NCBI GenBank assembly: GCA_947629575.1
Contig: CANREF010000006.1
Span: 1 to 64,000, forward strand
Direction: 5' to 3'
DNA: 64,000 bases
Origin: an uncultured Clostridia bacterium
GTDB taxonomy: Bacteria > Bacillota > Clostridia > Christensenellales > Borkfalkiaceae
Part shown: positions 1 to 64,000 of the stretch, in pieces
How the letters are laid out: every line of letters starts with the position of its first letter
Position numbering within the stretch: the stretch's first letter is position 1
Program-made: the position numbers and the translations under genes
The notes under the pieces: generated by a model
Databases searched by the model: none
Told to the model about the DNA's origin: nothing
What the model saw: only the letters and a program-made list of their open reading frames with translations

Positions 1-516
1 AAGATCGCCCTCATCCTCGGCATGTTCCCCGGGTTCATGAGCATGGTAGCCGTCTATTACATCCTCAAGGCATTACATCTCGACGGGACGCTCTTCTCCC
101 TCATCCTCGTCTACTCGGGGGGTGCGGGCTTAGGATTCTATGTCGCGAAAGGGTTCTTCGACACCGTTTCCAAGTCTCTCGACGAAGCGGCGCGCCTCGA
201 CGGGGCTACTTCCTGGCAGGTCTTCTGGAAGGTCATCTTCCCGCTCTCAAAGCCCATCATCGTCTATACCGCGCTCATGGCGTTTATCTCGCCGTGGTCC
301 GATTTCATCTTCGCGAAGGTCATCATGGGCACGAACCGCGAATGGTACACCGTGGCGATCGGGCTCTTCGAATTCCTCGATACCACCCACAAGTCCACCT
401 ACTTCACCTGCTTTGCCGCGGGTTCTATCCTCGTGGCCGTGCCCGTTGTCCTCCTCTTCATCTTCCTCCAACGCTACTACGTCGAAGGCATCACCGGCGG
501 CGCTACCAAAGGGTGA
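1..516 (+). CDS. Carbohydrate ABC transporter permease (MalG/AraQ-like), 5' end outside the window
   Basis: Frame is open from base 1 (KIALILGMFPGF...). Contains an EAARLDGATSWQVFWKVIFPLSKP-type EAA loop and ends LQRYYVEGITGGATKG, typical of MalG-type permeases. Confidence 0.9.
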   Translation, partial: KIALILGMFPGFMSMVAVYYILKALHLDGTLFSLILVYSGGAGLGFYVAKGFFDTVSKSLDEAARLDGATSWQVFWKVIFPLSKPIIVYTALMAFISPWSDFIFAKVIMGTNREWYTVAIGLFEFLDTTHKSTYFTCFAAGSILVAVPVVLLFIFLQRYYVEGITGGATKG

Positions 517-540
517 AAACATTTCCAAAACTTTATATCG

Positions 541-575
541 AAGGGCCGACGGCGCGCCGTCGGCCCTTTTCTCGT
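541..575 (+). terminator. Rho-independent terminator after ABC permease
   Basis: Perfect GC-rich palindrome agggccgacggc/gccgtcggccct followed by tttctcg. Confidence 0.75.
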
Positions 576-703
576 CTGCGGAAGGAGCGGACTTTTGGGG
601 ACGTTTGGAGTTTTTCCGCGAATGCGGAATATTTTTTCGCAATGTATTGCATTTTTTTCCAAGATATGGTATACTGAGAAAAATCAAACTGCGGGAGTAT
701 GCT

Positions 704-1414
704 ATGCAACCGAAATACAAACGCGTTTTACTCAAGCTCTCGGGCGAAGCGCTCGCGGGGAAACAGAAGTTCGGGCTCAATGAAGAAGTCGTCTCCATGG
801 TCGTCGATCAGCTCGTCAAAGTGCATAATATGGGCGTGGAGATCGCGCTCGTCATCGGCGGCGGAAACTTCTGGCGGGGCAGGCAGGGAACGAAGATGGA
901 CCGCACTACCGCCGACATGATGGGGATGCTCGCGACGGTGATGAATTCCCTCGCCATGATGGACGCCATCGAACAGAAGGGAATTCCCACCCGCGTGCAG
1001 ACCGCGCTCAACATGGTCTCCGTTGCAGAACCCTATGTTCTCAGAAAGACGCTCCGTCACTTCGAGAAGGGGAGGATCGTCATCATTGCGTGCGGAACGG
1101 GAAATCCGTATTGTTCCACGGACACCGCGGCGGCACAGCGGGCATGTGAGATCAATGCCGACGTTCTTCTCATGGCAAAGAATGTGGACGGCATTTACGA
1201 CAGCGACCCCAACGTCAACCCGAATGCGAAAAAGTATCAGAAGCTCACCTTCTCGGAGATCCTGAGCAACGGGCTCAAGGCCATGGACGCAACGGCGGCG
1301 ACGATGTGCATGGAAAACAATATCCCCGTGCTCGCCTTCGCATTGAACGAACCGGACTCGGTGCTCCGCGCAGTATGCGGGGAACAGCTCGGGACTTTGA
1401 TCAGCAACGAATAA
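704..1414 (+). CDS. pyrH: UMP kinase
   Basis: MQPKYKRVLLKLSGEALAG...IGGGNFWRGRQ...CGTGNPYCSTDTAAAQRA...AKNVDGIYDSDP. Start trimmed from the longer ORF at 140. Confidence 0.97.
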   Translation: MQPKYKRVLLKLSGEALAGKQKFGLNEEVVSMVVDQLVKVHNMGVEIALVIGGGNFWRGRQGTKMDRTTADMMGMLATVMNSLAMMDAIEQKGIPTRVQTALNMVSVAEPYVLRKTLRHFEKGRIVIIACGTGNPYCSTDTAAAQRACEINADVLLMAKNVDGIYDSDPNVNPNAKKYQKLTFSEILSNGLKAMDATAATMCMENNIPVLAFALNEPDSVLRAVCGEQLGTLISNE

Positions 1415-1432
1415 AAATCAGGGAGTGAAATT

Positions 1433-2002
1433 ATGGAAAACGAAAAATTGGATGAGATCTTCCTCACGCTCGAAGACAAATTGGAGAAGGCGCAGAACGT
1501 TCTCAAGGACGAATTTGCCGCCATCCGCGCGGGAAGGGCAAACCCGCACGTGCTCGACAAACTTCAGGTGGAGGCATACGGCGGCATGAGCCCTCTGCAG
1601 CAGCTCGGCAACGTCTCCGTATCGGACGCCCGCTGCCTTGTCATCGCTCCGTGGGATAAGTCCCTTCTGAAGGCCATCGAGAAAGCCATACAGGCCTCTT
1701 CGATCGGTATCAATCCGACCAACGACGGGAACGTGATCAGGCTCGTGTTCCCCGAACTCACCGAAGAGCGCAGAAAGGAACTCGTCAAGCAGGTCAGAAA
1801 GATGGGCGAAGACGCCAAGGTCGCGGCGCGCAACGTCCGCCGCGAAGCCATGGAGGCCATCAAAAAACTCAAGACGGGGAAGGAGATCTCCGAGGACGTC
1901 GCTTCCAATTCGGAACAGGACGTTGAGGAGAGCATCCAAAAGTGCATCACCGAGATCGACAAGATCGTCTCCGTTAAGGAGAAGGAGCTGCTCACCGTCT
2001 GA
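1433..2002 (+). CDS. frr: Ribosome recycling factor
   Basis: AAIRAGRANPHVLDKL, SIGINPTNDGNVIRLVFPELTEERRKELVK motifs; follows pyrH. Confidence 0.97.
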   Translation: MENEKLDEIFLTLEDKLEKAQNVLKDEFAAIRAGRANPHVLDKLQVEAYGGMSPLQQLGNVSVSDARCLVIAPWDKSLLKAIEKAIQASSIGINPTNDGNVIRLVFPELTEERRKELVKQVRKMGEDAKVAARNVRREAMEAIKKLKTGKEISEDVASNSEQDVEESIQKCITEIDKIVSVKEKELLTV

Positions 2003-2676
2003 TGATCCCACGGCATCTCGCCGTCATCATGGACGGCAACGGGCGGTGGGCAAAGAAGCGGCTTCTGCCGAGGAGCGCGGGGCATTACGCCGGGATGAAG
2101 CGCATGATCTCCCTCTCGGAACATGCCTTTGAACGCGGCGTGGAGTATGTCACGCTCTATGCGCTGTCTACGGAGAATCTCTCCCGCCCGAAGGAGGAGC
2201 TCGACTGCCTGTTCGATCTCTTCCGTAAATACTTCAGGGAAAACACGGAGCGGCTCGTCGGACAGGGGATCCGCTTGCGTATCGCGGGCGACAGAGACCT
2301 TCTCCCGAACGATATCGTTGAGATCATGCGGGAAGGGGAGGCGCGCACGGCGGGAGGAAAGAGGGGAACTCTTGTGCTTGCCATCGGCTATGGGGGACGG
2401 CAGGAACTTTTGCGTGCGGTGAATCTTGCCGTTACCGCGGGAAAACAGCTCACGGAGGAGGAATTTTCCTCCCTTCTCTATACTGCGGGGATGCCCGCGC
2501 CCGATCTCCTCATCCGCACGGGAAAGGAGAAACGGCTGAGCAATTTTCTCCTTTGGCAGTGCGCCTACACCGAATTCTACTTTTCCGATAAGATGTTCCC
2601 CGCCTTCACGAATGCCGACCTCGACAGGGCGTTCGAGAATTTCGGGGAACGGGAAAGGCGGTACGGCAAAGTGTGA
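2002..2676 (+). CDS. uppS: Undecaprenyl diphosphate synthase
   Basis: HLAVIMDGNGRWAKKR, DLLIRTGKEKRLSNFLLWQCAYTEFYF; overlaps frr by 1 nt. Confidence 0.97.
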   Translation: MIPRHLAVIMDGNGRWAKKRLLPRSAGHYAGMKRMISLSEHAFERGVEYVTLYALSTENLSRPKEELDCLFDLFRKYFRENTERLVGQGIRLRIAGDRDLLPNDIVEIMREGEARTAGGKRGTLVLAIGYGGRQELLRAVNLAVTAGKQLTEEEFSSLLYTAGMPAPDLLIRTGKEKRLSNFLLWQCAYTEFYFSDKMFPAFTNADLDRAFENFGERERRYGKV

Positions 2677-2737
2677 CGGGGAACATATGCTTTGCCCCGC
2701 AGAGGGTTTGAAAGTATTGTAAAAGCGAACGAATTGC

Positions 2738-3640
2738 ATGAAAAGACTTTTGACAGGAACGGTATATGTCCTCGTCGTCCTCGGCTTCTTTGCGCTGAGG
2801 GCGGCCTTCGGCGAGCCCCTCTATTTCGACGCGCTCATCCTTCTCTTCTGCGTGTTCGGCACTTTTGAGATGTGCCGCGCCCTCAAGGAGAGGATCGATC
2901 TTTCGGAAAGGCTGCTTGTGCAGATCTTTTCGGCGGCGCTCATCGTCTGCTACTGCGTCGCGGACAGGGTGTGCTCCATGCGGGGGAGCGTAAATTACGC
3001 GCCCTATCTCACCTTTCTGCTCTTTGCGGCGGGGCTCATGGCTTTTTTGGGGCTCATCGTGTTCCGTCATGAAAAGACGCAGTTGGAAACTTTGGGACAT
3101 GCTCTGCTCGTTTTTTGCTACCCGTCTGCGTTTTTGCTCGTCCTTGCGGGGTTGAACCACATGCCCGTGTATGCGGAATTGGGCGTTTTGTGCGTGTTCG
3201 TGCTCTGCCCGTTCGCCGACTGTTTTGCCTATGTCTTCGGGAAGGCGTTCGGGAAGAAACTGCCCATGAAGATGTCGCCGCACGTCAGTCCGAACAAGAC
3301 GGTCATCGGCGGGCTCGGCGGGCTCTTCGGCGGTGCGGTCGGTGCGGTGGCGCTCTTTTATGTCTATCTCGCGCTCGCCCGCGCGGGGGCTGTTTCGGAA
3401 GTTGCATTTCTCGAAAAGAACGTCAACCTCGTCTTTTTCATCGGATTGGGGATCTTGACCGCGGCATTCGCGGAAGTGGGCGATCTTGCGGAGAGCGCGA
3501 TCAAGCGCAAGCTCGGCATCAAGGATATGGGGAAGCTCCTGCCCGGTCACGGCGGCGTGCTCGACCGTATTGATTCCGCCCTCTATGTGAGCCCCGTCGT
3601 CTGCTTTGTGCTGCTGCTCAGATTCATGATAGCGGGCTGA
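2738..3640 (+). CDS. cdsA: Phosphatidate cytidylyltransferase
   Basis: Polytopic; C-terminal signature AEVGDLAESAIKRKLGIKDMGKLLPGHGGVLDRIDS. Confidence 0.95.
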   Translation: MKRLLTGTVYVLVVLGFFALRAAFGEPLYFDALILLFCVFGTFEMCRALKERIDLSERLLVQIFSAALIVCYCVADRVCSMRGSVNYAPYLTFLLFAAGLMAFLGLIVFRHEKTQLETLGHALLVFCYPSAFLLVLAGLNHMPVYAELGVLCVFVLCPFADCFAYVFGKAFGKKLPMKMSPHVSPNKTVIGGLGGLFGGAVGAVALFYVYLALARAGAVSEVAFLEKNVNLVFFIGLGILTAAFAEVGDLAESAIKRKLGIKDMGKLLPGHGGVLDRIDSALYVSPVVCFVLLLRFMIAG

Positions 3641-3698
3641 AGCGCATACAATATTACCACACGTCCGCCAAACCGCGGGCGTTTTTCATCGAGGAACT

Positions 3699-4787
3699 AT
3701 GACGAAGATCGCACTCATCGGATGTACGGGAAGTATCGGGCGGCAGGTCGCGGACGTCGTGCGCCGCTTTCCCGACCGCTTCTCCTTTTCCGCCCTTGTC
3801 TGCGGGAGCGACAAGAGGGGGCTTGAAGCCCTTGCGGAGGAATTCGGCGTCAAAACCGCCCTCTGCGCCGATGAGGCGGAGGGGCGCACGGAAGCGCTTT
3901 TTGCGGACTGTGACGTCGCCTTTATCGCAGCCTGCGGGTTCGCGGGGCTCTCCTATACCCTCGCGGCGGCGCGCGCGGGAAAGAAGATCGCCCTCGCCAA
4001 TAAGGAGAGCCTTGTCTGCGGCGGGGAACTCGTCATGAAGGAAGTTGCAGCGCACGGGGCGGAACTCGTGCCCGTGGACAGCGAGCACTCCGCCCTCTTC
4101 CAATGCCTGCACTTTTCCCGCACGGCAGCCTTCAAAAAACTCATTTTAACGGCGAGCGGCGGACCCTTCCTCCGCAAGACGGAAGAAGAATTGAAGACGG
4201 TCACGGCGAGGGAAGCGCTTTTGCATCCGAATTGGAAGATGGGCGACAAGATCACGGTGGACAGCGCCACCCTTCTCAATAAGGGATACGAAGTGATCGA
4301 GGCAAAATGGCTGTACGGGGCGCAGTTTTCGCAGATCGAGGCGGTCGTCCACCCCGAGAGCATCGTGCATTCTCTCGTCGCCTTCGAAGACGGTGCGGTG
4401 CTCGCCCAGCTCGGCTATCCCGATATGCACATTCCCATCCAGCTCGCGCTCACCTATCCCGAGCGCCTGCCCTGCGAAAGGGAGCTCGATCTCATCTCGC
4501 TCGGCGCGCTGCATTTCGAGAGACTGCCCGAAGAGAAATTCCCCTGTTTTTCGCTCGCCTTAGAAGCGGGAAAGGCGGGGGGCACGCTTCCCACCGTTCT
4601 CAACGGGGCGGCGGAAGTGGCGGTGCGGGCATTCCTGTCGGGACGGATAGCCTTCCCCGTGATTGCGGAAACTATTCAAGGTGCGCTCGACAGATTTCCT
4701 CGGGTGCGCGCCGATCGGTATGAGACTTTGAGGGAGGCGGATATGCGCGCGCGGACATACGCGTCCGAATACATCTATGGGAAATAA
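3699..4787 (+). CDS. dxr: 1-deoxy-D-xylulose 5-phosphate reductoisomerase
   Basis: IGCTGSIGRQ, NKESLVCGGELV, VDSEHSALFQCL, GDKITVDSATLLNKGYEVIEAKWL. Confidence 0.96.
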   Translation: MTKIALIGCTGSIGRQVADVVRRFPDRFSFSALVCGSDKRGLEALAEEFGVKTALCADEAEGRTEALFADCDVAFIAACGFAGLSYTLAAARAGKKIALANKESLVCGGELVMKEVAAHGAELVPVDSEHSALFQCLHFSRTAAFKKLILTASGGPFLRKTEEELKTVTAREALLHPNWKMGDKITVDSATLLNKGYEVIEAKWLYGAQFSQIEAVVHPESIVHSLVAFEDGAVLAQLGYPDMHIPIQLALTYPERLPCERELDLISLGALHFERLPEEKFPCFSLALEAGKAGGTLPTVLNGAAEVAVRAFLSGRIAFPVIAETIQGALDRFPRVRADRYETLREADMRARTYASEYIYGK

Positions 4788-6126
4788 TCTGTTGGTAACG
4801 GCGGCGAAGGTATGGAGCACGATCGGTTCCGTCGCGCTTGCCATTCTCATATTGCTCGTCATGATCACCATTCATGAATTCGGGCACTACATCGCAGGCA
4901 AGATATTCCATTTCGAGATCAATGAATTCTCCATCGGATTCGGCCCTGCCATATTTAAGCACAGGAGCAAAAAAACGGGGGAACTGTTTGCGGTGAGGAT
5001 CATCCCCCTCGGCGGCTACTGTGCCTTTGCGGGCGAAGACGGGCTCGAGGAGGAAGAGGAGAAGGCGAAAGATCTGCCCGCGGAAGAGGAGAACGGGAAG
5101 GAAGAGGTCATAGAGCTCACCCCTCCCGACGGGGAAGCGCAGCCCCCCGCTCCGCCTGCGGAAGGGAACAGTCCGCCTTCCAACGAAGAGCAGAAGGAGA
5201 CTTCCTCAGCGCCCTCTTCGCATGAGGGCTGGTTCACCAACCGCCCGTGCTGGCAGCGTATCATCGTGCTCGTTTCGGGCGCGCTCATGAACTATCTTCT
5301 GGCGCTCGTGCTCATCCTCATCGGGTTTACCGCCTACGGACAGACGATGGTCGCCGTCTATGAGGCGGAAGAGGCGACGGGGGAGTACATCGGTCAGAGC
5401 TTGCAGGACCTCGATATCCTGCTCGAGATCGAGGGAAAGAATCTCTACCTCACTTCGGACATCGCGCAGGCGCTCAACGGCAAGAAGGCGGGAGATCGGG
5501 TGAATATGCGCGTCTCGCGGGCCTATGGCGTTGAGTGGGTGGAGGACGAAGAGGGGGGAAGACACGACCCCACCTTCGACCACCGCGAGGAAGTGGAAGT
5601 CACCGTCATGCTCCGTGCGGACGTTACGGTGAAGAACAGCGCGGATTTCACGAGCGTTTGGAACGCCCTCGGCGTGAAGTACTACGAAGCGGGCGGAGAG
5701 CAGAGCGAGGGATATTCGCTCGCGAACGCCATATATAAATTCGGCTTCGGGGAAGCGCTCGGGCGCGGATTTGTGTATTCCTTCAAGATCGCGGGCAGTA
5801 TCTTCAAGATATTGGGCGAACTTCTGACGGGAAAGCTCGGGCTGTCGGCATTCGGAGGACCTGTCACTACGATCAAGATGACTTCGCAGATCGCTTCGCG
5901 CGGATTCCGATATTTCCTCGAGATCGCGGGATACATCGGCGTCAATCTTGCCGTGTTCAATCTCTTGCCCATTCCCGCGCTCGACGGCAGTAAGGTGGTA
6001 TTTACGGCGATCGAGTGGGTGCGCGGAAAGCCCATTTCCCGCAAGGTGGAGGCGATCATCCATGCCGTGGGCTTCGTGCTCCTCTTGGGCTTTGCCGTCC
6101 TCGTGGACATTTTGCAGTTTGTATAG
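4777..6126 (+). CDS. rseP: RIP/site-2 zinc metalloprotease with a low-complexity insertion
   Basis: HEFGH motif, PDZ-like middle, C-terminal NLLPIPALDGSKV; overlaps dxr. Confidence 0.92.
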   Translation: MGNNLLVTAAKVWSTIGSVALAILILLVMITIHEFGHYIAGKIFHFEINEFSIGFGPAIFKHRSKKTGELFAVRIIPLGGYCAFAGEDGLEEEEEKAKDLPAEEENGKEEVIELTPPDGEAQPPAPPAEGNSPPSNEEQKETSSAPSSHEGWFTNRPCWQRIIVLVSGALMNYLLALVLILIGFTAYGQTMVAVYEAEEATGEYIGQSLQDLDILLEIEGKNLYLTSDIAQALNGKKAGDRVNMRVSRAYGVEWVEDEEGGRHDPTFDHREEVEVTVMLRADVTVKNSADFTSVWNALGVKYYEAGGEQSEGYSLANAIYKFGFGEALGRGFVYSFKIAGSIFKILGELLTGKLGLSAFGGPVTTIKMTSQIASRGFRYFLEIAGYIGVNLAVFNLLPIPALDGSKVVFTAIEWVRGKPISRKVEAIIHAVGFVLLLGFAVLVDILQFV

Positions 6127-6137
6127 AAGTCCTATAT

Positions 6138-6176
6138 AAAACGCCGCCGCCGAATAAATTCGGCGGCGGCGTTTTA
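6138..6176 (+). terminator. Terminator after rseP
   Basis: acgccgccgccgaataaattcggcggcggcgttttaa: perfect GC stem plus T run. Confidence 0.85.
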
Positions 6177-6186
6177 ATGCGAGTGA

Positions 6187-6930
6187 TCAATTCTCTTCCT
6201 TAGATTCCGAAGTCTGTTCGGGAGAGGACTCGCTCTTTTTGCGTTTGGGAAGGACAATGGCGATCAATTTTTCAAGCACCTTTGTCTTGGCAAGGACATA
6301 GAGGGCGATCGTGGCGATCGCACAATCGGCAGGGATATACACAAGTTGATAGATCAATGAATAGATGAAGGCGTTTGAAACCGCCCAGCCGGGGAGAGTT
6401 ACCCATATTGCACCTTCCGCAAAGTAAATAAAACCGGAAATAAGGTGGAACAGGAAGCGGAGCAGATAAACGCCGATCGTTCCGAGCACCACATTGAAGG
6501 TTGTCTTTTTGGTAAATTTTCGCGCGATCCCCATAAAGCCGATCGAGGCAAACGCGAGCAGATAATCGAGAATAAAGGTAAACGGGGTAAGGATATACGG
6601 ACCTGAAATGAAATTCAGAAGTCCGAATATCGTTCCTGCAAGCAAACCGTCGACCACCCCATAGGCGTATGCGTAGATAAGAACGGGCACAAAGCTCGCC
6701 AATGTGATAGAACCGCCATAGGTGACGGGAGAGATCTTGATAAACGACAGCGCGAAAGAAAGCGCCAACGTCAGTCCCGCGGCGGCGATGTGTTTTGCGT
6801 CGTACGATCTTCTTCCTTTGATGCAGATCACGGCGATCACACCAAGGAGCAGGAAGACTGCCCCGAGAGAGATCCATTTCACCACATCGGTGGTGTGTTC
6901 GCTCGCTTCGAGCAAAGAGTTGAGTAACAT
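6187..6930 (-). CDS. thiT: ThiT-like ECF transporter S-component (thiamine)
   Basis: Six-TM-like MLLNSLLEAS...AAGLTLALSFALSFIKI...GGSITLASFVPVLIYAYAYG...GLLAGTIFGLLNFI. SD ggagg 8 nt upstream of the internal ATG at 6930; upstream TPP riboswitch. Confidence 0.88.
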   Translation of the reverse strand: MLLNSLLEASEHTTDVVKWISLGAVFLLLGVIAVICIKGRRSYDAKHIAAAGLTLALSFALSFIKISPVTYGGSITLASFVPVLIYAYAYGVVDGLLAGTIFGLLNFISGPYILTPFTFILDYLLAFASIGFMGIARKFTKKTTFNVVLGTIGVYLLRFLFHLISGFIYFAEGAIWVTLPGWAVSNAFIYSLIYQLVYIPADCAIATIALYVLAKTKVLEKLIAIVLPKRKKSESSPEQTSESKEEN

Positions 6931-6972
6931 AAAAAACCTCCGATAAAATTTTTTTCGAGTTACCCGTCCCAT

Positions 6973-7000
6973 GGAAAACGCCCGCGCAAAAGCGCGGGCG
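6973..7000 (-). terminator. Riboswitch expression-platform terminator
   Basis: Minus strand cgcccgcgcttttgcgcgggcgttttcc between the TPP aptamer and the thiT SD. Confidence 0.75.
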
Positions 7001-7011
7001 GAAAACTCCTT

Positions 7012-7100
7012 CGGAAAATCCTGTCTTTCGTTCAAGTATTACCTTGTCCGATTCGAATGGTATGATCTCAGCCTTTTTGGGGCACCCACGACGGATAATT
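7012..7100 (-). ncRNA. TPP riboswitch (THI element)
   Basis: Minus strand gtgggtgccccaaaaaggCTGAGAtcataccattcGAAtcggacaaGGTAATACttGAACGAAAG matches the THI-box core (GGGTGC..GGCTGAGA...ACC..GAAC.TGA..GGTAATACC). Confidence 0.85.
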
Positions 7101-7111
7101 CAATTAAAATC

Positions 7112-7140
7112 ATTCTATCACAATTCTTCCCGAATGTAAA
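7112..7140 (-). promoter_or_regulatory. Sigma-A type promoter for the TPP riboswitch/thiT unit
   Basis: Minus strand TTTACA-17 nt-TAGAAT just upstream of the aptamer. Confidence 0.7.
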
Positions 7141-7160
7141 ATGTTTTTCGGCGGAATTTT

Positions 7161-8825
7161 TTATTTTGTCTCCGAAAGGGAGTCGGCGAGGGGCTCGGTG
7201 AGGAGCGTTTTATAGTCGGTATAGATCACCGCGCCCGCCTTTGCCTTCGGCGGTTTCTTCACATGCTTGATCTCGCAATAGTCTACGGGAACTTTCCCGC
7301 CGCCCTTGGCGTCCGAATAACGGGCGCAGAGCCCCGCCGCGAACAGGAGAACATGTTCGGGCGTTTTGCGTCCCTTTGTCTCGATCACGACGTGGCAGGA
7401 ATGATACTTCTGCGTGTGCAGCCATATGTCCCCGGGCGCGCTCGTGCGGATCAGACGGTCGTTTTGCAGATTATTTCTCCCCGCGCGGACGGTGAAACCG
7501 TCCTTTTCATATACGCGGAAGGGGATCTCGGGGCTCTTCTTGCGCGCCTTCTCCTTGGGAGCGCTCAAGATCTGCGCCGCGAGCAGTTCCTCTTCGAGCG
7601 ATCTCAGATCTTCCTCCTCCGAAGCCGCTTCGCACGCCGCGATCAAACTTAAAGTATATTCGAGTTCGGCGTCCGTCGCGCGCTCCTGCGGCGCAAGGAT
7701 CTCAAGCGCGCGCTTTTGTTTCCGATACCGTTTGAAGTAATTCTGCGCATTTTGAGAGGGGGAAAGGGTCTCATCGAGGGAGATCTTGAGCGTTCCTCCC
7801 TCTTCATCATAATAATTGCAGACCTCGCAGGACTTCATCCCCCGTCTGAGCGCATAGAGGTTGGCGGTGAGAAGTTCCCCCTTGATGCGGTTTTCCTCCA
7901 ATGAGGCGCATTCCCGCTGCTTGTCCCTGATTTGCGCGAGCCGCTTTTCCTGCTTCTTGCGCAGGGCGGAGAGGGCGGAAAGCAACCTGCGCTTTCCCCC
8001 CTCGAAGCGCTTGCGGGCGCGGCGGTTCGCATAGAAATAGCTCTGCGCCTCGCTGAGGGTGGGAAATGGAATTCCCCCCGCGACCGAGCGTGCAAAAAAA
8101 TCGGTGACGTTCCCCTCTTTTTCGGTCACGCAAGGGGAAATTTCATCCGAAAAGATATAGTTGTAAACGTGCTCGGAGAGGTCTCCCCCGCGATAGGCGG
8201 AGAGGATCTGTTCCGCCGTGCAGGGAGCGAGACCGCTGACGTGCAAAAAGAGGAAGCGGGCAAGATCGCCCTCGGGCGGAGAGGAGAGCAGAGCGCGGAG
8301 CGCGGACTTGTCGGAGGGGTCTGTCTTGTCCTGCGGGGAGGGCAGAACGTACTTCGCCCCCGGCAGAATGGCGCGCTTGCAGTTCTCGTCGAGCGAGGTC
8401 GTCTTCAGTGCGCCGAGGATCGTGCCGCATTCGGTGAGGATGAGGTTGGAGTACTTGCCCATGATCTCACAGCGGAGTTCCCGCACCGTCTCGGAGAAGT
8501 CCGAAAAGCACTTCAAACGGAAGACGAGGATGCGCTCGAAGCCGTCTAAAGAGACGTCTAAAATTTCCGCGCCCGAAAGGTGCTTGCGCAGGAGCATACA
8601 GAAATTGGGGGCGACGAGGGGATTTTCCCTGTCGTCCTCGGTAAAATAAGCGCCGCAGTCGGAGGCATTTGCATTCACGGTGAGTTTCAAAGTGCGCTTC
8701 CCCGTGTATATAATGAGAGCGAGTTCCTCCTTCTCGGGCTGGTTGATGCGGTTGATCTTCCCCCCGCGCAGCGCTTCATTCAGTTCCTTTGCGATGAGGC
8801 GGAGGGTAAAGGTATCCTGTGGCAT
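7161..8825 (-). CDS. rqcH: RqcH/NFACT (FbpA-like) ribosome quality control factor
   Basis: N-terminal MPQDTFTLRLIAKELNEALRGGKINRINQPEKEELALIIYT; coiled coil; C-terminal RNA-binding IWLHTQKYHSCHVVIETKGRKTPEHVLLFAAGLCARYSDAKGGGKVPVDYCEIKHVKKPPKAKAG. Confidence 0.93.
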   Translation of the reverse strand: MPQDTFTLRLIAKELNEALRGGKINRINQPEKEELALIIYTGKRTLKLTVNANASDCGAYFTEDDRENPLVAPNFCMLLRKHLSGAEILDVSLDGFERILVFRLKCFSDFSETVRELRCEIMGKYSNLILTECGTILGALKTTSLDENCKRAILPGAKYVLPSPQDKTDPSDKSALRALLSSPPEGDLARFLFLHVSGLAPCTAEQILSAYRGGDLSEHVYNYIFSDEISPCVTEKEGNVTDFFARSVAGGIPFPTLSEAQSYFYANRRARKRFEGGKRRLLSALSALRKKQEKRLAQIRDKQRECASLEENRIKGELLTANLYALRRGMKSCEVCNYYDEEGGTLKISLDETLSPSQNAQNYFKRYRKQKRALEILAPQERATDAELEYTLSLIAACEAASEEEDLRSLEEELLAAQILSAPKEKARKKSPEIPFRVYEKDGFTVRAGRNNLQNDRLIRTSAPGDIWLHTQKYHSCHVVIETKGRKTPEHVLLFAAGLCARYSDAKGGGKVPVDYCEIKHVKKPPKAKAGAVIYTDYKTLLTEPLADSLSETK

Positions 8826-8831
8826 ACCCCC

Positions 8832-8860
8832 ATTATAAACCAACCGCCGCGTTTTGTAAA
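8832..8860 (-). promoter_or_regulatory. Promoter of rqcH (TTTACA-17-TATAAT-N6-ATG)
   Basis: Revcomp: TTTACAaaacgcggcggttggttTATAATgggggtATG. Confidence 0.75.
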
Positions 8861-9044
8861 GAAAAACGCGCAGCTTTCCGCCGCCTGCCCAAAAACGCCG
8901 CCCCCCGCTGAGGAGCGGAACAAAAGAGAGAAAATCAAAAAGATGTGCCGTCGGGCTTAAAAATCGCTTTTCTTTTTGACGGCAATATGTTAAAATGTAA
9001 TTTGCGAAATTTTGGCGAAGAAAAATTTTTCAGGAGAATCGGAT

Positions 9045-10349
9045 ATGAAATACGAAGTAAAACCCGCAGAAAAGAGCACAGTCAAGATCACGATCAACTT
9101 CTCTTCGGAGGAGTGGGCGGAGGCGAACAACAAGGCGTATGTGCAGAACAGGAGCAAGTACGCCGTCAACGGCTTCCGCAAGGGGAAAGTTCCCAAGCAC
9201 GTACTCGAGATGTACTACGGCAAGGGGCTCTTCTATGAGGACGCGCTCAATCTGCTCTATTTCGAGCACTATGAAAAGATCCTCGAAAAGGAGAAGGAGA
9301 ATTTCACCGCAGTGGGCGAGCCCTCCCTCTCCCTCGGCGACGATTTCTCGGAGGAGAACATCGTGCTCGTTGCCGACGTTCCCGTAAAACCCGACGTCAC
9401 GATCGGCAGCTACAAGGGTATAAAAATTCCCATGTATGAGTATACTGTTACGGACGCCGATGTGGAGAAGGAACTCGATTCCATCCGCGACCGCATGGCG
9501 GAAAAGGTGGAGGTTAGCGACCGTCCCGCCGCGGAGGGGGACACCGCCACCATCGACTTCGTGGGAAAGATCGACGGGGAAGTCTTCGAGGGCGGAAGCG
9601 CCGAGGGGCACGATCTCGTGCTCGGCTCTCACTCCTTTATCCCCGGGTTCGAGGAGGGGGTCGTGGGAATGAACATCGGCGAGACCAAGGACATTCCCGT
9701 CACCTTCCCCGAGGACTATCAGGCGGAGGCGCTCAAGGGGAAACCCGCCGTGTTCACGGTGACCCTTCATAAACTTGCGGGCAAGGTGCTTCCCGAGCTC
9801 AATCAGGAGTTTGCCAAAAAGATGGGCTCGGACAGCGTGGAGGCATATACCGCCAAGGTGAGAGAGCGGCTCGAAAAGAACGCCGCTACCCGCTCTTTGA
9901 ACGAGACGGAAAATTCCATTCTCACCGAGATCGCCAAGACCGCTTCCGCGGAGATCCCCGAGGTCATGATCGACCGCCAATGTGATGCGGCTCTCCAGCG
10001 CATGGAGTATGATCTCATGTATCAGGGCATCAAGCTCGACGATTATCTTTCCTATATCGGCTCTTCCCGCGAGGCATACAAGAAGAACTTTGAAGGGGAA
10101 GCAAGAAAGACCGTCCTGCACCAGCTCATCCTCGAAAAGCTCATCAAAGAGGAGAACATCACGGCGAGCGAGGAGGAGATCTCCGCAAAGGTCGCCGAAC
10201 AGGCGGAGAGCGTGGGCAAAGAGCCCGAGGAATACAGAAAGACGATGGATCCCCGTCAGCTCGACTACATCGAGAACGACATCAAGGTCACCAAACTCTT
10301 CGAGTTCCTCAAGGCAAACAACGAAATGGTTTCAGCGGAGGCAAAATAA
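9045..10349 (+). CDS. tig: Trigger factor
   Basis: [22 protein letters not shown] domain [45 protein letters not shown]; followed by clpP-clpX. Confidence 0.96.
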
Positions 10350-10943
10350 ATGAACGAAAAGAATGTGCTCATTCCCTATGTCGTGGAACGCACGTCGGGC
10401 GGAGAGCGGAGCTACGATCTCTATTCCCGTCTTTTGGAGGACCGTATCGTCTTTTTGAGCGGGGAGATCGACGACGCAACGGCGAATACCGTCGTGGCGC
10501 AGCTCATCTATCTCGAAGGCAGAGATCCCGGCAAGGACATCAGCCTCTATATCAACAGCCCCGGGGGATCGGTCTCGGCGGGACTTGCGATCTACGATAC
10601 GATGAATTATATCAAGTGCGATGTGTCTACGATCTGCATCGGCATGGCGGCGAGCATGGCGGCGTTCCTGCTCTCCTCGGGCGCTCGCGGGAAACGGTTC
10701 GCGCTCAAGAACAGCGAGGTCATGATCCACCAGCCCCTCGGCGGCGCGCAAGGGCAGGCGAGCGACATCCGCATACAGGCGGAGCATATTTTACGCATCA
10801 AGCGCAGAATGAATTTCATTCTCGCAAACAATACGGGAAGGTCGGTGGAAGAGATCGAAAGGGACACCGATCGCGACAACTATCTCACCGCCGACGAAGC
10901 CCTGCAATATGGGCTCATCGACAGGGTGTACGAGAAGAGATAA
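10350..10943 (+). CDS. clpP: ATP-dependent Clp protease proteolytic subunit
   Basis: [41 protein letters not shown] catalytic Ser/His regions. Confidence 0.97.
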
Positions 10944-11005
10944 GGGGGCGGCGCAAGCGCGCACGGGAAAGCGCCCCGCAAAGCAGATCCGGAAAAGGAG
11001 TAATA

Positions 11006-12238
11006 ATGCCTAAATACGAACAAAGCTGTTCCTTCTGCGGGAAGGAAAAATCCAAGACAAAGAAGCTCATCGCGGGTCCGGAGGGGATCTTCATCTGCGA
11101 TGAGTGCGTGGAGCTGTGCAAGGATCTTCTCGACAAGATGCCTTCCAATTCTCCCGCCGAACAGGTGGAGCTCAAAAAGCCCGCCCAGATCAAGGAAGAG
11201 CTCGATCAGTATATCATCGGTCAGGACAAGGCGAAGCGCGTTTTGTCGGTCGCCGTTTACAATCATTATAAGCGCATCAATTCCCTCATCGCGGGGAAGA
11301 AGGACGATGACGTCGAGATCGAGAAGAGCAATATCCTTCTTCTCGGGCCGACGGGAAGCGGCAAAACACTGCTCGCCCGCACGCTCGCCAAGATCTTGAA
11401 CGTTCCCTTTGCGACCAGCGACGCGACCACCCTCACTGAAGCGGGCTATGTCGGCGAGGACGTCGAAAACATCCTCCTAAAGCTCATTCAGAATGCCGAT
11501 TACGACATCGAGCGCGCTCAGCGGGGAATTATCTATATCGACGAGATCGATAAGATCGCGCGCAAGGGGGAGAACGTCTCCATAACGCGCGACGTCTCGG
11601 GCGAGGGCGTACAGCAGGCGCTTCTGAAGATCATTGAGAGCACTATCGCCAACGTCCCCCCGCAGGGTGGCAGAAAACACCCCCAGCAGGACTGTATGCG
11701 CATCGACACGACGAATATCCTCTTCATCTGCGGCGGCGCGTTTGTGGGGCTCGATAAGATCGTCAGCGCAAGAAAGGACGATACGGGCCTCGGATTCGGC
11801 AGCAAGGTAAAGCTCGGCGAGAACGAAGTGGACTATTCCCTTCTCGACGATGTGAAGCCGCAGGACCTCACCAAGTTTGGGCTCATTCCCGAATTTGTCG
11901 GGCGTATTCCCATCGTCGTGAGCTTGCAGGCGCTCGACGAAAACGCCCTCGTGAGCATCCTCACCCAGCCCAAGAACGCGATCATCAAGCAATATCAGAA
12001 ACTCGTGGGCTTCGACGGCGTGAAACTCACCGTCGAGGACGAGGCGGTGCGGGAGATCGCCAATACCGCCATTCGCCTGAAGACGGGCGCAAGAGGGCTG
12101 AGGACCATAATCGAAGGGATCATGACCGACATCATGTTCGACATCCCCACCGAGAAAAATGTGGAGGAAGTCATCATCACCAAGGACTGCGTGGAGAAGG
12201 GCGCACGCCCGCGGCTCGTCTATAAAAAGACGGCGTAA
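11006..12238 (+). CDS. clpX: ATP-dependent Clp protease ATP-binding subunit ClpX
   Basis: Zinc finger [31 protein letters not shown], Walker A GPTGSGKT; start at SD-preceded ATG 11006. Confidence 0.97.
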
Positions 12239-12267
12239 CGTCACGAATTTTTCATAACGTATCATAA

Positions 12268-12297
12268 AAAACAAGCCGCATGGCTTGTTTTTTAATG
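12268..12297 (+). terminator. Terminator after clpX
   Basis: aaaaaacaagccgcatggcttgtttttt. Confidence 0.8.
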
Positions 12298-12481
12298 TCT
12301 AAAACCCCTTTGGCTCACTTCGTTCGCCGCTTCCCCCGAAAGGGGCTGCCGCCGAAGGCGAGGGGGTTCTGCTTTTGTGCAATTTATACAGTCGGGCGGG
12401 GGAAGTTTGTGCGGTTTGTCCATTGCGTTTTTTCCCGAGATAAGGTAAAATAATTACAGAAAATTTTTTTGGAGGAAAATT

Positions 12482-13912
12482 ATGTCCGGTCTTTTGCTCA
12501 AAGGCATCAACAAAGTTTATCCCGGCGGAAATCAGGCAGTGTTCGACTTCTGCCTCGAGATCCGCGACAAGGAATTCATGGTATTCGTCGGTCCCTCCGG
12601 CTGCGGTAAGTCCACGACCCTCCGCATGATCGCAGGCCTCGAAGAGATCACCTCCGGTGAACTCTACATCGACGGCAAACTCGTCAACGACGTCGTTCCC
12701 AAGGACAGAGATATCGCCATGGTCTTCCAGAACTACGCGCTCTATCCTCATATGTCCGTGTACGACAACATGGCTTTCGGTCTGAAGCTCCGCAAAGTGC
12801 CCAAGGAAGTCATCGATGAAAAGGTGAAGGCGGCTGCCGAGATCCTCGGCATCACCGAATACCTCTCCCGTAAGCCCAAGGCTCTTTCGGGCGGCCAGCG
12901 CCAGCGTGTCGCCCTCGGCAGAACGATCGTCCGCGAACCCAAGGTCTTCCTTCTCGACGAGCCCCTTTCCAACTTGGATGCGAAGCTCCGTGCGCAGATG
13001 CGTACCGAGATCAGTAAGCTCCATGCCCGCCTTGCGACGACCTTCATCTACGTCACCCACGACCAGATCGAGGCCATGACGATGGGCACCCGTATCGTCG
13101 TCATGAAGGACGGCTTCATGCAGCAGGTGGATACCCCTCAGAACCTCTACGATTACCCGATCAACCTCTTCGTTGCTGGCTTCATCGGCACTCCTCAGAT
13201 GAACTTCTTCAAGAACGCGACCCTCACCTCCGAAGGCGGCAAGGTGTACGTCAACTTCATCGGCAACAATAAGATCGTCCTTCCCAAGACGGTCGTCGCC
13301 AAGATCAAGAACATCGACGAATATATCAATACGGGAAAGACGGTGACGCTCGGCGTCCGTCCCGAAGACATCCATCAGGATCAGGCGTTCATCGGCACTT
13401 CTCCCGAGACCGTCGTCAAGGCAAAGGTCGACGTCATCGAAAAGCTCGGCGCCGAGATGCAGATCTATTGCGATCTCGACTATGAAACGGACAAGACGAC
13501 GATCGTCGACAGCGTGTCGCAGATGATCGCGAAGATCTCTTCCCGTGCCTCCGTCTCCCTCGGCGAGATCGTCGAGCTTGCCTTCGACGCGAAGCACATC
13601 CACCTCTTCGACGGCTACACCGAAGCGACGATGCTCGAGAGAGACGAGCACTACGACGTCATTCCCGAGAACGCGGAAGGCGCGGCGTTCGTTCCTCCCA
13701 CACCTCAGGAGATGCAGGCGCAGATCGAGGCGGCGAGAGTCATCACCAAGGAGATGAAGAAGCAGGCAAAGCGCGACGCGAAGTTGGAAGCAAAGCGCGC
13801 GGCGCAGGAAGCGGCGGCAGCGGCGGAAGTTTCCGCAGAGCCCACGGAAGCGGGGACGGAAGAACCCGCAGAGCCTGCCGAAGAGCCCAAGGACGACAAT
13901 ACCCAAGAATAA
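12482..13912 (+). CDS. ugpC: Carbohydrate ABC transporter ATP-binding protein (MsmX/UgpC/MalK type) with long A/E/K-rich tail
   Basis: GPSGCGKSTTLRMIAGLEEITSGELYIDG, LSGGQRQRVALGRTIVREPKVFLLDEPLSNLDAKLR, TOBE-like C-terminal domain. Confidence 0.93.
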   Translation: MSGLLLKGINKVYPGGNQAVFDFCLEIRDKEFMVFVGPSGCGKSTTLRMIAGLEEITSGELYIDGKLVNDVVPKDRDIAMVFQNYALYPHMSVYDNMAFGLKLRKVPKEVIDEKVKAAAEILGITEYLSRKPKALSGGQRQRVALGRTIVREPKVFLLDEPLSNLDAKLRAQMRTEISKLHARLATTFIYVTHDQIEAMTMGTRIVVMKDGFMQQVDTPQNLYDYPINLFVAGFIGTPQMNFFKNATLTSEGGKVYVNFIGNNKIVLPKTVVAKIKNIDEYINTGKTVTLGVRPEDIHQDQAFIGTSPETVVKAKVDVIEKLGAEMQIYCDLDYETDKTTIVDSVSQMIAKISSRASVSLGEIVELAFDAKHIHLFDGYTEATMLERDEHYDVIPENAEGAAFVPPTPQEMQAQIEAARVITKEMKKQAKRDAKLEAKRAAQEAAAAAEVSAEPTEAGTEEPAEPAEEPKDDNTQE

Positions 13913-13927
13913 TCGGAAAAGATACGA

Positions 13928-13957
13928 AAGAGCGCTCCCTGAGGGGGCGCTCTTCTC
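13928..13957 (+). terminator. Terminator after ABC ATPase
   Basis: agagcgctccctgagggggcgctcttctc hairpin. Confidence 0.7.
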
Positions 13958-13969
13958 ACGTCAAAACGG

Positions 13970-13998
13970 TTGACAAAATGGGCAAAACAAAGTAGAAT
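13970..13998 (+). promoter_or_regulatory. Sigma-A type promoter
   Basis: TTGACA-17 nt-TAGAAT upstream of the 14030 permease. Confidence 0.75.
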
Positions 13999-14029
13999 GG
14001 TGATGACTTTTTAAGGAGGTACAACGGAA

Positions 14030-15001
14030 ATGTGGGGCGTGCTCCTGGATTCCTTTTTAGACGCATTGAAGCTGCTCCCTTTTCTGTTCGTCCTTTATAT
14101 CCTCATCGAAGTACTCGAGCACAAGACCGCCGTGGGAAAGCCCGCGCGTGCGCTCTCGGGGAAATGGGCGCCCCTCATCGGCGGCGCGGCGGGGCTCATT
14201 CCGCTCTGCGGTTTTTCGGTGATGGCGAGCAAGCTCTACCGCAGAAAATTCCTCACGCTCGGCACGCTCATCGCCGTGTTTATCGCCACGAGCGACGAAG
14301 CGCTGCTCGTTCTTGCGCTCTCCTCTCTGCCCGTTCTTGAAAAACTCTTCACCATTCTCGCACTGCTCGGGAGCAAGCTCGTGCTCGCCGCGGGCGCGGG
14401 GTATCTTGTCGATCTCATCGCGGGAAAGAGGGGAGGAAACATGTCCCTTCCCGCACTTGAGACGGAGGAAGCGGACGAATGTACGCACGCGCATGGGACG
14501 GAACATGCAGAGGAGCACGAGCACGAGGAGGGGCGCGAGGAGGAACACGGACACGGAACGGAAGAACTTTCCGTCTGCGAGCACAGACATGAGAGCAAGT
14601 GGACGCTCTTTCTGTTCTCCCCGCTGTGGCACGCCCTGCAGGTGGCGGCGTTCGTTTTCGCCTTCAATTTCCTCTTTGCCGCGCTCTTCCACGCCATGGG
14701 CGAGGAAAGGGTCATCGGCTTTTTACAGGGAGCGGGCAAGTGGTATCAACCGCTCGTCACCTCGTTCGTCGCCCTCATTCCCAACTGCGCTTCATCCGTC
14801 GCGCTCGCCGAGGTGTACGCCATCGGCGGGATCGGATTTTCAAGCCTTTTGGGCGGACTTGTCACCAATGCGGGGCTGGGCATCTTTGTCCTCTTCCGCG
14901 ACTTCAAAAAATGGCGGGAAAGTCTCGCCATCCTCATTGCCATGTTTGCGCTCGGCGTGGCGGTGGGATACATTGCGAGCGCCATAGAGCTCATGATCTG
15001 A
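14030..15001 (+). CDS. Putative 10-TM heavy-metal exporter/ArsP-like permease with His-rich loop
   Basis: Two-half multi-TM protein with repeated GLIPLCGFSVMASKLY / ALIPNCASSVALAEVY motifs; central CTHAHGTEHAEEHEHEEGREEEHGHG loop. Confidence 0.75.
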   Translation: MWGVLLDSFLDALKLLPFLFVLYILIEVLEHKTAVGKPARALSGKWAPLIGGAAGLIPLCGFSVMASKLYRRKFLTLGTLIAVFIATSDEALLVLALSSLPVLEKLFTILALLGSKLVLAAGAGYLVDLIAGKRGGNMSLPALETEEADECTHAHGTEHAEEHEHEEGREEEHGHGTEELSVCEHRHESKWTLFLFSPLWHALQVAAFVFAFNFLFAALFHAMGEERVIGFLQGAGKWYQPLVTSFVALIPNCASSVALAEVYAIGGIGFSSLLGGLVTNAGLGIFVLFRDFKKWRESLAILIAMFALGVAVGYIASAIELMI

Positions 15002-15026
15002 AATTCAATCTACGGGAGGCAACCTC

Positions 15027-16109
15027 ATGGGAGGAAGCGAAACCGTACGAAAGATGAGCGCCCCCGGCGGAGAACACGAAAGCGGACCGATCTTCTGCAA
15101 GACGGAGGAGGCAGTGCGCCGTGCGCTCGCCCTTTCGCCCGGGAAGGTGCTCCTTCTCTCGGACGGCGCACTCGCCCTTTCGCCGTTCGCCTCGCCGCGC
15201 ACCCTCTCGATGGTATTCGACGGAGACGTCATCTCTCTCTTCTCGATGCCCGACGGCGTTTCCCGCGTATTGGCGGCGGGAGACGGCGAGACCCTGCTTG
15301 CGGCGCGCTATTTTGCGGAAGTGCGGGGGATCGGTTGCACCCTCTTCCCTTCGGACGCCTCTCTCGAGGGCGTGCGGGAGCAAAAGGGAGAAGTTTTGCT
15401 CTCGGGAAAACTTGTTACCGTGCCCCTCAAAGAGGGGGAGACGGTGTGCGACGTCGAGCGGATGCGCCCGACCTTCGCCAACGCCTATGCACGGTTTTTG
15501 TTAGAACGTATCGCAAAAATCGAGACAGACGCCCTCAATGCGCTCAAGGGGACGCACCTCGAGATTGGCGAACTTCCCGAAGAGATACACTCGGCCGAAG
15601 AGCTGATCGCCTTCGCCTTTTCCCGCCGCGGGGCGGAGGCGGAGGGGGAATATGGGGGGGAAGGGGTAGCGCTCTCCCGCCTGCTCGCGGACGAGCCCAT
15701 CCCCTGCTGGAGCGCCTGTCTCATGCTGTCGGCGCTGTATGCGGCATTCTTTTCCAAGGGGAAGCCCCGCCGCTATTTTACCCCCGACTACCGTGCGCGC
15801 GCCGCCCGTGCGGGCACTGTCTATCCCTGCCCGAGCGTGCCTTCGCCCGAGGAATACGCGTCCCGCGCACTGACGCTCGAGTGCATCCGCGCTCCCTTTG
15901 CCTCCCGCGCCCTTGCTTTCTGCGATGAGCGGGAACTGCAATACAGCGCCATGCTGCGGTGGAGCGACAGAGTGCCGCAGCGCTGCGGCCGCACCGACAT
16001 TTTGAAACTCCTGCCCGAACATGCCCCCTTCGGGCTCTCGGCGGTCATTCGGGACTTCGGGCTCATGGACTGGGACTATGACAAGAGAAGAACTCATACA
16101 GACAACTGA
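15027..16109 (+). CDS. Uncharacterised protein, possibly a degenerate AraM/EgsA (sn-glycerol-1-phosphate dehydrogenase-like) protein
   Basis: VLAAGDGETLLAARYFAEVRGIGCTLFPSDASLEG resembles the nucleotide-binding/substrate region of EgsA (GSGTITDxxRYVxxxxGxPFxxxPTAPSMDG). Overlaps the HAD gene. Confidence 0.45.
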   Translation: MGGSETVRKMSAPGGEHESGPIFCKTEEAVRRALALSPGKVLLLSDGALALSPFASPRTLSMVFDGDVISLFSMPDGVSRVLAAGDGETLLAARYFAEVRGIGCTLFPSDASLEGVREQKGEVLLSGKLVTVPLKEGETVCDVERMRPTFANAYARFLLERIAKIETDALNALKGTHLEIGELPEEIHSAEELIAFAFSRRGAEAEGEYGGEGVALSRLLADEPIPCWSACLMLSALYAAFFSKGKPRRYFTPDYRARAARAGTVYPCPSVPSPEEYASRALTLECIRAPFASRALAFCDERELQYSAMLRWSDRVPQRCGRTDILKLLPEHAPFGLSAVIRDFGLMDWDYDKRRTHTDN

Positions 16110-16863
16110 CGCGTTTTTGCTCGATTTGGACGGCACAGTCTATCTCGGGGACGTTCCCATCGGGGAAGCGGCCACTACCCTGTCCCGCCTGCGCGCCATG
16201 GGCAAGAGGCTCGTCTTCCTCACCAACAATTCGTCGAAGACGCAAGAGGAGTATCGCGAAAAGCTCACCCGTCTTGCACTTTGGGGCGAGGGCGACCTCG
16301 TGTATACTTCCGCCATGGCAACAGTTTCCGTACTGCGGAACGAGATGCCGTCGGCGCGGGTCTTTCTGCTCGCCACGGACGCCGTGCGGGAGGAATTTGT
16401 ATGTGCGGGCGTGCATTTGGACGAAAATTCGCCCGACGTGTGCGTGCTCGCATATGATACGCAGATCACCTTTGAAAAGATCAAAAGATTCGACGCGTTC
16501 CTGAAGAGGGGCGCAAAGTTTATTGCGACCCATCCCGACGACGTGTGTCCCACCGAGGATCTGCCCATGCCCGATGTGGGCTCTTTCCTCGCCCTGTTCG
16601 AACGGTCTTCGGGGCGCAGGCCGGATAGGATCGTGGGCAAGCCCTATTCCTCCATGGCGGAGGAAATTTCCCGTCTCACGGGGGTGAAACGGGAGCGGAT
16701 GTGCATGGTGGGAGACCGCCTGAATACGGATATTCGTTTTGCGGAAAACAGCGGGATGAAGAGCCTCCTCGTGCTCTCGGGCGAGACGACGGAGGAAATG
16801 CTCGCCCTATCACCCGTTCGGCCGCATGTCGTTCTGGAGCGGTTGGACAGGCTGTTTGTTTAG
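16078..16863 (+). CDS. HAD-IIA family hydrolase (NagD/AraL-like)
   Basis: FLLDLDGTVYLGDVPIGEA, LTNNSSKTQEEY, GKPYSSMAEEI, MVGDRLNTDIRFA. Confidence 0.9.
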   Translation: MTREELIQTTDAFLLDLDGTVYLGDVPIGEAATTLSRLRAMGKRLVFLTNNSSKTQEEYREKLTRLALWGEGDLVYTSAMATVSVLRNEMPSARVFLLATDAVREEFVCAGVHLDENSPDVCVLAYDTQITFEKIKRFDAFLKRGAKFIATHPDDVCPTEDLPMPDVGSFLALFERSSGRRPDRIVGKPYSSMAEEISRLTGVKRERMCMVGDRLNTDIRFAENSGMKSLLVLSGETTEEMLALSPVRPHVVLERLDRLFV

Positions 16864-16966
16864 AAGGGACGGGAAACGGGTACATTTATTTGAAGGAGAC
16901 CGTTGCGCGGTCTCGGAAAATGTGATAAAATGAAGTCGGGTGTAGCTTACGCCCGCGGAGGGACAT

Positions 16967-17272
16967 ATGCAGGAAGTGAAAGTCATCGCCCGCTCTCCCG
17001 TACTGAGCTTTGCGTTGAGCGGGGAGATCGATTCCAAAAACGCGGATGAATTTTTCGACATCGTTCTTGCCGCCTATGAGGAGAACAAGGGGGACGTGCT
17101 GTTCGATTGCAGCGGGCTTTCCTTCATCGATTCTACGACGCTCGGCACTTTTGTGAAGATCTTGAAGCATGTCCGTTCGGACGGGCACGGGATGAAGCTC
17201 ACGGGAATGCAGGCACGGCTGAAGAAGCTCTTCGTCATCTGTGCGCTCGATACGATCATGGAGATAGAATGA
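16967..17272 (+). CDS. STAS-domain anti-anti-sigma factor (SpoIIAA/RsbV-like)
   Basis: FDCSGLSFIDSTTLGTFVKILK contains the phosphorylatable-Ser motif; SD ggaggg. Confidence 0.9.
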   Translation: MQEVKVIARSPVLSFALSGEIDSKNADEFFDIVLAAYEENKGDVLFDCSGLSFIDSTTLGTFVKILKHVRSDGHGMKLTGMQARLKKLFVICALDTIMEIE

Positions 17273-17628
17273 TGCTGTTTTCGATGGAGTTCCCGCTCGG
17301 GCGGGAGATCATGACGACCGTAAGACTTACAGCGGGCGGGCTCGGCTCTTTGGCGGGGCTCGATATCGACGCTTCGGAGGATCTCAAGGTGTGCGTCACC
17401 GAGAGCCTCCTGCTCCTTCTGCACAGCGGCTGTTCGCGCGCAAAAGTCACCTTTGAACAGGCGGACGGAATGTGCGTAACGCTCCTCGGAGAGGGCGGGG
17501 ACGGCTTCGCGGAAAAGACGGTGGAAGAGGAGATCTCCGCCGCCCTTCTCGGCGCTCTTGTGGAGGGGCTCACCATGGAACATGGGGAAGGCAGCTCCCG
17601 CATTTCCTTCGTATTCAAGGGTCTGTAA
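17269..17628 (+). CDS. Anti-sigma-like protein, degenerate HATPase (SpoIIAB/RsbW position)
   Basis: Between STAS and sigma genes, translationally coupled on both sides; EFPLGREIMTTVRLTAGGLGSLAGLDIDASEDLKVCVTESLLLLL resembles the N-terminal half of RsbW-type kinases, but the N-box Asn is absent. Confidence 0.6.
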   Translation: MMLFSMEFPLGREIMTTVRLTAGGLGSLAGLDIDASEDLKVCVTESLLLLLHSGCSRAKVTFEQADGMCVTLLGEGGDGFAEKTVEEEISAALLGALVEGLTMEHGEGSSRISFVFKGL

Positions 17629-18344
17629 TGGAAGAGAGAGAGCTGTTTGCACAATATCGCAAGAGCAAGGACAGGGAACTTCGCAACCGCATCGTCGAGC
17701 AATATCTCTATATCGCCTCGATGATCGCCAAGAAGTTCGTGGGACGGGGCGTCGAGTACGACGACCTCTTTCAGATCGCCTCTCTTGCGCTCATAAAGGG
17801 GGTGGACCGTTTCGACGAGACGAAGGGGATCAAATTCGCCACCTTCATCACCCCCACGATCGCGGGAGAGATCAAGAACTACTTCCGCGACCGTTCGCGG
17901 CTCATCCACCTTCCGCGCCGCATCTCCGAACTGAGGCAGAGCGTCAAGCGGACGGCGGACGAATTTCTGAGCGCAAACGGGCGGAATCCGACCGCGGCGG
18001 AGATCGCAAAGATCATCGGCGTGCCCGAAGAGGACGTCGTTTCCGCCATGGAGTGTTCCGTCGTCTCGCTGGACCGCCCCGCCGACGAGGACGGCATGAG
18101 CTATTACGACCTCATTCCCGCGCCCGACAGCTTCGATGAGCTCGAACAGAGGGACGCCGTGGGAAGAGCGCTCGCCTGTCTCGACGAGGAGGAACGGGAG
18201 CTCGTCTCCTTCCGCTTCGGGCAGGAGCTCTCCCAAACGGAGACGGCGAAGCGGATGGGCGTTTCGCAGATGTATATCTCCCGCATGGAGCGGAAGATCT
18301 TGGAAAAGCTCAGGGGGACGCTCAGAAAGAGCGTGGCGGATTGA
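17628..18344 (+). CDS. RNA polymerase sigma factor, SigB/SigF/SigG group
   Basis: EYDDLFQIASLALIKGVDRFDETKGIKFATFITPTIAGEIKNYFRDRSRLIHLPRRISEL; sigma-4 HTH LSQTETAKRMGVSQMYISRMERKIL. Confidence 0.93.
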   Translation: MEERELFAQYRKSKDRELRNRIVEQYLYIASMIAKKFVGRGVEYDDLFQIASLALIKGVDRFDETKGIKFATFITPTIAGEIKNYFRDRSRLIHLPRRISELRQSVKRTADEFLSANGRNPTAAEIAKIIGVPEEDVVSAMECSVVSLDRPADEDGMSYYDLIPAPDSFDELEQRDAVGRALACLDEEERELVSFRFGQELSQTETAKRMGVSQMYISRMERKILEKLRGTLRKSVAD

Positions 18345-18709
18345 TGTACTTCGAGATCGGCGATTTCAATGCGCTTCGGACGGCGCTGCATGAGATGACG
18401 CGCATCCTCTCGGCGGAACATTTTTCCGAAGAGACGGTCTTCAATTGCAAACTCGTTGCGAGCGAACTGCTCTCCAATGTGCTGCAACACGGCGGCGGAC
18501 GGGCGGTCTTTCTCGTCGAACGGGAAGGGGGAGAACTGCGGCTGTGCGTAAAGGGGGAGAACGGCTACCGTCCCCCCGAAAAGAGCGCCTGCGCCGACGT
18601 CCTCGCCGAGAGCGGACGGGGGCTGTTCCTCGTGGACAGCTTCTGCGAACGGCGGGATTATACTGCGGCGGAGGGCATCCGCGTCTTCCTCAGGGTGAAA
18701 TATTCATAG
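18344..18709 (+). CDS. HATPase_c_2-like serine kinase/anti-sigma protein (RsbW/RsbT-like)
   Basis: N-box-like KLVASELLSNVLQHGGG and G2-box-like SGRGLFLVDSF; ATG overlaps the sigma stop codon. Confidence 0.75.
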   Translation: MYFEIGDFNALRTALHEMTRILSAEHFSEETVFNCKLVASELLSNVLQHGGGRAVFLVEREGGELRLCVKGENGYRPPEKSACADVLAESGRGLFLVDSFCERRDYTAAEGIRVFLRVKYS

Positions 18710-19679
18710 GGTCGGCAGCGCGTCTGCCGGCTTCTCTTTTCTTTGAAGAGCGCAGCACGCGCGCGAGGATCGCAAGTATCCCGCCGAGGGCGGGGGGAAG
18801 GAGCAGAAAGAGCACAGAAAGGACCGATCTGCTGTCGCGGAGCAGGACGAAGAGGGCGATCGAAAGGGCGAGCTGCAGCAAGTAGCGCAGAAGCTCGAAA
18901 AGCGATCCGCACCTTTTCCCGAGGCGGAGCAGGGAGAGGAGAAGGTTGAACTGCGCAAAGAGGGCAAATGCCCCCGTGAGCAGTGCGACGGTCTCCCTTT
19001 CTCCGCGGAAGAGAGCATCGAGAAGGGCGGGGAAGGGCGCAAGACAGAGGACGCCGCAGCTCAACAGGGAACAGCACACATACAGCCATCCGAGGAAGCC
19101 CGCGCCTCCCCCTCTCGCCGCCGAGAGCAGTCCGAGGAGGATCACTGCGGCGAGCAGGATGACCGCTACGGAGCGGTCGAGCAAGGGAGCGCCCGAAAGC
19201 CCACCCTGCACGAGCCCCGCAAGCAGGAGGACGCCGTAGGCGAGCACGGTGAGACCGCCGTTGAAGAAGCAGATCCGTCTCGCCCTTTTCGGACGGGCGA
19301 AGGAGAGCGCGGAGAGCGCGAGTTCCAAAAGAACAAAAAAGCCGAGTGCGGCGCTCATGATATAGAGGTAGAAGGGAAGCCCCGCAAGCCCGCTCTCCCA
19401 TGCGGGAAGGGGAATACTGCCGCGGACGATCTCTATGATCACGCCGAACAGAGAGCCGCGGAAGATGGGTTCTCCTCCCGCGACAAGACGTCCGAGAGGA
19501 GCGTCGAGAAAGAAGCCCGAGAACAGTCCGAACAGGGCGAGCGCCGCAAAGAGAGAGCCGCCCAAAAGGTATACGGGCGAGGAGGCGGAGAGCGCCCTGC
19601 GCTGTTTCTCGGCAGATCTTTCCCGCCCCCGAAGGGCCGCCCTTGTCGGCTGTTCGTTTGCCGTCACACCGTATTTCAT
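18690..19679 (-). CDS. Polytopic membrane protein of unknown function
   Basis: Start chosen at MKYGVTANEQ; about 8 hydrophobic segments; convergent with and overlapping the HATPase gene by 20 nt. Confidence 0.65.
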   Translation of the reverse strand: MKYGVTANEQPTRAALRGRERSAEKQRRALSASSPVYLLGGSLFAALALFGLFSGFFLDAPLGRLVAGGEPIFRGSLFGVIIEIVRGSIPLPAWESGLAGLPFYLYIMSAALGFFVLLELALSALSFARPKRARRICFFNGGLTVLAYGVLLLAGLVQGGLSGAPLLDRSVAVILLAAVILLGLLSAARGGGAGFLGWLYVCCSLLSCGVLCLAPFPALLDALFRGERETVALLTGAFALFAQFNLLLSLLRLGKRCGSLFELLRYLLQLALSIALFVLLRDSRSVLSVLFLLLPPALGGILAILARVLRSSKKREAGRRAADPMNISP

Positions 19680-19836
19680 ATCATACCCCCGAAAAATTGG
19701 TTTTCCCATTATAGCACGCCGAAGGCGGTATTCCTTGGGCGCTCGGGGGAAATGAAGTCGTTTTTTGGGGTTTTCCGAAGAGACGGAAGGTCGTTGCGCT
19801 CCTTTGTGAGGAGTGTGTGAAAAGGGAAAAAATCCC

Positions 19837-19865
19837 TTGAAAAACCTCTTCGGAAATGTTATAAT
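19837..19865 (+). promoter_or_regulatory. Sigma-A type promoter
   Basis: TTGAAA-17 nt-TATAAT upstream of 19908. Confidence 0.7.
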
Positions 19866-19907
19866 GCGGATAGCGCCCCTTGAGGGCGGGAGATATAAGG
19901 AAAGGAT

Positions 19908-20855
19908 ATGAGCAGAAACGAACTTGACCGCATCTTGCGGGACATCGGGAAGAATACGGGCACGGAAGTGTCCCTCACCTCCCGCGGCGGGAGCGAAACG
20001 GCGTTCCCCCTCGAATACTGCGGAGAAAAGTATACCGCCTATCTTGCAGGCGAGGGAGAGGAGGCAGAGCGCACGGCAAGGCTCGTGAGCTATCTCGTCG
20101 CGCAGACGGACGAACTGCCGGACAGGGCGCTCCATCTCAAAAACATCCTCCTCGGGGAGGGAAACCGCGAATATGCCCGCCGCTATCTCCTTCGTTGCGG
20201 CATGAAGGACATGCCCTGTTATGCCGTTGAACTCATCCTTCCCCGCCGCATGGAGGAAGCGATCCCCATCGTCGAGAGCTGCCTTTCGGATACGGGGGCG
20301 CTCTACACCCGAATGGCGGACGACCGCATCGCCGTCGTCGTGCCCGAGGTGGAGATGCAGTTGCCCGTGGAGCTGGGGAACTTCCTCGTCCAGTCCGTCT
20401 ATGAGGAACTTGGCGTGAAGGCGAGCGTGGGCATCGGCTGCGAGAGAAAGTCTTTCGAGGAGATCGCCCGCTCCTACGCGCAGGCGGTCGCCGCCGTGCG
20501 GATGGGGGAACTGTTAAAATCGGACGGGCAGGTCCATACTTATCGGGAATATCTGCTCGTGAAACTTCTCGAGGACGTGCCCGAGGGAAGGCTGAAGGAG
20601 CACATGGAAGAATTTCGCATCACGGGCTCGGAGGACGCCTTCGCGGATGAAGAACTGACGGGGACGGCGGAGATGTTCCTCGAGAACAGCCTCAACGTCT
20701 CGGAGACCGCGCGCGATCTCTATCTGCACCGCAATACGCTCATGTACCGTCTCGATAAGCTCGAGCGGCTCACGGGGCTGAATATCCGCAAATTTTCGGA
20801 CGCCGTTACCTTCCGCGTGATGACGATCCTCTACCGTATGCTCAAAGGAGTTTGA
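19908..20855 (+). CDS. PucR/CdaR-type HTH transcriptional regulator
   Basis: C-terminal LNVSETARDLYLHRNTLMYRLDKLERLTGLNIRKFSDAVTFRVMTIL is the PucR/CdaR HTH. Confidence 0.85.
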   Translation: MSRNELDRILRDIGKNTGTEVSLTSRGGSETAFPLEYCGEKYTAYLAGEGEEAERTARLVSYLVAQTDELPDRALHLKNILLGEGNREYARRYLLRCGMKDMPCYAVELILPRRMEEAIPIVESCLSDTGALYTRMADDRIAVVVPEVEMQLPVELGNFLVQSVYEELGVKASVGIGCERKSFEEIARSYAQAVAAVRMGELLKSDGQVHTYREYLLVKLLEDVPEGRLKEHMEEFRITGSEDAFADEELTGTAEMFLENSLNVSETARDLYLHRNTLMYRLDKLERLTGLNIRKFSDAVTFRVMTILYRMLKGV

Positions 20856-22175
20856 ATGGAGAACGAATCGAACGCGCCCGTTCCGCAAAAACGATCCAGA
20901 ATAAGGGGGATCGCCGCCATACTCATGGGGGCGGTCCTGCTCGTTGCGGTCTTTCTTGCGGGATGGTACGGGCATTATTTTTCCTTGGATAAAGAAGTGC
21001 GCACCTACCTCTGGGCGAAATCCATCGTCGAGAAAAATTATTACCGCCCCGTCGACGAGGCGGAACTTTATGAACAGCTCTACAAGACCCTCTCTGTGGA
21101 CAACTATTCTAAGCTGTTCACCCCCGCGGAGTACGATCGGTATGAGGCGGAGGGAAAGGGACTGTATTCGGGGATAGGCATCTCCTTCTATACGGGGCGG
21201 GGGAGAGAGTTCCCGCTCGAGATCTTCTCTGCCGCCGAAGGCTCTCCCGCAAGTCTCGCGGGCATCCGCAGGGGGATGCTCCTGTTTAGCTGCACCGCAG
21301 GGGAGGACAGTATCGATTCGGGTTCATACGAGGATTTTGCCGACTTTCTCTCGGCTCACGCAAACGAGGAGATCTCCTATCTGTGCGGATATATGCGGGA
21401 CGGCTCGGACGCGGAATGGTACGGCGTGACGCCCGCTTCTTATCAGGCGGCGTTCGTGTATTACCGCGACAGCGAGGCCTCCTTCCGCTTCCGCTATGAG
21501 GGACAGACCGCCCTCCTCGAAGAGGGGGATGAAGCGCTCGAGGGGCTGGACGGTACGACCGCCTACATCCGTCTCGACGAGTTCAGCGGACATGCGGCGG
21601 CGGAATTCCGCGAGTGCCTGTCCAAGATGAAATCGCGCGGCAGAAAGCACCTCATCCTCGATCTTCGGAGCAACGGCGGCGGATATCTCGACATTTTGGG
21701 GGAGATCGCCTCCCTCCTTCTGCGGGACGGGAAGGACAATTCCGTCGTCGCCGTTGCAAAATATCGCGACCGCGAAGAGGCGTTCCTCTGCGAGAGGAGC
21801 TGTTTCTACGACTATTTCCAAGCCGATTCCCGCATCTATGTCCTCGCCGACGAGAGCACGGCTTCCGCTTCGGAATGCCTCATCGGCGCTCTTGTGGACT
21901 ATCGCACCACGCCGTATTCGGACATATTTTTGCGGGAAAACGAAAACGGGGTCGCAAAAACATTCGGGAAGGGCATCATGCAGAGCCATTTCGACAGCGC
22001 TTCGGGCGCAGTGATGAAACTCACCGTCGCCACCGTTCATTGGCCGCTCTCGGGCAAGTGCATCCACGGCGTGGGGGTAACGGCGGAAGACGGGGCGATC
22101 CCCATTCCTTCGGAATTTCTCTTCGTCGAAACGGACTCCATGCTCAATGAAGTGATCGCGCGGGTGTGCGCTTAA
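20856..22175 (+). CDS. S41 family C-terminal processing peptidase, membrane anchored
   Basis: N-terminal TM, PDZ region, GTTAYIRLDEFSG, LILDLRSNGGGYLD, DESTASASECLIGAL catalytic Ser/Lys region. Confidence 0.9.
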   Translation: MENESNAPVPQKRSRIRGIAAILMGAVLLVAVFLAGWYGHYFSLDKEVRTYLWAKSIVEKNYYRPVDEAELYEQLYKTLSVDNYSKLFTPAEYDRYEAEGKGLYSGIGISFYTGRGREFPLEIFSAAEGSPASLAGIRRGMLLFSCTAGEDSIDSGSYEDFADFLSAHANEEISYLCGYMRDGSDAEWYGVTPASYQAAFVYYRDSEASFRFRYEGQTALLEEGDEALEGLDGTTAYIRLDEFSGHAAAEFRECLSKMKSRGRKHLILDLRSNGGGYLDILGEIASLLLRDGKDNSVVAVAKYRDREEAFLCERSCFYDYFQADSRIYVLADESTASASECLIGALVDYRTTPYSDIFLRENENGVAKTFGKGIMQSHFDSASGAVMKLTVATVHWPLSGKCIHGVGVTAEDGAIPIPSEFLFVETDSMLNEVIARVCA

Positions 22176-22396
22176 AGTTTTTTCAAAAATTCGTCGAGAA
22201 CGCGCAGGCTCTCTCCCGAAAGGGGGGGAGCTTGTTTCGTCTCTTCCCCCTTTTCCTCCGTGGAAGCCCGCCCCGCGAGGGCGAGAAGAAGCTCTTTGTT
22301 CTCCTTATAGAAGGCGAGCACCTGCTTCAAAGTTTCCTTGAACTTTTCGTCTTTTTCGGACCATGCGAGTAAAAACACCGCGATGAGCATTTCCAT
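22172..22396 (-). CDS. Small hypothetical protein (74 aa)
   Basis: MEMLIAVFLLAWSEKDEKFKETLKQVLAFYKENKELLLAL...; convergent with the S41 gene. Confidence 0.5.
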   Translation of the reverse strand: MEMLIAVFLLAWSEKDEKFKETLKQVLAFYKENKELLLALAGRASTEEKGEETKQAPPLSGESLRVLDEFLKKL

Positions 22397-22459
22397 GAAG
22401 TTATTTTATGCCGTGCGCAAAACGGGCGTTCCTTTCATACTATGGGATAAGAGGTGACT

Positions 22460-22717
22460 ATGGACGACTTTGCAAGTTATACGGGAAAGGAAAAGGTGGA
22501 TTGGACGAAGGAAGCGCAAAAAGCCGCTTCCCGCTACAACGGCAGAAACGAAAACGAGCTTATCCGCGATATCTTTTCCCGCGCCGCGGAGGGCAAGAGA
22601 AACGGCACTCTCACCAATGAGCAGATCGATCTCTTTTACAGTCAATTTTCCCCCATGCTCGACAGCGCCAAGCGCAAGAAGCTCAAAAAGCTCATCGAAC
22701 AGCTCAAGAGCATGTAG
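22460..22717 (+). CDS. Small hypothetical protein
   Basis: MDDFASYTGKEKVDWTKEAQKAASRYNGRNENELIRDIFSRAAEGKRNGTLTNEQIDLFYSQFSPML; SD aagaggt. Confidence 0.65.
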   Translation: MDDFASYTGKEKVDWTKEAQKAASRYNGRNENELIRDIFSRAAEGKRNGTLTNEQIDLFYSQFSPMLDSAKRKKLKKLIEQLKSM

Positions 22718-23834
22718 ACCCGCCGATGTCTTTGAGCGCAGCTGTGAGCGCGTCCACTTCCCGCAGAGACTGGAGAGGGGAGAAGGAGACGCGCACAAGC
22801 CCGTCGGGGAAAGTTCCGAGGGCGCGGTGGATGAGCGGGGCGCAGTGCAGTCCGCCGCGGACAGCGATGTCATACTTTTCGGAGAGGATATCCGCCAATT
22901 CTTCGGAGGAAAGGCTCTCATGGCGGAAGGAGGCGATCCCGCAGGGGTTGGGGGTGAAATACGCCCGATACGTCCCGAGGGAGAGCAGTGCGGCATGGAA
23001 GACGGCTGTCAGTTCGAACAGCTTCTCGGCATATTCCCTGCGGTGGGTCTTCACGATAAGAGCGCCCTCGAAGAGGGAGCAGATCGCGGGATAGGAGAGA
23101 GTGCCCGCTTCCAAACGGTCGGGATAGAACTGCGGCATTCCGAGGTCAAAGCTCTCGCTGCCCGTTCCGCCGAAGAGGATGGGACGGGGGGAGAGGCGTT
23201 CGGAGAAGAGGAGCGCCGCCGCGCCCTGCATCGCAAAGAGCCCCTTGTGTCCCGCGAGAGCGAGGGCGTCTATGCCCCACTCTTGCATGTGGATGGGGAG
23301 ATGCCCCGCGCCCTGTGCGCCGTCCGCAACGAGGAATACCCGTTCGGGCAGAAGGGCGCGGATCGCCTTGAAGTCGGGCGCTTCGCCCGTCACGTTGGAG
23401 GCGGTCGTCACGGCGACGAGGCGGGTATTTTCCTTTACGAGGGAAGAGACCGCCTCGGGACGCAGATGACCGTTCTCAAGGGGGGCAACGTCATAGGAGA
23501 TGACGCCCTCCCTGCTTAACGCTTCGAGAGGGCGGAGCACGGAGTTGTGTTCAAGCGCGGTCGTCACAACGTGATCGCCCTTTTGCAGAACGCCCCTCAG
23601 GGCGAGATTGAGCGCTTCCGTGCAGCTCCGGGTGAATACGGTGCGTTCATAGCCGTATCCGCCGAAGAGGTCGGAGAGGAGTTCGCGGCAGGCGAGCACC
23701 CGCTCTGCGCAGGCGAGGGAGAGGCGATGTCCGCTCCGCCCCGGGTTTGCGCACTGCTTCAGGGCGGAAAGTACGGCGTTTTGTACGGCGGCGGGTTTCG
23801 ATCCGCCCGTCGCGGCATTATCGAGATAGATCAT
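22704..23834 (-). CDS. Aminotransferase class V / cysteine desulfurase-like
   Basis: YLDNAATGGSKPAAV, TRSCTEALNLAL, VADGAQGAGHLPI, ALAGHKGLFAMQGAAALL. Confidence 0.9.
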   Translation of the reverse strand: MIYLDNAATGGSKPAAVQNAVLSALKQCANPGRSGHRLSLACAERVLACRELLSDLFGGYGYERTVFTRSCTEALNLALRGVLQKGDHVVTTALEHNSVLRPLEALSREGVISYDVAPLENGHLRPEAVSSLVKENTRLVAVTTASNVTGEAPDFKAIRALLPERVFLVADGAQGAGHLPIHMQEWGIDALALAGHKGLFAMQGAAALLFSERLSPRPILFGGTGSESFDLGMPQFYPDRLEAGTLSYPAICSLFEGALIVKTHRREYAEKLFELTAVFHAALLSLGTYRAYFTPNPCGIASFRHESLSSEELADILSEKYDIAVRGGLHCAPLIHRALGTFPDGLVRVSFSPLQSLREVDALTAALKDIGGSTCS

Positions 23835-23885
23835 AGTCGCTCCAAAATCAAAATCGATTTATTTTACGACAATAAGGGACAAATT

Positions 23886-24128
23886 ATGAGTGTTTTGGCG
23901 GTATTTCGTTCTCGGGCGCAGGCGCTCGAATACATCTCCGTATTGAAAGCGGGCGGCGTGCCCGTGCAGGCGATCAATACGCCGAAAGAGGCGGGCGTCG
24001 GCTGCGGCATTTCGGCGAAATTCGAGGACGCCTTTTTGTCCCGCGCCCGCGCTTGCCTCGCCAAAAAACAGTACTCTTCCTTTTCGGGGTTCATGCGCCG
24101 AAACGGCGTTGGATTTGTGTATCTGTGA
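23886..24128 (+). CDS. DUF3343 protein (putative Se/S carrier-like)
   Basis: MSVLAVFRSRAQALEYISVLKAGGVPVQAINTPKEAGVGCGISAKF matches the DUF3343 pattern; divergent from the desulfurase-like gene. Confidence 0.75.
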   Translation: MSVLAVFRSRAQALEYISVLKAGGVPVQAINTPKEAGVGCGISAKFEDAFLSRARACLAKKQYSSFSGFMRRNGVGFVYL

Positions 24129-24144
24129 GGTTTCGCACATTTCT

Positions 24145-24600
24145 TTTCTCACTCCCCCCTTGCCCACCCCTTGAGGTGGAACAGCGCATTCTGCCAACGG
24201 TTGATAACCGTTGGCGCGCTGTGACAGGAGTGAGCGCACCAGAGGCGCGAACGGTGACCGAACGCGGGTTTCTACCCGCGGAGAGGGGTGTCACGCGCTT
24301 TGCGCGTGACGGAAGGGGTGTCGTTTGAAAAGAAATGTGCGAGGGGTTAAGTTGTTTGCTTCGCAGCGACTATCTGCCCGCCCGATAACTGCTTCGTAAA
24401 AACAAAAAGCGCGAAGTGTCGCGCAAATTGTGTGCGCTTATGGAAAAGTGTGATTTTCCAACGCGCAGAGATTTAGTTCACAAATTTTGTCGTTCCGACA
24501 AAATTTTGTGAGGGGTCAGGTGGTCTGCTCCGCAGCGACTATCTGCCCGCCCGATAACTGCTTCGTAAAAACGAAAAGCCGCAAGTGTGCGGCAAATTGT
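24145..24600 (+). repeat. Composite intergenic repeat (plus orientation; two copies of a cagcgactatctgcccgcccgataactgcttcgtaaaaac module)
   Basis: cagcgactatctgcccgcccgataactgcttcgtaaaaac occurs at about 24367 and 24533 and as reverse complement at about 29945-29985. Confidence 0.85.
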
Positions 24601-24778
24601 GTCCCGCAGCGCAAAATGGCGATTTTGCTCGCGGTTCATTTTGGAAAGCACCCCCACCACCGCCTAACGGCGGAGCCTCCTCTATTGGAGGGGGGGTAGG
24701 GGGGTGGTGCTTCTCTAATTACTGCGCGGAGCAGGGTTTCCCTGCGGCAGCGCACTCAATTTGCCGCACACATACGGC

Positions 24779-25226
24779 TTATTGTCCGATGAAACAAACG
24801 AGAGGATAAGAAAGTTAAGGCGTTTCCGCCCGTTTCCTCGCGGAAAAGATTTTGCGCAAGCAAAAGATTTTCCGCGAAACCATATGATCCCTTGCCTTAG
24901 GCGGAATTCACTTCCGCCGTGGGCGACCCAATTTGGCAATTACTTTTGCCTTATTGTCCGATGAAACGAATGAGAGGACAAGTACGTTAAGGCATAGAAG
25001 AAAGTTTCCTCGCGGAAAAGATTTTGCGCAAGCAAAAGATTTTCCGCGAAACCATATAATTGCTTGCCTTAGGCGGAATTCACTTCCGCCGTTGGCGACC
25101 CAATTTGGCAATTACTTTTGCCTTGTTGTCTGATGAAACGAATGAGAGGACAAGTACGTTAAGGCATAGAAGAAAGTTTCCTCGCGGAAAAGATTTTGCG
25201 CAAGCAAAAGATTTTCCGCGAAACGA
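24779..25226 (+). repeat. Tandem repeat, 172-bp period, about 2.6 copies
   Basis: ttRttgtcYgatgaaac starts at 24779, 24951 and 25123; each unit holds the hairpin cgcggaaaagattttgcgcaagcaaaagattttccgcg. Confidence 0.92.
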
Positions 25227-25243
25227 ATATGCTAAGTTTGCAA

Positions 25244-25266
25244 AAAAGGCGCATATGTGTTATAAT
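25244..25266 (+). promoter_or_regulatory. nth promoter, -10 placed 6 nt before ATG
   Basis: ttgcaa...TATAATgcgggtATG. Confidence 0.65.
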
Positions 25267-25272
25267 GCGGGT

Positions 25273-25917
25273 ATGGACAGAAATGCCGAAATTTTAAGTG
25301 AGCTCGAACGTCTTTACCCCGATGCAAAGCCCGCGCTCATGTTCAAGAGCCCATACGAGCTCTTAGTCGCGGTCGTTCTCTCCGCGCAGTGCACGGACGA
25401 GAGGGTGAATAAAGTGACCGCCGTTCTCTTCCAAAACTACAATACGCCCGAAAAAATGCTCACGCTCTCGCAGGAAGAACTCGAAAAATACATCTTCTCC
25501 TGCGGGTTTTATCATAACAAGGCGGCGCACATCCTGTCCGCTTCGCGCGACATTGTCGAAAAATTCCACGGACAAGTTCCCGACAATTTGGAGGACTTGC
25601 AGCAGCTCGCGGGCGTGGGCAGAAAGACTGCCAACGTCGTCTATGCGGTCGCGTTCGGCGGAGACGCGATCGCCGTCGATACGCATGTGTTCCGCGTTGC
25701 AAACAGAACGCAGCTCGCCTGCGGCAGCACTCCCGAAAAGGTGGAACAGGGTCTCATGAAAGTCATTCCCAAGGAGAAGTGGTCCAAGGCGCACCACCTT
25801 CTCATCTGGCACGGAAGAAAGGTCTGTCATTCCCAAAGACCCGACTGCGAACATTGTACGCTCAATAAGCTCTGTCCCTCGGCGTTCCGCTGCGGCACAA
25901 GGGAGAATAAAGCATGA
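25273..25917 (+). CDS. nth: Endonuclease III
   Basis: HhH LAGVGRKTANVVYAVAFGGDAIAVDTHVFRVANR; Fe-S cluster C-x6-C-x2-C-x5-C at the C-terminus. Confidence 0.96.
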   Translation: MDRNAEILSELERLYPDAKPALMFKSPYELLVAVVLSAQCTDERVNKVTAVLFQNYNTPEKMLTLSQEELEKYIFSCGFYHNKAAHILSASRDIVEKFHGQVPDNLEDLQQLAGVGRKTANVVYAVAFGGDAIAVDTHVFRVANRTQLACGSTPEKVEQGLMKVIPKEKWSKAHHLLIWHGRKVCHSQRPDCEHCTLNKLCPSAFRCGTRENKA

Positions 25918-27156
25918 AAAAGTCGTTCGCGGCAATTCTTTTTCCTTTGGCCGCCCTCTTTCTTTTAAGCGGGTGCAACTATCCCACGGAAGAGGACTTC
26001 ATTCCCGAGAAAATGGGGGCCGCCGACGACGGGCTCTGGCTGTATCGGAGCGATCTGACCCGCACCCGTTCGGACGGCAGCGGGCGGGAAGAGCTTCCCC
26101 TTGTGGCGGAGATCAACGGCGGGGAAGCCGAGCTCGGCTATTGGCTGGCGGAGACGGACGCACACACTCTCTTTTACGTTCTCACGCAGGGCGAGGGAGA
26201 GGAAGAGATGAGCGCGCTCCGCGTCTATGATTACGAAACCAAGCGGGACGAAGAGATCATTCCCGCCTTTTCGGGAGAGTTTATCTCTCCCGCGGGTCTG
26301 CCCGTCCGCGCGGGCGGGGATATGTCTTTGCCCATGCACAAAAGACGGGGGAGGCGGACGAGTATTACCTCTTCGACCTTGAAGGAAACCTGCTCCTCAA
26401 AACGAAGACCGCATATGAGTTCGACGAAACGAGCGGGCTTTTGCGCTCGATCAAAATCGAGCGGGACTTGGAGGATATGAAAAACCGCACCACCTTCCGC
26501 TACTATTATGAGGGGAAGGAGAGCGAGGCCGTGCTCATGACCGATTCCTACTTTTGGCGGGAATACACCGCGGGCGGATGGAGCTATCTGCTCTTCATGG
26601 ACGGGTCGGTCGTCGCGATTGATCTCACAACGGGTGAGCAAAAAGAGGGGATTTTGCCGCCGTGGGACGAGCTGCACCAATATGACGAGGACTACGTTTT
26701 CACGGTAGGCGGCGCGGTATTCGTGTTTTGCTATCGGGAATTCATAGCGCCGTACGGTTTAGACTGGGCGGAACTCTACGCCCTGAAAGCGGAACGGTAC
26801 AGCTTCTTCGCGCTTTCGGAGAGACGGGAGTGCTTGCATACGTGCCTCTGTTCGGGCGGCTGACCCTCGATCTTACGACAAAGGACCTCTATCAGAGCCG
26901 TCTCTATTTGGACGATTCCCTCGGATTTTCCCGCGAAGAGCCTGCCGCAGAGAGCGAAGAGCCCGAAAAATTCTTGTGCGGGGAATACGCCTTTTGGATA
27001 GAGCAGAAGTCGTGGAGCGAGGGATTTATGGGACGCCGACACTTCTGCAATTATCTTTGGCGGCAGAGAGGGGAAGAAGAGCCTGAGATCATGCAATACG
27101 AATTTTCGGACGACGATTCCGCGATATCGTTTTTCTTCGATATTCTGCCTATATAG
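25914..27156 (+). pseudogene. Lipoprotein of unknown function with two frameshifts
   Basis: Lipobox MKKSFAAILFPLAALFLLSGC; reading continues in the second frame (GYVFAHAQKTGEADEYYLFDLEGNLLLKTKTAYEF...) and then a third (GETGVLAYVPLFGRLTLDLTTKDLYQSR... to 27156). Confidence 0.75.
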
Positions 27157-27169
27157 ATCAAGGCGATAG

Positions 27170-27212
27170 GGACGCCCGACCGCCGCAAATTTGCGGCGGT
27201 CGGGCGTTTTCC
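27170..27212 (+). terminator. Terminator
   Basis: acgcccgaccgccgcaaatttgcggcggtcgggcgttttcc. Confidence 0.85.
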
Positions 27213-27260
27213 TGTATAATTGCTGCCTTCTTCGGCAATAACAGCCGCAGGAGGTTTTTT

Positions 27261-27455
27261 ATGACCAATTTAACGGCAAAAGATTTAGATGTTTTGAGCC
27301 ACGTTCTCACGGCGGAAGAAATGGCGTGCAAAAAGGCAAAGATCTACGCCAACACACTCACGGATGCGGCGCTCGCACAGGAAATGGAGACGATCGCTTC
27401 CCAACACGCAGAGCGGTTCAATGCGCTCTTCACTTTGATCGGAGGGAAATCATGA
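27261..27455 (+). CDS. Small CotF-associated protein (64 aa)
   Basis: MTNLTAKDLDVLSHVLTAEEMACKKAKIYANTLTDAALAQEMETIASQHAERFNALFTLIG; helical, overlaps the next gene (ATGA). Confidence 0.7.
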   Translation: MTNLTAKDLDVLSHVLTAEEMACKKAKIYANTLTDAALAQEMETIASQHAERFNALFTLIGGKS

Positions 27456-27742
27456 AACAAAGCAAACAGGACACCACGCTCAACGAAAAAGACGCTCTTC
27501 AAGACATGCTCGACTGCGAAAAGTTGCTTTTGAGTTATTACTCCGTCGCGCTCACCGAGGGGAGTTGCAAGCCCTTCCGCAAGGAAATTTTGAAGAATTA
27601 CTCCTCAAGCGCGGAGACGCAGTTCAATGTATTTGAACAGATGCTCTCCCGCGGATACTATCAGGTGATGCCCGCCGAGAAGATGCTCATCGACCAAAAG
27701 GCGGAGACGTTTTCTAAGGTCAAAAAACAGATAGCAAATTAA
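27452..27742 (+). CDS. CotF-like spore-coat family protein
   Basis: LNEKDALQDMLDCEKLLLSYYSVALTEGSCKPFRKEILKNYSSSAETQFNVFEQMLSRGYYQV. Confidence 0.8.
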   Translation: MKQSKQDTTLNEKDALQDMLDCEKLLLSYYSVALTEGSCKPFRKEILKNYSSSAETQFNVFEQMLSRGYYQVMPAEKMLIDQKAETFSKVKKQIAN

Positions 27743-27943
27743 ACTGGCGAAAAGGTGGCAGGAGACAAGCGAAGCGAGACAGGTGGGAGTGACTTACTGC
27801 CTCCTCCTGAGGAGGGGGGAAGGGGGGTGGTGTCCTTTGCTCCTATTTTTCACCACCTCAGTCACTCACGTTGTTCGTGACAGCTCCTCCTCGGGAGGCG
27901 CCGAAGGGGCTCGCCGCGCGTCATGCTGCCCCGCGCTACTCAT

Positions 27944-28036
27944 GTCATTTCGAGCGAAACGAAGTGAAGCCGAGAAATCTCACATTATTAAAAAACGTTA
28001 GAGATTTCTCCACGCGCTTCGCTTGGTCGAAATGAC
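27944..28036. repeat. Long inverted repeat, GTCATTTCGA...GAGAAATCTC family
   Basis: gtcatttcgagcgaaacgaag...gagaaatctc / gagatttctcc...gcttcgcttggtcgaaatgac. Confidence 0.85.
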
Positions 28037-28144
28037 ATATGGCGTCATGCTGAGGGTGCGCGGCAGGATGACGTATTAGAGCGCTCCATCCCCTTGTCCC
28101 CCCTTTGAGAGGAAGGGAATGGAGCGGCGCAATTCTTTTCAACA

Positions 28145-28182
28145 CCCCACTGCCCGCGACCGAAAGGTCGCGGGCAGTGGGG
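28145..28182. terminator. Long perfect hairpin
   Basis: ccccactgcccgcgacc-gaaa-ggtcgcgggcagtgggg, 17-bp perfect stem, adjacent to the 3' end of the XRE gene. Confidence 0.6.
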
Positions 28183-28189
28183 TTATGCT

Positions 28190-28432
28190 TTAAGATATGA
28201 ATAAAGTATCCATTTGGACTTTGAGCACGGAGGCGATGACAAACACCTCTTTGTCCGTTGCGATGCGCGCCTGTCCTTCCAACTTCGAATAACTCGTGGG
28301 ATTGATATCCAGCCCAGCGAGTTGAAGCTGCGCGATAAAGTCTTTTTGCTTGATATGCCTCTCTTTCCGCAATCGCTCTACATTTCGCCCGATCAAGTTG
28401 CTTGAACCGTATTCACGTTTCCTGAGTTTCAT
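28190..28432 (-). CDS. XRE-family HTH regulator (80 aa)
   Basis: GRNVERLRKERHIKQKDFIAQLQLAGLDINPTSYSKLEGQARIATDKEVFVIASVL; start trimmed to MKLRKREYG. Confidence 0.82.
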   Translation of the reverse strand: MKLRKREYGSSNLIGRNVERLRKERHIKQKDFIAQLQLAGLDINPTSYSKLEGQARIATDKEVFVIASVLKVQMDTLFIS

Positions 28433-28482
28433 AATTTTTCCGCGTTTATATTTCTTTTGTGGAATTTTATCATGCAAAACGG

Positions 28483-28511
28483 TTGACATAATTCCGATAC
28501 GGAATTATAAT
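28483..28511 (+). promoter_or_regulatory. Consensus promoter overlapping a perfect operator palindrome
   Basis: TTGACA-17-TATAAT with palindrome ATAATTCCG-ATA-CGGAATTAT at 28488-28508. Confidence 0.85.
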
Positions 28512-28548
28512 GAGATTATAAACAATATTTTATACGCGGAGGAGTTTT

Positions 28549-29220
28549 ATGAAAAAGAAATCGGCACTTTTCCTGACGGGCATTACCTTAGCTTGCCTTG
28601 TTCTCGGAGCGAGCGCTTGCGACGGCGAACAGGCAGCGGGGATGCAAACGGGCAGCGGCGAAACGAACAGTGTGACCTCAGCAGAGTGGGAAGCGAGCAT
28701 CGGCGGCATTGTGAATTGCACGGTCGAGACAAAAAAGTCCTTTGCGGATCCGAATATCATGACGAGGGCAAAGTTCGACGGGGACAGATTCGGGCAGGAA
28801 AGTTTTTCCGAAAGTGGGGAAGCCGTTCCCGGCGAGACCTATTTCATGTGCAAAGAGGGAGAAGAGCACTTCATCTACGTCTATGGGAAAAAGGATACGT
28901 GGAAGAAAGAGGAATGCAGCAGCGAGGTGTACGAGGCGGCGGCTGCCTCACAGAGGAGTTTGCTCGAATGCCTGTCGCGCAGCTATGATAAATTCAGCTT
29001 CGAAAGTGGCAAATATATCTGCTCTTCGCTCGCCTGCAGCGTGAACGATCGATGGGTTGTGGTCGCCGTTCAGTTAGAGGAGATCGCCGTATCCTTCGAA
29101 CAGGGAAAAGTCGCGGAGATCGTCTTTCTCGAAAAGCTCAACGGAGAAAGCGTCGCCTGCAGAATGACGGATATCGGTTCTACGAAGATCGAACTTCCCA
29201 AGGTCGAAGCGGAGGAATAG
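28549..29220 (+). CDS. Lipoprotein of unknown function
   Basis: MKKKSALFLTGITLACLVLGASAC lipobox; SD ggagg; divergent from the XRE gene. Confidence 0.8.
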   Translation: MKKKSALFLTGITLACLVLGASACDGEQAAGMQTGSGETNSVTSAEWEASIGGIVNCTVETKKSFADPNIMTRAKFDGDRFGQESFSESGEAVPGETYFMCKEGEEHFIYVYGKKDTWKKEECSSEVYEAAAASQRSLLECLSRSYDKFSFESGKYICSSLACSVNDRWVVVAVQLEEIAVSFEQGKVAEIVFLEKLNGESVACRMTDIGSTKIELPKVEAEE

Positions 29221-29291
29221 GGAGAGTTTTTTCTTCGCAGAAGAGGGGAGTAATTTCCGCGGTTTTTCCCATACTGAAAGGGGAGGGGAAT

Positions 29292-29420
29292 ATGGCGAAG
29301 AAAGACAAAAAAGGTAGGCACGATGAAACGGGCTATGCGCACAATCCGCGCTATTGTATGATCTTGCCCGACGCCGCCGACCCCGATGAGGAGAACATCT
29401 CTTCGACGGGGGAATCGTAA
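29292..29420 (+). CDS. Small basic ORF (42 aa)
   Basis: MAKKDKKGRHDETGYAHNPRYCMILPDAADPDEENISSTGES, preceded by gggaggggaat. Confidence 0.4.
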   Translation: MAKKDKKGRHDETGYAHNPRYCMILPDAADPDEENISSTGES

Positions 29421-29431
29421 AAAGGAAGAAA

Positions 29432-29466
29432 TAAGCCGCCCGCGGATATATGTCCGCGGGCGGGAT
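29432..29466 (+). terminator. Terminator
   Basis: gccgcccgcggatatatgtccgcgggcgggatttt. Confidence 0.75.
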
Positions 29467-29573
29467 TTTATACAGCGGTATGGGGGAAGGGGTTCTTATG
29501 CGCTTTCGGAAAACCCCTCAGTCACCTATGGTGACAGCTCCCCCAATGGGGGCGCCGAGGGTGTGGTGCGTGC

Positions 29574-29700
29574 GTCATGCTGAGCGAAAAGAGCAATTAC
29601 GCAGTCCGATAAAGCTCTCCTCGAAGCATCTAAAATCCCCGCGAGATTCTTCGAGGACAACTTCCGTGGACTGCGTAATAACAATTCATCTCAGAATGAC
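29574..29700. repeat. Long palindromic repeat, GTCATGCTGAG...CTCAGAATGAC family
   Basis: Outer arms gtcatgctgag/ctcagaatgac and inner arms ttacgcagtcc/ggactgcgtaa; second copy (inverted) at 56851-56975. Confidence 0.9.
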
Positions 29701-29755
29701 GCGGAGAACAAGGTCCATGTTTCGACTACGCTCAACATGACGTAATTCAAAACGC

Positions 29756-30112
29756 CCCCCACCACCGTCTAACGGCGGAGCCTCCCCCCCCGTAGGGGGT
29801 AGGCCTAAGACCTGCCCCCATTTATGGGGGCGGGTGGCATGGCATAAGCCATGACAGGTGGAGGCGCTTCCCCAAATTACTGCGCGTTGGAAAATCACAC
29901 TTTTCCATAAGCGCACACAATTTGCCGCACTCTTACGGCTTTTCGTTTTTACGAAGCAGTTATCGGGCGGGCAGATAGTAGTTGCAGAGCAGATAATCTA
30001 ACCCCTCACGGCGTTTCTTTTCGAACGACACCCCTTCCGTCACGCGCAAAACGCGTGACACCCACCCCTCAAGGGGTGGGCAAGGGGGGAGGAAGAAAAG
30101 AAACGCGTGAAC
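29756..30112 (-). repeat. Composite intergenic repeat, inverted relative to 24145-24600
   Basis: Reverse complement shares ccccccttgcccaccccttgagg, gtcacgcgYtttgcgcgtgacggaaggggtgtcgttYgaaaagaaa, gcccgcccgataactgcttcgtaaaaac and gcaaattgtgtgcgcttatggaaaagtgtgattttcc. Confidence 0.88.
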
Positions 30113-30116
30113 TAAT

Positions 30117-31217
30117 TTACACATTAAATCTAAACAATACGACGTCGCCGTCTTTCATCACATAGTCCTTGCCTTCGGAGCGCACCTTGCCCTTTTCGCG
30201 CGCGCCTGCAAGTCCGCCGCATTCGAGCAGCGTCTCCCACTCCACGACTTCGGCGCGGATGAATCCTTTCTCGAAGTCGGTATGGATCTTTCCCGCCGCC
30301 TGAGGCGCTTTCGTCCCCTTGACGATCGTCCACGCCCGCGTCTCCTTTTCGCCCGCGGTAAGGTAGGAGATGAGCCCCAACAGCGAATAACTTGCCTTGA
30401 TGAGCTTTGAAAGCCCGCTCTCCTTCAAGCCGAACTCTTCGAGGAACATCGCTCTGTCCTCTTCGTCCATCTGCGCGAGTTCGTCCTCCGTCTTGGCGCA
30501 CACGACGATCACGCCCGCGCTGTGTTTTTGCGCGTACTCTTTGACCTTCACCACAAAGGGAATGGAATCCTCGTTCTCGCCCATGTCTTTTTCGGAGATG
30601 TTCGCGCAGTAGATGACGGGCTTTGCCGAGAGCAAAAACAGATTGTCGAGCAAGACTTTCTCCTCTTCCGTGCAGGGAAAACTGCCCGCGGGCTGTTCGC
30701 CTTCGAGGTGGGAAAGAAGTTTTTCGAGGAAGGCGAACTCCGCCGCCGCGCCCTTGTCCGCGCCGCCGCGCGCCGCGTTGCGGATGCGGTCCTGCCTCTT
30801 CTGCACCGCCTCGATGTCGGCGAGGATGAGCTCCAAGTTGATGACCTCGATGTCGCGGACGGGATCGACCGTGCTTTCGACATGGGTCACGTTTTCGTCC
30901 TCGAAACAGCGGACGACGTGCACGATCGCGTCCACCTCGCGGATATGGGAGAGGAACTTGTTTCCCAAGCCTTCCCCGCGGCTGGCGCCCTTCACGAGCC
31001 CCGCGATGTCCACAAATTCGATGACGGCAGGGGTGATCTTCTTGCTCGAATAGAGGGCGGCGAGTTTTTCGAGCCGTTCATCGGGAACGGCGACGACGCC
31101 CACATTGGGTTCTATGGTGCAGAAGGGGTAATTCGCCGCTTCCGCGCCCGCATGAGTGATCGCATTGAACAGAGTGGACTTGCCGACGTTCGGAAGTCCC
31201 ACAACGCCTAATTTCAT
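30117..31217 (-). CDS. ychF: Ribosome-binding ATPase YchF (OLA1)
   Basis: MKLGVVGLPNVGKSTLFNAIT, CTIEPNVGVVAVPDERL, GLVKGASRGEGLGNKFLSHIREVDAIVHVVR. Confidence 0.97.
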   Translation of the reverse strand: MKLGVVGLPNVGKSTLFNAITHAGAEAANYPFCTIEPNVGVVAVPDERLEKLAALYSSKKITPAVIEFVDIAGLVKGASRGEGLGNKFLSHIREVDAIVHVVRCFEDENVTHVESTVDPVRDIEVINLELILADIEAVQKRQDRIRNAARGGADKGAAAEFAFLEKLLSHLEGEQPAGSFPCTEEEKVLLDNLFLLSAKPVIYCANISEKDMGENEDSIPFVVKVKEYAQKHSAGVIVVCAKTEDELAQMDEEDRAMFLEEFGLKESGLSKLIKASYSLLGLISYLTAGEKETRAWTIVKGTKAPQAAGKIHTDFEKGFIRAEVVEWETLLECGGLAGAREKGKVRSEGKDYVMKDGDVVLFRFNV

Positions 31218-31335
31218 GGTATAACTCCTTATTTTTCAGACAGCGCTATTCTACCATAATTTTCATGATTTGACAACCGAAAGACTTGCCGATTCGGGCA
31301 AAAAGTTATATAATGGAGAAAATCAAGGAGTTTTT

Positions 31336-33021
31336 ATGGATTACAAGGCTTACATTGCGGAACATTTGTCGGTGGAGGGCGCAGACCGCGGGGAGATCGC
31401 GGAGAGCATCGTCGTCCCGCCCGATACGTCGCTGGGCGATTACGCGCTCCCTTGCTTCAAATTTGCAAAGCTCATGCGCAAGTCCCCCGCGCTCATCGCA
31501 CAGGAACTTGCCGCGCGCTACCCTACGGACGAGACGGTGAAGGAAGTTTCCGCAGTCAACGGATATCTCAATTTCAAGATCGACAGAAGGGGGCTTTCCC
31601 GTTCCCTTCTTGCGCAGATCTACGGCGAGGAAGCGCTGGAAGGCTACGGCTCTTCCGATGAGGGGAAGGGCAAGACGGTCTGCATCGACTATTCCTCGGT
31701 GAATATCGCAAAGCCCTTCCATATCGGACACCTCTCCACGACCGTTTTGGGCGGCGCGCTCTACCGCATTTTCGGCTATCTCGGCTACAAAGTCGTCGGG
31801 ATCAACCACCTCGGCGACTACGGCACGCAGTTCGGCAAACTCATCTCCGCCTACAAGCATTGGGGCAACCGCGAGGAGGTGGAACGGGGGGGCATCCATG
31901 CCATCAACGACCTCTATGTGCGGTTCAACACCGAGGCGACGGAGGAAATGGAAGCCGAGGCGCGGGAGTATTTCCGCCTCATCGAGAGCGGCGACAGGGA
32001 GGCCAACGAGCTCTTCGATTGGTTCAAGGAACTCACCCTCTCCTATGTGAAGAAGATCTACGAGCGCCTGCACATCAAGTTCGACAGTTACGCGGGCGAG
32101 CGGTTCTATACCGACAAGATGCAGCCCGTGATCGACGAGCTCAGGGAAAAGGGCTTGCTCGTGGAGAGCCAAGGGGCGCAGATCGTCGATCTCGAGCCCT
32201 ACGGAATGCCGCCCTGCCTCATCTTGCGCTCGGACGGCGCTTCCCTCTATGCGACGCGCGACCTCGCCGCCGCGATCTACCGCAAGAACACCTACGACTT
32301 CGACAAATGCCTCTACGTCGTCGCCTACCAACAGAATCTCCATTTCCGCCAATTCTTCAAAGTGCTCGAGCTCATGGGCAAAGAATGGGCGAAGGATCTC
32401 GTCCACGTCGCCTACGGCATGGTCTCGCTGGAAGACGGCGCGATGTCCACGCGGCAGGGGAAGGTGGTCTGGCTCGAAGACGTCATCTCCCGCTGCGTCG
32501 AAAAGGCGCTTCAGATCATCACCGAGAAGAACCCCGACCTCGAGAACAAGGAGGAAGTCGCCGAAAAGGTCGGCGTGGGTGCGGTGATGTTCGGCGCGCT
32601 CTACAACAGCAAGATCAAGGATATCGTCTTTTCCTACGACAAGGCGCTCAACTTCGACGGCGAGACGAGCGTTTATGTGCAATACACATGTGCCCGCGCG
32701 GCTTCCGTCCTGCAGAAGGCGGGGGACTTCGGGCTGTTCTATGACGGAGAGCCCAATGCGCAGGAGTTTGAACTCATCAAGGCGCTCGCCGAATTCCCCG
32801 ACACGGTGAGATCGGCGGCGGAGAAATACGAGCCGAGCTTTATTGCCCGTTTTTGTGTGGACGTTGCGCAAAAATTCAACAAGTTCTATTTCGACTGCAA
32901 GATCCTGCAGGCGGAGACGCAGGAGATCAGGGAATTCCGTCTCAGCCTTACAAAGGCGACGCTGCTCGTTTTGAAGCGCGCGCTCACCCTTTTGGGGATC
33001 GGCGTTCCGGAGAAAATGTGA
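31336..33021 (+). CDS. argS: Arginyl-tRNA synthetase
   Basis: DYSSVNIAKPFHIGHLSTTVLG (HIGH), STRQGKVVWLEDVI; DALR-domain C-terminus. Confidence 0.96.
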   Translation: MDYKAYIAEHLSVEGADRGEIAESIVVPPDTSLGDYALPCFKFAKLMRKSPALIAQELAARYPTDETVKEVSAVNGYLNFKIDRRGLSRSLLAQIYGEEALEGYGSSDEGKGKTVCIDYSSVNIAKPFHIGHLSTTVLGGALYRIFGYLGYKVVGINHLGDYGTQFGKLISAYKHWGNREEVERGGIHAINDLYVRFNTEATEEMEAEAREYFRLIESGDREANELFDWFKELTLSYVKKIYERLHIKFDSYAGERFYTDKMQPVIDELREKGLLVESQGAQIVDLEPYGMPPCLILRSDGASLYATRDLAAAIYRKNTYDFDKCLYVVAYQQNLHFRQFFKVLELMGKEWAKDLVHVAYGMVSLEDGAMSTRQGKVVWLEDVISRCVEKALQIITEKNPDLENKEEVAEKVGVGAVMFGALYNSKIKDIVFSYDKALNFDGETSVYVQYTCARAASVLQKAGDFGLFYDGEPNAQEFELIKALAEFPDTVRSAAEKYEPSFIARFCVDVAQKFNKFYFDCKILQAETQEIREFRLSLTKATLLVLKRALTLLGIGVPEKM

Positions 33022-33665
33022 TGCGGGCGGTATTTTTCGACCTGGACGGGACGTTATGCGATACGGTCGGCGATATCCGCTTCCATGTGAACGCCATGCT
33101 CGCCTCGCGCGGCTATCCCATTCTCAGCGTGGAGCAGACCAAGCGGTACATCGGCAACGGCGCGAGACATCTCGTCGAGCGGGCGCTCCCCCCAAACGCG
33201 GAGGATACTCAGGATTGCTATGAGCAGTTCATGGAGAGCTTTTCGAAAAGCGACGGCGCGCTCATTTCCCTCTATGCGGGGGAGCGGGAAGCGCTCGAAC
33301 GCCTGAAGGAGGAGGGGATGCGGCTTGCCGTGATCACCAACAAGCCGCAGGCCGCCGTGCATGGGACGCTCGCGAAGTTTTTCCCCGACCGCTTTTTCGA
33401 TTTTGTGGGCGGGGACAGCGGGATGTTCCCCATAAAGCCCGACCCCTCCCTCACCCGCTATGCCGCGCTCTCCATGCGGGTATCTCCCGCCGAGTGCGTC
33501 TTCGTCGGGGACGGGGAGACGGACGTGCTCACGGCAAGGAACGCGGGAATGCGCGGGATCGCGGCGCTGTGGGGATACCGCACGCGGGAACAGCTCGCGG
33601 AAGCGGGCGCGCGGGAATTTGCCTCGGGCTTCGGCGAACTGTGTAAAATTCTGCTCGGCGGCTGA
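33021..33665 (+). CDS. HAD hydrolase, phosphoglycolate phosphatase-like
   Basis: MRAVFFDLDGTLCDTVGDI, VITNKPQAAV, FVGDGETDVLTARNAGM; ATG overlaps the argS stop. Confidence 0.9.
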   Translation: MRAVFFDLDGTLCDTVGDIRFHVNAMLASRGYPILSVEQTKRYIGNGARHLVERALPPNAEDTQDCYEQFMESFSKSDGALISLYAGEREALERLKEEGMRLAVITNKPQAAVHGTLAKFFPDRFFDFVGGDSGMFPIKPDPSLTRYAALSMRVSPAECVFVGDGETDVLTARNAGMRGIAALWGYRTREQLAEAGAREFASGFGELCKILLGG

Positions 33666-33746
33666 ATTTTTTTGGGAAATTTCCTTGAAATATTTTTTGC
33701 GCTGTGATATAATACGGGAAAGATTTTTGAAAGGAGATTTTTTGAT

Positions 33747-34265
33747 ATGAAGAGATGTGCGATTTGCGGCGAGATCGTCGCGGATGATGTGGAAGTTTGC
33801 CCCGTCTGCAAGGCAACGAAGTTTGTTCCCGTGGAAGAGGCGAAGTTCGCCTGCGAGCACCATGTCGGCGACGGCGTCGTCGAAGACAAGGAAGTGATGG
33901 AAGGGCTCAGAGCCAACTTCAGCGGCGAATGCTGCGAGGTGGGCATGTATCTTGCGATGGCGCGGGTCGCCGAGCGCGAGGGCTATCCCGAGATCGCCGA
34001 GGCGTACAAGCGGTATGCGTTCGAGGAAGCGGAGCACGCAAGCAAGTTCGCAGAGCTCTTGGGCGAGGTCGTCACCGATTCCACCAAGAAGAACCTCGAA
34101 CTGCGCGCGGCTGCGGAAGCGGGCGCATGCGAGGGTAAGCTCATGCTCGCCAAGCGCGCGAAGGAACTCGGCTACGACGCGATCCACGACACCGTGCATG
34201 AGATGGCAAAGGACGAGGCGCGCCACGGCGCGGGCTTCAAGGGTTTGCTCAAGAGATATTTCTGA
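33747..34265 (+). CDS. Reverse rubrerythrin (rubredoxin-like domain N-terminal)
   Basis: N-terminal [20 protein letters not shown] followed by ferritin-like ExxEH helices. Confidence 0.9.
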
Positions 34266-34297
34266 CACAAAAGAAGTACGCGGGAAGTACTCAGGAA

Positions 34298-34329
34298 GAG
34301 GGGACGGGCTTGCCCGTCCCTGATTTTTT
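34298..34329 (+). terminator. Terminator after rubrerythrin
   Basis: ggggacgggcttgcccgtccctgatttttt. Confidence 0.75.
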
Positions 34330-34452
34330 ACCCAAAGAGAAGAACCCCCTCGCAGTACGAAGGGGTTCTCGATTGGAGAGTATTGCCAAAAACGGCTGGG
34401 ACCGTTTTCGCCGAAAAATAAGAGAGGCGGGGCGCTCCCGCTCTGCAATTTC

Positions 34453-34561
34453 ATTCTACCGCAGGCGAAGGGAAATTTCAACCTACTATTTGCGATTTCG
34501 GCTCTATCGGTGCGATTTTGCACGGTAGAATCAAAAAATTCCACTCTACTCACGGTAGAAC
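34453..34561 (+). promoter_or_regulatory. Three-site CGGTAGAA operator candidate
   Basis: ATTCTACCG at 34453, CACGGTAGAA at 34521 and 34551 (30 nt apart). Confidence 0.5.
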
Positions 34562-34563
34562 TG

Positions 34564-34591
34564 TTGACTTTTCCCGTGTTTTTGTTATAAT
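34564..34591 (+). promoter_or_regulatory. Promoter of XRE-TM gene
   Basis: TTGACT-16-TATAAT-agagat-ATG. Confidence 0.7.
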
Positions 34592-34597
34592 AGAGAT

Positions 34598-35212
34598 ATG
34601 GAAGAAGATACTTTGGCGATCACCATAGGGAAAAATCTCACGCGGCTCAGAAAGCTCGCGAATATGACCCAGCTGGAACTTGCCGAAAAACTCAATTATT
34701 CGGACAAATCGGTGTCGAAGTGGGAGCAGGGGAACGGCATCCCCGACGTTCGCATCCTCATACGGCTCGCCGATCTCTTCGGGGTCACGCTCGACGACCT
34801 CGTGCATGAGCATACGGAAAAGGAGATCGTTCCCAAGAACACGAGGCTGCGCAACCGCATCATCATCACGATCTGTTCGGTGGGGCTGTGCTGGCTCGTT
34901 GCCGTGTGCTGTTTCGTGCTCCTGGGGCTCATCGGCCCTAATCTGCCCTACATGTGGCTCGCATTCCTGTTTGCAGTGCCCGCTTCGGCGACCGTAGTCG
35001 TGGTCTTCAGCACTATCTGGAACTGGAAATGGGCGCGCATCATCTCCATTTCCGTGCTCGTGTGGACGCTCATCGGTTGCGTCTATCTCATGATCTTTGC
35101 CATCACGGGCGGAACGCAGAATCTGTGGTATCTGTTCTTGATCGGCATCCCTCTGCAGGTGCTCACGCTCATCTTTTTCGCGTGGCACAAGGGCATCCGT
35201 TTCAGGAGGTGA
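34598..35212 (+). CDS. XRE HTH regulator fused to multiple TM helices
   Basis: GKNLTRLRKLANMTQLELAEKLNYSDKSVSKWEQGNGIPDVRILIRLADLFGVTLDDLV followed by about 4 hydrophobic helices. Confidence 0.88.
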   Translation: MEEDTLAITIGKNLTRLRKLANMTQLELAEKLNYSDKSVSKWEQGNGIPDVRILIRLADLFGVTLDDLVHEHTEKEIVPKNTRLRNRIIITICSVGLCWLVAVCCFVLLGLIGPNLPYMWLAFLFAVPASATVVVVFSTIWNWKWARIISISVLVWTLIGCVYLMIFAITGGTQNLWYLFLIGIPLQVLTLIFFAWHKGIRFRR

Positions 35213-35215
35213 GCG

Positions 35216-36217
35216 ATGCGGGAGAGCCGTTTGAAAAAACTGTGTATGCGCTTCGGTATGGCGCTTGCCGTGCTCGGTCTGCTCTGTTTGGGCGGGTTGG
35301 TCGTGAGCCTTCTTTTGCTTGGATTGAAGGAAACGGGGCTCTCGCTCTATGCGATCTTGTGCGGGAGTTTTGCGGGCGGAGCGGTCCTCTTCGGTCTGTG
35401 CGGGCTTCTTCTGCTACGGCGGGGGGAGTTCTACGCAAAGGCGGAAACGGACGCCATCGAACGGGCGGACAGCGAGGAGAGCTTCTTTGTCGGAGAAGAC
35501 ACCCTTGCGCGCTTCGGGGAAGCGGCGCTCGTCATTTCGGGGGCGAAGGGCTCCAAGATCTCCATTCCCTATGAGGAGATCTCCTTCTTCTCCGTGTGCG
35601 CGCGCACGAAGCCCGCGGACGGGGGAGAGAGGAGCGTTCTCATGCAATTTCCCGCCCGCTATCTCGACGGAAAGGGCGGGAAGGACGAACCGCCCGTACT
35701 CATCCGTACGGACGCAAAAGAACGGCTCTTTGCCTGTCTGAAGGCGCACGGACTCACGGTCACGGGCGAGCTTCCCCAAGAGGGAAAGGTCACGAAAAGT
35801 TATACACGTATGCAGAAATTTGTGCTTCCGCTCCCCGAAAAGCGCAAGCACGCGCTCATAATGACCCTTGTCGGCGGGGCGGCTTTTTGCGCCGGCATCG
35901 GCGCCGCCTTTTGGCAGGCGACGGTGGGCTGTCTCATTGCCTTTATAGGGGGCTACATGTGTATGCGCGGCGTCATCGCTCTTCTGAAAGCGAAGCGGGT
36001 CTTGGCGGTGTACGAGGAGGGGATCTTCCTCAAAGAGCCCAACCGCGCGGAGAGCTGTTTTTTGAAATGGGAGGAGATCGACAGAGCGCACCCCGCAAAA
36101 GAGCGGGAAGATGTGCTGCGGATAGAATGTCCTTACGGGGCGTATGAATTTCCCTGCCCCGCAGGTGCATATGAGTTTTTGAGGGAGCATTTTCCCGACA
36201 AATGCAAGGAAGTTTAG
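35216..36217 (+). CDS. Membrane protein of unknown function, paralog A (333 aa)
   Basis: Two TM pairs separated by soluble segments; C-terminal GAYEFLREHFPDKCKEV. Confidence 0.75.
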   Translation: MRESRLKKLCMRFGMALAVLGLLCLGGLVVSLLLLGLKETGLSLYAILCGSFAGGAVLFGLCGLLLLRRGEFYAKAETDAIERADSEESFFVGEDTLARFGEAALVISGAKGSKISIPYEEISFFSVCARTKPADGGERSVLMQFPARYLDGKGGKDEPPVLIRTDAKERLFACLKAHGLTVTGELPQEGKVTKSYTRMQKFVLPLPEKRKHALIMTLVGGAAFCAGIGAAFWQATVGCLIAFIGGYMCMRGVIALLKAKRVLAVYEEGIFLKEPNRAESCFLKWEEIDRAHPAKEREDVLRIECPYGAYEFPCPAGAYEFLREHFPDKCKEV

Positions 36218-37192
36218 ATGCAGGACCGTACAGCTTTCGGAATAAACAGAGTTCTTTTTTGGGCGGGGGTCGTCCTTCTTGCGGGAGGGGCTGTCGCCCT
36301 GATCGCAGGCGTGCTCGGCAGAGAGGGGCACGCTTGGGCGCTGCCGCTCATGATCGCGGGCGGGTGCGCTATCGCGGCGGGAGGACTTCTGATCGGCGCG
36401 CGCTTCCTCTTCCTGTACCTTTGGCAGAAGCGCGAGCGCAGGGCGGTGGAGGCGAAGCTCGCCGAGAACGAGTGCCTGCTCACGCCCGTCCACGTCGGGA
36501 AGTTTACCGAAGACGGGCTCGCAGTCTATACCGAGGAAGAGGTCTTTTCCGACCCGTCCGTCGCGGATGTTACCCCCTATCAAGACGTCTCCGTCTATTA
36601 TTTCACCCAACGCGCCCTGCCGCAGAAGGCGGGCAAGGAGGAAAAACTCCTCGTATTGGGCGAGGGAGAGGCCTCTATCTGCCTTTCCATGGATGAGCGG
36701 ACGGAGACGCTCGCCCGCAGGAATGGGGTAAAGACGGTAGATGTGCGCTTTCCCGCGGAGAAACAGAGGGTGCTTGCGCGGTTTTTCTACCGCACGCCCA
36801 ACCATGGGCGAAAGATGGCGATGCTGTTTGTCTTGATCGCCATGCTCTGTGCGGGTTTGATCGCCGCGGGCGCTTTTTGGGGAGGATTCCGCAGCGGCTC
36901 TGTGGGGAGCTATATCGGCGTATGCGCCCTTGTGCTCGCGTGCGCGCTCGTTCCCTGTGCCGTGCTGCTGCGCAGGGAAAAGCTGGTCGTCTACGAACGG
37001 GGGATACGTATGCACTTTTTCCTCCGCGATTGTGATCTGTTCCTGCCTCTCGATCTCATCCAAAGGATCAGACAGGAGGAGGACGGGTTCATCGTGGACG
37101 CGGGGTTCACCTATTTTTGCCTGCCGGACGGCGGGGCATATGAATTTCTGTGCAAAGTCTTTCCCAAAAAATGCGGCGGCGGGGAAGAGTGA
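36218..37192 (+). CDS. Membrane protein of unknown function, paralog B (324 aa)
   Basis: Same layout as the preceding gene; C-terminal [19 protein letters not shown]. Confidence 0.75.
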
Positions 37193-37199
37193 GAAAAAC

Positions 37200-37427
37200 A
37201 TGAGAACATTGCAAATACACGGCGTCTACCGTCATTTCAAAGGAAAACTCTATTACGTGGAAGGGGTCGCCACCCATTCCGAGACGAGGGAGGAACTTGT
37301 CGTCTACCGCGCGCTGTACGGTGAACGCAAGCTCTATGTGCGTCCGCTCGGGATGTTCCTCTCCCCCGTAGACAGGGAGAAATATCCGAACGCCCCCCAA
37401 GAGTACCGCTTTGAGGAAGTGGAATAG
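37200..37427 (+). CDS. DUF1653 protein
   Basis: [51 protein letters not shown]. Confidence 0.88.
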
Positions 37428-37748
37428 ATGGAGAATGGTCAGGTGTGCCCCGTGTGCGGCACGACAATCGAGGATTTTCGCCGCTCGGGGCTCTTGGGCT
37501 GCGCGAATTGTTATACCGTCTTTCGGGAAGAGATCGGCGGCATGGTCCGCCGTACCCAAAAGAGCGACCTTCATGTGGGGAAATTCCCCTCCGTCAAGGA
37601 GGAGAAATACTCCTTCATCCTCGAACAGCAGCTCCTCAAGGAAAGTCTCGAGCGGGCGCTCCGCGAAAAGCGGTATGCCGATGCGGAACAGCTCAAGGAG
37701 CGCCTAAAGGAGAGCAACCGCATCTTAAGAGAGGAGGAGCGCAAATGA
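37428..37748 (+). CDS. mcsA: McsA-like activator (UVR domain, single zinc-binding module)
   Basis: CPVCGTTIEDFRRSGLLGCANCYTVF...HVGK plus UVR-like LERALREKRYADAEQLKERLKE; followed by mcsB-clpC. Confidence 0.88.
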   Translation: MENGQVCPVCGTTIEDFRRSGLLGCANCYTVFREEIGGMVRRTQKSDLHVGKFPSVKEEKYSFILEQQLLKESLERALREKRYADAEQLKERLKESNRILREEERK

Positions 37749-38854
37749 ACGGAATTCCTCTCCGCTACGACATGGTGGCGGTCTCCACGCGCATCCGCTT
37801 GGCGCGCAATTTCCGCGGCTATCCCTTCCCCAACAGGATCGGGCGGGCGGCGGCGCGCGAGATCGTCAATCTCATCTCCACCGAACTCAAACGGGTGGAC
37901 GCCTTTGAACTCAGATATCTCGACGCGATATCCCCCGCGCAGGCGGAACTGCTCAAGGAGCGCTACCTCATCAGCAACGATCTGATCCGCCACCGCGAGA
38001 TCTCCGCCGTGCTCCTCTCCCGCAGAGAGGGCGGGGCAAAGACCTTTGAAAAGGAGCTCTCCGACATCCTCGAGGAGAACGTCTCCGTCATGATCAACGA
38101 GGAAGACCATATCCGCGAACAGTATTTCATGCGCGGATTCGACCTTCGGCGGGGGTATGAAAGGCTGTCGGGGATCGACGATATCATCTCGGAGACCATT
38201 CCCTTCGCCTACGATAAACAGCTCGGCTATCTCACCGCCTGTCCCACCAATTTGGGAACGGGACTTCGCGCCTCGGTGATGCTCTTTCTGCCCGCCCTCT
38301 CCCGCAGTGGAAGGATGAACGAGATCGCACAGGACCTGCGCAGCCGCGGGCTCACCGTCCGCGGGGCATTCGGCGAGGGGAGCAAGGGGGACGGAGACCT
38401 CTTTCAGGTCAGCAACGAATTCACGCTCGGCGTCTCCGAGGACGATCTTCTCACCCTCGTGGAGGGGGAAGTGGAGGAGCTGGTGGAAGAGGAACTCGTC
38501 GCGCGCAGCGCGCTGCGGGAAGAGGGGGGCGCTTTCCTGCTCGACCGTATCCTCCGTTCCTACGGCATTTTGACGAACTGCCTCCAGATAGACGCGCACG
38601 AATTCATGGAGCGCATCGCGGACGTCAAACTCGGCGTGGCGCTCGGCTATTTGGAAGGGGACATGGAGGGGCTGGATACCCTGCTCGTCGCCACCCGTCC
38701 CGCCAACCTCGGCGAGCTGTATGCCCGCGAACCCGAGGAAAACGAACGGGACGTCTTGCGGGCGCAGTATGCGGGGCGGTATCTTCGGAGAATGTATGCT
38801 CTCGATGAGGAAATGAGAGAAAATCTATTCCAAAGGGAAGACTATGGACAATAA
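37745..38854 (+). CDS. mcsB: Protein-arginine kinase McsB
   Basis: VAVSTRIRLARNFRGYPFPNR, LGYLTACPTNLGTGLRASVMLFLPAL, RGAFGEGSKGDGDLFQVSNEFTLG. Confidence 0.95.
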   Translation: MNGIPLRYDMVAVSTRIRLARNFRGYPFPNRIGRAAAREIVNLISTELKRVDAFELRYLDAISPAQAELLKERYLISNDLIRHREISAVLLSRREGGAKTFEKELSDILEENVSVMINEEDHIREQYFMRGFDLRRGYERLSGIDDIISETIPFAYDKQLGYLTACPTNLGTGLRASVMLFLPALSRSGRMNEIAQDLRSRGLTVRGAFGEGSKGDGDLFQVSNEFTLGVSEDDLLTLVEGEVEELVEEELVARSALREEGGAFLLDRILRSYGILTNCLQIDAHEFMERIADVKLGVALGYLEGDMEGLDTLLVATRPANLGELYAREPEENERDVLRAQYAGRYLRRMYALDEEMRENLFQREDYGQ

Positions 38855-41345
38855 ACATTATTATTCCGACCATCTCAAGGAAGCGCTCGATCTCGCCGAA
38901 CAGGTCAATGAGACGTTCCAAACGGGATATATCGGCAGCGAACATATCCTGCTCGGGATCATCGCCGTAGACGACAGCGCGGGCGGCAGACTTCTCGCCG
39001 AGATGGGGGTGGACAAAAAACAATATCTCGCCTACTTCAAGCGGAGCATCGACAGGTCCTGCCATATCCACGGTTACACCCCGCGCACAAAGAAGCTCCT
39101 CGAAGACGCCGTTTCTTTGAGCGTAATGCGGGGACAGTATAAGGTGCTCACGGGCACCGAACATATGCTGCTCGCCATTCTGCGGATGGAGGAATGCCTC
39201 GCCGTCAAGATCCTTCAGACGATGAAGATCGATCTGAAGCAGCTGCGGAAGAGGACGCAGGAGCTCGTCGGCCCGGAAGAACAGGAGGAACAGACCTTCG
39301 AGCGCCGCCGCGAACCCGAACGTGCGGACAACTATTCCGAGCGCCTGAGCGGATTTTATGCCGCCCGCGAACGCAAGCAGGAAGAGCCGACCCTTTCGGC
39401 CGATCTATTGCAGTACGGGGAGGACCTCACCCGAAAGGCGCGCGAGGGGAAGCTCGACCCCGTGATCGGAAGACACAACGAGATCGAAAAGGTCATTCAG
39501 ATATTGTCGCGCAGGACGAAAAACAATCCCGTGCTCATCGGAGAGCCGGGCGTGGGAAAGAGCGCCGTGGTGGAGGGGCTTGCGCGCGCCATCGTGGCGG
39601 GCGATGTGCCCGAACTTCTGCGCAAAAAGATCGTCTTTTCCCTCAATATGACGGGTCTGCTCGCGGGGACAAAATACCGCGGCGATTTCGAGGAACGGCT
39701 CAAAAAGGTGATGGATGAGATCACCCGCAATCAGGACATCATCCTCTTTATCGACGAGATCCACAACATCGTCGGCGCGGGCGCGTCCTCGGAGAGCCCG
39801 ATGGACGCTTCAAACATCCTCAAGCCCATGCTCGCCCGCGGCGAATTGCAGACGGTCGGCGCGACTACCATTGAGGAATACCGCAAATTCATCGAAAAGG
39901 ACTCGGCGCTCGAGCGGCGCTTTACGCCCGTCATCGTCGATCAGCCGAGCGTCGAAGATACGATCACCATTCTGCACGGGCTCAAGGATAAGTACGAGGC
40001 CCACCACGGAGTGGTCATTACCGACGAGGCAATCGAGGCGGCGGCAAAGCTCTCCGACCGCTATATCACCGACCGCTTCCTTCCCGATAAGGCGATCGAC
40101 CTCATCGACGAGGCGGCTTCCCGCAAGCGCCTGCGCTCCTACAATGGACCGAGCGGATTGCACGATCTCGAGGACCGCTTGGAGCGGCTCTCCGTCGAGC
40201 AGGAAAAGGCGGCGAATTGGAAGGACTATACCCGTGCCGCCGCCCTCGGAAAGGAGGTGGATGAGCTCAGCGAAAAGGTCCGTGCGCTCAAGGAAGAGTG
40301 GAACGAACAGCGAAATTCCGCCCAGCTCTCCATCGGCACGGAGGAGATCGCCGAGATCGTCTCGGGCTGGACGGGCGTTCCCGTTCTGAAGCTCACCGAG
40401 GCGGAGAGCGAACGGCTCTTACACCTCGAAGAGGAATTGCACGAACGCATCGTGGGGCAGGACGAGGCGGTCACCGCCGTCGCAAAGGCGATCCGCCGTG
40501 CCCGCGCGGGGCTCAAAGACCCCAACCGTCCCATCGGTTCCTTTATCTTCGTAGGTCCTACGGGAGTGGGGAAGACCGACCTTTGCAAGGCGCTCGCGGA
40601 GAGCCTCTTCGGCGATGAAAGGCTGATGATCCGCCTCGACATGTCCGAATTCATGGAGAAACATTCCACGTCCAAACTCATCGGCGCGCCGCCCGGTTAC
40701 GTGGGCTATGAGGACAGTCAGGGAACGCTCACCGAGCGCATCCGCAAGAAACCCTATTCGGTCGTTTTGTTCGATGAGATCGAGAAGGCGCACCCCGAGG
40801 TTTTCAACATCCTTTTGCAGATCCTCGATGACGGCCGCCTCTCCGACAGTAAGGGCAGGGTCGTCTCCTTCAAGAATACCGTCCTCATCATGACGAGCAA
40901 TGTCGGTGCGCACAAGGTCAAGGAAGTGGGAACGCTCGGTTTCCGTTCCCCCGAGGAGGAGAACGCCTATGAGGACATGAAGGAGGATATCCGCGACGCG
41001 CTCAAGGAGAAGTTCCGCCCCGAATTTTTGAACAGGCTGGACGAGACGATCATCTTCCATAAGCTGACGAAGGAGGACACCAAGAAGATCTGCGACAAGA
41101 TTTTGGAGGCGCTCGGGCGGCGGCTGCGGGACAGGGAGATCGCCATCAGCGTGAGCCCCGCCGCCAAGGAAAAGCTCGTCGAGGAGGGGTACAGCGAGGA
41201 ATACGGCGCCCGCCCGTTGAAGAGGACGATCCGCAAACTCGTGGAGGACCGCCTCTCGGAGGAGATCTTGCTCGGGAATATCAAAAACGGCAGCAAAGTT
41301 CTGATCGACATTAAGGACGGGGAGTTGGTCTTCCTCAACGCATAA
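38844..41345 (+). CDS. clpC: ClpC AAA+ unfoldase
   Basis: N-domain repeats, [15 protein letters not shown] and [15 protein letters not shown] Walker A motifs, UVR linker. Confidence 0.97.
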
Positions 41346-41360
41346 ACTTATTAAAAAAAG

Positions 41361-41402
41361 CACCCGCGCCGCGCAAAATCTTGCGCGGCGCGGGTGCTTT
41401 TT
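41361..41402 (+). terminator. Terminator after clpC
   Basis: aaaaagcacccgcgccgcgcaaaatcttgcgcggcgcgggtgcttttt. Confidence 0.9.
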
Positions 41403-41460
41403 GATACTGCCGATTGGTTTCAAATGGATAGATTTTTTGGTAACGTATCCGCTTTTTTTG

Positions 41461-42123
41461 TCACAAAGCCCAGTCGATGGGGGCGATCCCGTGCGCTTGG
41501 AGATAGGCGTTCGTCTTGGAATAGTGCCTGCATCCGAAGAAGCCGCCAAACGCCGAGAGAGGGGAGGGATGAGCGCATTCGAGCACAAGATGTTTGCTTT
41601 GATCGATGAGCGGGACTTTCCTTCTCGCGTTCCCGCCCCATAGGAGAAAGACGAGATGTTCCTTCTGTTTGCTCAGAATTTCGATCACGCTGTCCGTGAA
41701 CCAGCTCCAGCCGCAGTTCGCGTGCGAATTCGCCTGATGTTCGCGTACCGAGAGGGAGGTGTTCATAAGGAGCACGCCCTCCCTTGCCCACTTGGTGAGA
41801 TCGCCCGAACGGGGCGGATCGTAGCCCAAATCGTCCTTGAGCTCTTTGAGCATGTTTTCAAGGGACGGCGGCTTTCTTACGCCCTCTTTTACCGAAAAAC
41901 ACAGCCCGTGCGCCTGCCCCGGTTCGTGATAGGGGTCTTGCCCGAGGAGCACCGCCTTCACATTGGCAAAGGGAGTGTAGCGGAAGCAGTTATAGAGGTC
42001 GTACATGTCGGGATAGACGATGTAGTGGGAGTATTCGTACTTCAAAAATTCCCGTATTTTCAGATAGCGGTCGTCCTCGAAAAGAGGCTTGAGCACTTCA
42101 TTCCAATCGCCTAAATCTATCAT
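41461..42123 (-). CDS. ung: Uracil-DNA glycosylase
   Basis: VLLGQDPYHEPGQAHGLCFSV, LLMNTSLSVREHQANSHANCGW, HPSPLSAFGGFFGC. Confidence 0.96.
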   Translation of the reverse strand: MIDLGDWNEVLKPLFEDDRYLKIREFLKYEYSHYIVYPDMYDLYNCFRYTPFANVKAVLLGQDPYHEPGQAHGLCFSVKEGVRKPPSLENMLKELKDDLGYDPPRSGDLTKWAREGVLLMNTSLSVREHQANSHANCGWSWFTDSVIEILSKQKEHLVFLLWGGNARRKVPLIDQSKHLVLECAHPSPLSAFGGFFGCRHYSKTNAYLQAHGIAPIDWAL

Positions 42124-42133
42124 ATGTATCTCC

Positions 42134-42226
42134 TTATCTAACCGCATATAAGAAGTCGTTGAATGCGCCGTTCACGGCTTCGCGGAAATTTTGCAGACCG
42201 AGCAGATATTTCAGATCGAGGGACAT
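42134..42226 (-). CDS. 30-aa small ORF upstream of ung, possibly a remnant
   Basis: ATG with SD caggaggctct; MSLDLKYLLGLQNFREAVNGAFNDFLYAVR*, ends 10 nt before the ung ATG. Confidence 0.45.
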   Translation of the reverse strand: MSLDLKYLLGLQNFREAVNGAFNDFLYAVR

Positions 42227-42247
42227 AGAGCCTCCTGAAAAATGAAT

Positions 42248-42679
42248 TCAGTCTATCGTATTTAAGATCGTCAAATACTGTTTAAGTTCTTCCTTTGCGC
42301 CCGCAAGGTCGTGGGCGAGGTAGTTCCCGCACTCCTCCCGCTTCGCGCCCGGCACTTCGTCCATGCAAAGCGCCACGGGAATGGTCTCCTTCAAAAGGGC
42401 GAGCACTGTTCCGTAGTCCAAATTGACGGTGAGAAGGTAAAAGCCCGTTCTGCAGCCCATCGGCCCGAAGTAGACAATGTTCTCCTTTTCGGAGCTGTTC
42501 CTCAGTGCCGTCGCCATCATGTGCTCAATGGAATGGAGGGCGTCGGGGGTGATATAATCGCCCGCATTGGGTTTTTTGAATCTGAGGTCGAACGTCGTGA
42601 CGCCGTTTGCGGGCGCGGACATATGCAGACCCGTTTGCAGTTTATCGTGGTTTTTCTGAAAGGAAGGGATCTTTTCCAT
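42248..42679 (-). CDS. luxS: S-ribosylhomocysteine lyase
   Basis: HSIEHMMAT (HxxEH), YFGPMGCRTGFYLL, EECGNYLAHDL. Confidence 0.96.
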   Translation of the reverse strand: MEKIPSFQKNHDKLQTGLHMSAPANGVTTFDLRFKKPNAGDYITPDALHSIEHMMATALRNSSEKENIVYFGPMGCRTGFYLLTVNLDYGTVLALLKETIPVALCMDEVPGAKREECGNYLAHDLAGAKEELKQYLTILNTID

Positions 42680-42689
42680 AGAATTTTCC

Positions 42690-43060
42690 TTTTTATCGTC
42701 TGGGCGGGCAGCGAACGCAGTGAAACAGGTAGGGAAATCTTGCCCACCCCTTGAGGGGTGGGTGTCTTGTCGCCATTGCGGCAAGACGAGAGGGGTGTTG
42801 CGTAAACGGACAGACACCCACTCAGCCTCGCTCCGCCCGCCAGCTCCCCTAATAGGGAAGCTAAGGGACTCGCCACGCTCTTATTGTCATTTCGACCGAG
42901 CGAAGCGAGTGGAGAAATCTCACTTCATCATAAGGTAGAGATGTCTCGACATGCCTCGTTCCTCGGCTGCTCGACATGACATTTGGGAGACGCCCACCCC
43001 CTACCCCCCTCCATTGGAGGGGGGTTCGCTTACCATCTCCTCCTTAGGGGTGGGCAGCCC
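42690..43060. repeat. Dispersed repeat island between luxS and mtnN
   Basis: Contains cccaccccttgaggggtgggtg, cagctcccctaatagggaagct, and gtcatttcgaccgagcgaagcgagtggagaaatctc...tgctcgacatgac (42886-42980). Confidence 0.8.
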
Positions 43061-43717
43061 TTACTCCAAGCTCTCTAAAATTTCTTTCAGGCACGCGCTG
43101 AGTTCGAGGAGCGCGTATTTCAGATTCTTCTTGAACTGCTCCGTCGTCGAGCCCGAACCGTATACGTCGGAAATCGCCTTCACCGAGCAGAAGGGAATTC
43201 CCGCATACTTGCACACTTGCGCGATCGCTGCGCCTTCCATATCGCGGAGATCGCACCCGAGGCGCACGAGCAGGGCATGGTCGGCGGGGGAATCATCGAA
43301 ACGGTCGCCCGTGCCGAGCGCGCGGCGGGGATAGGGGAGCGGGGGCACATAGAAGGACAGAAAATTTTCCTCCTCCCCGGGGAGCGTTCCCACTTCCTTG
43401 CCCGAGAGCTGTTTGAGGTCGAAGTCGTATTGGAGCGCTTTTTCGATGAGATACACTTCGCCCACCTCGGTATTTTCGGCTTTCAGTCCGCCCGCCGCGC
43501 CGAAGTTCAAAATAACGTCCGCGCCCGCGGCGATCGCGGCGCACGCGCCCGCGGCGGCATTGACCTTCCCCTCCGCCGAAACGACGAGGACGATCTTCTT
43601 CCCGAACGCTTTCCCGATATGCACCGTCTTTCCGTACACGGTGCGGATATCTTCGATGTCCATGAGATCGAGGAGGAGTTCCGCCTCGCTGTCCATGGCA
43701 ATGACACAACCTATCAT
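43061..43717 (-). CDS. mtnN: 5'-methylthioadenosine/S-adenosylhomocysteine nucleosidase
   Basis: MIGCVIAMDSEAELLL, NFGAAGGL, DMEGAAIAQVCKYAGIPFCSVKAISD. Confidence 0.92.
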   Translation of the reverse strand: MIGCVIAMDSEAELLLDLMDIEDIRTVYGKTVHIGKAFGKKIVLVVSAEGKVNAAAGACAAIAAGADVILNFGAAGGLKAENTEVGEVYLIEKALQYDFDLKQLSGKEVGTLPGEEENFLSFYVPPLPYPRRALGTGDRFDDSPADHALLVRLGCDLRDMEGAAIAQVCKYAGIPFCSVKAISDVYGSGSTTEQFKKNLKYALLELSACLKEILESLE

Positions 43718-43818
43718 AATCTACCTCTTTTTTCTATTATAACAAATTTTTGCGAGAAAGGCAATCAAACGAATACTTCTTTTTCTCTTTGACGATAAAA
43801 GTGAGAAAGGAGGATCAT

Positions 43819-45069
43819 ATGAATCCGTTTGAATGTAAGCCGCAGAAAGCGGACAAGGTTTTTACAGGTTGGAATAAGGTGCTCGTCAAGCCATACGACA
43901 AGAACACGGTCGATCCCTACACCCGTCTTCGGGTCATCCTCATGTCGGGGACGGAATTCGAGAGCGTGCGCTACGGGAACGCATTCACCCGCCACTGCCC
44001 CAACAACGACGTGAGGCGCCGTCTTGCCTACATGCGCAGGGGGGAACAGATCCAGCAGAAGCGGGTCGCTTCCTTAAAGCCCGCCAACGAGAGCATCCTC
44101 GAGCATACCATCGGCTATGAACAGCTCGCCGTCGACCTCACCGCCGCCCTCGCCATCACCGAAAAGAACAGCTATGTGAAGAAACAGCTCGACTTTGCCC
44201 TTCTGGAAGATTTCGATCACCTGTACCGCTATTCCGACCTCATGGAGCTCGAAAAGGGGGGAGACCCCGCAAAGCTCGTGGGAAGTTACACGGAGATCAT
44301 GCCGGGGCGTCCCACCGTCGCGGAGTACCGCCACCCCTACGACGATGTGGACTTCTATATCAACTGCTATCTCAACGACCTCAAGACCAAGCTCAACATC
44401 AACATCATCACGGCGGCGGAACAGCAGACGATGAACTTCTATATGAACGTCGCCAATCTGTACGCTTCCCCCCTCGGCAGAAAGCTATACAACGAGATCG
44501 CCATGATCGAGGAACAGCACGTCACGGGCTACGGCAGCCTCAAAGATCCCTGTGTGAGTTGGTTCGAGGGGCTTCTCATGAACGAATACACCGAGTGCTA
44601 TCTGTATTATTCCTGCTACGAGGATGAGAAGGACGAGCGCATCAAGGGGATATGGGAGATGCACTTCGAGGAGGAGGTCGCCCACCTGCACGAGGCGGCG
44701 GATCTGCTCAAGACGTATGAGGGCAAGGTGTGGCAGCAGGTTCTTCCCGAGGGAGGCGAATTCCCCGAGCTTCTGAAATTCCGTCCGCAGAAGGAATATG
44801 TGCGCGAAGTCTTGAAGAGCGTGCGCCTCACGGGCGTCGAGGAGGGCTGGGAGGAGCTTTCGAAAGTGCCCGATTCCTTCCGCTTCTTCTCCTACAATGC
44901 CCGCATCCATGGGGGCAAACCCGAGAACCACGGCACCCATGTCTGCATCGAAAAGCACATCAAGGAGAAGGGGACGGACTGGCGCCTCCAGAACAAAGAA
45001 CATCCGATCAAGGCGCTCTCGGACAGAAAGAGAGACGATCTCGACATCGCAAGAGTCAAGGGAAAATAA
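43819..45069 (+). CDS. Uncharacterised ferritin-like-fold protein (416 aa)
   Basis: Repeated helical ExxxH/D patterns: ESILEHTIGYEQLAVDLTA, LLEDFDHLYRYSDL, MIEEQHVTGYGSL, HFEEEVAHLHEAADLL. Confidence 0.6.
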   Translation: MNPFECKPQKADKVFTGWNKVLVKPYDKNTVDPYTRLRVILMSGTEFESVRYGNAFTRHCPNNDVRRRLAYMRRGEQIQQKRVASLKPANESILEHTIGYEQLAVDLTAALAITEKNSYVKKQLDFALLEDFDHLYRYSDLMELEKGGDPAKLVGSYTEIMPGRPTVAEYRHPYDDVDFYINCYLNDLKTKLNINIITAAEQQTMNFYMNVANLYASPLGRKLYNEIAMIEEQHVTGYGSLKDPCVSWFEGLLMNEYTECYLYYSCYEDEKDERIKGIWEMHFEEEVAHLHEAADLLKTYEGKVWQQVLPEGGEFPELLKFRPQKEYVREVLKSVRLTGVEEGWEELSKVPDSFRFFSYNARIHGGKPENHGTHVCIEKHIKEKGTDWRLQNKEHPIKALSDRKRDDLDIARVKGK

Positions 45070-45083
45070 GGCAGGGAAAGAGG

Positions 45084-45127
45084 CAAAAAGCCGCGGCGGC
45101 GCATTCGCGCCGCCGCGGCTTTTTGCT
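45084..45127 (+). terminator. Terminator
   Basis: aaaaagccgcggcggcgcattcgcgccgccgcggctttttgc. Confidence 0.9.
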
Positions 45128-45269
45128 CTGTCGCAAAATTATGAAAGTTGAGTGAAACAGTTGAATTTCCGTGAAGAATGTGCTATACTACTATCTATGG
45201 GAGTTTTATCCCATGGAATACTTAAAAAGCTGAGTAAAAACCATTCGGTTTTCCCAACGGAGGAAAAAG

Positions 45270-47186
45270 ATGAAGAAGTTTGCACTTTTATTAACTCTCC
45301 TGCTCGCGGCGACGGTCGGTTTGTCCGCATGCGGGGAAGGGGGACACCGCCACGAGTATTCGGAGACGTGGCAGAGGGTCGAAGAGCCGACCTGCCAAAA
45401 GGAGGGGTTGGAGATCCGCACCTGCAAATATTGCGAATCTACGATTTCGCAGCCCGTCCCCAAGATCGATCACATTTTAGGCAGTTGGGTCGCCGATAAA
45501 AACGAGCACTGGAAGGAATGCTCCATGTGCCACGGAAAATTCCTGAGCCAGTCCGAGGCGGGAAGCGCAGCCCACTCCTTCCTCACGGGAGGGACGATAT
45601 GCCGTACTTGCGGATACGATTCTTCGGGCACGGAGGGGCTCATCTTCGATCTCGGCAGCGACGAGAAGAATTACTACGTCGTCCGCGGGATTTCCGAGAT
45701 TTCTAAGAAGGATGTGACCTCTATCAATGTGCCCGAGACCTATTGTATGCTCCCCGTGCGCGTCATTTACGACAATGCGTTCAAAGATTGCTCGCAATTG
45801 AAGACGGTCTCCCTTCCCTCGGGGATCGAACGGATCGGGAAAGGGGTCTTTTCGGGCTGCACCTCTCTCGAATCGATCACCGTGGCGGAGGACAACCGCA
45901 ACTTCTGTTCGGAAGGCGGAATTCTTCTCAACAAGAGCAAGAGCGAATATGTGCACATTCCCGCAAAGATCTCGGGGGAAGTCAAAGTTCCCGAAACGGT
46001 AAAGGCGTTGGAAGACGGCGTCTTTGCGGGCAAGGCGATCAGCGGGATCGACCTCCCTTCGGGGCTCGAAACAATCGGAGAGATGGCGTTTGCGAACTGC
46101 ACCCAACTCACAAAGATCGAAGTCCCCGATACTGTCACCAAGATCGGCAAGGGCGCCTTTTCGGGCTGCAGTTCCCTTGCCCGTCTCTCCTTGCCCATCA
46201 TGCACGACGACAGCGTGCCCAAGCCGCAGGAGAGATTGCCCGACCCTTCGCAGACCGCGGGGAGTACGGGGGATAAGGTCGAATGGGAACGGTACACGGG
46301 AAATTCCTATATCGGCTATCTGTTCGACGCGGTGGTGTTTACTTCGCTCGACAAAGTTTTCCCCGCTTCGCTCAAGGAAGTGGAGTTCACGAACGGCACC
46401 GCGCTTGACGAGTTTTGTTTCCTCTCCTGCACGGGGCTTGAGAGGGTGATCCTTCCCGATACCCTCCTCACGATAGGGCAGAGCGCCTTCTCGGGCTGTT
46501 CTTCTTTGAGAGAAGTGAACATCCCCGAACATGTCACTTCTATCGGGGCGAACGCGTTCAACGGGTGCAAGAGCGTGACGGAATTCCGTCTTCCCGCCTC
46601 CCTCGTCGCCCTTGACAGGACGACGTTTGCGGGCTGCTCCTCCCTCGAGCGCATCGAGGTCGCTCCTGAAAATAATAATTATTTCTCGCAGGACGGCATC
46701 CTCTATCAAAAGAAAGCTCTCTTTGCCGTTCCCGAACAGCTTGCGGGCGAAGTGACCATCCCCGACGGCGTCACCTCTTTGCCCAGCGGGGCATTCACGG
46801 GCAGAAAGATCACTTCCATTGTCCTTCCCGCGGGGCTCACCGAGATCGGCTCGCAATGCTTTGAAAATTGCACGCAGTTGCAGACGGTGACCTTTTCGCA
46901 GAACGGGGAAAAACTGCGGCATATGTACGAGTACTGTTTCACGAACTGCAGCAGTCTTCAAGAGATCTTCATTCCCGCAAGCGTGCAGGATATCGGCTTG
47001 TTCGCCTTTGATGGCACAAATCTGCAGAGGGCGATTTTCGGAAACCCGCAGGGCTGGGTCTCTATGAGACCCGATTCGGAGAAGAAGACGGACATCGACG
47101 CCAACAGACTTTCCTCGCCCACCGACGCCGCGCTCTTGCTCAGAGAAACTTTTTGCAGTATGAGTTGGTCAAAAACAGGGGCTTAA
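45270..47186 (+). CDS. BspA-like leucine-rich-repeat lipoprotein
   Basis: Lipobox LSAC; repeats such as LPSGIERIGKGVFSGCTSLESITVAEDN, VPDTVTKIGKGAFSGCSSLARL, IPEHVTSIGANAFNGCKSVTEFRLP. Confidence 0.92.
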   Translation: MKKFALLLTLLLAATVGLSACGEGGHRHEYSETWQRVEEPTCQKEGLEIRTCKYCESTISQPVPKIDHILGSWVADKNEHWKECSMCHGKFLSQSEAGSAAHSFLTGGTICRTCGYDSSGTEGLIFDLGSDEKNYYVVRGISEISKKDVTSINVPETYCMLPVRVIYDNAFKDCSQLKTVSLPSGIERIGKGVFSGCTSLESITVAEDNRNFCSEGGILLNKSKSEYVHIPAKISGEVKVPETVKALEDGVFAGKAISGIDLPSGLETIGEMAFANCTQLTKIEVPDTVTKIGKGAFSGCSSLARLSLPIMHDDSVPKPQERLPDPSQTAGSTGDKVEWERYTGNSYIGYLFDAVVFTSLDKVFPASLKEVEFTNGTALDEFCFLSCTGLERVILPDTLLTIGQSAFSGCSSLREVNIPEHVTSIGANAFNGCKSVTEFRLPASLVALDRTTFAGCSSLERIEVAPENNNYFSQDGILYQKKALFAVPEQLAGEVTIPDGVTSLPSGAFTGRKITSIVLPAGLTEIGSQCFENCTQLQTVTFSQNGEKLRHMYEYCFTNCSSLQEIFIPASVQDIGLFAFDGTNLQRAIFGNPQGWVSMRPDSEKKTDIDANRLSSPTDAALLLRETFCSMSWSKTGA

Positions 47187-47244
47187 GTTCCCATCCCAAA
47201 ACCTCATTTTACAGAAAAAACCATAATTGGAATAGGAGAAGAAC

Positions 47245-50200
47245 ATGAAAAAGGCACTTTTGGTTGGCATCGTTCTCAGCCTGATCTGCGCGATCGTCGG
47301 CTGCGGACAGAAGGAAAAAGCGCAGTATACGCTTACCTTCTACAGCGAGGGCGAGGTAGTCCACACGCTCACCGCGGAAGAGGGGCTTACGATCGCCCTT
47401 CGCGAAGAAGCGGACGATCCCGTAAAGGCAGAGGACGAGAAAAATACATATACCTTTGCGGGTTGGACGCTCGGCGAAGAGGGCGAATTGACCGAGAGCT
47501 ATACGGTCACGGGGGATGCGAGCTTCTATGCTACGTTCACCGCTACGCCGATCGTCTATTACAGCGTCAACTTTGTAGACGAATGGGAGGGGACGCGGAC
47601 CGTCCTTTCCGAACAGCAGGTAAGAGCGGGCAAGTGCGCCGAGCTCCCCGCCCAATCGCCCGAGCATGAAGGATATACCTTTACCGGCTGGTCGCCCGAT
47701 CCCTCGGCTGCGGTCACGCAGGATACCGAATATGTGGCGCAGTACGATGTGAATACCTATAAATTGACGCTCTCAACTCCTCTCGGCGAGACGGAAGCGC
47801 AGTACGACTTCGGAGCGGAGCTCCTTTTGGAAGAGCCCGAACTTCCCGATTTCCTCTCTTTTGCGAATTGGTATGCGGATGAGGACTTCACTCAGCCCTT
47901 TGCGCTCGAAAAGATGCCCGCGCGGGACGTGCAGGTCTACGCCAAGTGCGAATTCGATTTCGGCGCGGCAAAACTCTCCGTCGGGGAGAACCTCGTCTAC
48001 GGCGGGAACAATACCGTCTCCGTGGAAGGGCTGCCCGCCGATGAAAAGATCGTCTACACCTATCTTTGGAAAGACGGTCAGAATACCGGGACTGCCGAGA
48101 GCTATGCCCTCCATGCGGGACATCATGAACTCTCCGTAACGGTCAAGGCGACCTTTAACGAAGTAGAAGGCGAAAAGACGTTCACCTCTACGGTAGACGT
48201 CGCCAAAAAGGCGCTCACGGGCACGATCGAGGGCGTGGAGGCGTCCGTCGTCTACGGCACGCGCGTTGCGCCCACGCTGAAGGTCGACGGCGTCGTCGGC
48301 GGAGATGAGATCCCCCCGGCAAAGATCGAGATCAAGGGCGACAAAGAGGGAGATCCTCTGCCCGTCGGCAGCTATACCGTCACGGCGTCTCTGCCCGATC
48401 TGGATGATTACAGCTTTGAAACTGTTACTACGCAGTTCGAGGTGGTGAAGAAGGAATTGACGGCGACCCTCTCCGCAGAGCAGACGACGATCGTCTATGG
48501 GAATACGTTCACCCCCACGCTCACGTTTGCGGGATTTATCGAAGGGGAGGGCGATTCCGTCGTGACAAAGAACGGCGACGTGTTCCGCTATGAAAAGGAC
48601 GGCGCGAATTATACCGAAAAACGGTTTGAAGTCGGCAGCTATACGCTCTCCGTTGCCGAGGGCGCGCTTACGGCGGACAACTATTCCTTTGCCGCGATCT
48701 CTTCCTGCACCCTCATCGTGCAGAAAGCGGCTCTGACCGTCACCGTTCAAACGGATAAGGAGAGCTATGTCTATGGCGAGACGCCGCAGGCGAGCGTCAC
48801 GCACACCGAATTCGCCTATTCCGACGAAACGGAGACGGCGGTTTTCGAAAGCGAATTGACCCCCTCTCTTCCCGCACATGAAGGGAACTATTACAATGTA
48901 GGACATTATACCGTCACTGCGGGAGACTTGCGGGCAAAGAACTATGAAATCACGGTGAATATCGCTTCCTTTGACGTCACGCAGAAGGCGGTGACCGTCA
49001 CGCTCGGTGAAGCTACCGCCGTCTATGGCGACGCCTTCGCCATTTCCGCGCCCACCGTCAGCGGCCTTCTCGAAGACGAGCAGGGCAAAGAAACAGACAT
49101 CATTGCCGCTCTCCGCTATTCCTGCGAGGCCACGGAACTCACCTTGCAGAACGACAAATACAGCGCGGATGTGCTGTTCACCGTCGGCGCTCACACGTTG
49201 ACGGCAAATGCGGAGGGGCTCACGCTCGACAACTATTCCCTCTCCACGACGAACGGAACGCTCACGGTCACGGCGCGTCCCTTCACCGTCTCCTCGCAGA
49301 CGACGCAGGTCCGCGATGAGAAATATGAATTCACTCCCAAATTCGAGGGCTCGGACGCTGAGCTCTTCTCCGCGAGCGGAAAACTCGTGCTCAAGACGCA
49401 GGACACGGGCAGCTATACCTGCAGCGGTTCGGCTCTGAGCGATTCCTTCCTGTGGGAAGAGCCGCTCAAGATCGTCCATTCGGGCGAAGAGGTCACCGAA
49501 AACTTCAGCATTTCCTACGAGCTCAATGTTACACTCGACAATTCCACCTTCACCCTCTCCATTCCAGATGGAAAGGAATTGGTCTATGACGGGCAGGAAC
49601 ACACCTTCCCCGTCACGGCAAACCCCATTGAAGGCGAACAGGGCACAGTTGTCCCGCTCTTTGAATATACGGTGAACAAGGAAAAGATCGAGGGCGTTCC
49701 CACCTTCAAAGACGCGGGCGAATACGAAGTCTCTTGCACCATCACCGCCAAGAACTACAACACTGCGGAACGTTCCTTCACCGTGAATATCGCCAAGGCA
49801 CAGTACACGGTGAAAGCTGAGAACAAACAATACACCTATGCGCCCGACTGCTCCTTCGCGGACGGCGTGGAAGTGACGGCGCTCCCGGGGAATGAGTACA
49901 CCGTGACCTATTCCTATCTCGATAGCGAAACGCAGGAAGCTCCCAAGTTCACAAAGGCCGTCGAGAACGCGGTCGTCTCCTTCACGGTGTCGGAGGAAAA
50001 GAACTACGAGGAGTACACGGGAAGTTATACCGTCAACGTTGCCAAGGCGCAGGGTACGATCGATGTAAATGGCGTTGAAAAGAATTACACTTACACGGGC
50101 GAACTTCAGACGATCAATGAAGGCGCTACGACCAATAACAACGAAGGCGACGGCAAACTCACCTATTCGAACAACACTTTCACGACGGTAGAACAGGGCA

Positions 50201-52629
50201 ACGCCCTCACCGTAAAGGTGACTTTGAGCGAGGGCGCTAACTACACGGGTGCGGAAGCTACCTTCCAGATCCATGTGGATAAGGCGCAGGGCACGATCAA
50301 CGTTGACGGCGTCAAGAAGGATTATGTCTACACGGGCGCGGTTCAGACGGTCGAGGGCGGCGCTACAAGTAACAATCAAGAGGACGCGCAGTTTATCTAT
50401 TCGGATAACACCTTCACGACGGTTGCGGAAGGGAACGCTCTCACCGTAAAGGTGACTTTGAGCGAGGGCGCTAACTACACGGGCGCGGAAGCTACTTTCA
50501 AGATCACCGTTGCCAAAGCAGAGGGCACGATCGACGTTGACGGCGTCAAGAAAGATTACACCTACACGGGCGCAGTTCAGACGGTCGAGGGCGGCGCTAC
50601 AAGTAACAATCAAGAGGACGCGCAGTTTACCTATTCGGATAACACCTTCACGACCGTTGCGGAAGGCAACGCTCTCGATGTAAAAGTGGCCCTGAAGGAA
50701 GGCGCAAACTATACGAGTGCGGAAACCACCTTCAAGATCACCGTTGCAAAGCAGACGCTCGAACGTCTTCCCGAAGAGGCATCACCGCAGATCCCCGTAC
50801 AGATCAACGAGCGCGGAAAGACGTTGGAAAGCGTCACATTCCCCGACGGGAAATTCTCTTGGCAGGATACAGGCGCGGAGCTCGTCATCGGCGAGCACGG
50901 CTACGCCGCGACCTACGACCCCGATCCCGAAAATATCAATCCGCTTACAGTTTCGATCACGTTTACAACGCGGAAGCAGGTGCTCACCGTTGAGGTAACG
51001 GGGGGCGAGGCGGACTATACAAAGGGTGCAGTCGTATCTTCCCTCACCTTGGCAACGCTCGCTTTGACAGATGAGAGCGGGGAAGAATGCAGCGCTGAGG
51101 TGGAAGAATATGTCGACTTCAAGACGGACGGAAAGAACTTGACGCTCGATGTGGGGAGTACGTATTCCGTGCCGTGGACGCTCACTTTCACCGAGAACGA
51201 CTATTACGAACTGCAATACGGAGACACAAAGCAGGCGTCCTTCCATGACGAGTGCACCTTCAAGTGGAAGAGCGTAGAGTTGGAAAGCAAGCTCTACACC
51301 GTAGAGGACGCGTTGAAACTGCTTGAAAGCGGAAAGACGGCGACGGTGAAATTCAATACCTCCTTTGCGACGGCGGCGATTGCTGCGCTCGCATATCCCG
51401 ACGCTTCCTATTATACGATCCCCGCGGGCGCTACTTTGCTCGTTCCCTACGGCGCGGCCGATACGGGCGCAACGGAACAGCCCAGTAATACCTATTTGGC
51501 GACGGCGGCAACGGGTTATGTTACCCTTACATTGCCCGTGGGCGAGCTCATAATTGAAGGGAAACTCCTCGTCAATGCGGTTCGCGTTTCTGCCAGCAAC
51601 TTCTCGGGGATGGTTCGCGGTTCGGAATATGGCAGTCTTTCCCTTGCGAAAGATACGAAAGTTACCGTAAAGAGCGGAGCTACCTTCGAGAGCATGGGCT
51701 TCACCTACGGCGAAGGGGAAGTGTTCGCGGAAAGCGGGTCAACCGTCTATGAGCCATTCGCAATGCCCGGTTGGAAAGGCGGATCGGTTGCTATGATGTG
51801 TGGTTTTTTCGGCGTCTTCCCGTTGAATCAATACACGTTCAGCAGCTTCATCAGCAAAGTGCATCTGCAAACGGGGGCAAGCTACAAGTTGCGGATGAGC
51901 GTTACCGCAAGCAGTAAAGCCTACGATTCAGAAGTGGAATTTATCGGTCAAGAAGATACAGCCTTTTTGCAGCTCACGGATGGGGTACTGATAAAGTATC
52001 TTGACGAATCCAACGGGAAGGTCCATTTTGACGTTGAAGGAACGATCAGTTTCCACAACCTTTCGCTTTCCGTTGGAGGCTCAAGCGCAAGCACGAGCGG
52101 CATGCAAGTCCCGATTCCCGGCAATTTCGCTTTCACCCTAAAAACGGGATCTGTTACGGTAACGAACGGCGTTCAGTTGAAACTGCTCCCCGGCGCGAGC
52201 CTCACAACGGAAGCGGGAACTCAGCTTATCATTGCAGACGGCGGAAAATTATTGGCTTACGGCGACAAGAATTATACGTTGAGCAACAGCCTTACGCAGT
52301 GGCAGGATGGAACTGTCGTGAAAAGTTATCCCAGCTCTCATATGACCGGCAGCTACCGCAAAGCGCCCAACTTTGGCTACAATGGATCTTCACAGGCCGA
52401 GGTTCTCATCAAGGGCAAGTTTAAGGCAGAGGGGCAAGCAACGGTTTGCGCGACCTTCCGAGGTGCGGAGGGGGCTACGCTCGAACTTGCGGAGGGCGTT
52501 GTCACGACGGCGCAAGTCAAGGAAGATTTGAACGCAAGTAAAGGTTCCTTCTTCACCACCACCTTCACTTGCGGAGATCTCGCTGCGGGGAATTACACCT
52601 ATACGGGCGGGAATTGGGTCAAGACCTGA
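47245..52629 (+). CDS. 1794-aa surface lipoprotein with InlB B-like and MBG-type repeats
   Basis: Lipobox AIVGCG; YTFAGWT.../YTFTGWSPDPSAAVTQDTEYVAQY repeats; multiple MBG-like KxLTxTxxxxxxVYG units; three near-identical NYTYTG repeats. Confidence 0.9.
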   Translation: MKKALLVGIVLSLICAIVGCGQKEKAQYTLTFYSEGEVVHTLTAEEGLTIALREEADDPVKAEDEKNTYTFAGWTLGEEGELTESYTVTGDASFYATFTATPIVYYSVNFVDEWEGTRTVLSEQQVRAGKCAELPAQSPEHEGYTFTGWSPDPSAAVTQDTEYVAQYDVNTYKLTLSTPLGETEAQYDFGAELLLEEPELPDFLSFANWYADEDFTQPFALEKMPARDVQVYAKCEFDFGAAKLSVGENLVYGGNNTVSVEGLPADEKIVYTYLWKDGQNTGTAESYALHAGHHELSVTVKATFNEVEGEKTFTSTVDVAKKALTGTIEGVEASVVYGTRVAPTLKVDGVVGGDEIPPAKIEIKGDKEGDPLPVGSYTVTASLPDLDDYSFETVTTQFEVVKKELTATLSAEQTTIVYGNTFTPTLTFAGFIEGEGDSVVTKNGDVFRYEKDGANYTEKRFEVGSYTLSVAEGALTADNYSFAAISSCTLIVQKAALTVTVQTDKESYVYGETPQASVTHTEFAYSDETETAVFESELTPSLPAHEGNYYNVGHYTVTAGDLRAKNYEITVNIASFDVTQKAVTVTLGEATAVYGDAFAISAPTVSGLLEDEQGKETDIIAALRYSCEATELTLQNDKYSADVLFTVGAHTLTANAEGLTLDNYSLSTTNGTLTVTARPFTVSSQTTQVRDEKYEFTPKFEGSDAELFSASGKLVLKTQDTGSYTCSGSALSDSFLWEEPLKIVHSGEEVTENFSISYELNVTLDNSTFTLSIPDGKELVYDGQEHTFPVTANPIEGEQGTVVPLFEYTVNKEKIEGVPTFKDAGEYEVSCTITAKNYNTAERSFTVNIAKAQYTVKAENKQYTYAPDCSFADGVEVTALPGNEYTVTYSYLDSETQEAPKFTKAVENAVVSFTVSEEKNYEEYTGSYTVNVAKAQGTIDVNGVEKNYTYTGELQTINEGATTNNNEGDGKLTYSNNTFTTVEQGNALTVKVTLSEGANYTGAEATFQIHVDKAQGTINVDGVKKDYVYTGAVQTVEGGATSNNQEDAQFIYSDNTFTTVAEGNALTVKVTLSEGANYTGAEATFKITVAKAEGTIDVDGVKKDYTYTGAVQTVEGGATSNNQEDAQFTYSDNTFTTVAEGNALDVKVALKEGANYTSAETTFKITVAKQTLERLPEEASPQIPVQINERGKTLESVTFPDGKFSWQDTGAELVIGEHGYAATYDPDPENINPLTVSITFTTRKQVLTVEVTGGEADYTKGAVVSSLTLATLALTDESGEECSAEVEEYVDFKTDGKNLTLDVGSTYSVPWTLTFTENDYYELQYGDTKQASFHDECTFKWKSVELESKLYTVEDALKLLESGKTATVKFNTSFATAAIAALAYPDASYYTIPAGATLLVPYGAADTGATEQPSNTYLATAATGYVTLTLPVGELIIEGKLLVNAVRVSASNFSGMVRGSEYGSLSLAKDTKVTVKSGATFESMGFTYGEGEVFAESGSTVYEPFAMPGWKGGSVAMMCGFFGVFPLNQYTFSSFISKVHLQTGASYKLRMSVTASSKAYDSEVEFIGQEDTAFLQLTDGVLIKYLDESNGKVHFDVEGTISFHNLSLSVGGSSASTSGMQVPIPGNFAFTLKTGSVTVTNGVQLKLLPGASLTTEAGTQLIIADGGKLLAYGDKNYTLSNSLTQWQDGTVVKSYPSSHMTGSYRKAPNFGYNGSSQAEVLIKGKFKAEGQATVCATFRGAEGATLELAEGVVTTAQVKEDLNASKGSFFTTTFTCGDLAAGNYTYTGGNWVKT
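50047..50751 (+). repeat. In-gene tandem repeats, 237/234-bp periods, three copies
   Basis: gcgcagggYacgatc at 50047 and 50284, gcagagggcacgatc at 50518; copies 2 and 3 nearly identical. Confidence 0.9.
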
Positions 52630-52673
52630 CCGCCGAAAAACAATCGACCGAGGCACAAACTTCGGCACACGGG

Positions 52674-52702
52674 AAGGGGCATCCGCCCCTTCTTTTTTGT
52701 GC
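52674..52702 (+). terminator. Terminator
   Basis: aaggggcatccgccccttcttttttg. Confidence 0.8.
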
Positions 52703-52892
52703 ACGGGAAGGAAGCTCTGCTTGCGATATCCTTTGCTCAGAATGGCACTTGGGATGGGGTCACCTCAGAATGACCCTATTGGCAAAAAAATCGGCGTTCG
52801 ACGATAAATTTTTTTGCGGAAATGCCGCTCACAAGTTTGCAAATCGCCGAGCAAAATGCTATAATACCTCTGAGTAACGATTGGAGAGCCAA

Positions 52893-53672
52893 ATGAGGAT
52901 CAAGTGGTACGGCACGGCGACATTGCTCATCGAGGCGGGGGACACCCGCATCCTTGTCGATCCGTACTTGAAACAATATAATCGCGCCCTGCCGCGCATT
53001 CCCGTGGGGGAGATCGGCGCAGACGCCGTCTTCATCACCCACCCCCATTTCGACCACTTTGCCGACATCGGCGCCTTCCTCGAAGCGGGGATAAAGAAGG
53101 TGTTCGTTTCGGAGCGCGGCATCGCCCACGCCCACGCAAACGGCATTCCCGACGAGCGGATGATCCCCATTGCCGCCAACGAGCGGGTCACGGTGGGAAG
53201 CGTCACCGTGCAGACTTTCCGCAGCCGCCATTGCAAGTTCGACGTCCCCACCGTCCTCTCGGTGGCGCTGAATCCCGCCACCTATCTCTTCCACTTCCGC
53301 GACGGCGTGAAGATCCTCAAGACGACCAAGAAATTTCGCATCGGCGAGAACGACATCTTTGCCCTCGAATTTATGGCGGAGGGGAAGAAGGTCATGGTGC
53401 TCGGCTCGGCGGGCATGGACGAAAACACCGAATATCCCGACGGGGCGGATCTGTTCGTCTTTCCCTATCAGGGGCGCTCGCGGATGCACAGGCACATGAT
53501 CCCCTTCCTCAAGACGTTTGCCCCGAAAAAGATCATGATCGACCATTTCGACAACGCGTTCCCGCCGCTCACCCACACGGTGGGGACGAAGAAGTTCCTA
53601 CCGACCGTCAAGAAATATCTCCCCGAAGCGGAGGCGTTCGTGCCCGTGGAAGGGGAGTGGTACGAGGTGTAA
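52893..53672 (+). CDS. MBL-fold metal-dependent hydrolase
   Basis: ITHPHFDHFADI, SRHCKFD, FPYQGRSRMHRHMI. Confidence 0.88.
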   Translation: MRIKWYGTATLLIEAGDTRILVDPYLKQYNRALPRIPVGEIGADAVFITHPHFDHFADIGAFLEAGIKKVFVSERGIAHAHANGIPDERMIPIAANERVTVGSVTVQTFRSRHCKFDVPTVLSVALNPATYLFHFRDGVKILKTTKKFRIGENDIFALEFMAEGKKVMVLGSAGMDENTEYPDGADLFVFPYQGRSRMHRHMIPFLKTFAPKKIMIDHFDNAFPPLTHTVGTKKFLPTVKKYLPEAEAFVPVEGEWYEV

Positions 53673-53673
53673 C

Positions 53674-54117
53674 GTGGAGCGCGGAGAGAGGGCGAAGGCA
53701 AATTTTTTGGCGGGAAAGACGTGCGCCGAGGCGGTGCTTCTGGCGTTTTCCGATCTTCTCGGCGCGGAGGAGCGGACGCTCTCCGCGATCTCCCGTCCCT
53801 TCGGCGGAGGAATGGGTCGGCTTCGGCTGACCTGCGGAAGCGTCTCGGGCGGAGTGATGGCGCTCGGGCTGTTCTTCCCCGAACTTCAAAAGAGCGAACT
53901 CTACGCCCTCGTGCAGGAATATGCGCGCAGGTTTGCGGAAAGGAACGGCAGCGTCATCTGCGGGGAACTGCTCGCGGGCGCGGGCGTCAAGGCGGATACT
54001 TCGGCGGAAGCCGAGCCGCGCACAGCCGAATATTACCGCAAACGCCCCTGTCCGCTGCTCGTTGCCGACGCCGCGGACGTGCTCGAAGAAATGCTTATCG
54101 AACGCGGGAAAATGTGA
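53674..54117 (+). CDS. C_GCAxxG_C_C family protein
   Basis: GKTCAEAVLLAF, GGGMGRLRLTCGSVSGGVMALGL, CPLLVADAADVLEEML; GTG start directly after the MBL gene. Confidence 0.85.
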   Translation: MERGERAKANFLAGKTCAEAVLLAFSDLLGAEERTLSAISRPFGGGMGRLRLTCGSVSGGVMALGLFFPELQKSELYALVQEYARRFAERNGSVICGELLAGAGVKADTSAEAEPRTAEYYRKRPCPLLVADAADVLEEMLIERGKM

Positions 54118-54170
54118 CCCGTTTGCAGTTTTACATAGGAAAGTATGCCGTAGCGCATACTTTTTTTGTT

Positions 54171-54566
54171 ATGAAAAAGATGTTGTTTGCAGTGGCGCTT
54201 TTGTGCGTTCTCTGTCTCACGGGCTGCGACGTGGAGAAGATGAGTTCGCTCAAAGACATCTCCCGTCCGTATGCGGCGGAGTACAAGTGTAAAAAGCTGC
54301 AGCTGGGCGGGGAAGACCTGCTCGGCGGGTTCGACTATGTGAAGCTCCGCCTCGGTTACGGCGGGGACTACACCCTCTCCTATGCGGGGGAAGAGGGCGA
54401 AGGCGAGCAGAGCGGCACATACGAGCTTTCGAGCGACGAGGGCAAGATCACCATGCACGGCGGCGGAAAGACGTACATCTTCCCGTATGAAAAGGGCACG
54501 GTGCGCATGCAGCTCCAATTCCAGGATAGGTTGCTGCTCGCCGAATTTTCCGCTGCGGCGACCTAA
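54171..54566 (+). CDS. Small lipoprotein
   Basis: MKKMLFAVALLCVLCLTGCD lipobox. Confidence 0.78.
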   Translation: MKKMLFAVALLCVLCLTGCDVEKMSSLKDISRPYAAEYKCKKLQLGGEDLLGGFDYVKLRLGYGGDYTLSYAGEEGEGEQSGTYELSSDEGKITMHGGGKTYIFPYEKGTVRMQLQFQDRLLLAEFSAAAT

Positions 54567-54583
54567 AAAGTTCAAACAAACGT

Positions 54584-54612
54584 TTTACTTTTGGGCGGGA
54601 ACGTGCTATAAT
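54584..54612 (+). promoter_or_regulatory. Helicase promoter, -10 placed 6 nt before ATG
   Basis: tttact-17-TATAATgggggcATG. Confidence 0.7.
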
Positions 54613-54618
54613 GGGGGC

Positions 54619-55881
54619 ATGGAAGAAAACGCGCTTACAGCTCCGCTCACGGCCGAGCAAGAGGAAGCATATTCGCTCATTGAAGAGTGGTTCGTGCACA
54701 CGGGGACGCAGATCTTCGTGCTGTGCGGCTATGCGGGCACGGGGAAGACTTACCTGCTCGACGCGGCGGTGCGGCGGCTGGGGCTGGTGGCGGGGGAGAG
54801 CGCGGTGTTCGTCACGCCCACGGGAAAGGCGTCATCCGTGCTCATCCGTTCGGGAACGCCCGCTTCCACCATACATAGCCTCATTTATGTGCGCGAAGAG
54901 GACATCGAAGTCAACGAAGACGGCGAGGTCATCTCCGAGCGCTTTTTGCGTTTCGTCAAACGGGAGAGCATTTCCAAGGAAATTCGCCTCATCGTGGTGG
55001 ACGAAACGAGCATGGTTTCCGATGAAACGCTGCGGGATCTTCTGTCGTTTGGGGTGAAGTGCCTCTTCTGCGGCGACCCCGCGCAACTGCCGCCGGTGGG
55101 GGGAAGCAATACCCTTTTGTCGATGCCCTGTTTCACCCTCACGCAGATCGTTCGGCAGGAAGAGCACAATCCCATCGTCCGTTTGGCGCAAATGGCGCGG
55201 GCGGGGGAGTTCATCGGCTACGGGGAATACGGGAAGGGCGTTGCGGTCGTGCCGCGGCGGGAGCTAAGGGAAGAGGAGCGCAGGGAACTCTTTCTGCGGG
55301 CGGATCAGGTGATCGTCGGCACGAACAGGACAAGAAATCTCATCAATGCGCGGATGCGGGCGTATAACGGCATTTCGCCCGAGGCGAAGCTGCCGCTCGA
55401 CGGCGAAAAGGTGATATGTACCCTCAATAATTGGAGCAGGGCCTTGGACAAGGCGGAAAATTTCCATTTGGTGAACGGGATCATCGGGACATGCAGTTAT
55501 GTCCGCGAGGACTTGGACGGGCTGGGGCGGTTGGATTTCAAGCCCGATTTCATGGAGGAACGGGTGCGGTCGCTGCCGTTTGATACGGGCATCTTTTTGG
55601 GGGAGAATTACAATCACCGATATGGGGAAAAGGCGTGTTTGCTTGAAAACGACATCATGGTCCACGAAAACAACTATGAGATGCTGCGCAGGTTCAAGGT
55701 GAAGCGGGAAGATACGATCAATCGTTTTGAGTTTGCGTATGCGGTGACGTGTCATAAAGCGCAGGGGTCGGAGTATGATTTTGTGGTAGTGGTAGACGAA
55801 TCGCGGCTATTTGAGAACGGTCGGGAATGGTTATACACGGCGGTGACGCGCGCCAAGAAGAAGCTATTGATTTTGAGGTAA
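54619..55881 (+). CDS. Superfamily 1B helicase-like ATPase (RecD2/Dda-like)
   Basis: CGYAGTGKTYLLDAAV (Walker A), IVVDETSMVSDETL, FCGDPAQLPPVGG, YAVTCHKAQGSEYD, WLYTAVTRAKKKLLIL. Confidence 0.88.
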   Translation: MEENALTAPLTAEQEEAYSLIEEWFVHTGTQIFVLCGYAGTGKTYLLDAAVRRLGLVAGESAVFVTPTGKASSVLIRSGTPASTIHSLIYVREEDIEVNEDGEVISERFLRFVKRESISKEIRLIVVDETSMVSDETLRDLLSFGVKCLFCGDPAQLPPVGGSNTLLSMPCFTLTQIVRQEEHNPIVRLAQMARAGEFIGYGEYGKGVAVVPRRELREEERRELFLRADQVIVGTNRTRNLINARMRAYNGISPEAKLPLDGEKVICTLNNWSRALDKAENFHLVNGIIGTCSYVREDLDGLGRLDFKPDFMEERVRSLPFDTGIFLGENYNHRYGEKACLLENDIMVHENNYEMLRRFKVKREDTINRFEFAYAVTCHKAQGSEYDFVVVVDESRLFENGREWLYTAVTRAKKKLLILR

Positions 55882-55884
55882 AAA

Positions 55885-56230
55885 AGCGCCTCCTAAGGAG
55901 GAGCTGTCACCGGAGGTGACTGAGGTGGTGAAAAATCAGAAGCCAAGGACACCACCCCCCTGCCCCCCTCCTTAGGAGGGGGGCTTTACTTGTCGCCCCT
56001 GTAGGGGAGCTGTCGAGGCGATAGCCGAGACTGAGGGGTTTTTCAAGAACCCTTTCGGCATTCGCTCCGCTCATGCCACCTGTCTCGGGCAAGTAGATTC
56101 TTGCCCTCGGTCACCGTTCGCGCGGCAAATGCGCTCACTCATGTCGCAACGCGCCAACGATTATCAATCCTTGGCAGAATGCGTTGCTCCACCTAAAAGG
56201 GGCAGCAAGATGATTGCTCTCTTGTTTAAG
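55885..56230. repeat. Dispersed palindromic repeat island
   Basis: cctcctaaggaggagctgtcaccggaggtgactgagg, accacccccctgcccccctccttaggagggggg; shared with islands at 27.8, 29.5, 42.7 and 56.5 kb. Confidence 0.8.
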
Positions 56231-56575
56231 AGGGCTTTTTTTATGCCCGAGAGCATAAAATGGTGGGAAGGAAATTGGGGGATTTCAATAAAGTTGGTAA
56301 AAACAGAGATTCCGAGGAGATAATTTTTTGATACAAAACTGCAAACGGGTATAATTTTGGGAAAATAATCCATAAAAACACATATTTTTCACTTGTTTTT
56401 TCACAATATTTTGGCTATAAATACTTGACAAATAAATTGGAAGTGATAAAATATACTCTGTGTAGTTGGGGGATTCTGTCGAATCCCGATACGTCATGAC
56501 GAAAGAAGAGATTGACACTAAGGGGAACAGGTAAAGGCTCCTCCTAAGGAGGGGGCGACAGCCGCGAGGCTTACT

Positions 56576-56665
56576 GTCATGTCGAGCGTAGTCGAGACAT
56601 CTCGTCCTCAATTTCATGTGGTGGAGATTTCTCGACTTCGCGCTTCGCGCTTCGCTCGAAATGAC
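56576..56665. repeat. Long inverted repeat, GTCATTTCGA...GAGAAATCTC family
   Basis: gtcatgtcgagcgtagtcgagacatctc.../ggagatttctcgac...cgctcgaaatgac. Confidence 0.85.
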
Positions 56666-56747
56666 AAACGGGAGGACACCACCCCCCTGCCCCCCTCCTG
56701 AGGAGGGGGCGGAGCAAAAAAGGAAGTTCGATTGGAGGATGCCAAGA

Positions 56748-59700
56748 ATGAAAAATAGAACGGAGAAAAAAATGAGAAAAGAGACGAGGAAAATGAGAAA
56801 AAATAAGGAGATGTGGGAAGACCCGCGTCAAGGTGAGGCGGGCGTCCCGCGTCATTCTGAGCCAGAGGCGTTACATGAAAACCGCGAGCTGTCTTCGAAG
56901 AATCTCGCGGGGACATCAGATGCTTCGGGGAGAGCATTAGGCGGACTGCGTAATCGCTCATCGGCTCAGCATGACGCGCGGGAGAAGCCCACCCCCCTGC
57001 CCCCCTCCAATGGAGGGGGCAAAGAGCGCAGCGCCAAGAGGCGCATGGGGCGCGGGAGAAAAGCGGCGGTGGCGATGATCGCCGTAACGATGTCTGCGGT
57101 GCTGGCAGTCGGCATCGCGCTTCCGCTTACAGGCGGGGACATTACGAACCTTCCGATCTCCATTTTGGCAGATTCCCCCCAAGTTACTTCTCAGGTCAAC
57201 GGGAACATCGGTCTGCACTCCAAGTGGGACTATAAAACCGAGACGATATTCGGTAAAGATGGTGATAACAAGGAAATCGGCGCAGGATATGGCCCGAGCA
57301 GTGCGGGAAAAAACGACTACAGCACGGTTTTTCAGCAGTCCGAAGAATACAAGCCCGACGGGCAGAACGGCGTAGTGTTTGCGATCACCGACCCGGAGAC
57401 CGCGCCGCAGGTTTGGGCGAAAGCCATTGCCTATGCAACCGATAAGGAACGCTTTTCGACGAAAGCGGATTCGGGTGTTTTTGAACAATACGGCGACAAT
57501 GCTCCCGACTACAACAACGGAACGGACCGCGAATACATCGGCAACTATTATGCCGGTAAGGATCATGAAGGACAGTACATCACCGTAAAACTGTACTGCG
57601 ACTGGGAAGCCAAGGATTTCTATACCCTTGCCACCTATCTTGACCCGCTTCCGTACAGTGAAAGCGCTCCCACGGCGGGCGGAACTGTGAAAAAAGACAC
57701 TGAACGCGCCTCGACGAGTACCGCCGAGTTTAATGTGGGCAACTATTCCATACCCTCATACGACGTTGATTATTCTACTGCACCTACCATCCCCGAAGAT
57801 AAGCGGAGAAAGCCAATCACAGGCGCTGATTCCTATGAGCTCAACGCAAACACATACCCCAACCAGGGCGAGCACCTCACGTCCTTTAACTATTCGCTCG
57901 ATCCGTCCGCATTGGAAAACCGCGGCAATTCTGTCACGCTCAATAATTACGGCGTTTATTCCGATGAGACAAATTGGCAAAAAGAGAGAAACGAGACGTT
58001 TTACAACGTGGACGTTGTAAAGAGCGGCGACTATTACGTCACCTACGACATGAACGGCGGACAGGCGGCGGCTGTATGGAAAACGAGCGACGGAAAGGAC
58101 AATGATATCTACACCCCTTATTCGCCCTTCTCCTATGGGCGGATCAACGTGCCGCGCGGGGCGTACATCGTGCTCGATTTGAATGGGCACACCATCGACC
58201 GCGGATACGGCAAGGAATATGATGAAGAGACAGGTAATGGGTTTTATCATTTGAACGGTTCTTTCGGCTATAAGAAATTTTCCGACGATAACGCGGAAGC
58301 CAATGATAAGGCTCGTGTCAACGACCGCGACGGGGATGTATACGGACAGGTCATCTCCGTGGAGGCGCAAGCCCGCCTCGAAGTGATGGACAGCACGGCG
58401 ACAGAGAGCGCCAACGCTGCCCGTATCGACGAGGTAAAGCAAGACACGAGAACGGTGCAGTACACCAACATCCACAACGGCACCATTACGGGCGGTAAAT
58501 CTGTTAAGTATTCTTGGGGTCTTAAAGATGAAGCTACTCAAGACGGGTGGTCACACTCAGCTGACGGCAGGGCGGACTACGGCGCGGAAGCGGCCGCCAA
58601 GGAGCGCAAGCTCGGCTGCTATTTTCAAAATGAGCAGAAGGGCGCGGGCGTCAAGGTGTATTCCATGGGCGAGTTTATCCTGCACAGCGGGCAGATCTCC
58701 CTCAATAATTCCGGGCACTACGGCGGAGGGCTGTATGCCCTCACCCGTTCGTCCATTATCTTGTACGACGGCTATGTGCTCGGCAACAGCGCACAGTCGG
58801 GCGGCGGCTTCTATTTGGCAAACAACTCCGGCGCGCGCTTTGCCATGTACGGCGGGGTGTTCGCCTACAATCAAACGTGGGAAAACCGCAAACAAGGTTC
58901 GGTTTTCGACCGCATGGGCGGCGGCGGGCTCTGCCTGAACGCCAATAACTATATCGACATCGAGGGCGGCGAATTCGCATACAACAGCTCCGCATATACC
59001 AGTCTAAATGCGAGCTATGTCGCAACAGTACCTGAGACGAATTGCCCCAACGGCGTTGGCGGTATCGGCGGCGGCATTTACATCGGCAACAATTGCAGGG
59101 GCGTCATGAAGAACGTCGTCATCCGCAACAATACGGCGGGCATGTGGGGCGGCGGTGTTTTTCTTTACAGCACGGCGCAGGATTTCCAATTCGGCGGCGC
59201 TCTGCAAATTTACGACAATACGGAATTGGCTTTGCAGCAACAGGATGGGACTACGACAGGGTGGCATACATATACAAAACCGAGCTCCGATACTGACGGT
59301 GCGGTATCGACGCCCGATAAGCCGCACGGGCAGGACTATGAGATGACGAACAACATGCACCTTGCCAGCAATACGTCAGGCAGCGGTGTGAAGATCAATA
59401 TCACCGATTCGCTGCTCAAGGGCGGCAATGCCGCCAAGATCGGTATTACGCTTACAAATGTGTGGCGCGGCTCTTCAAGCGGCTTTGGGAACGAGAAGAA
59501 TTATGGTAAAGACTACGGTTTTACCAACGGATACGCAACAAATAACTCGGCAGATGGGCAGGTCATAAATCCCGCAAAATATTTCTTTGCGGATAACGGG
59601 AAAGGTGTAGCTCTAAATAGCAAAAACGAGGTCAAGATCGGGGAGGAAACGGCTTCACTCAGCAACTTGATCTGGAAGATCTCGGGTACAAACGCCCAGG

Positions 59701-62700
59701 GAGAAGAGCGCTCCATTACGTTGGCTACGCTCGGTTCTGTTACATATTATAGCATTTCGGATGACGAGAAGGGAGAGAGCATCCCCACGCTCAGCGTAGA
59801 CAGCGGCATTCTGAAGTTCACCTTCGGCGACTTCACGGTGGACACCGTGGAAGCGTATGAGGGCACGGTCACCGAAGAGGGGGGGGACACAACTTACACC
59901 CAGTGCGGCAGCACCGCTCAGAAGACGCTCAAAGTGACGACAACCAATCCTGCGGTCTCTTCTTGGAAGCACACAGGTAAAACAGTGGACTCGAGCAATT
60001 TTGCCACTTCCTTTGTGCTGAACAAGGACCTTGCCGCGGGCACGGAGCTTGAGGGCGAGCAGCTCAACGATCTCGGCGTCTCCTGGGCGGGGAATTACGG
60101 TTTCTCGGTCGATACCGGGAACAACGGCAAAGTCTACAAAAATAACAACTTCAACATCTTCATCAATCCTTGCGGTCTGAACGCGAACGTAGGCACTGCC
60201 CGCAACGGCGAGGCTGCCGACCTGTATTACAAGGGTGCGGCTTACAAAAATATTTCCGAAGAGCTGAGCAAGGCAGAAGACGCTTTGAGGGCGGCATTGG
60301 GCGGATCGGTCGCCCAAAATAACTTGGGCGTGACGATCGAGACGCTCGTCAAGGCGTTGACCGACGGCGATAAAAGTTTGAACTCGCACATAGATTCGGC
60401 ACGCTATAACGCCATTACTTCAGCGCAAAGAGCGGTCAAAGACGCGGATGCAATTATGATGGCCGACAACGGCAACTTGGAGTATATTTCCGAACTTGAA
60501 AGAGCGATAAATTCGTTGCACTCCGCTCTTTCGAATATCAGCTATTTTGCGAGTGCCACCGACGAGATAAAGGATGCGGTGCGGGAGACCCTTGCAGCCT
60601 TGAACGGCGGGGAATATAAGAGCACAGACGGGAGTGTAACAAAGACATATCCCGGCATTATTCCTGCGATCAACGGTGTTCGCAATGTCGCGGACGGCTA
60701 CTTCATCCGCTACTACTATTCCGATTTCCGTCAAGGTTCGAGCGTGGTCGATCTGCTGAAATACAACGCACAGGCATATGCGTATGTTATTTACGGCGGA
60801 AGCGAATATCAAGTGCCCATGGAGGACGCCCGTACATACTACACCAAGGTCGTATTCGGCGAGAGCGATGAGCGCGAGTTTGCAATCAACAACTACGTCC
60901 TCACGACTTCGACGACGTTTGATATCCACCCCGCGGATGTGGCGGTCTCGCTCACCAAGAATGCGCAGCAGGGGCTGGAATACACCGGCGTGGTCTTTAC
61001 GGATGAGCAGGTGCTCACCTTCAACAATAACTCCAACACGAGCGTTACTCCCTTCGACGATGAAAACGCGCAGGAACGTTTCTATAAGCTGTACGAGGCC
61101 ACCAAAGAGGGCAACTCCTATACCTATATAGATGAATCGGGCAAAGAGGTCACCTTCACGACGACAGATGAAGAGGCGGAAACGGGCATGACCTTTACAG
61201 GGCCGGACGCGACGGGCATGACGCTCTCCGAGAACGGCAAAGAGCTCGTACAAAGCGAGGAACTTACTACATACATGGGCGGCGTGTTCACGACGAAGGA
61301 GGGTAAACGCTACATCTATGCAGGACTTCGCGAATGGAAGGAAGTCAGCGAGGGTGCGAGCAAGTACTTCATCCAAGTGACGACGGGCATTGAGCCGAGA
61401 ACGGCGGGCAGGTATGTGTCTACGTTCGAGTACACGCCCGACTTCATGGGCTACGTTCCCTCTAACTATAATTATACTCCCAATGAGGATAATCTCATCT
61501 TCCCCAAGGAAACATCGCAGAGCCATGACAATTTTGCCTATTGGTTCACGATCACCCGCATTCAGCTCCGCTTTAACGAGTACACCGAAGGCGGGACAAA
61601 ATACGGCGCGAATGCGACCGTTACGTTGTCGAACCGTCCCTACACGGGTGCGCTTCAGGCGGCGACTCCCGTCGCGGGCGACGACTATCATCAGATCGAT
61701 GGCGAAGAGAGCGCGCTTTCCGTCACCTATACCACTTCGCAGGGTGTGAAGCAGAGCGTCCTCGCCGAGATGAAGAACTACGAGCAGGTCACTTACTACA
61801 CTTGGGACGGTGAAAAGCTCGTTCCCGTTCCCAACGACGAAACGGAGCACGGACTTCCGAGGAACGCAGGAACTTACTACCTCAAACTCAAATTCTCCAA
61901 CGACTTTGAGTATGTGGGCTACGAGAAAGATAAGTTTGCGGAAGCGGGCGCAGACTTCAACCGCGGCGACTTGACGATAGACGGCGAAGAGGTGGACGAT
62001 CAAGCGCTCTATCTGCGCTATGTCATCGAGCCCGTTACCGTCACCGTGGCGGCGACGATCGAAATGACTTACAACGGCGACACAAAGCCCGCAGAGGGCA
62101 AGGTCGTTAAGCGCGACAAGGAAGAGGGCACTTACTTTGAACCGCTCGCGCTCCTTCGCACGGACGGTAATGCTGTCGCGCCCGGGTCGATGATCGGTAT
62201 CTACACCGTTTCAACCAACACGACCGAGTTCACCTTCAGCAATGAGGAATTCATGCAAAAGGATAAGAACGACAAAGTAGTGTCGTTCGGCGTGAACCTG
62301 TACTATTACAGCCTCGGAGATTCGAGCGTTGACGCGAACTTCGCCGCCGGGATACATACCCTCACAACGTTGAGCGATTTGAAAAAGCCCGAAGACGGGA
62401 AATATTCCACAGACTGGACGGTCAACGGAAGAGACGGGGGCGGGATCGACGAGAAGAAGGAGGGCGTCATATGGTATGTCGCCTACACGAATAATAAGGG
62501 CGACGGGAAGCAGGTCGCGGGTCTCAATGGCGACGCGAACGGCAACTTTGTCATTGCCGACAACTCCCAGCTCACTGTGAACATCTTGTCCAAGAGCATC
62601 GAGCCCTACACCGGCACGAGTGATTTCTACTGCGACGAGAAGAACAGGACCGCGTGGGAAGACTTCAATTATAAAGCGAACGGAGAAGAAACGCTTTCTG

Positions 62701-64000
62701 TGAGCAGCGGCGCAAACGCCTATAAGGTGCTCCGTAAGGAAGGCGAGGTAGTCATTACCATCAACGAGAAGCAGCATTACATCGGCAAGGAGGTGGACGG
62801 CAAGTATCAGCTCTTTGACTATGATAACGGCGAAAAGAAAAAGACCACGCTTTCGGCTGCCGATGTCGCAAGCCTTACTTATAACGGCTCTCACCAAACG
62901 CTCGACGTGCAACTCGATTACCAGCCCATTGACCGCGTTCTCAGAAACAGAGTGGGAACGGGCAGCGTCATCAATGCGTGGAGCTATACCTTCGGCGAGA
63001 CAATTACGCTCGATAATAACACCGACGTCACGATCTCCTATACCAATGATACCTATGCGGGAACGGCGGAGATCACCATAACGGGCAGAGGGAATTATAC
63101 AGGCGAGCTCGTCATCGAGTTCGAGATCGCACCCATGAGCTTGGGCAATGCGGATGTGACGGATAATAAATATTCAACGCATGAGGCCATAGAGCCCACG
63201 CTGCCTACGGGCAACGCCGAGACTATCGAAGAGAAGAACAATATCACAGGGACGACGTGGGTCTATCGCCGCGAGGCGCTTCCCGTTGTCGCCGACTTTG
63301 TACATAAGGCCACCGTTCAAGACGGCGAGGGATCGACGACCACGAACGAACTCTCCCTCTCCACGGGCGATTATACCGTCAAGGTGTGGTATTATGACGA
63401 CCATACCAACCCTACAGAACCTAAGTGGGAACCGCTCAAGAACGAGAAGGGAGAGGATTCGACCGATATTGTCGACCGCGGCTGGTATCGCATGGTGTTC
63501 ATCGGCACTAATTCGGCGATGTATGGCGACACGGAAGCGCAGCCCGGCGTCGACTTGACGGACAAAGGCGATCGGACCGCTTGGAAGGGCGGCGGTAACT
63601 ACACGGGTTGGTATGTCGTGCAGTTCTATGTGAACGCGGCGACGGTCAAGCTCAACCCTTCGGAAGTTACCTTCAACCGAAAGGCGCAGATGCCCGATCT
63701 GAATACGCTGTTCAGCAGTGCCGACGATAGAAGCTCCGCTGTTCCGCAAAATGACCCCGACGATTTATCGACGAACGCCGAGTTCGTGCTGCGCTTTGTG
63801 GCAACGGGCGAGAATTACGGCGGGGAAGATAAAGCGAGCAAAGTTGTCATGCGCGACAAAGACGGCAACGATAAGTCGCTCGTTGCAGGGGAAGGAAATG
63901 AGGTCGAGAATTCAAAGCGGCTCTTCCCGTATTATGCGGATGTGTATGAACTGCGCGTTCGCCTATTGGGCGAGGGCGCGAAGAATTTCAACCTCAAAAC
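56748..64000 (+). CDS. Giant secreted protein (beta-helix/PMP-like and MBG-like regions), 3' end outside the window
   Basis: SD ggagg 9 nt before ATG 56748; frame sampled open to 64000; signal-peptide-like KAAVAMIAVTMSAVLAVGIALPLTGG; GGGLYALTRSS / GGGFYLANNSG / GGGIYIGNNC / GGGVFLYST repeats. Not in the supplied ORF list because no stop lies within the window. Confidence 0.85.
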   Translation, partial: MKNRTEKKMRKETRKMRKNKEMWEDPRQGEAGVPRHSEPEALHENRELSSKNLAGTSDASGRALGGLRNRSSAQHDAREKPTPLPPSNGGGKERSAKRRMGRGRKAAVAMIAVTMSAVLAVGIALPLTGGDITNLPISILADSPQVTSQVNGNIGLHSKWDYKTETIFGKDGDNKEIGAGYGPSSAGKNDYSTVFQQSEEYKPDGQNGVVFAITDPETAPQVWAKAIAYATDKERFSTKADSGVFEQYGDNAPDYNNGTDREYIGNYYAGKDHEGQYITVKLYCDWEAKDFYTLATYLDPLPYSESAPTAGGTVKKDTERASTSTAEFNVGNYSIPSYDVDYSTAPTIPEDKRRKPITGADSYELNANTYPNQGEHLTSFNYSLDPSALENRGNSVTLNNYGVYSDETNWQKERNETFYNVDVVKSGDYYVTYDMNGGQAAAVWKTSDGKDNDIYTPYSPFSYGRINVPRGAYIVLDLNGHTIDRGYGKEYDEETGNGFYHLNGSFGYKKFSDDNAEANDKARVNDRDGDVYGQVISVEAQARLEVMDSTATESANAARIDEVKQDTRTVQYTNIHNGTITGGKSVKYSWGLKDEATQDGWSHSADGRADYGAEAAAKERKLGCYFQNEQKGAGVKVYSMGEFILHSGQISLNNSGHYGGGLYALTRSSIILYDGYVLGNSAQSGGGFYLANNSGARFAMYGGVFAYNQTWENRKQGSVFDRMGGGGLCLNANNYIDIEGGEFAYNSSAYTSLNASYVATVPETNCPNGVGGIGGGIYIGNNCRGVMKNVVIRNNTAGMWGGGVFLYSTAQDFQFGGALQIYDNTELALQQQDGTTTGWHTYTKPSSDTDGAVSTPDKPHGQDYEMTNNMHLASNTSGSGVKINITDSLLKGGNAAKIGITLTNVWRGSSSGFGNEKNYGKDYGFTNGYATNNSADGQVINPAKYFFADNGKGVALNSKNEVKIGEETASLSNLIWKISGTNAQGEERSITLATLGSVTYYSISDDEKGESIPTLSVDSGILKFTFGDFTVDTVEAYEGTVTEEGGDTTYTQCGSTAQKTLKVTTTNPAVSSWKHTGKTVDSSNFATSFVLNKDLAAGTELEGEQLNDLGVSWAGNYGFSVDTGNNGKVYKNNNFNIFINPCGLNANVGTARNGEAADLYYKGAAYKNISEELSKAEDALRAALGGSVAQNNLGVTIETLVKALTDGDKSLNSHIDSARYNAITSAQRAVKDADAIMMADNGNLEYISELERAINSLHSALSNISYFASATDEIKDAVRETLAALNGGEYKSTDGSVTKTYPGIIPAINGVRNVADGYFIRYYYSDFRQGSSVVDLLKYNAQAYAYVIYGGSEYQVPMEDARTYYTKVVFGESDEREFAINNYVLTTSTTFDIHPADVAVSLTKNAQQGLEYTGVVFTDEQVLTFNNNSNTSVTPFDDENAQERFYKLYEATKEGNSYTYIDESGKEVTFTTTDEEAETGMTFTGPDATGMTLSENGKELVQSEELTTYMGGVFTTKEGKRYIYAGLREWKEVSEGASKYFIQVTTGIEPRTAGRYVSTFEYTPDFMGYVPSNYNYTPNEDNLIFPKETSQSHDNFAYWFTITRIQLRFNEYTEGGTKYGANATVTLSNRPYTGALQAATPVAGDDYHQIDGEESALSVTYTTSQGVKQSVLAEMKNYEQVTYYTWDGEKLVPVPNDETEHGLPRNAGTYYLKLKFSNDFEYVGYEKDKFAEAGADFNRGDLTIDGEEVDDQALYLRYVIEPVTVTVAATIEMTYNGDTKPAEGKVVKRDKEEGTYFEPLALLRTDGNAVAPGSMIGIYTVSTNTTEFTFSNEEFMQKDKNDKVVSFGVNLYYYSLGDSSVDANFAAGIHTLTTLSDLKKPEDGKYSTDWTVNGRDGGGIDEKKEGVIWYVAYTNNKGDGKQVAGLNGDANGNFVIADNSQLTVNILSKSIEPYTGTSDFYCDEKNRTAWEDFNYKANGEETLSVSSGANAYKVLRKEGEVVITINEKQHYIGKEVDGKYQLFDYDNGEKKKTTLSAADVASLTYNGSHQTLDVQLDYQPIDRVLRNRVGTGSVINAWSYTFGETITLDNNTDVTISYTNDTYAGTAEITITGRGNYTGELVIEFEIAPMSLGNADVTDNKYSTHEAIEPTLPTGNAETIEEKNNITGTTWVYRREALPVVADFVHKATVQDGEGSTTTNELSLSTGDYTVKVWYYDDHTNPTEPKWEPLKNEKGEDSTDIVDRGWYRMVFIGTNSAMYGDTEAQPGVDLTDKGDRTAWKGGGNYTGWYVVQFYVNAATVKLNPSEVTFNRKAQMPDLNTLFSSADDRSSAVPQNDPDDLSTNAEFVLRFVATGENYGGEDKASKVVMRDKDGNDKSLVAGEGNEVENSKRLFPYYADVYELRVRLLGEGAKNFNLK
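56851..56975. repeat. Palindromic repeat (inverted copy of 29574-29700) inside the giant CDS
   Basis: gtcattctgag...gaagaatctcgcggggacatcagatgcttcggggagagc...cggactgcgtaatcgc...ctcagcatgac. Confidence 0.9.

Follow-up and report, generated by a model that had tools for sequence, protein, structure and literature searches.

The ribosome-rescue gene rqcH in the analysed stretch of 64,000 nucleotides (the window) is predicted to be leaderless, and sequence evidence bears this out to the extent that it can. Initiation on leaderless messages is an established route of translation, though a minority one. We regard it as very probable (roughly 0.88) that a sigma-A promoter close to the consensus drives the gene, that the rqcH mRNA begins with the A of the ATG start codon and that this leaderless message is read via its 5'-terminal AUG. 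The -10 box of this promoter and the start codon are separated by 6 bp; according to this reading, RNA polymerase would begin on base 7 downstream of TATAAT, the A of the rqcH ATG. The leaderless mRNA would have the sequence 5'-AUGCCACAGG... and, since it would start on AUG, could not carry a Shine-Dalgarno (SD) sequence. It would be translated by ribosomes recognising the 5'-terminal AUG and, as judged from the knowledge of leaderless mRNAs, independently of an SD. The leaderless state would be evolutionarily labile and, in some species of the genus, would have taken the place of a leader with an SD.

The gene (positions 7161..8825, minus strand) encodes an NFACT protein of 554 aa, in whose sequence Pfam detected both domains by which RqcH/NFACT proteins are recognised, NFACT_N (5.5e-100) and NFACT-R_1 (5.5e-11). 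Upstream of it on the minus strand, a -35 element TTTACA (8860-8855) and, at a distance of 17 bp, a -10 element TATAAT (8837-8832) were read from the sequence and by a promoter scan. They are followed by the discriminator GGGGGT (8831-8826), which has the pyrimidine at position 6 that was considered in the initiator calibration, and by the start codon ATG (8825-8823). The layout TTTACA-17-TATAAT-GGGGGT-ATG given in a preliminary description of this DNA was exactly matched at 8860-8823. With 11/12 consensus matches and a spacer of 17 bp, the promoter lies within the range of 16-18 bp that characterises sigma-70/sigma-A promoters, and the first T of its -10 box is positioned exactly at -12 from the start codon. 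No SD was found in range of the ATG at 8825; the run of G residues stops one base short of the start codon. Sequence together with conservation establishes the promoter with its spacing as well as the start codon.

The start codon was examined by help of 80 fetched RqcH relatives. All of them (80/80) possess the MPQD N-terminus and align from query residue 1, thus beginning at the same codon, which is ATG in 78 relatives, GTG in one and TTG in one. The conserved RqcH N-terminus would be lost if the start were located downstream of 8825, and a start further downstream, named in the preliminary description as a result that would speak against a leaderless gene, is thus ruled out. Hence, by its conserved N-terminus, the ATG at 8825-8823 is to be taken as the authentic rqcH start. 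The divergent neighbour of rqcH is tig (9045..10349, plus strand), encoding trigger factor (Pfam Trigger_N, FKBP_C and Trigger_C), and the rqcH promoter sits in the 219-bp gap between the two genes. Just upstream of this promoter a terminator-like hairpin occurs (8918-8898, minus strand), without a gene close before it on the same strand. On the other side of rqcH, a TPP riboswitch-like aptamer (window positions 7009-7099, minus strand; Rfam RF00059, 41.7 bits, E 5.8e-07, below the gathering score of 54.3) is located directly upstream of a gene for a YuaJ-type thiamine transporter (6187-6930; Pfam Thia_YuaJ 7e-31), downstream of rqcH.

The transcription start site (TSS) at 8825 is an inference from promoter geometry and from the initiator preference of the genome itself. 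For calibration we used 82 intergenic TATAAT sequences of the same genome that have a -35 element and lack an ATG at a distance of 5-9. A pyrimidine-purine step was present at bases 6/7 after the -10 box in 43% of them, other steps reaching 9-30%. Likewise, among the leadered rqcH promoters of the genus this step was found at 6/7 in 21/40, the next best position giving 12. Since the step stands out at 6/7, base 7 after TATAAT is the preferred start. In rqcH, the 6/7 step consists of T followed by the A of ATG, so that, given the pyrimidine at discriminator position 6, the A at 8825 is the predicted first transcribed base. The leadered rqcH promoters of four genomes (G449, G450, G009 and G483) read TATAAT-N6-ATC, where a single substitution would create a 5'-terminal ATG; this may reflect the initiator A only.

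A genome-wide count of TATAAT-N(5-8)-ATG had been proposed as a check. In the source genome (1.87 Mb, 38 contigs), TATAATN{5,8}ATG occurred 87 times versus 12 times for the reversed pattern used as control. A six-base spacer was present in 41/87 matches, 39/41 of which had a pyrimidine before the ATG; the narrower pattern TATAAT-N5-Y-ATG gave 39 matches versus two for the reversed control. Statistics on gene starts were obtained from a 724-kb sample of genome stretches (599 predicted genes) plus 20 short stretches. In the 599-gene sample, an exact TATAAT preceded in-frame ATG starts with spacers of 5, 6, 7, 8 and 9 bases in 1, 16, 2, 4 and 4 cases, respectively, peaking at spacer 6. Leaderless-type starts accounted for about 3% of the genes in the 724-kb sample and for about 4% when spacers of 7-9 were included. 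Roughly 40 leaderless genes are predicted in the genome, about 3-4% of its genes.

The properties of such sites were studied on 37 TATAAT-N6-ATG sites from stretches of the same genome, each heading an ORF of 60 codons or more (the N6 set). A -35 element with at least 4/6 matches lay at exactly 17 bp in 23/37 sites, at 16 bp in two and at 18 bp in three; as background, 2.8% of random hexamers and 6/106 TATAATs inside genes had such an element at 17 bp. A TGn motif preceded the -10 box in 14/37 sites, and 36/37 had C or T at -1. Only two of the 37 sites possessed an SD (35 were without), compared to 345/599 genes at large. Purines predominate in the six-base spacer from TATAAT to ATG, whose base 4 is G in 26/37 sites, and this spacer is richer in G than the corresponding bases of the genome's leadered promoters. 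A pattern search of the assembly for the 16S 3' end, intended to reveal its anti-SD, gave no match. The 5' end of rqcH is weakly folded (z +2.0). Reduced 5' structure was rejected as a trait of leaderless genes, as the set had a mean of -7.4 versus -6.6 kcal/mol for SD genes and thus was not less structured.

Within the window itself, TATAATN{5,8}ATG occurred four times versus a shuffled mean of 0.31, and none of 100 shuffles reached four. The spacer comprised exactly six bases in all four matches, and a start finder relying on coding potential, blind to promoters and SDs, picked exactly their ATGs. Besides rqcH, the arrangement was found on the plus strand as TATAAT-GCGGGT-ATG (25261..25275) at nth (CDS 25273-25917; -35 TTGCAA at 25238-25243, distance 17), as TATAAT-AGAGAT-ATG (34586..34600) at the XRE-TM gene (CDS 34598-35212; -35 TTGACT at 16 bp) and as TATAAT-GGGGGC-ATG (54607..54621) at a gene for an AAA_30/UvrD_C_2 helicase (CDS 54619-55881; -35 TTTACT at 54584-54589, distance 17). 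The nth product contains the HhH-GPD and HHH domains of endonuclease III (Pfam), and the XRE-TM product has an HTH_3 domain and about four hydrophobic stretches. At the helicase gene, the in-frame extension upstream of the ATG scored as non-coding. The recurrence of the spacing at nth, the XRE-TM gene and a RecD2/Dda-like gene, claimed in the preliminary description, was confirmed for all three, and the gene identities agree with the domains.

To trace the arrangement among relatives, 103 genomes of the genus were searched for an exact TATAAT located 4-34 bases before an ATG that starts MPQD. Fifty-four genomes qualified; of 56 matches, two second hits within a genome were left out. The distances were bimodal, being 6 nt in 13 genomes, 11 nt in one and 20-34 nt in 40, and an SD-like core was present in 39/40 of the leaders of 20-34 nt. 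The nearly empty gap between 6 and 20 is as expected if the transcript must either start on AUG or have room for an SD. In six relatives (L001-L004, L006 and L007) TTTACA-17-TATAAT-N6-ATG is kept and the surrounding DNA differs, while in L005 the distance from the promoter to the ATG is 15 bases longer. On the RqcH tree the leaderless state is clustered, requiring four changes versus a shuffled mean of 8.2, and 0/500 shuffles were as low. As this state is nested inside an otherwise SD-led group, leaderless rqcH is most likely derived within the genus, with at least one return to the leadered form (L005). Among more distant rqcH relatives (at most 54% identity), the leaderless arrangement was absent and an SD was present in most.

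Other readings of the rqcH start region were weighed against these data. The most serious of them, to which we give a small chance, is that the TSS lies a few bases off (base 5 or 8-9 after the -10 box) or is mixed, which would yield a leader of 1-3 nt or some transcripts lacking the A of AUG. Start selection by RNA polymerase spreads across neighbouring bases, and the genome does contain TATAAT-N7-9-ATG genes whose -35 boxes are good; against this, the sharp peak at spacer 6 and the nearly invariable pyrimidine at -1 fit a selection for starting exactly on A. In the sample, 11 genes (ORFs of at least 60 aa) belong to this N7-9 class, seven of them with the -35 box at 17; the expected leaders would be 0-3 nt long and also leave no room for an SD. 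Examples are G000:C1:41848-41864, C2:46938-46954 and C4:22216-22232, the last one UvrD/PcrA-like by its N-terminus. Several sites of this class read TATAATANNNNNGTATG. We rejected the notion that this sequence is a repeat element: the flanks of its four copies in the sample are unrelated to one another, three copies head ORFs and one precedes a short reading frame. Probably these copies are promoters that leave very short leaders.

It is much less likely that rqcH is mainly transcribed from another promoter further upstream and translated from a leadered mRNA, TATAAT-N6-ATG being secondary or due to chance. Many relatives have an SD-led rqcH, so the leadered form is viable. In the window, however, no SD was detected before 8825 and no further promoter-like site on the rqcH strand of the gap; the hairpin at 8918-8898 lies upstream of the promoter, and the position and sequence of the latter are conserved in at least six relatives. 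An upstream TSS with an SD-bearing leader had also been named beforehand as a result contradicting the prediction; this was tested in part, inasmuch as the rqcH TTTACA-N17-TATAAT is the sole promoter-like match within 8780-9080 and no SD accompanies it. We attach almost no weight to a true start at the in-frame TTG at 8843 or at a codon further downstream. The longest ORF does open at this TTG, but the codon falls between the -35 and -10 elements and has neither an SD nor conservation, and in all 80 relatives MPQD occupies the position of the ATG codon.

The arrangement extends beyond rqcH and beyond this genome. Across 13 genomes of the genus, TATAAT-N5-Y-ATG was found 543 times versus 15 for the control. 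In 1.5 Mb, one member of the genus (G003) showed 99 matches versus no control, exceeding its relatives two- to threefold, and is a candidate for far heavier leaderless use. In other families of the same order the pattern reached about 1 to 8 times the control in the rows tallied, and in a phylum sample the ratio of pattern to control was 1.14 over 85 of the genomes drawn. The TATAAT-N6-ATG habit is strong in the genus and present in several families of the order, and it is not general in the phylum at this spacing and consensus. A back-to-back pair of TATAAT-N6-ATG with the -10 boxes about 55 bp apart was noticed at G000:C4:53821-53904 (L110). This layout recurs in two further genomes of the genus (G004:C2:96120-96203 and G010:C6:39777-39861), and the three pairs possibly represent one conserved divergent leaderless pair.

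Among the N6 members outside the window, uvrC, recX and a nadD-like protein were scanned by Pfam; the remaining members were read from their N-termini. A functional theme suggested by nth, uvrC, recX and rqcH was not pressed, since by eye other members (mnmE, der, lysA, nadD, peptidases and regulators) resemble housekeeping or metabolic genes. We consider it unlikely that leaderless initiation serves a function, instead of being incidental, for rqcH and several DNA-repair genes (nth, uvrC, recX) of this lineage. If it did, initiation at a 5'-AUG would sustain the translation of ribosome-rescue and repair genes under impaired SD initiation, and natural leadered/leaderless pairs of one gene within the genus would allow such a role to be tested.

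For the Clostridia, in which initiation normally relies on an SD, the data provide one well-supported predicted leaderless gene together with a genus-wide set of such genes. The flip of rqcH between 6 nt and 20-34 nt among close relatives is a natural experiment on the gain and loss of leaders, and the set calls for caution in gene-start prediction, which would otherwise seek an SD. Our literature search found no work linking leaderless genes with Christensenellales; the works in which the words RqcH and leaderless occur together are, judged by title and abstract, on other subjects.

That 70S ribosomes initiate at 5'-terminal AUGs has been reviewed (PMC9031893). The closest counterparts are the TA-led genes, in which a TA-rich -10 box precedes the start by about 12 bp and which according to Zheng et al. 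(2011, PMC3160421) occur in 56/209 Firmicutes. As here, the first T of TATAAT lies about 12 bp before the start and there is no SD; the Firmicutes examples given there read TAtAAT, some with a preceding TG, comparable to the TGn in 14/37 of our sites. Different from that work, as far as its available parts extend, are the lineage, uncultured gut Clostridia without mention there whose nearest named relatives are Candidatus Borkfalkia, and the switch between leadered and leaderless rqcH documented within one genus. The same source gives a mean leaderless fraction of 4.2% of genes in Firmicutes (2.4-16.6); the 3-4% estimated here fall inside this range and far below Actinobacteria or Deinococcus-Thermus. 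Leaderless transcription is used by 21.6% of bacterial species (Lomsadze et al. 2018, GeneMarkS-2, as cited in PMC9581028), and as in the leaderless class outlined there, SD-led and leaderless genes are mixed in our genome, with the promoter motif just upstream of the starts. Clostridioides difficile, with 15 leaderless transcripts identified by TSS mapping (PMC7438776), likewise belongs to the Clostridia and has few of them; that set is experimental, whereas ours is predicted, more numerous and from a smaller genome. Altogether, the present genome agrees with the published leaderless figures and leaves the understanding of leaderless initiation as such unchanged.
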